IMG/VR virus record: IMGVR_UViG_3300010354_000010
Coordinates: 1-39,419 of that record
Length of the DNA stretch: 39,419 bases
Strand: one strand, 5' to 3'
Origin: a virus
Below, piece after piece: positions 1 through 39,419 of this stretch. The notes under the pieces are model-generated. The model saw only the letters and a program-made list of their open reading frames with translations, searched no databases and had not been told where the DNA came from. Numbering within the stretch: position 1 is the stretch's first letter; each line of letters opens with the position of its first letter. Position numbers and translations under genes: made by a program.

Positions 1-123
1 GTAATCCGGTTAGCGTTTAGTACACCACCCGTGTCCATCTGCTTGATCTTGGTCAGGAAGTCCACCTTTTGAGCGATGTACTCCTTATCAAGGTTCATCA
101 CGTCAAAGCGTACGTTGATATCA
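1..123. repeat. Terminal direct repeat, left copy
   Basis: These bases are repeated at 39297-39419. The portal reading frame is continuous across the join when one copy is removed. This is best read as the overlap left by assembling a circular or circularly permuted molecule, not as a biological terminal repeat, because it lies inside the portal coding sequence. Confidence 0.95.
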
Positions 124-1766
124 AACTCGTTATGGATTTCCGACAGATTCTGTGGGAGCTGCCCGCCAGTGATGCGGAAAATCTCCTCTGCCGGCATGTA
201 CTGGCAGCACAGTGAAAACATCTGCCGAAACACGGAACGCCAGGACAGAAGCCACGAGTTAACCAGTGCCTGCTGAAGCATCTGGGTGGTCATTGGCATT
301 ACGTTAGGATTACCCGTCCCAAAGTACGCGGCATGTTGCTGTTCAACCCGCTTAATCAGGTTGAACGCCACACCAGGCTCGCGAGCCGGTGGGTCCATGA
401 ACGTGTAGTCGTTCTGGCTGGTAACCGGCAACTGCACGCCGGGGCCGACCTTGTTCATCCCACCAATGCGCTTGATGACCTTGATCGGAGGCAGCGTCGA
501 GAAAGCTGTATGGTCACGAATCGAGTCGTGCTGCGCCTTAATCTCGTCCTGATCGGTGCTGGCAAGCTCAGGAATACCGCGGGTATCAGTAATGGACCGG
601 CGGATCTGCTCCCGGCGGAACTCTACAAACGGATACTCACCGTGTGCGTAGTCGAGACGTTCGTGAATGGCCCAAGAATCACCGTCAGACTGCCGGTTAG
701 ACGCCGCTTGAGGACAGATAACCGTGTAAAAGATGGCTGGAGCGTCTCCGTCCAGGCTTTTAGTGTAGCAATACACCACTTCAACCATGTTTTGGTAGTT
801 TACACCGTTGTAAACCATCATTGTGGTGGTCGGAAGCAGGTTGATGTTGTAGTAGCTGCTCGATTTGCCTAACTGCTGCAACGCACGCTCAACCCAGTCA
901 GGATTCCAGCCTTCAGTCGTGATCTTTTCACGCAACTCGACCTCAGACATCCAGGTTCTGCGAAAAATTACCCGAGACCGTTGCAAGTCCGCGGTTTCTG
1001 GGGGGAAGATGATCTCATCCCACGGCTTTAGGGCTACGATCTCGGGTAAGTTTTTGCTGACATACTCCTGGTCTATGGAGGTCATGCCAGTCTGAGCCAG
1101 TTCACGCACCATCCGCTTGGCGTCACTAGCCTTCAAATTGGGAACAGCAGTCTGGATGATTTCCGCAGCCTGTTCAGGAGCGTTAACAATCAACTGCGGC
1201 AGTTCCAGTAGCACCTGACTGCCGGATTGCTGGGCCAAAGCCATGATCTGGTCCATCGAGATGTCCTGAGTGCGAACACTGATGTTCTGCTGCCAGCCTA
1301 CAAAAAAAGCACTCCAGCCGTACTGAAGAGCGTACTGTGCTGCAAGAGTAGCCTCCTTATAAAGCTGCTGCGGCATCTTACAGTCGCGAATCCAGCGAAG
1401 GAGAGTCGTCCCAATCTGGGAGACCGGCATGTCGGACAACTCGTTCCCGTTGGCTCGAAGTTCAGCCTTCTGGAACGCGCCAACCAGCAAAGAGGTCAGT
1501 TCGTTACAAGTGGCGTCAATCAAACGGGTGCGGACGTCGCTGGCGCCCTCAAACGGCCAAGCCGGGTCTCCAGAGGAACGGTTCTCAGAGTGTTTCTTGC
1601 CGTCATCAGTCTGCCCAGGCCACCGACAGAAGCGGATATTGTCAAACTTAGTGACCAGATTCCCCTGAGAGGAGTTAATCATTGAGCGGTTGTACTCGCT
1701 CAGAAGCTCACCGACGTGCGGGTTCTTTGACGCAATCGCTAAAACGTCTGTCTTTGTGTTTGGCAT
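1..1766 (-). CDS. Portal protein, N-terminal 588 codons (continues at the right end)
   Basis: Forms the dodecameric head-to-tail portal ring through which DNA is packaged and ejected. The frame starts at ATG 1766 with MPNTKTDVLA, four bases after the terminase stop, and runs off the left edge. It resumes in the same frame at 39419-38945, giving about 705 residues. That is long compared with T7 gp8 and closer to P22-like or SU10-like portals. GGAG about ten bases upstream of ATG fits an SD site. Identification rests on position (directly after the large terminase, before scaffold and capsid), length, and portal-like sequence such as the DQDEIKAQHDSIRDHTA helix segment. No single catalytic motif exists in this family, so the call is contextual but strong. 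Confidence 0.85.
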   Translation of the reverse strand, partial: MPNTKTDVLAIASKNPHVGELLSEYNRSMINSSQGNLVTKFDNIRFCRWPGQTDDGKKHSENRSSGDPAWPFEGASDVRTRLIDATCNELTSLLVGAFQKAELRANGNELSDMPVSQIGTTLLRWIRDCKMPQQLYKEATLAAQYALQYGWSAFFVGWQQNISVRTQDISMDQIMALAQQSGSQVLLELPQLIVNAPEQAAEIIQTAVPNLKASDAKRMVRELAQTGMTSIDQEYVSKNLPEIVALKPWDEIIFPPETADLQRSRVIFRRTWMSEVELREKITTEGWNPDWVERALQQLGKSSSYYNINLLPTTTMMVYNGVNYQNMVEVVYCYTKSLDGDAPAIFYTVICPQAASNRQSDGDSWAIHERLDYAHGEYPFVEFRREQIRRSITDTRGIPELASTDQDEIKAQHDSIRDHTAFSTLPPIKVIKRIGGMNKVGPGVQLPVTSQNDYTFMDPPAREPGVAFNLIKRVEQQHAAYFGTGNPNVMPMTTQMLQQALVNSWLLSWRSVFRQMFSLCCQYMPAEEIFRITGGQLPQNLSEIHNEFDINVRFDVMNLDKEYIAQKVDFLTKIKQMDTGGVLNANRI

Positions 1767-1769
1767 ACT

Positions 1770-3494
1770 TTAATAGCTCCCGCACTTATTAAACTTTTGC
1801 CACTCCTTGCTTAACGAAGACGATATGTGGCGTGGTTGCATTACCACAAGATACCCTAAAGCGTCAATCGGATCTTTACAAGCCCCCTTCTGGCCATCGT
1901 GCCCAGTCCACTCTCTTAACGAGTAAATCAGGTTCTGGCAACTCTCATGCACCATCAACCGCGGATGGTTAGTCTTAATGTCCAGATCGGCTTCCCTATT
2001 ATAACACAGCAAATCGTTGATGATTAAAACACGCTCATCAACTGACACGCTGGCAGCAGGCAGGAAATACAACGGTTCCGTAGCTTCCATAAGAAGGTCA
2101 AGCAGCGTAACGCCACCTTCCTTCGTCGTAGCCTCCGTTCCTGCGCTTCTCGGATCGATGTAGCGTTCTGCAATCTCCTCGCGTTTGTCAGCATGAGTTT
2201 CTAGGGACCAAACCAGTTCAGTGTACTCGTTAATACCGCGTCCAGATCCGCTGCGTTGTGCAGGTCCGGGGCGACCGTCTGCCTTGTCACTTGGCAACGC
2301 CCACTCACCGTAGCTTTGGTCCGGCCATTCACGGTAGATCCAGATTGTGCCATGCTCGTCTACCCTGGCCCAGAGCATAAACCAGTTTCTAGCTCCAGCA
2401 GGATCAGCCACCATGTAGTTAGTCCCCTGTGGAGCACGTTCCGTCACAGGGTCACTGAACACGTTAAAGTCGCCAAACATGGGGAACTGTGACCCGGCAG
2501 TCTGCTCTGCCCAACCGTAGGCACGGATCTTAACATCGTGACTGCTGCGCCCCTTCAAGGTTTGGCACATGCGGTCCCAGTTGTTGTAGGGGTTTAACTT
2601 CGAGTGAAACCAGATACAGGCGTGCTTCCCGTACACACCTTCTGCCGTGTAAGGCATGTGCCCCTTTGGCACGCCCAGCACGTTGTTGTTGGGAAGTAGT
2701 TCACTCTCCTTCCAAGTCTTGATCCGGGCAGTCGTGATGAACTCCTTAACGACCTGTGTGTACCCAAGGATCGGAGTGAAGGTGACGAGTAGCTTTCCGT
2801 TTCGAGTGACAAGACGGTACTTGAGCGTTTCCAGCCAGTCAGCCGGGACAAGCTCATCACACCACACAAAATCCACCTCGCCGCCTTCGACGACCTTGAT
2901 GTCCTGGCTGTAGTTCAGGAACCAGATCTGGTTACCGTTGTAGACTGCTGTGTTGTCAGAGAAGCCGTTCTTTTGGGTCCAGCTTACCTGGGTTGTCCTG
3001 CTGCGTTTAGCTTCCTTCAGTTCCGAGGGAAGGTACTTATGAAACACGTTCTGCTGCATGGACACACTCGTCATGTTAGTCGTGTGCAGGCACCAGATGT
3101 TCAGGCCACGTTTCTTAAACTTGTCGCTTACCCAGTGAGGGGCAAAGCCGTTCAGGTCAGTACCCACAAAGGCTTGAGCGATACGTTTAGCTGCGTACTC
3201 CGTCTTTCCGGCCCGGTTGCCACCAAGGATGAGCAGTTCCGAACAGTTGTTGAGCAGTTGGTCAGCATCCTTCCAAGAAGCCAGTTCCGTTCCATACCTG
3301 TGCGGATCTGCCAGCTCCGCCTTGACCCGCTGCTCGCGCATGAGGAAGAGGCGCATCGTCTCCTCGGGGCCGACGTTCTCGATCATCGTCATGCGCTGCT
3401 CCTCGTTGGGAGCCGGCATCAAGGGATGTTCAACCAACGGGAACTTTAGCAGCTTCTGAATGAGTCGATCTTTTTGGTCGTCGATTGTTGACAT
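1770..3494 (-). CDS. terL: Terminase large subunit (packaging ATPase and nuclease)
   Basis: Motor that drives genome DNA through the portal and cuts it. The 574 residues show Walker A GGNRAGKT at 91-98, Walker B VDFVWCDE at 207-214 with the catalytic Glu, and a C-terminal RNase-H-like nuclease. Likely metal ligands are D364 (VADPAG), D448 (RYIDPRSAG) and D541/D544 (KDPIDALGY). Length is normal for phage TerL of this type. Start ATG 3494 has an A-rich upstream region (CCAAAAAAAGACC) and no SD site. It is followed after three bases by the portal gene. A large hairpin-rich gene-free stretch lies immediately upstream; no small terminase gene is recognisable next to it. Confidence 0.95.
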   Translation of the reverse strand: MSTIDDQKDRLIQKLLKFPLVEHPLMPAPNEEQRMTMIENVGPEETMRLFLMREQRVKAELADPHRYGTELASWKDADQLLNNCSELLILGGNRAGKTEYAAKRIAQAFVGTDLNGFAPHWVSDKFKKRGLNIWCLHTTNMTSVSMQQNVFHKYLPSELKEAKRSRTTQVSWTQKNGFSDNTAVYNGNQIWFLNYSQDIKVVEGGEVDFVWCDELVPADWLETLKYRLVTRNGKLLVTFTPILGYTQVVKEFITTARIKTWKESELLPNNNVLGVPKGHMPYTAEGVYGKHACIWFHSKLNPYNNWDRMCQTLKGRSSHDVKIRAYGWAEQTAGSQFPMFGDFNVFSDPVTERAPQGTNYMVADPAGARNWFMLWARVDEHGTIWIYREWPDQSYGEWALPSDKADGRPGPAQRSGSGRGINEYTELVWSLETHADKREEIAERYIDPRSAGTEATTKEGGVTLLDLLMEATEPLYFLPAASVSVDERVLIINDLLCYNREADLDIKTNHPRLMVHESCQNLIYSLREWTGHDGQKGACKDPIDALGYLVVMQPRHISSSLSKEWQKFNKCGSY

Positions 3495-3762
3495 GTTGGT
3501 CTTTTTTTGGAATGTTACCTGTGCCTTCTAGGATAAGAAGGCCGCGTACCTACTGGTCAACCTGAAAGATGGAGCCACTAGCGAAGACATGGTTCTCGGT
3601 ATCCCTCTCGACCGAGATTAAAGATCACTGGTGTTCAAGAATCAGTGAGTGCTGCACAGTCGTCCGCGATAGAGACAATGCTAGGCTGAACGGGTAGCCA
3701 TGGGCAGAGACTGTGATATGCGACGCGACGGTGACACTTATACGGAAGTGTAACGCTTCAAA

Positions 3763-3821
3763 CTGAGCACTACCCCCAATTCTAGGTGGCTAACACTCAG
3801 TCTTGGGGGTACTATGCTCAG
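3763..3821. repeat. Long imperfect inverted repeat
   Basis: Arms CTGAGCA plus TACCCCCAA (3763-3769 and 3771-3779) match TTGGGGGTA plus TGCTCAG (3803-3811 and 3815-3821): sixteen base pairs with one small internal loop and a 23-base loop. It is one of the strongest stems of the gene-free region before the terminase gene. Confidence 0.75.
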
Positions 3822-3862
3822 ACTCCGGGTTCTAGCTTACCGGAAGTATATCACTTCAATAA

Positions 3863-3902
3863 GTTACCCCGAAGGGTCGGGCCGACGGCCCGAAGGGGTA
3901 AC
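3863..3902 (-). terminator. GC-rich hairpin just after the 3915-4400 gene
   Basis: GTTACCCC (3863-3870) pairs with GGGGTAAC (3895-3902), with an inner TCGGGCC/GGCCCGA stem at 3877-3883/3887-3893. It starts 13 bases after the stop codon of the upstream minus-strand gene. There is no T-run after it, so a simple intrinsic terminator is doubtful. It may be an mRNA processing or stability element, or part of the structured RNA that follows. Confidence 0.4.
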
Positions 3903-3914
3903 AGCAGGGCTACG

Positions 3915-4400
3915 TTAGCCAAGATACAGACTGCCGTCCTTAATCTGTATAAGCTGATACATCTTAATTTGGTGGCCCTTCTCTCCAACGAACACCCGGC
4001 CCAACGTGTCCGTCTCCACCCAACGCTGGTTTTGATGCTTCTTAACCACTCTGGCTGTCCTCACGCTGCCATCCAGGTTGGCCGGCCTAGCCACGACAGG
4101 CTCACTTAACTGTACCACAAGGGGCGGCTTATTCTGCTTATGCTCCACTAAACTCGGGTCAACAACGCTTAACTCGATTATGTTTGGCTCATAAGCCATC
4201 ATATCGTGCTCTTGTTGCGATATAACCGGGCTTATGTCCGTCTTAACGTCGTTAAGATCGAGTATACCCTTCCTAAACATGCGGCGCTCGCCCTTAAACG
4301 CCCGTCTTACGACATAATCGGTGCCCAAGACGTACTTATCCAAATCATACGATGCACCGTCACGCTCCTTAATCTGCTTCTCCGAAACTGTAAAAACCAT
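3915..4400 (-). CDS. Hypothetical protein, first gene of the structural operon
   Basis: 161 residues from ATG 4400 (MVFTVSEKQIKERDG). The reading frame is open further upstream, but that part is GC-rich and low in protein-like character, so this start is preferred. Not recognised. The middle is acidic and hydrophobic (SPVISQQEHDMMAYEPN); the C-terminal 60 residues (VRTARVVKKHQNQRWVETD onwards) are basic, with a pattern reminiscent of a small beta-barrel. It occupies the place where a small terminase might be expected, but no helix-turn-helix is visible, so that role is not claimed. A perfect palindrome lies 18 bases upstream of the start and a strong hairpin follows the stop. Confidence 0.7.
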   Translation of the reverse strand: MVFTVSEKQIKERDGASYDLDKYVLGTDYVVRRAFKGERRMFRKGILDLNDVKTDISPVISQQEHDMMAYEPNIIELSVVDPSLVEHKQNKPPLVVQLSEPVVARPANLDGSVRTARVVKKHQNQRWVETDTLGRVFVGEKGHQIKMYQLIQIKDGSLYLG

Positions 4401-4417
4401 ACGCCCTGAAGTTCTAC

Positions 4418-4431
4418 GATTGTATACAATC
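4418..4431. promoter_or_regulatory. Perfect 14-bp palindrome, candidate operator
   Basis: GATTGTATACAATC is a perfect inverted repeat whose edge is 17 bases before ATG 4400. It contains TACAAT, close to a sigma70 -10 box on the minus strand, though no good -35 box is seen at the right distance. Position and symmetry suggest a dimeric regulator controlling the start of the long minus-strand transcript. Inference only. Confidence 0.4.
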
Positions 4432-5093
4432 CACAAGCACAAAAGACGCCCAGCCCTCCCAGGAGGACCGGCTGCACACTGTGACCACGGCCCCTCACTC
4501 CGAGGAGAAGCCCCAAACACAGCGCACAGGAGCAACATGCTCGCGTCTCTTAGCGCACCCAACCAACGTGTGCAGGTGTAGCGCAGTGTGTAGCAGCACG
4601 TCAAGTGTGGCGCGCTTCGGAGGGGCTGAGTGCGCGCTACGGGGGCCATTTGCGGGGAAAATTTTCAGGTGGGGGGATGAGTTGTAGCGAAAGTTCCTGG
4701 ACAGAGGCGGACCCCCTCCCCCCCTGTCTGGTTTGGCTACGGTCAACCGAGCCCGGCTGCGTTGGTGGCCACGATTACAGAGGCGACTCCATATGACACA
4801 CCTTGTATGATGTTATGGAATGCGCAAAGTGAGCCACGGAGCACGGCAAAGTAGGGCAAGGAGAGGGGCGCGGGAGGGTTGCGCAGGGTTGCTTGGGGGT
4901 GAGGTCTCGGCCACGCATTCCACCCCTGCCCTATGACACAGCATGTCCTACCCTGCTCGCACCCACTCTCCGCACTACGCTCGCACCTGGTCCCCGGAAC
5001 CGCACCCTACGCACCCACAAAAAACCTACAGGTCAGCTCGTTTTTGCAATTTTTACTAAACCTTCCCACATATGCTGCCGATATATCGTTGCC
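4432..5093. other. Divergent intergenic region between the minus operon and the plus cluster
   Basis: About 660 bases with no credible gene. It is GC-rich and contains homopurine/homopyrimidine patches (GGTGGGGGGATGAG near 4671; CCCCCTCCCCCCC near 4712) and an inverted repeat TCCATA/TATGGA at 4788-4793/4814-4819. It must hold promoters for both directions. TTGCAA at 5044-5049 with TATGCT at 5071-5076 could be part of a plus-strand promoter, but the spacing (21) is poor. Reading frames that cross this stretch have no recognisable product. Confidence 0.6.
5079..5088. promoter_or_regulatory. 10-bp palindrome before the first plus-strand gene
   Basis: CGATATATCG is a perfect palindrome ending five bases before ATG 5094, where an SD site would be expected and none is present. 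It could be an operator or a -10 region (GATATA). Short palindromes of this size can occur by chance. Confidence 0.25.
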
Positions 5094-5291
5094 ATGACAA
5101 CCTACCACTACGACAGCAACGGACATCTATACTGCACCCATGAAGGCGTGCTCTATTCTTGGCTGGGCGTGTTTGCCGAGCACAACGCAGTGCAAATCCT
5201 CACACATGTTACCACTCACCCTTTTGAGCGTGACCGTTGGGAGCCTATGCAGGCACTCTGCGGGCAGTCTGCTGAGTCTCTGTTGCGTTAA
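5094..5291 (+). CDS. Small hypothetical protein
   Basis: 65 residues, beginning MTTYHYDSNGHLYCTHEG and ending SAESLLR. No family recognised. It contains a YHYD...GHLYCTHEG stretch rich in aromatic residues, His and one Cys, and a WLGVFAEHNAVQILTHV amphipathic helix. The open frame extends upstream, but that part is low-complexity Pro/Thr/Arg, so ATG 5094 is chosen. No SD site. First gene of the only plus-strand cluster; a GC-rich inverted repeat follows it (CCGCC/GGCGG and ATCCGC/GCGGAT between 5300 and 5341), possibly attenuating transcription into the next gene. Confidence 0.55.
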   Translation: MTTYHYDSNGHLYCTHEGVLYSWLGVFAEHNAVQILTHVTTHPFERDRWEPMQALCGQSAESLLR

Positions 5292-5374
5292 TCCTCACCC
5301 ATCCGCCTCTCTCGCACGAGGGGGGCGGCAGGGTGCGGATAACCTGCACCACTAACAACCAAACAAACTACACC

Positions 5375-6046
5375 ATGAACATCCACCTGACCTTTAAAAG
5401 CGCCAACGTCAAGACGGGACCGATACCCGTTAGTACATCCTCGGCCGATACTTGCCCCGACAGTTGCCCCCTTAAAGCGGGAGGTTGCTACGCCAAATCA
5501 GGACCACTCGGCATGCACTGGTCCAAAGTCACACAAGACAAGCGAGGGGGTAACCTCACCACCTTTGTGCAGCAGGTGCGCACCTTAGACGCTGGCCAGA
5601 TCTGGCGTCACAATGCCGCTGGCGATCTACCGGGCAAAGGTGATCGCATCAATCAGGGTGCGCTTAAACGTATTGTGTCAGCCAATAAGGGTAAACGTGG
5701 GTACACCTACACCCACAAGCCTCCGACGCTTGGCAATAATGGCAAGGCAATCGCCGACGCTAACGCTAAGGGGTTCACCGTTAACCTGAGCGGCAACAGC
5801 CTAGGGCACGCCGATGAGCTTAAAGCGCTTGGCGTCGGTCCCGTTGTCGCAATTGTCCCCGAGGATGCACCCGACAAGGGCGTCACACCTGCCGGAAACC
5901 GTTGGATTACCTGCCCTGCTCAGACTCGCGACAACGTGACGTGTGCGACGTGTAAACTCTGCTCAGTGGCTACTCGTTCCGTGATCGTGGCGTTTCGCGC
6001 CCACGGAACCAGCAAACGCAAAGCCGAAGCGATCGCCACCAAGTAA
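5375..6046 (+). CDS. Cysteine-rich phage protein, DUF7227/gp88-like
   Basis: 223 residues from ATG 5375 (MNIHLTFKSANVKTGPIPV). A GTG at 5333 after a G-rich sequence is an alternative start, but family members as I recall them begin near the TGPIPVS motif. Hallmarks seen: TCPDSCPL..GGCYA, WRHNAAGDLPG, a FTVNLSGNS segment and a C-terminal TCATCKLC cluster. These match a widespread phage family annotated DUF7227 or gp88-like, of unknown function. The paired cysteine clusters suggest metal or Fe-S binding (inference). No SD site before ATG. Longest gene of the plus-strand cluster. Confidence 0.75.
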   Translation: MNIHLTFKSANVKTGPIPVSTSSADTCPDSCPLKAGGCYAKSGPLGMHWSKVTQDKRGGNLTTFVQQVRTLDAGQIWRHNAAGDLPGKGDRINQGALKRIVSANKGKRGYTYTHKPPTLGNNGKAIADANAKGFTVNLSGNSLGHADELKALGVGPVVAIVPEDAPDKGVTPAGNRWITCPAQTRDNVTCATCKLCSVATRSVIVAFRAHGTSKRKAEAIATK

Positions 6047-6051
6047 CCTCT

Positions 6052-6225
6052 ATGAACACCCACAAACACACTGCCCTAATTCGCCTCGCCTCGTGCGTGC
6101 TTCTTGCTGCTGACGCTTGGCTTCTCTGTCGCGTTCCTTCGTTGGAAACGGCTATGATGCTCTGGTTTCCGGCGGCCATGGCGCTCACGCTGGTTGTCAC
6201 CCCTAAGGAGTCCCGTTTTCGTTAA
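6052..6225 (+). CDS. Small membrane protein
   Basis: 57 residues, MNTHKHTALIRLASCV to PKESRFR. Two hydrophobic segments (about residues 9-27 and 34-50) separated by a short polar turn suggest two membrane helices with a positively charged C-terminus. It begins five bases after the preceding stop. No family recognised. A holin-like or membrane-anchor role is possible, but the lysis genes lie elsewhere. Confidence 0.6.
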   Translation: MNTHKHTALIRLASCVLLAADAWLLCRVPSLETAMMLWFPAAMALTLVVTPKESRFR

Positions 6226-6226
6226 T

Positions 6227-6373
6227 ATGCACCACGCCACCCTTAAACAATCCGGCTTTCACTGGTTGCTTCGCTTTAGTTGGGCGGACTCCGACCGTGT
6301 CTTAGCGTTCCAGTCAGAGCATGACGCTATGCTTTGGGCCACCCACTGGGGATTGGAGGTGGAGAGACTATGA
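6227..6373 (+). CDS. Small hypothetical protein
   Basis: 48 residues, MHHATLKQSGFHWLLRFSW to THWGLEVERL, starting one base after the previous stop. Rich in Trp and His, with the look of a small alpha/beta domain (FHWLLRFSWADSDRVLAF then a helix). Its TGA overlaps the next ATG as ATGA, which supports a real, coupled gene. Function unknown. Confidence 0.55.
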   Translation: MHHATLKQSGFHWLLRFSWADSDRVLAFQSEHDAMLWATHWGLEVERL

Positions 6374-6567
6374 AAAATCTCACCGAATGGATTGAGCCCG
6401 GAATCGGGATGTGTTGCTATTGGCAAATAGGCGAGGCTTGGTGGGGTTGGGCAACGCCTAGGCACCAAGGGGCCTGCTCCAGCATGGAGCAGTGTTTGGC
6501 TGAATTACAGGCTATCATTGAGCCCGATCCGTATGAATTCGGCTGCAACACAGGGGGGGGCGAATGA
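6370..6567 (+). CDS. Small Trp/Cys-containing hypothetical protein
   Basis: 65 residues, MKNLTEWIEPGIGMCCYWQ to GCNTGGGE. The start overlaps the preceding stop (ATGA) and sits behind GGAGGTGGAGAG, a good SD site and one of the clearest in the genome. Aromatic-rich (WWGWATPRHQG) with a helical second half (MEQCLAELQAIIE). It may be a paralogue in layout of the preceding 48-residue protein. Function unknown. Confidence 0.6.
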   Translation: MKNLTEWIEPGIGMCCYWQIGEAWWGWATPRHQGACSSMEQCLAELQAIIEPDPYEFGCNTGGGE

Positions 6568-6629
6568 GTGACCGACTCGTCGAGGCTCTGGCCTTGTACC
6601 TAGTGCTCTCCATCCTCTTCAAAGACTAA
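6564..6629 (+). CDS. 21-residue hydrophobic peptide
   Basis: ATG 6564 overlaps the preceding TGA (ATGA) behind a G-rich SD-like run. The product is MSDRLVEALALYLVLSILFKD, a single membrane-spanning segment with charged ends. Translational coupling is the main reason to consider it real. It is the last gene before the convergent terminator region. Confidence 0.4.
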   Translation: MSDRLVEALALYLVLSILFKD

Positions 6630-6648
6630 AGCACCCACCGCACCAAAA

Positions 6649-6689
6649 GGGGGCGCTTCCTTCACCGGGGGCGCTCCTTTTTTGCGCCC
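6649..6689. terminator. Convergent terminator region with GC repeats
   Basis: The plus cluster and the long minus operon meet here. GGGCGC (6669-6674) pairs with GCGCCC (6684-6689) around a T-rich loop; on the minus strand this hairpin begins right at the stop codon of the last gene. GGGGGCGC is directly repeated at 6649 and 6667, and the minus strand reads GCGCCCCCTTTT, so an alternative longer stem followed by four T is possible. Bidirectional termination is inferred. Confidence 0.45.
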
Positions 6690-6943
6690 TAATTCCGCCC
6701 TTGCTGCCCCTTGATCCGGCGGGCTGCGTGCCTCTCTCGCGCCCTTAACCGTGGCCGCTTGGCGTTCTCTCGTGCCGCCCTAGCCTTGGCCTCGCTTCTG
6801 ACTGATCCACCCTTACGCCCGATGCTTCGGCAGTGTTCAACCAGGTCGGAGCTGGGCGCGCCAGGGTTCAGGTTGTGCCCGTGTGTGGCAGGCGCGTGTG
6901 GGGCCGGGACCAACTTAATTTGGATTTTGATTTTGATTTCCAA
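6689..6943 (-). CDS. Basic small protein, last gene of the minus operon
   Basis: Up to 84 residues; the only visible starts are TTG codons (6943 or the later LVPAPHAPATHG). The reliable part is the Arg/Lys/Ala-rich C-terminal half (GRKGGSVRSEAKARAAREN onwards), typical of small phage proteins of the GGxxxSEAKxxAAR kind, possibly nucleic-acid binding. The N-terminus (MEIKIKIQIK) is read from the AT-rich hexamer repeat, so the true start is uncertain. Confidence 0.45.
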   Translation of the reverse strand: MEIKIKIQIKLVPAPHAPATHGHNLNPGAPSSDLVEHCRSIGRKGGSVRSEAKARAARENAKRPRLRARERHAARRIKGQQGRN

Positions 6944-7017
6944 TTTTAAGAACCAAATTTGATTTTGATTTTTAATTTTGATTTTGAAATTTGATTTTGG
7001 ATTTTGATTTTGAAATT
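6918..7017. repeat. AT-rich hexamer repeat (GATTTT units)
   Basis: About 100 bases made largely of tandem or interrupted GATTTT/TTTTGA units, in a genome otherwise of mixed composition. It fills the gap between the gene ending at 7019 and the last gene of the operon. A hexamer read as two codons gives alternating Ile/Lys on the minus strand. It could act as an easily melted origin element, a variable-length repeat or a transcription-pausing sequence; the sequence alone does not decide. Confidence 0.8.
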
Positions 7018-7018
7018 G

Positions 7019-7234
7019 CTATTCGTCTTCCTCTTCGTCCTCGATGAGCGACGGCTCCTCTTCCACCCAGCGTTGCGCCTGATACATCCTCGCAAACAGG
7101 CTACCGCTGCCAGCTTCGAACGTCTGATAGGTGTCCGTGTCACTGTCGTGAGCCAAGACCTGCACACAATCAAAGTGCTCTCCGATCTCACGAGCCATTC
7201 TCTCGATGTAAGCCTGCTTTTGTTCCGCAGTCAT
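7019..7234 (-). CDS. Small acidic hypothetical protein
   Basis: 71 residues, MTAEQKQAYIERMAREIGE to IEDEEEDE. Start overlaps the preceding stop as ATGA. Helical first half, then a region with HDSDTDTYQTFEAGSG, then a helix and a strongly acidic tail (EEEPSLIEDEEEDE). Acidic tails of this kind occur in DNA-mimic and phage-regulator proteins, but nothing identifies a function here. Confidence 0.65.
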   Translation of the reverse strand: MTAEQKQAYIERMAREIGEHFDCVQVLAHDSDTDTYQTFEAGSGSLFARMYQAQRWVEEEPSLIEDEEEDE

Positions 7235-7488
7235 TTGATGAGGTAATGCTTAACCTTAATGGTACGATTGTCTGTCGTTTTTGTCGTATATTGCGCACAC
7301 TCCCACTTTTTGCGCCCCACTAAACCTTCAGCCGTTTGTTTCGGGATACCCAGCATCTTGGCAATCTGCGCAACGGTATACCATCCTTCTGGCGGAGGCT
7401 CACCGTGAAGCTCCGCTTTTAGTGCGGCTATAACCGAGTCTATACCGGCAACCTGAACTGGTTGTCCTTTGTCTCTTTTGCTAGCCAT
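7231..7488 (-). CDS. Small helix-turn-helix protein
   Basis: 85 residues from ATG 7488 (MASKRDKGQPVQ). Residues about 40-70 (WYTVAQIAKMLGIPKQTAE) form a MarR/excisionase-type winged HTH pattern, followed by Lys-rich strands. A likely DNA-binding regulator. It overlaps the end of the phosphoesterase gene by 49 bases; an upstream extension in the same frame is possible but less likely. The stop overlaps the next start. Confidence 0.65.
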   Translation of the reverse strand: MASKRDKGQPVQVAGIDSVIAALKAELHGEPPPEGWYTVAQIAKMLGIPKQTAEGLVGRKKWECAQYTTKTTDNRTIKVKHYLIK

Positions 7489-8186
7489 ACAATTGTCTCG
7501 TTGTTGCAATATTCTCCCCATGCGAAGCCGCGGCTCCACGAGGTCGTTGCTCTCCGGTTGGCAGCATACCCCATAGCATTAACATCCCCCAACCAGCCTA
7601 CGCAGTATCCCGTCGGATGCGCCCTGTTGCGCCCCTCGGCCTGCTGTACTCGGTGCAGGTGAGCGATCACAACTTTGGTAGTCCCACCGGTCCCACACAC
7701 AGCTTCAGCATGATCACGAACTGCGTTCTCGTTGACCATATACCCGTGACCGAACAAGCAGTCTCCGAGTTGTCTCCAACCATTTTGGAAGTTGTAGTCC
7801 ACAACCTGACACTTCATCTCTTTAGCCCGGTCAGTGATCTGGGTCATCACGCGAGCAGCCAGAGCAGCCACAATGGCACGCGGTGACTCCATGAGTGTGT
7901 TAAGCCGGGCCTCGTGGTTACCGAGAAAATAGACCTGTGGCTCAAGCCGGCTCAGGAACGTGAGCCCGTCGTTCAAGTCAGTCTCAGGATCAACGGCTGA
8001 ATCAACCTCTCCTGCATTTACCCTGAGACACGCTAAATCGATAGCATCACCCAGGTGCAACGTGGTGTGCGGCTTCCACCTGCGCTTAAACGCAAGCACC
8101 TTATCGAGAAGAGCTTGGTCAGCGTGGTGGCCATGGGAGCAACCAACAGCCATGAACTTTTTCCACGATCTGACGACGTTTGCCAT
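7440..8186 (-). CDS. Calcineurin-like metallophosphoesterase
   Basis: 248 residues from ATG 8186, which has AGGGAAGAG as SD site. Motifs of the binuclear metal-dependent phosphoesterases are in order: SHGH at 17-20 (motif I), LGD at 45-47, GNHE at 89-92, GHGY at 146-149 and AHLHR at 175-179. Motif I normally reads DxH; here the Asp position is Ser, a notable change. The substrate could be nucleic acid, nucleotide or phosphoprotein. It lies in the DNA-modification part of the early operon, right after the DpdA-like gene, which suggests a nucleic-acid role (inference). Confidence 0.8.
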   Translation of the reverse strand: MANVVRSWKKFMAVGCSHGHHADQALLDKVLAFKRRWKPHTTLHLGDAIDLACLRVNAGEVDSAVDPETDLNDGLTFLSRLEPQVYFLGNHEARLNTLMESPRAIVAALAARVMTQITDRAKEMKCQVVDYNFQNGWRQLGDCLFGHGYMVNENAVRDHAEAVCGTGGTTKVVIAHLHRVQQAEGRNRAHPTGYCVGWLGDVNAMGYAANRRATTSWSRGFAWGEYCNNETIVWLAKETKDNQFRLPV

Positions 8187-8461
8187 TATCTCTTCCCTAT
8201 CAGATCCTTGTAAGATTGCACGATTTTTATGCGTATCTCGTCTGGACATCCCATCAGCCGGACTTCACGCCAGTCTTGGCTTGGCAGCTTCTCCCCGACG
8301 TGAGTGTGCAGCATTTGACCGTTAACCAGTTCCCCGCTGCGGTGGACGACGCAAGTGGTGTCAGGTGATACTTGGGCAGTGTAGCCTTGCTCGTTAAATA
8401 TGATCTTCATTTTTGTAATTTGTTTCTGAACCCAAGCAGCATGTAACTCATGCGGGCTCAT
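8186..8461 (-). CDS. Hypothetical protein
   Basis: 91 residues if ATG 8461 is used (it overlaps the previous TGA as ATGA); a second Met at 8410 (MKIIFNEQGYTAQV) could be the true start. The product has a beta-rich first half with TTCVVHRSGELVNGQMLHTH and a helical end (EIRIKIVQSYKDLIGKR). No family recognised. The stop overlaps the phosphoesterase start as TAATG. Confidence 0.6.
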   Translation of the reverse strand: MSPHELHAAWVQKQITKMKIIFNEQGYTAQVSPDTTCVVHRSGELVNGQMLHTHVGEKLPSQDWREVRLMGCPDEIRIKIVQSYKDLIGKR

Positions 8462-9135
8462 AAGAATGTGAGTTGTTGTTTATCAGGTTGCTTGCAAACG
8501 AATGGAGTCAGTAGCGACTTGGTTGGTTCGGCAAGTGATCGCGCCCAAGTTTCCAGACCATAAGTTTGCGTCTTGTCGCCACGGTTCCACCCGGTCCCAT
8601 CGCAGGACTCGACTCCGAGCTGCTCTAACCATGCTAGTTTTGTGGGTGAATTTACCCGCAGCACATGCACCCGCGGAAATTCTTTGGCCCACATCTCAAC
8701 GGTTTTCCATTTCCAGTCTGTAGTACCACCAACACAGATGACATCAGGCTCAAGTTCTCTGGCTTGAGCAACGCCCATTCCATTCTGAACCGCCAAGGCT
8801 TTTTGAAATGGCACTTCATCTTTGAATTGATACCACCGCTCAATGGTGCGTTCGCCACTGCCAATCCAGTCTGGAACGATAGCCCAATTTGGTTTCTGTG
8901 TGTTTGAATCTGCCCAACGAATCATCTTTCGCCACGCTTCAACGTCCCACAGATCCTCGCGCCACACGTTGTCATCCTGATCCCACGCAGCAAAGGCACC
9001 GTTGTCTAGTGCATATGGAAACCATGGCCATGGTCCTCGTTGCGCTCCAGGCGAAAACAGGTGCCCTATGCGCCCCGTCTCACGAGCAAGACAGTGCCAA
9101 AACCATCCACTCGCGTTTGCTGGCATTACAATCAT
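8458..9135 (-). CDS. dpdA: DpdA-like 7-deazaguanine DNA transglycosylase
   Basis: 225 residues resembling the short phage DpdA proteins, which belong to the tRNA-guanine transglycosylase superfamily and exchange guanine in DNA for a 7-deazaguanine such as preQ0. Seen in order: ALDNGAF at 42-48 (cf. the TGT substrate loop), VPDW at 87-90, AVQNGM at 115-120, VGGTTDWKWK at 135-144, RVNS at 160-163 and ESCDGTGW at 176-183. Such a modification shields phage DNA from restriction. No folE/queD/queE/queC-like gene was found here, so the base would have to come from the host. Adjacent to a cytosine methyltransferase. Chemistry is inferred from family resemblance. Confidence 0.75.
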   Translation of the reverse strand: MIVMPANASGWFWHCLARETGRIGHLFSPGAQRGPWPWFPYALDNGAFAAWDQDDNVWREDLWDVEAWRKMIRWADSNTQKPNWAIVPDWIGSGERTIERWYQFKDEVPFQKALAVQNGMGVAQARELEPDVICVGGTTDWKWKTVEMWAKEFPRVHVLRVNSPTKLAWLEQLGVESCDGTGWNRGDKTQTYGLETWARSLAEPTKSLLTPFVCKQPDKQQLTFL

Positions 9136-9368
9136 TCTGCCTCCCAGAATTGTTGTTCTTGTTCATCTTCATTTCTGATCACGTCGCCGTTCTCGATCAC
9201 CTCACGGGCTTTCTCGTTGGCGTGTGACTGACTGTACGCGATGATGAGACCGGCATCCGTCTCATAGACGTAAGCATTACGCCAGTCGGCCCGGCAACGT
9301 ATGCCAGAAGCTGCGTGCTGCCACTGGGGTTGCGCCCAGTTAACTAGCTGCGGTAATTTGGATTTCAT
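9132..9368 (-). CDS. Small hypothetical protein
   Basis: 78 residues, MKSKLPQLVNWAQPQWQH to EQEQQFWEAE. It overlaps the methyltransferase end by 29 bases in another frame, and its stop overlaps the DpdA-like start as ATGA. The sequence (SGIRCRADWRNAYVYETDAG, then LIIAYSQSHANEKAR) suggests a small antiparallel beta sheet with a C-terminal helix. No family recognised; it sits between two DNA-modification genes. Confidence 0.6.
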   Translation of the reverse strand: MKSKLPQLVNWAQPQWQHAASGIRCRADWRNAYVYETDAGLIIAYSQSHANEKAREVIENGDVIRNEDEQEQQFWEAE

Positions 9369-10095
9369 TTATTAGTGTTCTAAAGGCTAACTCAGCCGTT
9401 GCTGGCACTACTCCATTTCCGAGGAGGCGCAATCTGTCCACCCGATTGGAAGCCCCATCATTATCTCCACAAACTCCGGGTTGAGTGGACCAGGTTCTCC
9501 AAGCTCTCCACGTCGAGCCCTCGCTTCCAAGCATCTGCTCTGCTGGCTGTTCCCGTTCAACCTGAAGCTGTCCTCGTTCGCACAAGGAGTTGGCAAGTAT
9601 GAAGACTCGTCTTCGCTTGTGTGGTGCGCCAACTTCAACCGCTGAGAATACTTCCCACGACACCTTGTAACCCATCTCTTCCAGATCGCTGATGACGCTG
9701 GAGAGTCCCAACGAGATGTGTCCCTCGACGTTCTCAAAGAAACAGATTCTTGGTTTAAGAATGGCAATTCCTTCTGCAATGAAAGGCCAAAGATGTCGCG
9801 AGTCTTCTGTTCCGGCTCGCTTGCCGGCGCTACTGAATGGTTGGCACGGGTAGCCGCCAGACACGATGTCCACCATGCCTCGAAAGCTTTCCCAAGGGAA
9901 CGACTTGAGATCGCTCCAGATCGGAGCCGCATCCAGTTGCCCCGCTTCCATTCGCGCAAGAAGGTTTTCAACTGCAAAAGCTTCGATCTCACTGTAAGCG
10001 ATCGTGCGCATGTTACGGAACACTCTCTTGAGTCCAAGGTCAATACCTCCGTACCCGGTGCATAAGCTGATATGAGTGATTTGGGTAGTATCCAC
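9340..10095 (-). CDS. dcm: C5 cytosine-specific DNA methyltransferase
   Basis: 251 residues. Motif I SLCTGYGGIDLGL (10-22) binds SAM, motif IV GGYPCQPFSS (80-89) has the catalytic Cys84, motif VI is FFENVEG (119-125), motif VIII HKRRRVF (159-165), and motifs IX/X RLRLLGNGVVPATA lie near the end. All catalytic parts are present; the target-recognition region between motifs VIII and IX is short (about 40 residues), so specificity may be simple. No partner restriction enzyme is visible, consistent with an orphan anti-restriction methylase. A second long open frame on the same strand is a shadow of this gene. Confidence 0.92.
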   Translation of the reverse strand: MDTTQITHISLCTGYGGIDLGLKRVFRNMRTIAYSEIEAFAVENLLARMEAGQLDAAPIWSDLKSFPWESFRGMVDIVSGGYPCQPFSSAGKRAGTEDSRHLWPFIAEGIAILKPRICFFENVEGHISLGLSSVISDLEEMGYKVSWEVFSAVEVGAPHKRRRVFILANSLCERGQLQVEREQPAEQMLGSEGSTWRAWRTWSTQPGVCGDNDGASNRVDRLRLLGNGVVPATAELAFRTLINEIQITAAS

Positions 10096-10096
10096 A

Positions 10097-10648
10097 TCAT
10101 TTCGGCTTCATAGCTTGCATGAAAGCGTCGCCCACTTCCGCAGTGGTGTGGACGTGCACATGCTGATGCAGGCTCTCCGGGCCACGGTTGCGCTCCAGTG
10201 CAGCCAGCTTGTCTGTGGCGATTCCCATGGCTAGCACACTGTCTTTGGCACTCATCTCGGGCATAAGTTCAATCACCCTGTCCGCAGCCCCAGCAGCCAC
10301 CTGCTGGAGCTTTTCCTTGAGACTAGCCTGGTACATCTTTTCCCTAAACTGGCTATCGTGATCCAGCCCATGCGTCTTGATGGCGTGCACGACCGTCTGC
10401 GAAACGCCGGTCTTCTCCACAATGGCCCGGATGCTGTAACCCTCGCAGTAGAGTTGAATGACTTGTTTCTTCATGTCTTCAGACACACCGGCAAGGTAAC
10501 CCTGACCGTTGACCTTCTCGATGCCTGTCACGCCCATGACGTGGTCCTCAATGCGCACGTTGGCCAGTCCGGCAAGCTGCCTTGCACGGGTCTCCGGGCT
10601 TTTGTACACACGCTTCTTCTGCGGCTTCTTATTCTTCGGATCTTTCAT
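10097..10648 (-). CDS. HTH protein, possible small terminase or regulator
   Basis: 183 residues. A basic N-terminus (KNKKPQKKRVYKSPETRAR) is followed by a helix-turn-helix at about 63-94 (QLYCEGYSIRAIVEKTGVSQ). A helical region and the segment SVLAMGIATDKLAALERNRG follow; this order of HTH and helical oligomerisation region is reminiscent of phage small terminases. It lies far from terL, among DNA-modification genes, so a transcriptional regulator is equally possible. Overlaps its upstream neighbour by 20 bases and ends one base before the methyltransferase start. Confidence 0.6.
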   Translation of the reverse strand: MKDPKNKKPQKKRVYKSPETRARQLAGLANVRIEDHVMGVTGIEKVNGQGYLAGVSEDMKKQVIQLYCEGYSIRAIVEKTGVSQTVVHAIKTHGLDHDSQFREKMYQASLKEKLQQVAAGAADRVIELMPEMSAKDSVLAMGIATDKLAALERNRGPESLHQHVHVHTTAEVGDAFMQAMKPK

Positions 10649-10967
10649 ATTTGAATTTCAGAACATCAATCTTGAGATCAGCCAGGTTCAGAGTGATCGG
10701 AGCGTTGCTGCCGTAACTGTCGCCGGTGAGCAACCCGCTGCCAGCAAACTCAACGCGCTTGTCTTTGTACTGCACGCCAAAACCACTCTCGATCTGGTTC
10801 ACAAAACCCTCGTCATCTACGATGATAATGTGCTCGTCATCCAAGCGGATCGTGTCAATGCAGTTCACCTTCAGGATGTCCAGCAGATCTTCCAAGCTGC
10901 CGTCGTATGTCACCGCACGAATCATCTCCGTCTTGTGATCGAACAGCACCGCTGTCGTGTTTGCCAT
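10629..10967 (-). CDS. Hypothetical protein
   Basis: 112 residues from ATG 10967 (MANTTAVLFDHKTEM); ATG 10976 three codons upstream is an alternative. A beta-rich acidic protein with DDEHIIIVDDEGFVNQI and a C-terminal Leu/Lys strand-helix (DLKIDVLKFKYERSEE). No family recognised. No clear SD site. It overlaps the short frame at 10855-11061. Confidence 0.65.
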   Translation of the reverse strand: MANTTAVLFDHKTEMIRAVTYDGSLEDLLDILKVNCIDTIRLDDEHIIIVDDEGFVNQIESGFGVQYKDKRVEFAGSGLLTGDSYGSNAPITLNLADLKIDVLKFKYERSEE

Positions 10968-11061
10968 GGCTATCATATTTCAGTGTTTTAAGTTGATTTT
11001 TGAGCCGGATGATTTCCTCCTGAAGTTCAGGCAGCACAATGTCACAAAGGATGCAGCTCAT
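10855..11061 (-). CDS. Possible small overlapping gene
   Basis: 68 residues, MSCILCDIVLPELQEEIIRL at the N-terminus. The start overlaps the preceding stop as ATGA, and the first 30 residues look like a natural CxxC plus helix. The second half (SGAVRSQDGDDSCGD) lies inside the next gene in another frame and looks like a shadow. A short coupled peptide or a chance frame are both possible. Confidence 0.35.
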   Translation of the reverse strand: MSCILCDIVLPELQEEIIRLKNQLKTLKYDSHGKHDSGAVRSQDGDDSCGDIRRQLGRSAGHPEGELH

Positions 11062-11300
11062 ACAAAGAGAGCCTTAATGCGCTGCCACAGGGTCGGTGTC
11101 GCAGGTGCAACAACAATGCGCCTAGTATAATGCGGCTTGGTACGCACCGGGTTGTATCTTTTAAGACTTTCTACATCCTCAAGCAGGAAGTACCGCATAC
11201 CACGGATCACGATAGGCGTTATGTAGCCACGCTTAACACGGTAGTTTAGCGTAGTTATGTGGCAGTTCAGGATCTTACACGCCATTTTTGACGTTAGCAT
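11058..11300 (-). CDS. Small MerR/excisionase-like HTH protein
   Basis: 80 residues from ATG 11300 (MLTSKMACKILNCHITT). The first half is a MerR/Xis-type HTH (KILNCHITTLNYRVKRGYI, then a short wing with GMRYFLLEDVESLKRY). The C-terminus is basic and ends in a helix. The gene overlaps the 3' end of the previous one by 26 bases; ATG 11282 is an alternative start. Probable DNA-binding regulator of early genes. Confidence 0.65.
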   Translation of the reverse strand: MLTSKMACKILNCHITTLNYRVKRGYITPIVIRGMRYFLLEDVESLKRYNPVRTKPHYTRRIVVAPATPTLWQRIKALFV

Positions 11301-11727
11301 TGGCTTTTCGAGCTGCTCTCCACTCTCGTAGCTTACGAGCGACCTCCGCTTTTTGTTCCGGCGTGAGCTTGGCGCGCCAGTCTTTGCTGCGTTGACGATG
11401 AGCTTCGACGTCTTTGGTTCGGTACAGTCGGTTGTGTTCATTTTTGAGTTTTTGTTTTTCTTCTGCGGTTTGTTTTGGCCGTTTTGTCCTCGGCACTTTG
11501 ATTGGTCGGTCATTGCTTGGTTCGGATTTAGCTTTTTTCTCAACAATCTTTTTCTTGGGCTGGATGAACCTGCCCTTGTAGCTGAACGTAATGCCACGGC
11601 GACGCTCCCAATCTCGGAGCGCCTTAATCATGGAGCCTTGCTTGTCCACGATGTCCGGCATGTACACGGTGTTCCCAGAAGGGTGGTTGTCTTGAAGTGC
11701 GATAGTTCTTTGTGCTGCGAATCTCAT
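11275..11727 (-). CDS. Very basic, helical hypothetical protein
   Basis: 150 residues; start overlaps the helicase fragment stop as ATGA. The N-terminal part (ALQDNHPSGNTVYMPD) is followed by a long Lys/Arg/Glu-rich region: KAKSEPSNDRPIKVPRTKR, then a predicted coiled helix (TAEEKQKLKNEHNRLYRTKD to EQKAEVARKLREWRAARKA). Probably nucleic-acid binding; similar Lys-rich tails occur in phage proteins beside HNH or HTH domains, but no enzyme motif is visible. Confidence 0.65.
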   Translation of the reverse strand: MRFAAQRTIALQDNHPSGNTVYMPDIVDKQGSMIKALRDWERRRGITFSYKGRFIQPKKKIVEKKAKSEPSNDRPIKVPRTKRPKQTAEEKQKLKNEHNRLYRTKDVEAHRQRSKDWRAKLTPEQKAEVARKLREWRAARKANANVKNGV

Positions 11728-12305
11728 GAGTTTAAGAAGCTGGCTGTTCTGCCGTTGAAACGTAGGTGTGTGCTAACCCCACATGGACCGTTGCGCTGGA
11801 ACGGAATGCTAACCTTACGGTTCTCTTCGCCGTCGATCTCGATGGCCATGATACAGGTGGCATCCTGCTGAATGGCACGGGACTCACGGGCTTTTCCTTG
11901 CTCGTTAAGCTGCGTGATGCCGATGACTAGGCAACCCAGCTCCAGCCCAAGCAGACGCAGCGACCGGGAGACCTCGGCCACCTCACGCTCACGAGTACTG
12001 TCCTTACCCATTTCACAACGCACGAGCTGGATGTAATCGATGAACATCACACCCAGGCCGACGCTGCTCTTCGACATGGCCCGCGCCACAGAACAAATGC
12101 TCTGAATGTCGTACAGGTCGTCTCGGATAATCAGGTTCGATCGGTGCAGCACGTTGAGTGCACGCTGCATTCCAGAAAGCTCGCCATCGGTTTTAACACC
12201 TTCAGCCAGTGACCGCAGCGACACGCCACCAAGACGTGCGACTAGACGGTCGATGATCTGGCTAGCCGGCATTTCGAGGCTGATGATTAAAACACCCTTC
12301 TTCAT
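11724..12305 (-). CDS. dnaB-C: DnaB-family replicative helicase, C-terminal half
   Basis: 193 residues starting exactly at the motif 1a strand: VLIISLEMP (5-13) with the catalytic Glu. Then Walker B VMFIDYIQLV (86-95), the motif 3 region GITQLNEQGKARESRA (129-144), and the Arg-finger/beta-hairpin end IPFQRNGP (167-174). There is no Walker A and no N-terminal domain; these are encoded at 15215-15874. The start ATG has GAGG upstream and an in-frame stop two codons before it, and overlaps the preceding stop (ATGA), so it is a complete cistron and not a truncated reading. Together with the other half it covers a normal DnaB core. Confidence 0.88.
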   Translation of the reverse strand: MKKGVLIISLEMPASQIIDRLVARLGGVSLRSLAEGVKTDGELSGMQRALNVLHRSNLIIRDDLYDIQSICSVARAMSKSSVGLGVMFIDYIQLVRCEMGKDSTREREVAEVSRSLRLLGLELGCLVIGITQLNEQGKARESRAIQQDATCIMAIEIDGEENRKVSIPFQRNGPCGVSTHLRFNGRTASFLNS

Positions 12306-12562
12306 CGTCTAAACCTCTTCCCGTTGTCCCGCCTAATTTCCTTCGAGTTGTGTGTCTTGTGCCCGTCGTACACAGTCACGAGCAGATCGACCTCGATCTC
12401 CTCGGTAGACTGATTGTGTGGCAGGATAGCCAACTCGTCGATAAGGGCCTGACACGCGGCTTTCTCGGCCACCAGCAGGACATCCTGAGTGAGCTTAGGA
12501 CGCGGCAGGTGTTCGTAACCGTCACGCACGCGGGTGCGCCGGAGTGCAACGTACTGTTTCAT
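12302..12562 (-). CDS. Hypothetical protein
   Basis: 86 residues, MKQYVALRRTRVRDGYEHLP to GKRFRR, ATGA-coupled at both ends. Basic ends flank an acidic helix (AEKAACQALIDELAILP) and a beta stretch (IEVDLLVTVYDGHK). No family recognised. It directly precedes the C-terminal helicase half, so it should be tested for a role in helicase assembly or loading (inference from position only). Confidence 0.65.
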   Translation of the reverse strand: MKQYVALRRTRVRDGYEHLPRPKLTQDVLLVAEKAACQALIDELAILPHNQSTEEIEVDLLVTVYDGHKTHNSKEIRRDNGKRFRR

Positions 12563-12786
12563 TGGATGAATACACTGCGTCCCTCTTTAATTAGGCTTTC
12601 AGAAACGCCAACTTTTCTGAGTATGCCCTCCATGGATTCAGCATAAGCCTTCCATGCATCTAGTTCGACCTGTAGCTTTTCTGCTTTGCTTTCGGCCTCG
12701 TCTAAATCGGAATTCAGAATACAAGGATCACCACAATCGCAGCGCGCATCATTAATCATTCTAACGTGGTTTGAATCAGTGCTCAT
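12559..12786 (-). CDS. Small coiled-coil hypothetical protein
   Basis: 75 residues from ATG 12786 (MSTDSNHVRMIND), chosen because it overlaps the previous stop as ATGA behind GGAAAGGAA. A CDCGDPC cysteine cluster near residue 16 is followed by a predicted coiled coil (SDLDEAESKAEKLQVELDAW). No family recognised. Confidence 0.6.
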   Translation of the reverse strand: MSTDSNHVRMINDARCDCGDPCILNSDLDEAESKAEKLQVELDAWKAYAESMEGILRKVGVSESLIKEGRSVFIQ

Positions 12787-13121
12787 TTCCTTTCTTCCCA
12801 TTTTCCTAGCGTCTTCAAAAAAGCCTCTGCTCGTTGCCGTGCTGTTGCATCTAGCATGTCGATTGCTTCCATGCGCTGCCAGTTGCAGGGATTTAATAGC
12901 TTTCCAAGCTCATCCACATAGTCGTGCCGCATGTAGTAATCTTTGCGCCACAAGTACTGCTCGGCCCCATACATGTCGTTTAGATCACCACAAAAGTTAG
13001 GCACTTCGAGTAAATTGCCTGCGTGTTTTCCCACCCAAACATTTGGGTTTTTTGAGTGCTGACATACGTCTTCCCACCCACACGCCTCTGCAATCGCCGC
13101 GTTGATTTGTTTGTCGGTCAT
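12783..13121 (-). CDS. Phage ABA-sandwich-type protein, copy 2
   Basis: 112 residues from ATG 13121, preceded by GGGAGGAATAAA, one of the best SD sites in the genome. The MTDKQINAAIAEACGW start and AEAFLKTLGKWEE end match the small phage proteins of the ABA-sandwich family (Pfam PF18066 as I recall it). It is paralogous to the next gene upstream, which starts MTDEQINTAIAKEIGW and ends AEAFLRVFGKWEE. Function of the family is unknown. Confidence 0.7.
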   Translation of the reverse strand: MTDKQINAAIAEACGWEDVCQHSKNPNVWVGKHAGNLLEVPNFCGDLNDMYGAEQYLWRKDYYMRHDYVDELGKLLNPCNWQRMEAIDMLDATARQRAEAFLKTLGKWEERK

Positions 13122-13122
13122 T

Positions 13123-13380
13123 TTATTCCTCCCATTTGCCAAACACTCTCAGAAAAGCCTCTGCGCGTGCAGGCGTTGGAGCAATAATTGCATTGAAGGC
13201 GCCTGGGTGGTCTTTGCCCCAAACGTGATACAACTGCTCAATGTACTGTTCTTCAAAACATCCAGCCAATGTGACTTCAGCTTGGTGCATGTCATCTGCA
13301 CATTGTGCAAAATTTAATGGTCGCTTTGGATTCCATCCAATCTCTTTGGCAATCGCTGTGTTTATTTGTTCGTCAGTCAT
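13123..13380 (-). CDS. Phage ABA-sandwich-type protein, copy 1
   Basis: 85 residues, MTDEQINTAIAKEIGWNPK to FLRVFGKWEE. Shares start and end motifs with its downstream neighbour, indicating tandem duplication followed by divergence of the middle; this copy is about 27 residues shorter. ATGA overlap with the preceding gene. Family function unknown. Confidence 0.7.
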   Translation of the reverse strand: MTDEQINTAIAKEIGWNPKRPLNFAQCADDMHQAEVTLAGCFEEQYIEQLYHVWGKDHPGAFNAIIAPTPARAEAFLRVFGKWEE

Positions 13381-13571
13381 ATTAGTTGTTCTAGTATGTC
13401 TTTAATTTGATTGTTCATTGTTGAAAGTGAGTCTTTTACCTCTTCCCTCCAATTATTTATGTACCCACAGTAAACTTGACATCCTGCGTATTCATCCAGA
13501 TATCGCTCCAATCTAAGCAGGGCGTCAGTTAACTCATGCACATTGTCGCTTATTGACTTCTTGTCAGTCAT
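13377..13571 (-). CDS. Small helical hypothetical protein
   Basis: 64 residues from ATG 13571, one base after the exonuclease stop, with CGAGGT as a possible SD site. Two helices (NVHELTDALLRLERYLDEYA and a C-terminal LSTMNNQIKDILEQL) joined by a CQVYCGYINNW loop. No family recognised; possibly a coiled-coil partner of a neighbour. Confidence 0.6.
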   Translation of the reverse strand: MTDKKSISDNVHELTDALLRLERYLDEYAGCQVYCGYINNWREEVKDSLSTMNNQIKDILEQLI

Positions 13572-13572
13572 G

Positions 13573-14337
13573 TTAGTACCTCGGCAGGATGAGCTTGAAC
13601 TCTGGCAGTCCCGGCCATTCCTGTGCAGTCTCGCACCGCTTGAAGTGCGCGAGTTCCTCCTCGATCTTGGCGTTAGCGTTGGAGAGGATCTCGCTGCCAG
13701 CACGCATGAACTGCGCCAGATGCGGGGCCTCAGTGTCTACCACAAGAAACCAGAAACCCGGCACCTCATCCAAATCCATCGCAGCCTTCAGGCCGTACTG
13801 ATACCAAGCAGCCTGCACATCGTATCTGAACCGATAGAAAGCACTCTCAAAGTTACGGATGTCGTTGGTGGTCTTCAGATCCACCAAGCATTCCTCCCCG
13901 TTGATACTGACGATCATGTCGGGACGCCCCTTACAAGCAACACCGTCACGTTCCCAGAACATTGAGCACTCGATGTCGTCGTCCTGATAGACGCAGTGCT
14001 CCATGAGAGGGGCACATGACTGCAAGCAACCGTCAATGACAGCAGCTTCCTCACGGGTAACGATGGTCTTGCCAAGGTTATCCTCACAGAACGCTTGCCA
14101 CTCTTCCTTGCCGGCCTTGGTGCGCCGGTCTACTTCAGGCCCCACTGCGTAATCGCAACGCCCCTCAAGCACCAGCGAGTGAATGAGTGTGCCAATCTCC
14201 ATCGATCGGCTAGGCTTCCATTCCTGCGCCTTGCGGTGAATGTAGTAGCTGGGAGCAACAGCAAAGTTGTCCAGCTCGTGTTTGGAGAGACCGGGCAGTG
14301 CGCGGTACTCGGCCATAGGTAAGTTGTGTTTGATCAT
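13573..14337 (-). CDS. RecE/exodeoxyribonuclease VIII-like PD-(D/E)XK nuclease
   Basis: 254 residues. Active-site pattern of the RecE/Cas4-type nucleases: GTLIH (49-53), GRPD with D140, VDLKTT with D153 and K155, and YDVQAAWYQ (172-180, motif QxxxY). Expected to resect double-stranded ends for recombination. A RecT-like annealing partner was not found; the OB-fold protein at 17678-18355 could play a related part. Starts near MIKHNLPMAEYRALPG, with the usual Y-x-x-L-P-G opening of phage RecE-like proteins. ATGA overlap with the kinase gene on the upstream side. Confidence 0.85.
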   Translation of the reverse strand: MIKHNLPMAEYRALPGLSKHELDNFAVAPSYYIHRKAQEWKPSRSMEIGTLIHSLVLEGRCDYAVGPEVDRRTKAGKEEWQAFCEDNLGKTIVTREEAAVIDGCLQSCAPLMEHCVYQDDDIECSMFWERDGVACKGRPDMIVSINGEECLVDLKTTNDIRNFESAFYRFRYDVQAAWYQYGLKAAMDLDEVPGFWFLVVDTEAPHLAQFMRAGSEILSNANAKIEEELAHFKRCETAQEWPGLPEFKLILPRY

Positions 14338-14801
14338 TGAATTAGTGATTTGATTTTGTTGTGAAGGTCTTCGATGCTGCCATCGTTGACTACTTCATAG
14401 TCGGCAGCAATCTCACTTTGGTTTAGCTCTGATTCGTGATTTTCTGCGATTTGTCCTGGGCGGACGATGCGGACGATGATTCCGCCACCGTTGCGGATGT
14501 AGTCAGCCTCGTTCTGGAAGCGGACGTCTGTGAACACGATTGGGCCCGGATCTATCTCAGACTGAATCATTAGCTTAACGTAGTTGATCCAGACTTCTGG
14601 GTCATACTGTCTCCCAGCCATGCCTATGTTTTGCAGCAAAGCTCGTCCTCGTTCGTCCTTTTTTCCATCCCAACCAAACCCCCATGCCAAGCCTTTTACC
14701 CTGTTGGCAAAGGCATAGCGCACATAGCCTAAAGGATAGAGAGCTTTAGCCGCAGTGTCCTTGCCGGATCCAGCCAGTCCGATAAGTCCGATGTTTTTCA
14801 T
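14334..14801 (-). CDS. Deoxynucleoside monophosphate kinase-like protein
   Basis: 155 residues from ATG 14801 (MKNIGLIGLAGSGKDT), with the P-loop GLAGSGKDT at 8-16. It follows the pattern of phage dNMP kinases (AAKALYPLGYVRYAFANRVK; VFTDVRFQNEADYI). Expected to phosphorylate dNMPs to dNDPs for phage DNA synthesis. The acceptor nucleotide cannot be told from the sequence. Its start overlaps the stop of the small membrane protein gene as ATGA. Confidence 0.85.
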   Translation of the reverse strand: MKNIGLIGLAGSGKDTAAKALYPLGYVRYAFANRVKGLAWGFGWDGKKDERGRALLQNIGMAGRQYDPEVWINYVKLMIQSEIDPGPIVFTDVRFQNEADYIRNGGGIIVRIVRPGQIAENHESELNQSEIAADYEVVNDGSIEDLHNKIKSLIQ

Positions 14802-14920
14802 AGCCGCGGTCCTTCGGTGCACCTGCATGGTGGCGAGATGAGACGTGTGGTTCTGATGTGGATGGCTAGACCTAGATAGGTCAGCCCGATGATTGCGATA
14901 ATGATGGCTAGTTTCCTCAT
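14798..14920 (-). CDS. 40-residue membrane peptide
   Basis: MRKLAIIIAIIGLTYLGLAI forms one membrane helix, followed by a polar, Cys-containing tail (TTRLISPPCRCTEGPRL). Overlaps both neighbours as ATGA, which supports a real coupled gene. No function recognised. Confidence 0.55.
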   Translation of the reverse strand: MRKLAIIIAIIGLTYLGLAIHIRTTRLISPPCRCTEGPRL

Positions 14921-15228
14921 GGGTTCACCTCCAGTGCGCTGCAACCAACCACTGCACCGTGTTCGTTGCGAATAAGTTTTGCAGGACTGCAAACGTCTTT
15001 ACGTTCAGGGACAAACATGCGGACAAGTCCGGCGACAATGTACATGGTATCTGGTCTAGGTTCAGGCAGGTTGCTCACGCCCAGGTTGCGGGCAATTACA
15101 ATGGGTATTCCGTTGATGTCCCCGTGGTGGACCATCTGGGTGTTGACTCGGGCAATGTACCCGCTGGGCTCCACGGACTCATGGCCCGTGATGACAATTT
15201 TGTGTGGTGTTAGGTTAACGAGTTTCAT
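14917..15228 (-). CDS. Conserved phage protein of the MKLVNLTPH type
   Basis: 103 residues. The start MKLVNLTPHKIVITGHE, the central PEPRPDTMYIVAGLVRMF and the end GAVVGCSALE follow a pattern I recognise from many phage genomes (small beta-rich proteins starting with NLTPH), without a known function. It overlaps the end of the helicase N-terminal half by 14 bases. Confidence 0.7.
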   Translation of the reverse strand: MKLVNLTPHKIVITGHESVEPSGYIARVNTQMVHHGDINGIPIVIARNLGVSNLPEPRPDTMYIVAGLVRMFVPERKDVCSPAKLIRNEHGAVVGCSALEVNP

Positions 15229-15874
15229 TCAGAATGTTGGCTACTATGTTGAGGGCAAGCATCGTCTTGCCGCTTTTCTCTGGGCCACCGATAACAAGGA
15301 AGTCCCCGTAACGGATGGGCGTTAGGTTATCGAGTTTGTCGTATCCTGTGCGAATGCGTTGGGTTTGATCGTCACCCTCCTGGTAGCGAGTGATCGCATC
15401 CATGATCAATGCTTTCGTGTCGAGCTTGGCAGGTGGCGTCATCTCAGACCGGATGCGCTCAATCCCGGTGGAGAGTGTGTTCACCAGATCCACCGTTGTG
15501 ACGTCTGTTGCTTCAATCTGCTTCTGTCCCTCGGCTAGCATCTTGGCTACTGCTCTCCGCTTTGCAGCAGACTTGACGATGTCCATCAACTCCCGCAGTG
15601 CGGAAGCCACAGGCATGAGCGTGTAGAGGTCCGTCAACTGATGGAACTGCACATGTTCGTTTCGCTCACGCAGACGCTCAAATATGACCCGCACATCGCA
15701 GACGGCTCGACGGGAAACTTGATCGAGGACAATCTCGACGACGTTCCGGGATAAGCCATCTGCAATGTAGCTTGGGTTGAAGTTGGCATCGCTGATTGTG
15801 TTCAGGACAAGCTCAGGATGGTTGAGCGTGATGCTGGCAATGCCACGTTCCGACTCGGTTGGTGATTCGAGCAT
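15215..15874 (-). CDS. dnaB-N: DnaB-family replicative helicase, N-terminal half with Walker A
   Basis: 219 residues covering the DnaB N-terminal helical domain (about 1-100), the linker helix and the start of the RecA-like core: RTGYDKLDN (175-183), GDFLVIGGPEKSGKT (190-204, Walker A) and the following helix ALNIVANILNETR to the stop. The protein ends where motif 1a should follow; that part begins at the ATG of 11724-12305. No intein or intron sequence is seen at the end. Alone it can bind but hardly hydrolyse ATP. Start is coupled (TAATG) to the preceding initiator-like gene. Confidence 0.88.
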   Translation of the reverse strand: MLESPTESERGIASITLNHPELVLNTISDANFNPSYIADGLSRNVVEIVLDQVSRRAVCDVRVIFERLRERNEHVQFHQLTDLYTLMPVASALRELMDIVKSAAKRRAVAKMLAEGQKQIEATDVTTVDLVNTLSTGIERIRSEMTPPAKLDTKALIMDAITRYQEGDDQTQRIRTGYDKLDNLTPIRYGDFLVIGGPEKSGKTMLALNIVANILNETR

Positions 15875-16515
15875 TACCAGCCCTCCTGCGAGGGATTGCT
15901 AGCCTCAAGCAGGGAACCGGTACGTTGCGACAAGGGAGTGCGCTTCTCGCCTTGTGCCCGGCACATCCAGGCGTTGAGATAACGCCCCATGCCGCGGCGA
16001 GTCTTGCGTTTGGCAGGATTGGTCTCGACCCACAAGCGAGCCAAGGTCAACTCGCGTTCGGTGAAGGTCGTGCCAAACGCAGCGCAGAAGTCTGAGTGTA
16101 GTGCCGGCGGCAAAGTATAATCGCCATCAACGCACTTAAACACGAGCACACGGTTCTCTTCTCCCCCCTCTCCTTCCCCCTTATCCTTCCTTTCCCCCAC
16201 ACCCCCTATCCTACCTATCCCCACATCCTCACCCACCCTCTTCTCTCCAGTGGTAGCGCACGCGAGAGATTTGAGCCCAAACTTCCGCATGAACCTCTCG
16301 GACTCTGCGACAGCAATGTAAGGAATCGACTCTTCAGACTGCTCATCGCTCGACTCCGTTGATGGCGCGTCCTGCGACGAGACGGCGGCTTCTGATGCCA
16401 CTTGTGGCTCGTCGGGTGTCACCACCGCAGACGGCGTGGTTTCGGGCGTTAAAACGGGAATGCTGATGTCCATGGCAGTCCCGTTGCTGTGGGTGATCTT
16501 GATCGTGATGTTCAT
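15874..16515 (-). CDS. Putative replication initiator or helicase-loader-like protein
   Basis: 213 residues. The acidic, Ser/Pro-rich N-terminal half and a Gly/Glu/Lys low-complexity linker (about 87-122, from the G-free tract) lead to a C-terminal domain: TERELTLARLWVETNPAKRK then GMGRYLNAWMCRAQ. The pattern of W...NP.KRK..RGM.RYL..W resembles the C-terminal part of phage replication proteins that sit before a DnaB-type helicase. Position directly before the helicase N-terminal half supports this. Function inferred. Confidence 0.6.
   Translation of the reverse strand: MNITIKITHSNGTAMDISIPVLTPETTPSAVVTPDEPQVASEAAVSSQDAPSTESSDEQSEESIPYIAVAESERFMRKFGLKSLACATTGEKRVGEDVGIGRIGGVGERKDKGEGEGGEENRVLVFKCVDGDYTLPPALHSDFCAAFGTTFTERELTLARLWVETNPAKRKTRRGMGRYLNAWMCRAQGEKRTPLSQRTGSLLEASNPSQEGW
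16154..16249. repeat. 96-base tract without G on the plus strand (polypyrimidine-like)
   Basis: Not one G occurs in 96 bases; the tract is almost all C and T with scattered A. On the minus strand it is a C-free G/A-rich coding stretch inside the initiator-like gene. Such strand asymmetry can form R-loops, triplexes or an easily opened duplex, and an origin inside the initiator gene is known from lambda O. Candidate replication origin; not proven. Confidence 0.7.
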
Positions 16516-16859
16516 TTCGTCACCTCCTTCGCCGCCGCGATGAGCGCGTCTGCTCGTTTTAGCGCCATCGTCGGCCCCTCATAAGCTCGGTCATTTGCGA
16601 GCAACAGAGCCGCAATCTCAAGGCGGGAGGGTTCTGGGCGGACTTGTGCAGCATTGGCCTTGTTCATGCCAGCTACAAGTTTGAGTAACTGCTGGCTCAA
16701 GTCGTCTGGGCTGATTATCTCTGACTGCATCCGCTCAATCAAATCTGCCTGCTCTTGCAGCCTCGATGCGGCTTCCAAAAGGTCGCGTCGCAAGATGGTG
16801 TCCATCTGGTCTGCCACCTTGCGGATGTTGTCAATGATTCGATATGTGCTTTGTTCCAT
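16512..16859 (-). CDS. Hypothetical helical protein
   Basis: 115 residues from ATG 16859 (MEQSTYRIIDNIRKVADQM). Long helices (LLEAASRLQEQADLIERMQS) suggest a coiled coil; the end (RAYEGPTMALKRADALIAAA) is another helix. The open frame extends upstream, but that part is not protein-like. Stop overlaps the next start as ATGA. No family recognised. Confidence 0.6.
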   Translation of the reverse strand: MEQSTYRIIDNIRKVADQMDTILRRDLLEAASRLQEQADLIERMQSEIISPDDLSQQLLKLVAGMNKANAAQVRPEPSRLEIAALLLANDRAYEGPTMALKRADALIAAAKEVTK

Positions 16860-16959
16860 ATGTTTGGTTTGTTGGTTTGGTCTGCGTGTTGACAGATGCG
16901 CAGCCCCTGTTGTTGCAATCATTTTGTGTGCGGCAACACTCGCACACTCTGGCCGAGTT

Positions 16960-17343
16960 CTATTTGGAAGCATCAACAGCCATAATGTCCTCTGTTAGCT
17001 GTGTGACGTTTATGCGCTTCCTGAAGATTTGAGCGTAATTGTTAAGTTCTTGTCTATAGTTCGTTACATCCCTCACATAAAGCGGGCAACATAGATGATG
17101 CCAGCCCTTGGTTTCGCAAAAACCAAATGCACAAAAAAGCTCGTTAAGAGTCTTTTTGCCCATCTGTCTGATTTTAAGGATGTGCTTATTTTGAAGCCAT
17201 TCTTTGACCTGATCAGCAGATTCGCAATGTTTGTCGAGCAGCTTAGATGCCCTTAGACTGATGGGGCGTATACCAAACTTCTCGGCAACTTGCCTGCAAA
17301 ACTGAATGTTAGCTTTCTCCTCCTTGGATAAATGACGTTTCAT
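16960..17343 (-). CDS. Alpha-CTD-like protein with a capsid-derived C-terminal tail
   Basis: 127 residues. Residues about 25-75 resemble the C-terminal domain of RNA polymerase alpha (ISLRASKLLDK, then IRQMGKKTLNELFCAFGF; E. coli has the same LxVRSANCL...GKKSLTE pattern). A Cys/His patch (CETKGWHHLCC) follows. The last 33 residues are homologous to the phage's own capsid protein: 95-123 align with capsid 80-108 at 17 of 29 identical positions, including NYAQIFR and LT.DI. Nearly all shared residues use different codons, so this is not a recent copy. Start is ATGA-coupled to the nuclease gene. Role unknown. Confidence 0.75.
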   Translation of the reverse strand: MKRHLSKEEKANIQFCRQVAEKFGIRPISLRASKLLDKHCESADQVKEWLQNKHILKIRQMGKKTLNELFCAFGFCETKGWHHLCCPLYVRDVTNYRQELNNYAQIFRKRINVTQLTEDIMAVDASK

Positions 17344-17684
17344 TTTGGCAGCTTATTTAGCCCGTCCATGCCGTCGCGCAAGAGCTTGAAGAACAACTCG
17401 CTGCTCATAGTTACGCGCCATGGCTTGTGATCCTTCTTGTGAGCGATAACCCAGTCCTTGAGTGTGCCAGCGTCTCGCTTGGCTTGGTCGATAGCACCGT
17501 CAAGGTTGAGCGACTGCACGCACTTTACCTCAAAGTGAAGCCCGGCAAGCTCCTCGCAGATAACGTCTGGCGAGTCTGTGCCCCCGGCAAACTGCTGGCC
17601 CCGCCTTGCGGTGAAGCCAGCCTCGCGGAGTTCATCGCGCCACATGCGTTCACCGCGGGCGCCTTTCTGGCGGCTGTTTACCAC
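17340..17684 (-). CDS. PD-(D/E)XK resolvase-like nuclease
   Basis: 114 residues from GTG 17684, overlapping the previous stop. The layout KGARGERMW (E12), SPDV (D40), HFEVKC (E52 and K54) and a downstream helix with Gln (DQAKRDAG) is that of Holliday-junction-resolvase-like phage nucleases. Expected to resolve or trim recombination intermediates before packaging. Substrate is inferred from family. Confidence 0.8.
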   Translation of the reverse strand: MVNSRQKGARGERMWRDELREAGFTARRGQQFAGGTDSPDVICEELAGLHFEVKCVQSLNLDGAIDQAKRDAGTLKDWVIAHKKDHKPWRVTMSSELFFKLLRDGMDGLNKLPK

Positions 17685-18355
17685 CCAGCCTCCTTGCTGA
17701 ACTCGTCAACGTCATCGCCCATCGGGATCTCGTCAGGCACTTCAACGGGAGCAGCCTTAGCCGCCGTAGCCGGGAAGACGTTCCAGAGGTTGGCCTTGTC
17801 AGCGGAGATGAACAGGCTCGAGCGCAGTGCTTGCAAGCCTTCAGCGTCCGTGATGCCTGCTTCGCCAGCGGCCCACTTTGCTGCTTTGGCGCACTCAACA
17901 TAGAGCTGGGCGCGTTGGAAGATAAGACGCTTGGCATCTGCCGGGGTGCCGCCGCCTTGACCGCTGGCGAGAGCAGCGTTCACCTTGTTGGCAGTCTCAG
18001 CCTGACGGAACGCGCCGGCAGCAGAGTCAATGATCGCAGCCTTCTCGGTGATGTTTAGCTCGTTGCTGTCGGAGTGCTTGGAGTACTTAACCGACAAACC
18101 CTGCAAACCTTTTGCGCCACCTTGGGACTTAATGGTCACCGTCTGGCCGATCAGGTCCTTAATCTCCTCGTTGGTCCAAAAGGAGGCACGCACCTCTCCG
18201 GTAGAGTCCTTTAGCACAGCAGCCTGCACGCGCCACGGCCCGTACTTACCCTCGCCAGTCTTTGGCGGGAAGGCAGCCTTAACCTGGACTGACATTTCAC
18301 CGATGATCGAACCGTCGGCCAGATTGGCCAAGTCAGCTATTTTTGCTACTTTCAT
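17678..18355 (-). CDS. OB-fold single-stranded DNA-binding protein
   Basis: 225 residues. An OB-fold of the RPA/nucleotide-binding type spans about 10-95 (IIGEMSVQVKAAFPP, GPWRVQAAVLKD, GEVRASFWTNEEI, IGQTVTIKSQGG). An Ala-rich helical region follows, then an acidic tail (VPDEIPMGDDVDEF), as in phage SSBs whose acidic end recruits partners. First gene of the replication operon, after a 100-base gap; the ATG has an A-rich leader and no SD site. Confidence 0.8.
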   Translation of the reverse strand: MKVAKIADLANLADGSIIGEMSVQVKAAFPPKTGEGKYGPWRVQAAVLKDSTGEVRASFWTNEEIKDLIGQTVTIKSQGGAKGLQGLSVKYSKHSDSNELNITEKAAIIDSAAGAFRQAETANKVNAALASGQGGGTPADAKRLIFQRAQLYVECAKAAKWAAGEAGITDAEGLQALRSSLFISADKANLWNVFPATAAKAAPVEVPDEIPMGDDVDEFSKEAGW

Positions 18356-18378
18356 TTATGTGTTTGTTGTCGTCGAGT

Positions 18379-18402
18379 GCGGGCAAGGACGGCAGTCCCC
18401 GC
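18379..18402. promoter_or_regulatory. GC hairpin in the gap between structural and replication genes
   Basis: GCGGG (18379-18383) pairs with CCCGC (18398-18402) around an inner GGAC/GTCC stem. It lies in the 102-base gap upstream of the SSB gene, the likeliest place for an early promoter or for termination of the structural transcript. No T-run follows and no convincing promoter boxes are seen. Confidence 0.35.
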
Positions 18403-18457
18403 AGCAACCACACCCGGTTGTACGCAACAAGAGATTCGGCTGGAGGTCAACAGACCT

Positions 18458-18607
18458 TTAGCGTTTTTTTGCAGAAGCCTTGCGAGCGGCCTCTTTCTGC
18501 ACTGAGTAGGCGATAGCCACAGCCTGCTTGGGTGGCTTGCCGGATGCGATCTCAGTCTTGATGTTCTGAACGAACGCCTTTTCGGATTTGGAGTGCTTGA
18601 GTGGCAT
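18458..18607 (-). CDS. Small basic protein, DUF6496-like
   Basis: 49 residues, MPLKHSKSEKAFVQNIKTEI to ARKASAKKR, starting four bases after the preceding stop. The GKPPKQAVAIAYSVQKEA helix is typical of very small phage proteins found near virion genes (DUF6496-like, from memory). Function unknown; the basic tail suggests DNA contact in the capsid (inference). Confidence 0.65.
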   Translation of the reverse strand: MPLKHSKSEKAFVQNIKTEIASGKPPKQAVAIAYSVQKEAARKASAKKR

Positions 18608-18611
18608 GGGG

Positions 18612-20945
18612 TTACTTGCGTTTCCTGTGTTCTTTTTCTGCGCGCTTGAGAGCCTTCTCTTCCGTGGAGAAAATCCCTATCGTGCTGTTGTCAGGAGCAT
18701 ACAGATGGAAGTTGTTCTTCTTGCTCTTGACGATCCTAAACCCAGTTGACTTGTCTGTCGTAACATCTCCAAACGGCAACTGTTCCTGCTGCACGTTTTC
18801 CGGCAGGAAGGTCTGTTGCACGTTGCGAGCACGTTCAGCTTCGTAGTTCGAGATGTCGGCATTGATGGACTCACTAATGCGCTTGAGTAGCGAGAACTGC
18901 TCGTCGCTATTGTTTTTAACGCGAGGCAGTGCCATCAGCAGCTTGCGGGTGGCTGGTGACTCAATGATCTGGGCAAGCAGGCCGCTTCCACCCATGGCAG
19001 CAACGCCTGTCTTGATTCCGCCAGTAGCTGCAATAATCATTTGCACCAGCAAAGGCATCACAAGCCGCGCCCCTGTCTTTGGATCAACATTAAAGTCTTC
19101 AGCCCGTTTGGTAAGCTTAAGATAATTACCAAGCCCTTCGATCACCTGCTTGTCGTCACCCTTGAAAAAGACACCCAAACTCTTCGACAGCTTCCCAAGT
19201 TGTGTGGCAAAGGCTGCTGTAGAGATTTCTCCAGTAGCCTGAATGGTCGCCTTCTCAGCGGCACGGGACAAGATTGCTGCCCTAGCCACTGCCCGTCCTG
19301 CTGGGTCAAGGTTGGCGTACAGCAATTTAACTTCAGAAGGAGACTGGGAGAACAGAAGACTGTTGATCGTTTCAGGTTTAACGTCCCCGCTCTTAAGCGC
19401 AGACCTTAACGCAGCAGACTTGGTCTCCTTGATTCCATCAGCAAGTTTGGCATTTGCACGCTCATACTGCGAGACAGCATCTGCCCCTTCAACGGAGCGA
19501 ATAGTGCCCTTGATGTCCTCTTTGAGCGCCCCGTACAGTTTGTTGCCAATCTTCTCAAGTGGACTTTTGACGTGCGCAAGAGACTGATCTCCTGCAAGGA
19601 ACGGCTTAATGGCCTTTAAGTTCTCCTCTGCTGCACGCAGAGAAATCCCCTGGTAGCCGGTGATGTTGCCAGCAGCATCTAGCAACGGCTCCCCAAGCAA
19701 ACCCTTGCCAAACTCCATCAGTTTATTGATGACTGGGCGAAACGCTTCTGGGTTAACTCTCTTTAACGCATCAATTTCTTCAGTGAGAGTAGTCAGTGTT
19801 CGAGACAAACCCGGTGATTGAAGAGGTGGCGTATTCTGTGAGATGCGATCAAGAACCTGATTCTTAAGATCAGTGTAGAAGTTGATCCTTCCCTCTCTGA
19901 CAGACTTCACATTCTGCACTAGATCAGCAGCAAACTCCGAATCTGCTGCTGCCCCAAACGACTGAAGCACATCATCAATAAACTGTTGACGAACAGCCTG
20001 CTGTTTGGTGCGTTCTGCCGCGGTTCCAAGCAGCGTGCCCTCAGAATAGTCGCGCAACCGGCGCATGGCTTCCGTCTGTGGCGGGAACACGTCAGACGTG
20101 AACACTGGCTTGCCAGCAGCTTCAGCTTCAGCAACAGTTTGAGCGATGCTCTCTGGAGTCATGCCTGGCACATTAAAGTCAGGCGCACCAACAGACCGTG
20201 GACGTGCTGCCCGTGCTCCAGCTAGGCCACCAGCCATAGAGCCCACTGCGCCAGCAATAGCCTGCCCTGTGTCGCCAAGGCCCAGTTCCTCTGCACCGTA
20301 CCTAGCAGCTTCTCCGCCTCCGCCAGCACCCATGCCGCCAACCATCTGCTCGATAGGCCCGGACGCTAATGCTGTGCCAATAGCCTTGGCAGCAGGAGAA
20401 GCCATTTGTTTAAGCAACGTGCCAGCACCAACGCCACTTAAAGCAGATACACCTCCGCGGGTAATAGCTTCAATAAGTTTAGCGCCCTCCGTAGATGAGG
20501 CTGGAATCTCCAGCTTATCCATCAAGTGCGACCAAGCCTCGGTAGGCGTGGACATACGGGTGCCAAATAGCTTGTTGACTCCGGCAACTAATGGATCGCC
20601 AATCATCTCAGCAATGCCAGCAGCCCCAGCTCCAAGAAGCATACCTGGAGGGCCACCAAGCAATGCTCCTGCTGCTGCTCCTGCACCAATAGTTGCTGCG
20701 CCCGGAAGCCCGCCACGAATCATCGGAGCGACTCCAGAGGCAACTCCTTCAACGAACTGTTTTGCTTCCTCTGGGATGTTTCCCATGGCAGCAGCAAGTC
20801 TGCCAGTGTTTTCCACTGGAACAGCTACAGCAGCAGGTGCCTGAGACTGCCGATGAGTGTAGTTCGCGTACTCCCAGGCTTTCGTCTCGTCTGGAGCGTC
20901 AACCTCGTAATCAACTCCGCCAACGGTTACATCGTAAGTGGGCAT
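18612..20945 (-). CDS. Large internal virion/DNA-ejection protein
   Basis: 777 residues. Hydrophobic Gly/Ala-rich segments at about 79-120 and 165-240 (GGLPGAATIGAGAAAGALLG) could insert in membranes. Long helices follow (EEIDALKRVNPEAFRPVINK; SQYERANAKLADGIKETKS), and the C-terminus is basic (STEEKALKRAEKEHRKRK). Size, composition and the cluster of three further helical proteins upstream match ejection proteins of short-tailed phages, which form a channel through the cell envelope. No lytic transglycosylase motif seen. The start follows the previous stop without an SD site. Confidence 0.7.
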   Translation of the reverse strand: MPTYDVTVGGVDYEVDAPDETKAWEYANYTHRQSQAPAAVAVPVENTGRLAAAMGNIPEEAKQFVEGVASGVAPMIRGGLPGAATIGAGAAAGALLGGPPGMLLGAGAAGIAEMIGDPLVAGVNKLFGTRMSTPTEAWSHLMDKLEIPASSTEGAKLIEAITRGGVSALSGVGAGTLLKQMASPAAKAIGTALASGPIEQMVGGMGAGGGGEAARYGAEELGLGDTGQAIAGAVGSMAGGLAGARAARPRSVGAPDFNVPGMTPESIAQTVAEAEAAGKPVFTSDVFPPQTEAMRRLRDYSEGTLLGTAAERTKQQAVRQQFIDDVLQSFGAAADSEFAADLVQNVKSVREGRINFYTDLKNQVLDRISQNTPPLQSPGLSRTLTTLTEEIDALKRVNPEAFRPVINKLMEFGKGLLGEPLLDAAGNITGYQGISLRAAEENLKAIKPFLAGDQSLAHVKSPLEKIGNKLYGALKEDIKGTIRSVEGADAVSQYERANAKLADGIKETKSAALRSALKSGDVKPETINSLLFSQSPSEVKLLYANLDPAGRAVARAAILSRAAEKATIQATGEISTAAFATQLGKLSKSLGVFFKGDDKQVIEGLGNYLKLTKRAEDFNVDPKTGARLVMPLLVQMIIAATGGIKTGVAAMGGSGLLAQIIESPATRKLLMALPRVKNNSDEQFSLLKRISESINADISNYEAERARNVQQTFLPENVQQEQLPFGDVTTDKSTGFRIVKSKKNNFHLYAPDNSTIGIFSTEEKALKRAEKEHRKRK

Positions 20946-20946
20946 A

Positions 20947-22068
20947 TTAGCGTTGCTTAATTCTCACTGCACCGGGAGGCGGCGCGCCAAATGGAGTTTG
21001 CTGAACCGGAGCAGCCTGCTGTGCTGGCATCTGTTCTGAGCCACCCTGTACTGGTTGCCCTTGGAACGGGATGCTCTGCTGCGGGAACACGGCAGGAGGT
21101 TGGTTTTGATCCACCTTCTGCTTGATTGGTTCCATCAAGACTGCACCCATTCTGCGAGCAACACCAGGACTTGTGGTGTCAATCACCTGCTGCTTAAGCA
21201 TGGTATTGTACCCGTCCATGTATCCATTCACGCCATTGATGGCAGTCTCAAGAAACCGCCTTGGATTAGCGGTAAACACCCTGAGTCCAAGCTCATCGAG
21301 CATGTTTTCTTTTACCTTTTCGTCAGCATCAGTGTACTTATTAAACCAAGTCGTCGGATTAAAGATGGACTTGTTTGCTAACTGGGCAGTCTCTGGTGCA
21401 TTCAGCAAGTCGCTATAGCGAATGAGCATTTCACTCAACTGAATGGCATCGTTAGACAGGATCGAGTTGAGTGGCTTAATGAGGTTTGTCCTCATGTGCC
21501 GCAGAGCAGCACGCTCATCCGTAGCAAGAAGCTCTTCTGCCTTGTTTACGGCAGACGTGACTAGGTTAATGCGCTTGCCAACGTCCTTAAGCTCAGTCCA
21601 GTTCTTGTCGGCATCCTTGTACTGCTGAGTTTCCTCAAACGGTTTAAGAATGTTAGTGTACTGCTTGAAGTCATCATCAATTTGTTTTAGGCGTTGCTCA
21701 ACGACAGTAGTTGGCTGCCCAAACATCCTGAGCCTGGCTGACTGTTTAGTGTAATCGATGTCAGCAAGCATCTTCTCGCGTTGGTAAGCGTGTTGAAACG
21801 CCGGATACTGCCTGGTTTCCTGCGGAATCTCGCTGGCATACTTGTCAATCTGAGCCTGTTTAGCGGCAGCCTGCTCATCAAGCATAGCTTGTTGTTGTGC
21901 TAGTTGTTGCTGAAATGCGGCAGCCTGCTCTGCACGCATCTGTTGAGTAGCCTGCACCATTGGGCGTACACTTTCCGGAACATACTGCATCAAGGTCTCA
22001 TTTGAAACAGGTGCCGATGGACTTCCAAAGGTAGTCTTATTGCTGCTGTAAGAAGTTGGAAGTTTCAT
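20947..22068 (-). CDS. Putative internal virion protein
   Basis: 373 residues. Gln/Ala-rich coiled-coil region at 40-75 (RAEQAAAFQQQLAQQQAMLD), a helical body with FEETQQYKDADKNWTELKDV, and a Pro/Gln-rich tail (PPAVFPQQSIPFQGQPVQGG). Located between two other internal-type proteins; no enzyme motif. Assigned by position and composition. Confidence 0.6.
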   Translation of the reverse strand: MKLPTSYSSNKTTFGSPSAPVSNETLMQYVPESVRPMVQATQQMRAEQAAAFQQQLAQQQAMLDEQAAAKQAQIDKYASEIPQETRQYPAFQHAYQREKMLADIDYTKQSARLRMFGQPTTVVEQRLKQIDDDFKQYTNILKPFEETQQYKDADKNWTELKDVGKRINLVTSAVNKAEELLATDERAALRHMRTNLIKPLNSILSNDAIQLSEMLIRYSDLLNAPETAQLANKSIFNPTTWFNKYTDADEKVKENMLDELGLRVFTANPRRFLETAINGVNGYMDGYNTMLKQQVIDTTSPGVARRMGAVLMEPIKQKVDQNQPPAVFPQQSIPFQGQPVQGGSEQMPAQQAAPVQQTPFGAPPPGAVRIKQR

Positions 22069-22074
22069 GAAAAA

Positions 22075-22656
22075 TTAAAACCCAGCAAACGGATTTTGAC
22101 GAGGTGGCCTAATTGAAAAGTCTGTAGGCGCAAAAGCAGAACCTCCAGCAGGAGCCCCATACAACATTCCAGCAGCTTGCTGTATGAATGGCATTTTTTC
22201 TTGCGAAGCAATCTGCGCCCCCGTTCGGGCTGCTGCGGCATCCAGCTCCTGTTTCTGCTTGTCGATGGCAAACTTCTGGTTGATCGCCCCACCCATCACA
22301 GTCTTAGCTTGATCCCAGAACGCAGCCTTATCCTGAAGGGATAGGCTTGTGTCCTTGTTCATCTCTGTAATTCTGTCATCAATGCTCTTCTGGACTTCAG
22401 GGCTAAGGAAGCTCCTGAACGTGTCGAAGGCTTTCTCGGATGCCTTGATGCCAGACTCCATCTTCTTGTAGTCACCGTAAGCTCCGGCAATCGAACTGGC
22501 TGCACTTGAGATCCCACTGGCTAGCCCCTTGCCCATGGACTCGTAGCCACTTTGAATCGTCTGCCCGATGCGAGCACCAGCTTCGAGGATACCTTGGCCC
22601 ATCTGGGACATAGCAGCCGGGGCTGGTCCTTGGTAAGGATTGATTGGTTTAGCCAT
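22075..22656 (-). CDS. Putative internal virion protein, Gly/Ala-rich
   Basis: 193 residues. N-terminus MAKPINPYQGPAPAAMSQMG, then a helix with small residues (LASGISSAASSIAGAYGDY), a charged helical middle (KSIDDRITEMNKDTSLSLQD) and a Pro/Phe-rich end. Small-residue helices of this sort occur in phage ejection proteins. Start overlaps the end of the cysteine-cluster gene. Confidence 0.6.
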   Translation of the reverse strand: MAKPINPYQGPAPAAMSQMGQGILEAGARIGQTIQSGYESMGKGLASGISSAASSIAGAYGDYKKMESGIKASEKAFDTFRSFLSPEVQKSIDDRITEMNKDTSLSLQDKAAFWDQAKTVMGGAINQKFAIDKQKQELDAAAARTGAQIASQEKMPFIQQAAGMLYGAPAGGSAFAPTDFSIRPPRQNPFAGF

Positions 22657-22972
22657 AAAATGCTCTCCTAGCTTCTAAACAGAGTGGACTGCCTGCCTTA
22701 AATTGCCTGCAAGCCTGTGGACGGTTTTCGTAAATTGTACACGAAACTGACTCGCCAACAACTCCAGACAGAGCAGCACACCTGTTGTTGCACGTCTTGA
22801 GCAGTGGGTAGTCATCTCGAATTAACTCTGGTGGTATACCTGTAGCGTCAGCCCTGTCCCGGCGAAGCACCGGCCAACTCCATTTGTGGCTGCAACATGC
22901 TCCGCAGGTTCTGCAATCCGGATCGGATGTTGCAATACTCTGCGACGGGTTGGTCGTGCAATACATGCTCAT
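22649..22972 (-). CDS. YkgJ-like cysteine-cluster protein
   Basis: 107 residues (ATG 22966, two codons later, is an alternative start). DCRTCGACC at 19-27 is the CxxCxxCC signature of the YkgJ/UPF0153 zinc- or iron-chelating family; further cysteines lie in CNNRCAALSG and in CTIYENRPQACRQFKAG, as in that family. It overlaps the PAPS-reductase-like gene by 125 bases in a different frame. The signature itself is inside the overlap, so the overlap must be real if both proteins are made. Possibly a metal-binding partner of that enzyme. Confidence 0.75.
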   Translation of the reverse strand: MSMYCTTNPSQSIATSDPDCRTCGACCSHKWSWPVLRRDRADATGIPPELIRDDYPLLKTCNNRCAALSGVVGESVSCTIYENRPQACRQFKAGSPLCLEARRAFYG

Positions 22973-23687
22973 GCACGTTCTCTACTTGGATGCCAAACTT
23001 TGGGCAATCCACAAACTTGCCAAGTCGCTTGTCCACGCAGTTGAAACAGGCATGAACGTAGTCAGAGTTCATGTGCTTGTCTAACTTGCTAACCACGTTC
23101 TCATCGTACCTGTTCGTGTCAAAGGCCACGTCGTTGGTCTTGATGTGCGAAGAGATGTCCTGGTCGGTCCAGTTGCGCAGCGGGAACCACATCTCTGTGT
23201 TTGGCCCCAAAATCTTTTTGTCTATCTCAAGCGGAACAGTTCCAGTTAAAGGATCTTCGTCGCTACTTTTGTGCCCACACAGAAGCACGTCAAAGTCAGA
23301 AACGATGTGCCCCTTGGGACGGTTGAGCCACTCTCTGCCGCATACCCAAGGCATCCCGGCTTCCCGCGGCTCGGTGCCGCGCATGACCTTCAGGCTTCCC
23401 TGCCCGAGCGAGTAGGTCTCGCACACGTCTATGCGGTTGTTCCCGTGTGTTAACGCCACAGACACAGGAACCCAATCGTGAACAGTCAGCCCTAGATTCT
23501 CTTGTACAAGGTGATGAAAGGCGTACTTGTGCGATAGAAACGGCAGCTTGAAGTGAATTACCTCAATGTCAGGCCGGGCCTTTCTGGCGAGATCGAGCAG
23601 CACAGTGCTATCCTTGCCGCCACTCCAAAGAACAGCAGGACGTTTTGCATGTTTAAGTGCAAGTAATATAATTTGTTCAGCAGTCAT
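22848..23687 (-). CDS. PAPS-reductase/N-type ATP-pyrophosphatase-like protein
   Basis: 279 residues. The PP-loop SGGKDST at 22-28 with a preceding strand (RPAVLW), NWTDQDI (172-178), and a C-terminal CFNC...CPK site (C214, C217, C228) are typical of phosphoadenosine phosphosulfate reductase-like proteins, including phage and DndC-type relatives. Classical CysH uses a C-terminal ECG motif, absent here, so sulfate reduction is doubtful; nucleotide-activating chemistry such as thiolation is possible. Sits between internal virion genes as an accessory insertion. Starts as TAATG with the preceding gene. Confidence 0.8.
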   Translation of the reverse strand: MTAEQIILLALKHAKRPAVLWSGGKDSTVLLDLARKARPDIEVIHFKLPFLSHKYAFHHLVQENLGLTVHDWVPVSVALTHGNNRIDVCETYSLGQGSLKVMRGTEPREAGMPWVCGREWLNRPKGHIVSDFDVLLCGHKSSDEDPLTGTVPLEIDKKILGPNTEMWFPLRNWTDQDISSHIKTNDVAFDTNRYDENVVSKLDKHMNSDYVHACFNCVDKRLGKFVDCPKFGIQVENVHEHVLHDQPVAEYCNIRSGLQNLRSMLQPQMELAGASPGQG

Positions 23688-24919
23688 TACAGTATTACTG
23701 CTGCGCCAATCATTCCGCCAGCACCCAGCGCAGCACCCCCCAAAGACCCAATCATGCTAGACTTACCAGCCTGTTTACTGGCATTCGCCTGAGCGTTGGC
23801 ACCAGCCAAGTTCATCTGCGCATTGTACGCACCATAAATGCTACCCATGCCGGTCTGACTCTCCGGGTTGAATAGCTGCGGTCCCGCAGCCTGACCCATG
23901 TTAAAGCCCATCTGCTGTGCGGAACCAACCTGCCCCTGAAGGATGGGCTGTTTGTAGAAGGCTTGCAGCACAGGAGCTTGAGCGGCCTGAAGCTGTCCCA
24001 TCGCTCCTGCTCCAAGTTGTGCTTGGCCGGCCTGAATTTGTGTGCCAGCCATCAACCGCTGCTGCTCTGCTTGGCCACGCTGCATTGCTTGCTGGAATGC
24101 CTGCTGCTGTGCGCCGAGGCCGTACTGTAAGCCAGCTTGTTGGCGTGCGGTAGCTTCAGCCAAAGCGGGTTGGTAGATAGCCTGAATCTGGCCGGCTGCG
24201 GACTGAGCCCTGCCAAGGCGCTCTTGATAGCGTTGGTTAGCTACCTGAGAGCGATTCAAAATTTCCGCACCGATAGCTTGATTGCCCAGGGCTGTGCCTC
24301 TAGCCGCAAACGCAGATCGGGCAGTCTGGTCAGCGATGCGTTGCTCTTCCTCAGTAAGGCTTTTCCCAGCTTCCAGCTCCCTCCGGGAACTCTCAGCCAA
24401 GAAGTTGGCATAGTCGCCCATCCCCGGCATCGTGCCCACATACTGGTTAACGATCCCTTGGTTGATACGGTTCAGCCCGGAGCGCATCTGTGGACCAGCA
24501 ACGCCTTGTTCAAAAGCCGTAAGTTGCGGAGCCTCGAGCGATCTGGCAAAGGACTGCTCTGCTAGCTGCCCAGCGGAGCCAAGGGCTTCTTTGTACCCAG
24601 GAGTCAGTGCAGCAAATGCCTGTTGGTACTCAGGGAGCGTCTTTTGCAGTTGCTGAAGTTCAGCAGCACGATTAGCAGCATTATAGCCAGCTTCGATCTC
24701 AGCCACCTGCGGATACATCTTGGCCGCTTGCTGCAACGCTTGCTCGCCAAGGTAAGCCTGAGTCTTTGCCTGTAGTTCAGCATACTTGGGCTGGTAAATG
24801 GCTTCCTGCTCGTACACCTGCGGAGCCATCTCCACCTGTGCTTTTAGGATGTCTCGCATCGACTCCTGATAGTTCGGAGCCGCGGGTGCTTGAATGGTTG
24901 TAGATTTACCGCCGCCCAT
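23687..24919 (-). CDS. Putative internal virion protein, Gln/Ala-rich
   Basis: 410 residues. Long Ala/Gln-rich helices (AELQAKTQAYLGEQALQQAA; QQQAFQQAMQRGQAEQQRL) and a hydrophobic Gly-rich C-terminus (MIGSLGGAALGAGGMIGAAV) that could insert into a membrane. Resembles the ejection-type core proteins of podoviruses by composition and place (after tail genes). Start overlaps the preceding gene by 14 bases. Confidence 0.6.
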   Translation of the reverse strand: MGGGKSTTIQAPAAPNYQESMRDILKAQVEMAPQVYEQEAIYQPKYAELQAKTQAYLGEQALQQAAKMYPQVAEIEAGYNAANRAAELQQLQKTLPEYQQAFAALTPGYKEALGSAGQLAEQSFARSLEAPQLTAFEQGVAGPQMRSGLNRINQGIVNQYVGTMPGMGDYANFLAESSRRELEAGKSLTEEEQRIADQTARSAFAARGTALGNQAIGAEILNRSQVANQRYQERLGRAQSAAGQIQAIYQPALAEATARQQAGLQYGLGAQQQAFQQAMQRGQAEQQRLMAGTQIQAGQAQLGAGAMGQLQAAQAPVLQAFYKQPILQGQVGSAQQMGFNMGQAAGPQLFNPESQTGMGSIYGAYNAQMNLAGANAQANASKQAGKSSMIGSLGGAALGAGGMIGAAVIL

Positions 24920-25316
24920 AAGACAAAATCCTTTCTAACTTCTTAACAGTTAACGGAACTGGTTGCTCCTTTCTCCAAGTGTAAAGCTCTTTAACTGGAT
25001 GCTTGGTTTGCAAAAATTGTTTTAACACGTCAGCGTGAGCTTTTACGTTGTCCGCCCATACTACATGAGCAGTCCATATTCCATCCTCATCTGACCAATT
25101 CCAATCAAAATCTCGCTTACCGGGATGTGCTGTTGAAACGCCACGAATCTCACCGTCCTGTTCGCTCCAATAAATGGAGTTGTGGACTCCGTAAAATGAC
25201 AGGTAGTTTTCAACTTCACTTTTTGTTGAGTGCCCAACCATGTTTAGGTGGTTGAGTGATTTTTGGTAAAACGCCTCGACTATCTTATCCCACAACTCAG
25301 GCGTAAGTGTTTTCAC
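24906..25316 (-). CDS. Small virion-module protein, possible acetyltransferase-like fold
   Basis: 136 residues from GTG 25316 (read as Met), two bases after the fibre stop. Trp-rich (IYWSEQDGEIRG, FDWNWSDEDGIWTAHVVWAD), ending in a basic segment ELYTWRKEQPVPLTVKKLER. The layout recalls small GNAT-like proteins placed between tail and internal virion genes in T7-like phages, but no acetyl-CoA loop is clear. Confidence 0.55.
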   Translation of the reverse strand: MKTLTPELWDKIVEAFYQKSLNHLNMVGHSTKSEVENYLSFYGVHNSIYWSEQDGEIRGVSTAHPGKRDFDWNWSDEDGIWTAHVVWADNVKAHADVLKQFLQTKHPVKELYTWRKEQPVPLTVKKLERILSYGRR

Positions 25317-25318
25317 GA

Positions 25319-26755
25319 TTAAGCCGGTGGCAGTTGTGCTGTAATTAAGAAGGAAGCTGCCCAGAGGGGAAATGAGACACCATTGTCATTATTGTAAAAA
25401 TACCCAATGTGACTACCCAGGGAATTAGATCCAAACCCTTCTGGAATATCTTCATTAAAAATGTAGTCAGTTCTGCCAATATCCCTCATCGGAACAGCAA
25501 AGCAGCCACTGTAAACATACACATTTCCGCTTCCAGAAACTTGATTACACTTAACAGGAGTATTTGAAGGAGTTGCTGGCGCGCTTTCTCCAGAAATAAT
25601 GTCCCTAATGTAATTTGCGTAATACTTAGAACCTGTAGCTTTATCTAAGTAGATGCTCTTTACGTTAAAGCCATATTCGCCAGTCTTTAGGTTGGTGGAA
25701 TCGTAAACCAACGAAAGCTGGATACCGCCACTAAATGCAGTGGTTTCAGGAGTCGTAATGGTGAACGTCCTAGCCGCAAGATTGGTGGACGTAATCTGGT
25801 AAAGCCTGCCAGTCACGCCAGCAGTGCCAGTGTTGATGCCAACGTACTGATACTGCAAAAAGAACGGAGCAGCAGGATCATAGTACCTAGCAGCAAGGCC
25901 ACCGTAGTTGATCGTCATCGTGGACGAGCCGGCAGTCCTTGTGGCGGTAACCGCAAGGAACCTGCTGTTGTCAACCGTCGTTGATGGAACGACTGCCGTG
26001 TAAAAGTACGCAGAAGCTACAGGCTGAGTGATGGAGTCAAATACACTCTCAAGGTAACCTCTCGTAACGACATCGTTAGCAGCCGTTGGCGCAGACTCAG
26101 TTTGCAGCTTGCCTGAAAAGACGTATGTCCCCGCAACTGTAGCACCACCTCTGGAGATGGTAAATGTGTCTACATATGACTTATTAACAGCCTCCTGAAG
26201 CGCCGGATTAGGTTGTACAGGGCTCCACGGCAAAAACACAGAACCAGTAAACGTAGCCCCGGTTAGGCTAGCTTTTGTAGCAGCGGCAGCGTCAACGTAC
26301 TGCTTGGTAGCAGCTTCGAGGGCCACAGAGGGATTAGCGTTCAACACTACTGGTCCCGTAAACGTGTCTCCTGCCTTGTTGGCCGGCGTGTAGCCAATCG
26401 TGTTCTGCTTGGTGGCTAGCCCAGTGTCAACGTATCCCTTAGAGGCAGCAGACAAGGTTGCTGCGGGAGTTGAGCTAGACAACGTCAACTCACCGGTCAT
26501 AGCCACCGAACCGTTCTTGTTGACGTATGCGCTGAGATCAGGCGCAATCGAGGTCTGCACCTGTGCTAGTGTAGCCCTTTTGAGCGTGCCAGACTGAAGG
26601 ACAAGCACACTATCAGAAGTCGTGCAGGAGTCTACCGCAGTTCGATCGCTAATTGCACCAGGCACGAGCACCGCATTGTTAACGTGCGCGTTTAGGTTGG
26701 CAGCGGTTACCTGCGCACCATCAACGTAAGTTGTTCCAGCTTGAATCTGAGCCAT
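25319..26755 (-). CDS. Tail fibre protein
   Basis: 478 residues. Repeated phage-fibre units with YVD endings: SKGYVDTGLATKQ, TKQYVDAAAATKA, NKSYVDTFTIS, each preceded by a P...(L)QEAxxK or similar segment, plus TFTGPVVLNANPS and TFTGSVFLP. These form a trimeric shaft. A beta-rich C-terminal part (about 250-478) is likely the receptor-binding tip (IGRTDYIFNEDIPEGFG). It is separated from the other fibres by the lysis and nozzle genes. Confidence 0.8.
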   Translation of the reverse strand: MAQIQAGTTYVDGAQVTAANLNAHVNNAVLVPGAISDRTAVDSCTTSDSVLVLQSGTLKRATLAQVQTSIAPDLSAYVNKNGSVAMTGELTLSSSTPAATLSAASKGYVDTGLATKQNTIGYTPANKAGDTFTGPVVLNANPSVALEAATKQYVDAAAATKASLTGATFTGSVFLPWSPVQPNPALQEAVNKSYVDTFTISRGGATVAGTYVFSGKLQTESAPTAANDVVTRGYLESVFDSITQPVASAYFYTAVVPSTTVDNSRFLAVTATRTAGSSTMTINYGGLAARYYDPAAPFFLQYQYVGINTGTAGVTGRLYQITSTNLAARTFTITTPETTAFSGGIQLSLVYDSTNLKTGEYGFNVKSIYLDKATGSKYYANYIRDIISGESAPATPSNTPVKCNQVSGSGNVYVYSGCFAVPMRDIGRTDYIFNEDIPEGFGSNSLGSHIGYFYNNDNGVSFPLWAASFLITAQLPPA

Positions 26756-26756
26756 A

Positions 26757-28988
26757 TTATTCTTCCGTGATCATTGCCCGGTTCGAGTTGATAGCATACA
26801 TGCTAGTGCTCTTCAAGGCTGGTCTGCCTAGGTTAAAAACGACCTCAGTGTCGATAGCAACACCACGCATGGCTATCCGCGGCCTGAGTGTGCCGTCAAT
26901 CTGAGCGGAGCCGGTAAAGACGTACCGCATGACCTCTTCCGTAACGTCAGGGTCGTGCACGGTCACCAAAATAGACACGTCATCACCAGCAGTGTTATTA
27001 AACTGAAACTCAGCCCGGCTAAACCGTTTTGTGAGCTGGCTATCAAACGTGTACTCTCGAGAGCGGATGCTTGCCGTTACAGGCACAACAACATAAGAGG
27101 CTGCACTAAGTGTGGCTGGTAACGAGAACGGAAGCAGTGGTGTGCCTGTGACTCCCAAAAACTCGTCACCGCCATCAAGTTGTTCGGCCAAGAAGATGCC
27201 ACCGTACTTTCCGTAAAGCACATTTACCGGAGTTGTTGACCCAAGCGGTGTAACCGAAACCAAGAATGCATTCCCGATGTTTGAGACAATAAACAGCCTG
27301 CGCTTATTGTTGTACAGAGCAGGAACAAAGTTATCAATAGACATCCCAGACGGATAAGTGTCTATGGTCTCCCACGCTTGGTTTAGCGTGTTGTACACTA
27401 ATATCGAGTTATTGTTGATCGAGGAGCCAACTGGAAAAGCAATAAAAAAGCGATTGTCAAAATAGCTAGCCGTAACGCTTTTCGCATAATCAAAGTTTAC
27501 GTTATCAAAGTAGTCGTCGATTGGCTCACTGAGTGGCAGCGTGTTGCCTAGCAGCTTCAGATCAAGCTGGGGGGTAAGCATGTGCACGCCCTTACCGCTA
27601 AAAAAGAACACAAACTGACCAGCCGGCACGATACTGTGCCTGGCTAAGCAGCCTACTTCCGTGGTTATTACGGTTATTTGGCTTTGATCTGCCGCAAGAG
27701 GATCGTGCCTTGGATCAATGTAAGCCACATAAATGGACTTAGACATAAATACCAAGAACTGGTTTTCAATCCATGGCAAGAATCCAACAATCCTGTCATT
27801 GCCGCCTTGGTTGACATCAAAGGTATTTAGCAGCTTGTCGTACCTGTCATCGAGGATGTCAGTGGCAATAATTTCTGTGTTGCCAGTCTTAACTACTATC
27901 CTGTTCTGAAAATACAGGCCAAACTCACCAGGAGGAAGCGGGTACGTTCCTTGCGCGTTTACGCCAGTTTGGTTAATAAGCTGAAGTGAGTTAGACACTC
28001 CATCCCACACAAGCGGCGGATTGGCTTGCTGAATCTTAAAGCCGGCTAAATTTGTGTGGGCTCCAATTGTTGATCCAGTTGTGTTGGTAAATGACCAAGT
28101 AAACTGAGTTGTACTCAACACTGCTGTTACAATTACATTTTTGTACCAATATGCGTGTGCGTATGGATAGGTACTCGTATCAATAATGTTTACCTCTGAC
28201 CCAACACGCAAGCCATGTAATGTTTCCGTGGTCATTGTCACAGTCACCGTGTTTCCGCTGTTTACGGATGGATTTGACAGTGTAGCAACAATCTCTGGCC
28301 CAGCTTGTCCCCTAAAAATGTACAGATTATTTAACGCCTGAACAAGTTCTGGCTCAAACGAGAACGAGTTAACTATTAACGATATGTTCGATGCCACGCC
28401 AAACGCAAATGGTCCGCTCGTGCTGTCATAAAATACAATATTGTTATTGGTTACATTTAAGACAGTATACTCTTGGTAAGATAACTCAGCGCCTGTAAAC
28501 GTGAACCCTATGGTGATTTTATCACCGATGTTTATCCCTATTGTTGTCGGAACAATAACAAACGCCGTGTAGTGAGTTATTGGAGCAGATGGTGGTATCG
28601 TTACTGGATATTCAGTATACGTTCCAGTGCCATACGTCTGCTTAGTCGTTTGCCCAATCGGGCAGTACCTTCCAGTCGGGAACGTGTACTTCTGTGAGAC
28701 CTGCTGTGTCTGCGTGTTGAACAGGATGATCCCATCGTGAAACACCATCAACACGTTATCCTCACCGGCAGCGTTCACATAGTACCCGGAACCAGACTGC
28801 ATGTTCTCGTTGAGCGTATCGTCGGTCATCCGCTCGCAACCCTTCCGAGGCTGGGCGATACCACGTTGCAGCCTCATGTTCCTTGAGGACTGCGCGTATC
28901 CAGGCTTCAGATTGGAGGGATCAAGGCGCGATGCAAACCCGACAAAGTTGTTGTCGGTATCCACTGCAATCTGGCTGTCTTCAGGCAT
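26757..28988 (-). CDS. Tail nozzle/tubular protein B-like
   Basis: 743 residues. The opening (NFVGFASRLDPSNLKPGYAQ then SRNMRLQRGIAQPRKG) is the pattern seen at the start of T7 gp12-like tail tubular B/nozzle proteins: a stretch of aligned strand plus MRLxxGxxxPRKG. A long beta-rich body follows, consistent with a beta-propeller-type nozzle. Its start overlaps the preceding stop as TAATG. Adaptor (34770-35966) and nozzle are separated here by the fibre and lysis genes. Confidence 0.75.
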   Translation of the reverse strand: MPEDSQIAVDTDNNFVGFASRLDPSNLKPGYAQSSRNMRLQRGIAQPRKGCERMTDDTLNENMQSGSGYYVNAAGEDNVLMVFHDGIILFNTQTQQVSQKYTFPTGRYCPIGQTTKQTYGTGTYTEYPVTIPPSAPITHYTAFVIVPTTIGINIGDKITIGFTFTGAELSYQEYTVLNVTNNNIVFYDSTSGPFAFGVASNISLIVNSFSFEPELVQALNNLYIFRGQAGPEIVATLSNPSVNSGNTVTVTMTTETLHGLRVGSEVNIIDTSTYPYAHAYWYKNVIVTAVLSTTQFTWSFTNTTGSTIGAHTNLAGFKIQQANPPLVWDGVSNSLQLINQTGVNAQGTYPLPPGEFGLYFQNRIVVKTGNTEIIATDILDDRYDKLLNTFDVNQGGNDRIVGFLPWIENQFLVFMSKSIYVAYIDPRHDPLAADQSQITVITTEVGCLARHSIVPAGQFVFFFSGKGVHMLTPQLDLKLLGNTLPLSEPIDDYFDNVNFDYAKSVTASYFDNRFFIAFPVGSSINNNSILVYNTLNQAWETIDTYPSGMSIDNFVPALYNNKRRLFIVSNIGNAFLVSVTPLGSTTPVNVLYGKYGGIFLAEQLDGGDEFLGVTGTPLLPFSLPATLSAASYVVVPVTASIRSREYTFDSQLTKRFSRAEFQFNNTAGDDVSILVTVHDPDVTEEVMRYVFTGSAQIDGTLRPRIAMRGVAIDTEVVFNLGRPALKSTSMYAINSNRAMITEE

Positions 28989-29236
28989 TAGTCTTGGGAA
29001 AAGAGCCTACCGAGTTTCTCAACAACACGCTGGAGGTCGTCCCGAATGTCCATGATGACCTGCGTGTCCATGCCCTCATCTTCACCCTCGTCTTCGTCCT
29101 CCGATTCGGCTTCATCTTCACCGTAGCCACACTCAGAACAGGTGCCGTTCGACCTCATGTCGCAGCCACAGTCCGGGCAATACTGCTTTCCAGTTCCTCC
29201 CATAAAGGAGCCAAGTGCGATGGTGAGCTTGCTCAT
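28988..29236 (-). CDS. Small zinc-ribbon acidic protein
   Basis: 82 residues. CPDCGC...CSECGYG forms a zinc ribbon at about 20-37; a very acidic run (EDEAESEDEDEGEDEG) and a helix follow. ATGA-coupled to the endolysin gene. Function unknown; the acidic linker and ribbon suggest a protein- or nucleic-acid-interaction role. Confidence 0.65.
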   Translation of the reverse strand: MSKLTIALGSFMGGTGKQYCPDCGCDMRSNGTCSECGYGEDEAESEDEDEGEDEGMDTQVIMDIRDDLQRVVEKLGRLFSQD

Positions 29237-29775
29237 GCTATGTATTCTTTAAGGTTTGTGAGGCGATTACTCCAGCCTTTACTGAACGATTTCTGCGTGT
29301 CATCCAACTTGACCAGTAGCTTATAGAAGTCCTGCCGCTGCTGCATGATCGAGTCACAGATGGGCTCAAGGCCAACGTCATCGACCTTCTTCTCGTATGC
29401 TATAATCGTCTTATTGCCAATGATCCCGTCATCCTGGGCCCCTACGGCACGCTGCAAGAACTTGCCGGCTTGACCCACACCAGTGTTGACGCAACCGTCA
29501 AAATGGATAAGACACAGCGGCCACGGAAACTTGTAGCACTTCCCGCGGACCCAGTAGTCGTTGTAGTAGATGTCCTCCAGCTCCTCTTGGGAGATCTCCT
29601 TCACGCAGCGACGATCTTCCTGCCGGTTGTCCCGGTAGACGTCGTACTCACGCTGGAGAATACCGCGGTTAGTCTTGCCACCACGATCGTGCGGGTGGTT
29701 TACAAATCCGCCCTCGGCATCGAGGACAAACTCTAGCGACCTTTCAAAGTTAGGATTGGCCGGAACCACGCTCAT
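29233..29775 (-). CDS. Endolysin, GH108-type muramidase
   Basis: 180 residues from ATG 29775 (ATG 29787 is an alternative). EGGFVNHPHDRGGKTNRGI (21-39) is the hallmark of glycoside hydrolase 108, with the catalytic Glu21. A C-terminal region (KFLQRAVGAQDDGIIGNKT) is the peptidoglycan-binding type 3 domain. Cleaves the glycan backbone of peptidoglycan at lysis. No signal peptide is visible, so it needs the holin. It overlaps the holin gene by 26 bases. Confidence 0.88.
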   Translation of the reverse strand: MSVVPANPNFERSLEFVLDAEGGFVNHPHDRGGKTNRGILQREYDVYRDNRQEDRRCVKEISQEELEDIYYNDYWVRGKCYKFPWPLCLIHFDGCVNTGVGQAGKFLQRAVGAQDDGIIGNKTIIAYEKKVDDVGLEPICDSIMQQRQDFYKLLVKLDDTQKSFSKGWSNRLTNLKEYIA

Positions 29776-29929
29776 TGCGGACGACATCGACGAGCCCGAA
29801 GATTGCAATGACTGCGCTGCTAATCGCGCCAGCCGCGCCGCTTGAGTAGATGCCCAGCGCAGCACCGAGTTTAGCAAGGCCCAACCAAGTTGAAGGTTGC
29901 TTGACGTAGGTTTTAATGGTTTGTTTCAT
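29750..29929 (-). CDS. Putative holin
   Basis: 59 residues from ATG 29929 (MKQTIKTYVKQPSTWLG). Two hydrophobic stretches (GLAKLGAALGIYSSGAAGAI; SSAVIAIFGLVDVV) with a short connection and a charged C-terminus (RNERGSGQS), as in small holins. Placed between a membrane protein gene and the endolysin gene. Assigned by context and hydrophobicity. Confidence 0.65.
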   Translation of the reverse strand: MKQTIKTYVKQPSTWLGLAKLGAALGIYSSGAAGAISSAVIAIFGLVDVVRNERGSGQS

Positions 29930-30089
29930 GGCTACTGCTGTGGTTAAGAAGACGCTCCCAAAGAGCTTTGCGATCCTTTTCGCACTCGACGATCTTGCCG
30001 TACAAATACCACACGGCAATGATGGTCAACGCCATTGACAAGCCTTGACCTGCCACCTGATCGAGAATGTGCGAGATGAACTTTTCCAT
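29913..30089 (-). CDS. Membrane protein of the lysis group, spanin- or holin-like
   Basis: 58 residues, MEKFISHILDQVAGQGLSMA to HSSSHETNH. One membrane segment (about 18-31, MALTIIAVWYLYGK) followed by a charged helix (IVECEKDRKALWERLLNH). This single-helix plus charged tail resembles inner-membrane spanins or accessory holins. Overlaps the holin start by 17 bases. Confidence 0.55.
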   Translation of the reverse strand: MEKFISHILDQVAGQGLSMALTIIAVWYLYGKIVECEKDRKALWERLLNHSSSHETNH

Positions 30090-30092
30090 AAA

Positions 30093-30365
30093 TTAGCGAC
30101 AGTTCCAGCGTTTCAAGCTGGCAGCTTTCCGAGTGGGATTACCGTTCTTGTCCTTCATAGGGCCAGGCATCCCGCTCATGCGGGCACAGAATGACTTCTT
30201 GCGGGCCGCATCAGCCTTGGTCTTGGGATTAGGCGCAGGAGCCTTGAGGTTGCTGCCAGTCTCACGGTTGTATTTGGCGCGTCCCTTAGCGGTAAGCCCT
30301 GCACCTTTGGACACAGGCAGTTTCTCGCCCTTTTTGACGGAGAGGTTAACTTGTTTCTTAGCCAT
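30093..30365 (-). CDS. DUF6321-like basic protein
   Basis: 90 residues from ATG 30365 (MAKKQVNLSVKKGEK). The C-terminal motif KKSFCARMSGMPGPMKDKNG, then RKAASLKRWNC, matches the small phage proteins annotated DUF6321. Very basic; function unknown. Three bases separate it from the next gene. Confidence 0.75.
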   Translation of the reverse strand: MAKKQVNLSVKKGEKLPVSKGAGLTAKGRAKYNRETGSNLKAPAPNPKTKADAARKKSFCARMSGMPGPMKDKNGNPTRKAASLKRWNCR

Positions 30366-30555
30366 TTGAAGCGGGTGGCACAAACTGACCGTTGATGTAA
30401 CTCCAGCCAATTTGGGCACCAGAGTCGCCAGTGTCCTGAACGTAATAGGCCGGATCGATGTAGTACCCTTGAGGCGGATCCCATGGAAGGGGCGCGTCAC
30501 ACTCAATGCAGCCCTCAACAATGTTGGTGGCAGAGTTAATCATTGCGTAGTTCAT
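30358..30555 (-). CDS. Small tail-associated hypothetical protein
   Basis: 65 residues, MNYAMINSATNIVEGCIECD to PPASNG. The pattern of an N-terminal strand (YAMINSATNIVEG), a WDPPQG turn and IGWSYINGQFVPP end resembles small phage proteins that follow fibre genes. The next gene has the same layout (PPAG, CDIGWVQQPDGTF), so they may be paralogues. Function unknown. Confidence 0.6.
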   Translation of the reverse strand: MNYAMINSATNIVEGCIECDAPLPWDPPQGYYIDPAYYVQDTGDSGAQIGWSYINGQFVPPASNG

Positions 30556-30567
30556 GCTTAGAAAGTG

Positions 30568-30747
30568 TTAGGCTTCTGGAGCAGGAGCAAAAGTTCCGTC
30601 CGGTTGCTGAACCCAACCGATGTCACACGGGACATCAGTGACATTTACCAAGCTGGTTCCAGCGGGAGGTGTGTAAGGGGTAACGCCATCCCAGCGGATA
30701 AGATTCAACACAACTTTTGTGAGGTCATCTACAATAGCGTATCTCAT
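30568..30747 (-). CDS. Small tail-associated hypothetical protein
   Basis: 59 residues, MRYAIVDDLTKVVLNLIRWD to TFAPAPEA. Shares order of motifs with its neighbour: RYAIVDD...VLNLI, PYTPPAG, CDIGWVQQPDGTFAP. The pair follows directly after the glycine-rich fibre gene. Possibly a fibre chaperone or cap; not demonstrated. Confidence 0.6.
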   Translation of the reverse strand: MRYAIVDDLTKVVLNLIRWDGVTPYTPPAGTSLVNVTDVPCDIGWVQQPDGTFAPAPEA

Positions 30748-30749
30748 AA

Positions 30750-32030
30750 TTAGAAGTAAGTCGTGACCACAACAATTCCGTCTGCTCCGTTGCCACCTGC
30801 ACCAGAGTTTCCGACGTTATCAAGACCAGCACCTCCACCTCCGCCCGCGCCACCGTAAGTTCCGCCGTTGCCTCCGGCTCCAGCGTTTCCAGTTACACTG
30901 GATCCACCACCTGCACCTGCACTGCCAGCAGCAGCAAAGTTTGCGGTAACATTTGGAGCAGTTCCTCCGTTGCCTCCTATAACTCCGCCTGTTGCAGTTC
31001 CGCCAGACAGCCAAGAGCCAAGAGCGGTTCCACCATTACCTCCAATAAATCCAACTGTTGCGGATATTGGAAGACCGCCTCCACTTCCTCCACCAGCTCC
31101 TGCCGGATTGCTGTTTGTGCCACCTACTCCAGCACCAGCTCCTCCAGCAGAACCATTTCCGCCCGCAAACATAGCGCGAGCACTTGCCGATGCGCCGGCT
31201 GGACCACTTGCGGTTGTAGCAGCTCCGGCTCCGCCTCCACCAGCCACTTGAACCCAAGCACCAAACGAAGAGTTTCCTCCAGTAGCGCCAATGTTTCCAT
31301 TTGTGGCGTTGATAGACACAGAAGCGCCGCCAGTCCCTCCACTACCAACAGTAACAGTTTCAGTTGCACCAAGCAGTGTAGCAGAGATATTGCGGAAAGA
31401 ATACGATCCACCGCCGCCACCACCTCCGCCAGAGGCTTGAGACCCAACTCCAGCCTTTCGACCAGATCCACCACCTCCGCCGGCAGAAATAACAACCACA
31501 TCTACAGCAACAGCACCCGCAGGCTTTGTCCATGTCCCGCTGGAAACAAAAGTGTCTACTTGCGTTGCAGCACCTCCTCCACCAGTAGCAGCGATTGTGA
31601 TTGTTCCGTTTCCGTTGCTGATGGTGACGTTACTGCCAGCCGTCAAGTTGGCCTTAGAAAGGCCACCAGTGGCAGTGTTGCCAATCAGAAGCTGACCGTC
31701 GGTGTACGAGATGTTGCTCGTGCCACCTTGGCTGAACGATAGCGGAGCAGATGTCGTTAACGCAGCCTGAGCACCAAGATCAGCCAAAGAGGGACGCAAA
31801 TGCTGATGGTCAGCACGAGCCGCAAACGTGCTCAGTCCAACCACAGGGGCTGTTGCCAGTGCAGCAGGAGCAGTAGTCGCGAGCCCGGCAATCTGGCTGG
31901 TCGTGAGCACGCCGGCCAAAGCCTGAGAGACCGTCGCCTTCCGGGTATTAACGCCCTGGTTAACCACCAGCACGTCCGTTGTTGCTACGGAAGCCGCGGC
32001 TGGAAGTTCAGAGATTTTGATGTTGGCCAT
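30750..32030 (-). CDS. Glycine-rich tail fibre/adhesin
   Basis: 426 residues. N-terminus ISELPAAASVATTDVLVV is the phage-fibre opening also found in the next fibre; AARADHQHLRPS is a shared module. After TFVSSGTWTKPAGAVAVDVV the rest is Gly-rich (SGGGGGGGGSYSF, NPAGAGGGSGGGLP, GAGGNGGTYGGAGGGGG), forming a polyglycine-II type sandwich as in receptor-binding adhesins such as T-even gp38. The Gly-rich loops probably set receptor specificity and are prone to recombination. Confidence 0.8.
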   Translation of the reverse strand: MANIKISELPAAASVATTDVLVVNQGVNTRKATVSQALAGVLTTSQIAGLATTAPAALATAPVVGLSTFAARADHQHLRPSLADLGAQAALTTSAPLSFSQGGTSNISYTDGQLLIGNTATGGLSKANLTAGSNVTISNGNGTITIAATGGGGAATQVDTFVSSGTWTKPAGAVAVDVVVISAGGGGGSGRKAGVGSQASGGGGGGGGSYSFRNISATLLGATETVTVGSGGTGGASVSINATNGNIGATGGNSSFGAWVQVAGGGGAGAATTASGPAGASASARAMFAGGNGSAGGAGAGVGGTNSNPAGAGGGSGGGLPISATVGFIGGNGGTALGSWLSGGTATGGVIGGNGGTAPNVTANFAAAGSAGAGGGSSVTGNAGAGGNGGTYGGAGGGGGAGLDNVGNSGAGGNGADGIVVVTTYF

Positions 32031-32033
32031 AGA

Positions 32034-34562
32034 TTAAGAATTGGAGAACTCAGCAGTGGCGACGTTAAATGCCTGCGTGTACCTGGCAAACCCGTTGGTA
32101 ATTCGGAACTCGTCAATCTTTCCTGAGAACCCCTGCAATCCAGTTATTGTTCCAGGCGCTCCTATCACAAATGTGCTTTGAGTAGAAAGATTTATTGATG
32201 TAGTAGTTGTAACATCAACAACACCATTAATAAATGTCCTAATTGTAGAACCAGACCGAGTCATTGCCACATGAGTCCATGTGTTAAGCGGAATTGCTGT
32301 TGTTCCAGAAAATGAAAATGAAGCAGTTCCAGTTTGAAATGCAAATGCTCCAGTTCCACTAATTGTGCCAGTGTAATTTGTTGCGGCTGATGTTGTTATA
32401 TTTCCAAAAACATAACATGCAGCATTTGCTCTGTTTATCCAAAACTCAATGGTAAAATCAGACGTTCCAAAAGCAAACGGAGCACCATTTGTGCATGAAA
32501 TATAACTTCCTGTTGTGCCCGGAGTAGATAGCGATGCTGTTCCAAACTTAAAGTCTGCCGTTGTAAGAACAGGATTTGCATTGTTTGCTGTAAACGTCAG
32601 CGTGCTTGGGCCATTGTCGGTAAATACCTGCGTTCCGTTTGTGCCGTTAAAATGCAACAGGGTGGACACCTGAGAGTAATTGGGATCGGTTCCAAGCAGG
32701 TTGCCATCAATGTGCCAAGTGTCTGTTGCAATTTTTGACAGTATGTTGTTGTAGTATTGACCAGCACTTGAAGTCTGAGACAACGGAGACAACACGGTAA
32801 CACCATTCGCAGCTTGAAAGTTAATCCTTCCAGCACCCTTCTGAAGCACGTTAACAACTGAGCCAATCGGAAGCGCAACAGAAGCGTTTGTTGGAATGTT
32901 TAAGTTTACTCCAGTTGCAGAGTTGATCGGATAGATGGTTTGAGCATCCGAGAGTGCCAATGTGCTGGAAGCCGTTTTGTCAGCAGAAACCGAATATGGA
33001 GTCAACCCAGTTGGCAACAAATGCTGATGGTCTGCTCTGGCAGCAAAGTTGGATATACCAACAACAGCAGTGGTAGCAAGAACTGCGGGTGCCGTGGTGG
33101 CAAGCCCAGCTATCTGATTAGTCGTCAGTGCTGAGAACGCAACCGTTGAGAGGCTAGTAACACGCCCCTTGGCATCGATGCTCAACACCGGAATCGCGTT
33201 TGCAGATCCAGCGTTAGCTTGTGCGGTGGTGATTGCCGTCAAAGATGCACTGGCTGATCCGGGACCAGTTGCGGTTACATCTCCAGTTAACGCAGTGATC
33301 GCAGAAGTTGTTGCAGCGGCAATAGCAACAGTGGACAACGCGGTTACACGTCCCTTCGCATCAACGCTTAAAACCGGAACAATACTAGCAGATCCAACAT
33401 TGCTTTGAGCTGTGGTGATTGCAGCCAAAGTTGGGATTGGGAACGATCCGGCCAAATCACCTCCAGCCGTTGCGGTAGCACCTAGTGCCCCAATTTCTGC
33501 CGCAGTCGGAAATATGTGCTGATGGTCAGCACGAGCAGCGTAGCCCGAAAGGCCAACCACTGGAGCAGTCGCAAGTGCAGCAGGCTCAGATGTGGTTAGG
33601 GTGGAAATTGCCACCGTTGTCAATTCAGTCACTTGGCCTTGAGCATTGATCGAAATGACCGGAATCTCAGTTGCACTACCCACGTTGCTCTGAGCGGTGG
33701 TAACCGAAGCAATGCTAATCGTGCCAGCAACCGTAATCGTGCCACCAGAAAGCCCTGTTCCAGCGGAAACGCTTTTTACCGTGCCACCTTCAAGACTGGA
33801 GATAGCAGCAGTTGAAATAGAGGTCACGCGCCCCTTGGCGTCGATGCTAAGTACAGGAATTGACGAACTGCTACCCACGTTAGACTGAGCCGTTGTGATA
33901 GCCGCCAAAGAAGCTGGCACAGATCCTGGCCCCGCGGCAATAACGTCACCAGTAAGCTCTGTGATTGCAAGAGTGGACGCAGCAACATTGACACCAGTCA
34001 AACTGGTGACGCGCCCTTTTCCATCAATCGTGACAACCGGTATCTGGGTTCCTGACCCAAAAGACTGAGGGGTCGTAATGGTTGCAAGAGACGGATTCGG
34101 ATAGCTTCCAGACAGATCTCCGCTCGCAGCAGAACCAACTCCAACCGCACCAATTTGCACAGGAGTCGGAAGAATGTGCTGATGATCAGATCGAGATGCG
34201 CTTGTGGATACTCCGGCAAACGCGGTTACCGACAGTGGAGATGGAGCACTTGTGGATAGACCAGCAATCTGGTTCGTGGTCAGGGCTGGATTAGCCGTAG
34301 TGACAAGTGTGACAACACGACCCTTAGAGTCAACCGACAACACCGGAATAGCCGATCCAGATCCCACGTTCACCTGAGTCGTGGTGATCGAAGCTAAGGT
34401 TGGGTTTGGATAAGTCCCAGTCAGGTCTCCACCAGCAGCACCGGCAGGGTTGCGAAGGATAAGCCCGGTTACCTTTTTGGTAGCACCACCTTGAACGATG
34501 GGAACGATCTCCGTTCCGTCAACGGATGTTGCTGCTGGTAGTTGAGAGATTTTGTCGCCCAT
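32034..34562 (-). CDS. Large tail fibre with repeats and LamG-like tip
   Basis: 842 residues. Opening SQLPAATSVDGTEIVPIV matches the other fibre. The shaft has several copies of a unit around ITTAQSNVGSA...PVLSIDAKGRVTSLS, separated by GDLTGTYPNPTLA-type joins and DHQH modules (SRSDHQHILPT, ARADHQHIFPT, ARADHQHLLPT). C-terminal about 200 residues are a laminin-G/concanavalin-like domain (TLLHFNGTNGTQVFTDNGPS; DFTIEFWINR; WTHVAMTRSG; KIDEFRITNG), typical for sugar binding. The main host-recognition fibre by size. Confidence 0.85.
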   Translation of the reverse strand: MGDKISQLPAATSVDGTEIVPIVQGGATKKVTGLILRNPAGAAGGDLTGTYPNPTLASITTTQVNVGSGSAIPVLSVDSKGRVVTLVTTANPALTTNQIAGLSTSAPSPLSVTAFAGVSTSASRSDHQHILPTPVQIGAVGVGSAASGDLSGSYPNPSLATITTPQSFGSGTQIPVVTIDGKGRVTSLTGVNVAASTLAITELTGDVIAAGPGSVPASLAAITTAQSNVGSSSSIPVLSIDAKGRVTSISTAAISSLEGGTVKSVSAGTGLSGGTITVAGTISIASVTTAQSNVGSATEIPVISINAQGQVTELTTVAISTLTTSEPAALATAPVVGLSGYAARADHQHIFPTAAEIGALGATATAGGDLAGSFPIPTLAAITTAQSNVGSASIVPVLSVDAKGRVTALSTVAIAAATTSAITALTGDVTATGPGSASASLTAITTAQANAGSANAIPVLSIDAKGRVTSLSTVAFSALTTNQIAGLATTAPAVLATTAVVGISNFAARADHQHLLPTGLTPYSVSADKTASSTLALSDAQTIYPINSATGVNLNIPTNASVALPIGSVVNVLQKGAGRINFQAANGVTVLSPLSQTSSAGQYYNNILSKIATDTWHIDGNLLGTDPNYSQVSTLLHFNGTNGTQVFTDNGPSTLTFTANNANPVLTTADFKFGTASLSTPGTTGSYISCTNGAPFAFGTSDFTIEFWINRANAACYVFGNITTSAATNYTGTISGTGAFAFQTGTASFSFSGTTAIPLNTWTHVAMTRSGSTIRTFINGVVDVTTTTSINLSTQSTFVIGAPGTITGLQGFSGKIDEFRITNGFARYTQAFNVATAEFSNS

Positions 34563-34564
34563 GA

Positions 34565-34768
34565 TTAACCTGTTATTAAATTGTCGCCAGCTTCAGTGGT
34601 TAAAGAAAACCCAGCTTCAGTCGTTATAAAGTCAACCGCTCCACCTGTTGGAACTGTTTTCTTAAACCTGAAAGTCTGAGCATTACCAGAAACCTTAATC
34701 CGAGCAAAGTTTTTATTGTAAGCCTTTGTCGGATCCTGATTCCTTTGCCTGATAAACTTGGTAACCAT
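34565..34768 (-). CDS. Small hypothetical protein between adaptor and fibre
   Basis: 67 residues, MVTKFIRQRNQDPTKAYNKN to GDNLITG. Basic N-terminal half and a C-terminal repeat TTEAGFSLTTEAGDNLITG. A similar LTEAGNELLQEDGDTL motif occurs in the neighbouring adaptor. No family recognised; possibly a tail connector element. Confidence 0.6.
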   Translation of the reverse strand: MVTKFIRQRNQDPTKAYNKNFARIKVSGNAQTFRFKKTVPTGGAVDFITTEAGFSLTTEAGDNLITG

Positions 34769-34769
34769 G

Positions 34770-35966
34770 TTAATATGTATATACCATGTTCATTTTTCGC
34801 ACTTGACCCTGCTGTCTGATCAGCACGTCAATCTGCTGCTGCACTGAGAACTCAGCCATTCCTTCGAGCGAATCAGCTTCAGTAGCACGACCTTCTGAGC
34901 GCAAGAAGTCAGCAGACACAGAATTGACCAAGTAACTCTTAAACCGAAACGGAATCTCCATCAGCCTCCAAGAGAAGCTGGGGTTAGCCGGCAGCACACC
35001 AATCGCAGCATCGTTGTAAGTGTTCCAGAAGTTGCCGGCTACAGGCAGGTTCTTGCTGGGCGGATTGTACGCTGAACTAGCCTGGCTGGGATCATAGTAC
35101 ACTTGAGAACCAGCAGTGTAAGCCAAGGTTGGGTCGTACCTCGTGCCAAACAGAAACGGAGCCACAGCACGCAACAGAACAAACTTGGAGTTAAAGTTCT
35201 CAAACCTCAACACAAACAAATCTTGGCTAAATACCTGTGTAGACACGGTTGTGTTCACATCAAGGTTTGGCATGTTCTCGACCACATACGACTCGTCCTT
35301 GACACGAGACGTTTTCCGCGGATCACCAGTCCAGCAACCGATAGCCTGCCCGGCAACCAGCGCAATGGGCTGCGGGTTGTTCACAAACTCAAGTGTCGAT
35401 CCGCTGATGTTTGTCCACTGAGGAGTGCCCCACGGCATCTGAATGGTGATGCTTGTGATGTAGGGATCAGTGGTTGCGTCCCCAACCGTGTAGGTGAAAT
35501 TGTACTGAGAAGCCGCAGCAGAAGCCAGCGTGCCGTCTTCCTTCAGAATCCAGAACGGATTAATGATGTTGACGTTTGACTCCCCGATCTTGTTCTGCTG
35601 CCACGCTTCATCAGAGAAGTCACGCAGGTAGATGCGCGGATAGTTCGGGTCAAGCGTGATGACTACAGGGATGGTATCCTCTTCGTTCTGGACGTACAGA
35701 GTGTCTCCGTCTTCTTGCAAAAGCTCGTTTCCAGCTTCCGTAAGAATGGGAATAGGGTCCGTGACTACATTGCTAATCAACGTGCCAGGCCAGAGCTGAA
35801 CAACCTGTTGAATATCGGGCCAATCTTCCCGATCCCAGATCATGCTTAACCGACGATTTGTAAAATCGCGGATAGCAGCAAACGATTTGTCATTCAGCGT
35901 GTTTCGGTCAAGCCCGATAAGCTGGCAGGTCTCGGCCAAAAGCGCGCTAAATGGTACTGTCTTCAT
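34770..35966 (-). CDS. Head-tail adaptor/tail tubular A-like protein
   Basis: 398 residues. The opening helix (FAAIRDFTNRRLSMIWDRED) and the C-terminal helix ending FSVQQQIDVLIRQQGQVRK flank a beta-rich middle, as in podoviral adaptor/tail tubular A proteins; position after capsid and before the fibres fits. An insertion LTEAGNELLQEDGDTLYV is of the type found in many phage virion proteins. Assigned mainly by context and overall layout. Confidence 0.65.
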   Translation of the reverse strand: MKTVPFSALLAETCQLIGLDRNTLNDKSFAAIRDFTNRRLSMIWDREDWPDIQQVVQLWPGTLISNVVTDPIPILTEAGNELLQEDGDTLYVQNEEDTIPVVITLDPNYPRIYLRDFSDEAWQQNKIGESNVNIINPFWILKEDGTLASAAASQYNFTYTVGDATTDPYITSITIQMPWGTPQWTNISGSTLEFVNNPQPIALVAGQAIGCWTGDPRKTSRVKDESYVVENMPNLDVNTTVSTQVFSQDLFVLRFENFNSKFVLLRAVAPFLFGTRYDPTLAYTAGSQVYYDPSQASSAYNPPSKNLPVAGNFWNTYNDAAIGVLPANPSFSWRLMEIPFRFKSYLVNSVSADFLRSEGRATEADSLEGMAEFSVQQQIDVLIRQQGQVRKMNMVYTY

Positions 35967-36283
35967 TTGCTAGGCGTCCATCCTACACTAATCTCTTTGA
36001 CGCCGCCACTATTTACACGACACTCCGGGTTGTCACGCAAAAACTCATCCATGAATGCTTTACTATCCCAGCAACCATATCCGAGTTTTTGACCCCAAAA
36101 GTGATAAGCCGTCAGCGGAATGGTGGCTATCTTTTGCCCAAGCCCTTCAACGGACCTGTGGCGCATTTTGTTGAACTTGGCGTTCTGCTTTGCTTCGATT
36201 CTTGCCTGAGCCTTGTTTCGCTCCCAACCAAGGCGCAGTTCCTTTTCCAGTTCACCAACAAGATGTTCAGGTACGTTAATCAT
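35963..36283 (-). CDS. Hypothetical protein between capsid and adaptor
   Basis: 106 residues from ATG 36283 (MINVPEHLVGELEKELRLG). Helical, basic middle (RNKAQARIEAKQNAKFNKMR) and a Trp/Gly-rich end with a few Cys (HFWGQKLGYGCWDSKAFMDE). No family recognised; its place suits a head-completion or connector protein. The upstream frame stays open from a TTG at 36451, but that portion is unlikely to be coding. Confidence 0.6.
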   Translation of the reverse strand: MINVPEHLVGELEKELRLGWERNKAQARIEAKQNAKFNKMRHRSVEGLGQKIATIPLTAYHFWGQKLGYGCWDSKAFMDEFLRDNPECRVNSGGVKEISVGWTPSK

Positions 36284-36531
36284 ACTTTGAAAGGGGCCGG
36301 TACTCTCCCGGCTGTCACACCACTGCGGCGACCAAGCATCTCCGGTCCGTGCGCAGCGGCATGGAGCCACTGGCAGGTGTCGCACTGTGCCCAAGGCTCG
36401 CAGCTTATCCCCTCTTAGAACAAGGCTGCTACAAATCCTTCGCTTGCACAAAATTGTCCCCGTCTCTCCGAGGTGTCACACCACTTTTAGCCTAACAAGG
36501 TCAGACCACGCAGGTGTCGCGGAGGAAACTA
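36284..36531 (-). other. Gap after the capsid gene with Cys-motif frames
   Basis: 248 bases. On the minus strand, a frame ending in TGA that overlaps ATG 36283 (ATGA) contains CEPWAQCDTCQWLHAAAHG, with a CxxC motif. It is open for 44 codons but has no ATG/GTG/TTG at a useful place. The same frame, above one stop, reads WCDTSERRGQFCASEG. GACACCTGC-type sequences recur (36368 and 36511 areas). This may be a decayed small zinc-ribbon gene. Confidence 0.35.
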
Positions 36532-37614
36532 CTAAGCGGCGTTGTAGTCGAACTTGCCGAGGCCCAGCGGGTTCCCAACAACCAGACCAGCAACTGCTTC
36601 GACCAAACGGCCAGGTCCACCACCGTTGTCGGTGAGCGGAGTGACCTGCGCCACATTGCCGCCATAACGGACTTCAATGAGGTTCATGTCAAGGACAAGA
36701 CCCTTGAAAGGCGTCGGGGTCCACGCGAGCGGAGAACCACCAACGGTGCCGATGAAGGTCGTTGGATGGAGGCGCACCGTGCCGAAGTCACCCTGGAACA
36801 CGTCCAGAGACTGGATGTAGGTGTCAGCAGCAGCGTCACGCTGGAAGGTCTGCACCTTCGTAGCACCCGCGCCAGTGATACCTGCACCGGTCGTGGTGGT
36901 CAGGCTGGTCGTCCCAAGCAGGCTCGTAAAAGCGCGCTTCAGGTCGGTTCCAACGATGCAGTCGAACGAGGTGTAATGCCCGGTCTGATCGAAGATAGAC
37001 TTAAGCAAGCCCTGTACCGCGGCGTCCGTCAAGGACGTTCCCAACGCAGTCCCGCTACCAACGATCGAGGTCGTGGGAGTGCGGAAAATGGAGGGAATGT
37101 CGCCGGGAGTCGGGGTGCCAGTACCAGCGTTGCTAATCCAGGTCTGAGCCCCAGCCGTGCGGTAGGGAGTCGTCTGGTTGCCAGTGTCAAGCTGAGACAC
37201 TTGATTGGAGGTGAAGGTCACTTCCATGTCACGCTTGATGCCGGTGATAGCCTTGGCGACGTTGTCAGCCAGCTCGTCACGCACACCAGCTACGTCAGCG
37301 ATGTCCTGCGTCAGCTTGGACACACGGACTGCGCGGCGGAAGATCTGCGCGTAGTTAGCCAACTCAGCACGGTAGCCGACAACATAGTTGTCAACGCCAG
37401 TGCTAAGGTTCACGTCAACGCCGTCCGGGGTGCCACCAACCACAGGGGTCGGGAGGCTATCGGACTGCCAACGAAAGAACATGTTGCCGGGCTTGGAGCC
37501 CTTCTTGGCCATAGACGTGAACGGCGTGTCCTTGGCGTCAACCAAGGCGATCATGTCCATGAGGTCTTCGCGCTTACCGCGTCCAGAGAGATTGGGTTCG
37601 AGTAGAGTTGCCAT
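36532..37614 (-). CDS. Major capsid protein, SU10/DUF5309 family
   Basis: 360 residues forming the icosahedral shell. Family signs: DAKDTPFTSM (26-35), WQSDSLP (49-55), and the hallmark YRAELANYAQIFRRAVRVSK (81-100) followed by LTQDIADVAG. The remainder fits an HK97-like fold. A homologue of residues 80-108 appears at the end of the protein encoded at 16960-17343. The start has no SD site. A long open frame exists on the opposite strand but is a shadow. Confidence 0.88.
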   Translation of the reverse strand: MATLLEPNLSGRGKREDLMDMIALVDAKDTPFTSMAKKGSKPGNMFFRWQSDSLPTPVVGGTPDGVDVNLSTGVDNYVVGYRAELANYAQIFRRAVRVSKLTQDIADVAGVRDELADNVAKAITGIKRDMEVTFTSNQVSQLDTGNQTTPYRTAGAQTWISNAGTGTPTPGDIPSIFRTPTTSIVGSGTALGTSLTDAAVQGLLKSIFDQTGHYTSFDCIVGTDLKRAFTSLLGTTSLTTTTGAGITGAGATKVQTFQRDAAADTYIQSLDVFQGDFGTVRLHPTTFIGTVGGSPLAWTPTPFKGLVLDMNLIEVRYGGNVAQVTPLTDNGGGPGRLVEAVAGLVVGNPLGLGKFDYNAA

Positions 37615-37649
37615 ATAAGTGAATGAGTTTCTGCGATTTACTGCGTGAA

Positions 37650-38633
37650 CTAAACGAAGTTCATTGCTTTGACTAGGTCAGTTAACCCATCACGACTGCC
37701 ACCAGTCTTTGCAAACTGGGTTTTAGCTTTTGACGTGTCAGCGTTAGAAGCCTGCATAGGCGGAGCTTTTGTCACCCCTGGCTGTGCTGGAGCCCGCTTG
37801 ATTGGCTGTTGCGGTGCTTTTGACTTAGCCTTCATATCGGCGTAAGTCTTGGCTCCGAGAACCACCAACCCAGTGAGATGCTTCCAGTCTGGCCGGCGAC
37901 GCACCTCAGGGAAGTCCTTGAGGATCTGTTGAGCAACTTGGTACTCTTCAGACTCTCGTTTATTCCACCAAGGAAAGTCGGTCACTGCCTGTGCGTCTGC
38001 CTGTGCCTGCTGTTGCAGGTAGTTCAGCCGTGCAGGAAGCTCGACTTCTTTGCGCTTGAGTGCAGTGCGCTTCATGGCGCGGACTTCCTTGTCTGAAAGC
38101 TCGTGTTCCGTGCCATCAGGCAACGTAATTACGCCTCCATCCAGGTTATCCTCGCACCACAACAACACCTCAATGGCTTTATCGTATTCACCTTTTACCT
38201 GATCAACGGTATCAAGTTTTTGGATAAACTCACTTGGGTCTTGTTGTTTAACAGGTGCTGAAGTCTTTGCGGACTCCAATTCCTGTTGAAGCTGCGCCAA
38301 CTGCGCTTTCTGTGCTTCTAATTCTGATTGGGCAGCCTTTTTCGCAGCAATCAACTTGTTGATGCGCTTCTGGACGCCCTTTGTCAAAGAACTGCTGTCG
38401 TGCTGGTCGGAATCTTCTTCAGTAGGTTGATCGTCCTCGCCAGAGGAATCCACCACTTCTTCAGGTTCCTGCTCCTGTGTGGCCGGAGCGGCCTCCTCCT
38501 CGTTAAGGAAGCTGGATTTAAGTAGATCGCTAAGACCTCTTTCATCCATTAAACCGAGTTTTTCAGCAACGGGATTTACTACTGCCTCCTGACTCCCGGA
38601 GTCAGGCTGTGATCCAATTTCTTGTTCGTTCAT
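37650..38633 (-). CDS. Putative scaffolding protein
   Basis: 327 residues. Acidic N-terminus (NEEEAAPATQEQEPEEVVDS), a strong coiled coil (RINKLIAAKKAAQSELEAQK; QLAQLQQELESA) and a basic, Pro/Lys-rich C-terminus (KAKSKAPQQPIKRAPAQP) that could bind the capsid. Directly upstream of the capsid gene, as scaffolds usually are. It may act in procapsid assembly and leave before maturation. Confidence 0.75.
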   Translation of the reverse strand: MNEQEIGSQPDSGSQEAVVNPVAEKLGLMDERGLSDLLKSSFLNEEEAAPATQEQEPEEVVDSSGEDDQPTEEDSDQHDSSSLTKGVQKRINKLIAAKKAAQSELEAQKAQLAQLQQELESAKTSAPVKQQDPSEFIQKLDTVDQVKGEYDKAIEVLLWCEDNLDGGVITLPDGTEHELSDKEVRAMKRTALKRKEVELPARLNYLQQQAQADAQAVTDFPWWNKRESEEYQVAQQILKDFPEVRRRPDWKHLTGLVVLGAKTYADMKAKSKAPQQPIKRAPAQPGVTKAPPMQASNADTSKAKTQFAKTGGSRDGLTDLVKAMNFV

Positions 38634-38696
38634 GCGGTTAAGGTCGCAAGTGCCTTTAATTACAAACCAGTAACGCTGGTAGGCCCGTTATTAGCG

Positions 38697-38948
38697 TTAT
38701 GCCAAATCTTTTTCTTCAGTCAAGCCGTTTAATTTTAATGCTTCTGATCTTAATGTTAAAAGTGTGGAGTAAACCAAGTTTACACCATCAGCTTGTCCAC
38801 AAGCGTGCACACGATCCTCGCCTTTGACGTTATTGCTAATGGCGTGCATCCACATAGTTTCCTGCATCTGTTGGATCGTCTCGATAATCTGATCCCACAT
38901 GTGGTTCTTCCCCGAGAACCCGTAAGCTGCGCGTTCGCTTTGTGTCAT
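38697..38948 (-). CDS. Small hypothetical protein after the portal gene
   Basis: 83 residues, MTQSERAAYGFSGKNHMWDQ to LTEEKDLA. Start overlaps the portal stop as ATGA. Helical (IIETIQQMQETMWMHAISNN; VYSTLLTLRSEALKLNG) with a HACGQADG turn. No family recognised; the place between portal and scaffold suggests a head-assembly factor. Confidence 0.6.
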   Translation of the reverse strand: MTQSERAAYGFSGKNHMWDQIIETIQQMQETMWMHAISNNVKGEDRVHACGQADGVNLVYSTLLTLRSEALKLNGLTEEKDLA

Positions 38949-39419
38949 TGTCCAGGTTGCTGCTGCACCGGCGTTACTCCAAGTCTGCCAATCTGAGCGT
39001 TCTGCTGTTGCATGACACTCATCTGAAGATTCTTGATGTAGTTCTGGAAGAGTTGTTGGAAGTTTTCGTCCTGCTGGAGAGCCGCCTGCGCCTTGGGATT
39101 GTTCTGCATCACCTGCTGGGTAAACTGCATCTTGGTCTGCGCCGCAGGATCGTTCTCTTGATACAGCACCTCGTTACCCAACAGCATCATTCCGATGTCA
39201 CTCTGGACGTCCTTAAACATCTTCTGGGACGCCTGTTCCTGATTCATGATCAGTTCAGTCGCCATCTCCGGGGCGATCGCCTGAATCAGCATCTCAGTAA
39301 TCCGGTTAGCGTTTAGTACACCACCCGTGTCCATCTGCTTGATCTTGGTCAGGAAGTCCACCTTTTGAGCGATGTACTCCTTATCAAGGTTCATCACGTC
39401 AAAGCGTACGTTGATATCA
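38945..39419 (-). CDS. Portal protein, C-terminal part
   Basis: Continuation of the portal frame that leaves the window at base 1. The part after the repeat encodes a Q-, M- and N-rich helical tail ending VTPVQQQPGQ. Such glutamine-rich helical tails are compatible with the barrel or crown at the C-terminus of long portals (inference). The stop overlaps the next start at 38948 as ATGA, so the following small gene is probably translationally coupled. Bases 39297-39419 duplicate bases 1-123. Confidence 0.85.
   Translation of the reverse strand, partial: DINVRFDVMNLDKEYIAQKVDFLTKIKQMDTGGVLNANRITEMLIQAIAPEMATELIMNQEQASQKMFKDVQSDIGMMLLGNEVLYQENDPAAQTKMQFTQQVMQNNPKAQAALQQDENFQQLFQNYIKNLQMSVMQQQNAQIGRLGVTPVQQQPGQ
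39297..39419. repeat. Terminal direct repeat, right copy
   Basis: Copy of bases 1-123. Removing one copy gives a circle of about 39,296 bp with an intact portal gene. A true physical end inside the portal gene would be unusual, so an assembly overlap is more likely. Confidence 0.95.

What the first reader, a model, noticed from the sequence alone, without database searches (positions are those of the whole stretch)
11724..15874. Replicative helicase split inside its ATPase core, with nine genes between the halves
Seen: 15215-15874 encodes a DnaB N-terminal domain, linker and Walker A (GGPEKSGKT) and stops seven codons after ALNIVAN. 11724-12305 starts at VLIISLEMP and holds Walker B, motif 3 and the QRNG end. 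Joined, they give one normal DnaB; apart, neither has a full ATP site. Both ends are clean cistrons (TAATG and ATGA coupling; in-frame stop two codons before the second ATG) and no intein or intron is visible. Known: DnaB/RecA folds need both parts in one site. Inference: the halves fold together as a two-chain helicase, perhaps with neighbours as assembly factors, and the intervening cassette was inserted or the gene was relocated.
Basis: partly seen in the sequence, partly recalled or inferred. Interest (0 to 1): 0.9.

Follow-up and report, generated by a model that had tools for sequence, protein, structure and literature searches.

The report
Phage replicative helicase in two genes
A group of mostly uncultured phages builds its DNA-unwinding motor from two separately encoded proteins, cut through the ATP-binding core, and every relative found keeps the same cut under strong selection, so the motor almost certainly works as a two-piece machine rather than being broken.

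Summary
Window 15215-15874(-) encodes a DnaB N-terminal domain, linker, Walker A and first helix; 11724-12305(-) encodes the rest of the RecA core. The halves tile one DnaB chain (TIGR00665 positions 31-222 and 224-432), with nine genes between. It is not a local artefact. The window is a complete genome (123-bp direct terminal repeat), and 77 distinct phage loci carry the same split at the same place; none is fused. All 26 near-complete relatives hold exactly these two partial matches and no third DnaB. Both halves are under strong purifying selection (dN/dS about 0.05 and 0.04), and catalytic residues on both chains are invariant. I found no intein, Rfam intron, flanking repeat or recombinase. 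The best explanation is a heteromeric DnaB in which each ATP site uses the P-loop of one chain and the catalytic Glu, Walker B and motif 3 of the other. A single origin is supported (split sequences form one 100/100 group). Split phage enzymes are known (Aeh1 NrdA, phage 25 gp43A/B, T4 gp39/60); I found no report of a split DnaB. Co-folding and activity are inferred, not shown. The only gene present in every gap is an exonuclease VIII-like nuclease.

The parts
15215..15874 (-). dnaB-N: DnaB N-terminal domain, linker helix, Walker A strand, P-loop and first helix (219 aa)
   Evidence: PF00772, PF03796 2-45; 2r6a 11-230; AF2; TIGR00665 31-222
15263..15289 (-). Walker A motif GGPEKSGKT, the nucleotide-binding loop of the composite site
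   Evidence: sequence; GG...SGKT invariant in 70 of 70 aligned sequences
11724..12305 (-). dnaB-C: RecA-like core without the P-loop (193 aa): catalytic Glu11, Walker B Asp90, motif 3 Gln132, QRNG Arg171
   Evidence: PF03796 49-254, E 1.6e-29; 2r6a 233-439; TIGR00665 224-432
12024..12050 (-). Walker B (VMFIDYIQL)
   Evidence: sequence; Asp invariant
11904..11918 (-). motif 3 (ITQLN)
   Evidence: sequence; Gln invariant
11787..11798 (-). QRNG, matching the DnaB arginine-finger region by homology
   Evidence: sequence; Arg invariant where present
12302..15228 (-). intervening cassette of nine genes between the halves; variable among relatives
13573..14337 (-). exonuclease VIII-like PD-(D/E)XK nuclease, the only gene present in the gap of all 77 loci
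   Evidence: DUF3799 E 3e-23; phrog_412 E 1.7e-52
14334..14828 (-). deoxynucleoside monophosphate kinase (longest frame; family in 22 of 77 gaps)
14917..15228 (-). small protein MKLVNLTPHKI..., start overlapping the dnaB-N stop (family in 37 of 77 gaps)
12302..12562 (-). 86-aa ORF whose stop overlaps the dnaB-C start (ATGA), the likely coupling partner (family in 44 of 77 gaps)

Best explanation
The two genes encode one replicative DnaB-type helicase as two polypeptides that co-fold without covalent joining. The N chain supplies the DnaB N-terminal (collar) domain, the linker and the beta-strand/P-loop/helix element. The C chain supplies the rest of the RecA core: catalytic Glu, Walker B, motif 3 and the QRNG arginine. 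Each ATP site is therefore composite: P-loop from one chain, catalytic residues from its partner, and arginine finger from the neighbouring C chain. The active form would be a ring of six heterodimers. The cut lies in the loop between the P-loop helix and the next strand, so no core element is lost. Both chains are made from one minus-strand gene cluster, with the C chain probably translated by start/stop coupling. The split is probably a single old event in this phage group. Shown: gene structure, homology, conservation, selection, absence of a fused or third copy. Inferred: co-folding, hexamer, activity, coupling, cause of the split.
For: Complementary tiling of one DnaB by both halves and DnaB as best fold match for both. 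Same split in 77 distinct N/C pairs, none fused, gap 1323-3785 bp; a census by a C-half motif gave 79 distinct contexts, none with a P-loop in the same frame. 26 of 26 near-complete genomes carry exactly two partial DnaB_C matches and no third; the window likewise. dN/dS 0.049 (N), 0.020 (Walker A segment), 0.039 (C); Walker A, catalytic Glu, Walker B, motif 3 and Arg invariant; C-half Met1 invariant. N alone: collar and linker mostly pLDDT 80-93, but the highly conserved P-loop segment only about 42; C alone: last third mostly below 50. This is what chains that need each other would give, though shallow alignments contribute. Stop/start overlap at the C start in 37 of 77 loci. Split rows form one group, 100/100. 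TerL-related phages outside the group have one fused DnaB of about 430-454 aa (13 records).
Against: No direct evidence of association, ATPase or unwinding; no two-chain prediction could be run here. Few C-half starts have a Shine-Dalgarno-like site (8 of 77, background level), and 26 of 77 have no qualifying nearby upstream ORF end, so how the C chain is initiated is only partly explained; N starts also rarely have one (15 of 77). The nearest fused DnaB is only about 30-36% identical, so the ancestral form is not pinned down. The matched divergence of N and C (r 0.97) would also arise from shared descent alone.
Confidence: 0.87

Rival explanations
1. The halves are joined after transcription or translation, by trans-splicing of introns, a split intein or another ligation, into one normal DnaB chain.
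For: The break is clean, loses almost nothing of the DnaB alignment, and is invariant in position. Fractured genes with split inteins are known (general knowledge).
Against: No intein residues at either end. The C half always begins with its own ATG and the N tail varies in length and sequence. No Rfam intron in the window or ten relatives. Complementarity of the inner flanks is at chance (7.3 against 7.0 bases).
Confidence: 0.05
2. The phage rejoins the gene at DNA level by excising the cassette during infection, as some interrupted bacterial genes are restored.
For: The cassette is variable in content and size.
Against: No fused version among 77 pairs or 79 motif contexts. Shared bases at the two break points are at chance (7.0 against 6.7). 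No recombinase was recognised in the cassette or among the window proteins scanned. The always-present exonuclease gene would be lost.
Confidence: 0.02
3. The split helicase is no longer a motor; one or both parts have another role, such as a decoy or loader for the host DnaB, and the host helicase does the replication.
For: No polymerase or primase was recognised among the proteins examined, so host replication proteins are probably used. Part of the loop after motif 3 is shortened.
Against: Walker A, catalytic Glu, Walker B, motif 3 and Arg are all invariant across both chains at up to 60% (N) and 42% (C) divergence, and the Walker A segment is the most constrained part of N. A decoy would not need a complete active site divided over two chains.
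Confidence: 0.06
4. It is an assembly error or a decaying gene.
For: Metagenome contigs can be chimeric.
Against: The same order and break occur in independent contigs of many samples; the window has an exact 123-bp terminal repeat; purifying selection is strong.
Confidence: 0.002

Closest known systems
Bacterial and phage replicative helicase DnaB (TIGR00665, PF03796, phrog_19; structures 2r6a, 4esv, 6bbm)
   Same: N-terminal domain, linker, RecA core, Walker A, catalytic Glu, Walker B, motif 3, arginine in QRNG, same order of elements
   Different: Encoded as two proteins cut between the P-loop helix and the next strand; shorter loop after motif 3; each half below the TIGR00665 cut-off
Genes-in-pieces phage enzymes: Aeh1 NrdA, Aeromonas phage 25 gp43A/43B, T4 gp39/gp60 (PMC2988022)
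   Same: One enzyme in two separately translated polypeptides that associate; split inside a functionally critical region in the NrdA and topoisomerase cases
   Different: Those are reported with a homing endonuclease or an untranslated spacer at the split. Here 1.3-3.8 kb of ordinary genes lies between the halves, an HNH-like ORF is seen in one gap only (L105), and the enzyme is a ring helicase with the ATP site itself divided
Split DNA polymerase III catalytic module of jumbo phages (PMC7824862)
   Same: A replication enzyme divided into two standalone proteins inferred to reassemble
   Different: Different enzyme; not an ATP site divided between chains
Fractured genes with split inteins (general knowledge)
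   Same: Essential phage replication genes in two pieces with other genes between
   Different: No intein halves here; the products probably stay separate

Membership tests
DnaB replicative helicase | DnaB N-terminal domain fold | tested here: met
   PF00772 E 0.0051, below its curated cut-off; fold match to the Mtb DnaB N-terminal domain 2r5u, TMt 0.74-0.79
DnaB replicative helicase | DnaB_C RecA core above curated cut-off | tested here: met
   C half 103.5 bits against a cut-off of 27; N half supplies positions 2-45
DnaB replicative helicase | Walker A, catalytic Glu, Walker B, motif 3, arginine finger region | tested here: met
   All present and invariant across the clade, divided over the two chains
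DnaB replicative helicase | TIGR00665 equivalog score of 385 bits | tested here: not met
   45.2 (N) and 97.4 (C) bits: a DnaB homologue, not a called equivalog
DnaB replicative helicase | Single polypeptide | tested here: not met
   Two ORFs in 77 of 77 loci
DnaB replicative helicase | Hexamer with 5'-3' unwinding | not testable with these tools
   Needs biochemistry
Genes-in-pieces phage enzyme | Split gene, both parts kept intact and under purifying selection | tested here: met
Genes-in-pieces phage enzyme | Homing endonuclease at the split site | tested here: not met
   HNH-like ORF in one of 77 gaps (L105), read from its sequence
Genes-in-pieces phage enzyme | The two chains associate into an active enzyme | not testable with these tools
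   Needs co-expression and assay
Split-intein fractured gene | Intein N and C parts with Cys/Ser/Thr after the junction | tested here: not met
   N tail is only a few to about 30 ordinary residues; the C half starts with Met
Trans-spliced intron gene | Group I or II intron parts at the breaks | tested here: not met
   No Rfam intron in the window or ten relatives; flank complementarity at chance

The most novel reading that the evidence does not exclude
The split is adaptive, not only tolerated: helicase assembly is gated by the separate supply of its two chains, and the exonuclease gene that sits between them in every known genome is part of that arrangement (fixed stoichiometry or timing, or physical contact), tying replication-fork firing to recombination.
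Probability: 0.13. Interest if true: 0.85.

Novelty: new variant of a known kind. Interest (0 to 1): 0.7.

Why it matters
DnaB is the universal bacterial replicative helicase and its ATP site is usually regarded as an indivisible RecA fold. A natural, ancient two-chain version cut inside the ATP site shows where the fold tolerates a break. It gives a ready-made split helicase for assembly and subunit-stoichiometry experiments, with N and C parts independently mutable in a ring. It would also extend the known split phage enzymes to a ring-shaped motor. For genome annotation, both halves fall below the TIGR00665 DnaB cut-off.

Tried and rejected
Frame or assembly error: rejected by recurrence and the terminal repeat. 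Intein or intron: no sequence sign. DNA-level rejoining: no flanking repeat, no joined contig, no recombinase recognised. Second intact helicase: none by DnaB_C search. A close fused relative in cultured phages: none; best matches to the C half are about 36% (P1 Ban) and N gave nothing at E 1e-5. Shine-Dalgarno support for the C start: none above background. Early alignment attempts with wrong strand and an over-strict junction regex were corrected. phrog_23150 (217 aa, matching N 43-211) may mark another N-half-only family; its members could not be listed. Literature searches found no split DnaB; the library is open-access only.

Full report
What is there. The window is a complete phage genome: a virus record of 39,419 bases with an exact 123-bp direct terminal repeat. 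The first matches the DnaB N-terminal domain and DnaB_C positions 2-45; the second matches DnaB_C 49-254 at E 1.6e-29. On the full DnaB model TIGR00665 they cover 31-222 and 224-432 of 435. On solved DnaB (2r6a) the family profiles cover 11-230 and 233-439. The halves thus tile one helicase with one or two residues missing, and the cut falls in the loop between the P-loop helix and the next strand.

It is a fixed trait of a phage group. Searches of viral contigs with each half and with profiles gave 77 distinct loci holding both halves. All are split, all in the order N then C, none is fused, and the gap is 1323-3785 bp. Loci with only one half are mostly explained by contig ends. A DNA pattern for a C-half motif gave 79 distinct contexts, none with a P-loop in the same frame. 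One bacterial MAG contig (Pedosphaera, Verrucomicrobiota) carries the same split (L118). In 26 near-complete relatives DnaB_C matches exactly twice, as the two parts, and no third helicase of this family is present. Cultured phages have no close relative.

It is under selection as an ATPase. Median dN/dS is 0.049 for N, 0.020 for its Walker A segment and 0.039 for C. Walker A, catalytic Glu11, Walker B Asp90, motif 3 Gln132 and Arg171 are invariant where aligned, at up to 60% (N) and 42% (C) protein divergence. So neither half is decaying, and the complete site is kept although it is divided over two chains.

How it most likely works. Predicted alone, the N half has a confident collar and linker (pLDDT mostly 80-93) but its most constrained part, the P-loop segment, is unresolved (about 42). 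The C half is confident only in its first half. Best fold matches of both are DnaB. The simplest reading is that the P-loop strand and helix of N insert into the sheet of C and the heterodimers form the usual ring. Shallow alignments also lower confidence values, so this is supportive only. The C half always starts with ATG. Its start overlaps the stop of an upstream ORF (ATGA) in 37 of 77 loci and follows one by 18 bases in 12, which suggests translational coupling. Shine-Dalgarno-like sites are at background.

Rivals. There is no intein residue, Rfam intron, repeat at the break points, or complementarity of the inner flanks above chance. No joined version exists in any contig examined. Splicing or rejoining is therefore unlikely, though only protein or RNA data can exclude it.

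Origin. In a tree of C domains all split rows form one group with 100/100 support and a long stem. Phages related by terminase (about 33% identity) but outside the group, including Phage C75C1, have a single DnaB ORF of about 430-454 aa in 13 records. The split thus looks derived and single, but no close fused sister was found, and the C75C1 helicase (30% to C) need not be the direct ancestor form. Content of the gap is variable; only an exonuclease VIII-like PD-(D/E)XK gene is in all 77 gaps. Its insertion may have caused the split, or its removal may be selected against. An HNH-like ORF lies in one gap only, so the usual homing-endonuclease cause is not seen today.

Known or new. Split phage enzymes are known: Aeh1 NrdA, phage 25 gp43A/B and T4 topoisomerase (PMC2988022), and a split polymerase III module in jumbo phages (PMC7824862). 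I found no report of a split DnaB, within an open-access library. It is therefore a new variant of a known kind: a ring helicase divided through its ATP site.

Noticed in passing
window 13573-14337 (-): The exonuclease VIII-like nuclease is the only gene found between the helicase halves in all 77 loci; all other gap genes come and go.
   Followed up: partly
window 12783-13142 and 13123-13380 (-); also L049, L060, L079, L083: Small proteins share an MTD-QIN start and a RAEAFL..GKWEE end, apparently tandem paralogues. The KWEE codons (AAATGGGAGGAG or similar) place a Shine-Dalgarno-like GGAGGA just before the next gene start, and the same DNA element recurs before other genes in relatives.
   Followed up: partly
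window 9340-10095 (-): Cytosine-5 DNA methyltransferase downstream of dnaB-C; in 24 of 77 relatives a methyltransferase of this kind lies inside the helicase gap. A 230-aa ORF (9408-10100) overlaps it in another frame.
   Followed up: partly
window 5333-6046 (+): DUF7227 protein (E 4.5e-93) on the plus strand while almost all other recognisable genes are on the minus strand.
   Followed up: no
window 22848-23687 (-): PAPS reductase-domain protein on a phage with no other sulfur gene recognised.
   Followed up: no
whole window: No DNA polymerase or primase recognised in the proteins examined; with the helicase, an SSB-like protein (17678-18355) and a RusA-like resolvase (17340-17684) this suggests use of the host replisome.
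   Followed up: partly
C half residues 132-142 (window about 11880-11912): The loop between motif 3 and the RES motif is about 11 residues shorter than in canonical DnaB, possibly altering a DNA-binding loop.
   Followed up: partly
PHROG families phrog_23150 and phrog_11530: Two phage families of unknown function match only the N half (217 aa, ends at Walker A) or only the middle of the C half; they may mark other split helicases.
   Followed up: no
L029 4706-4777 (+): A tRNA gene (Rfam 73.8 bits) upstream of the N half in one relative.
   Followed up: no
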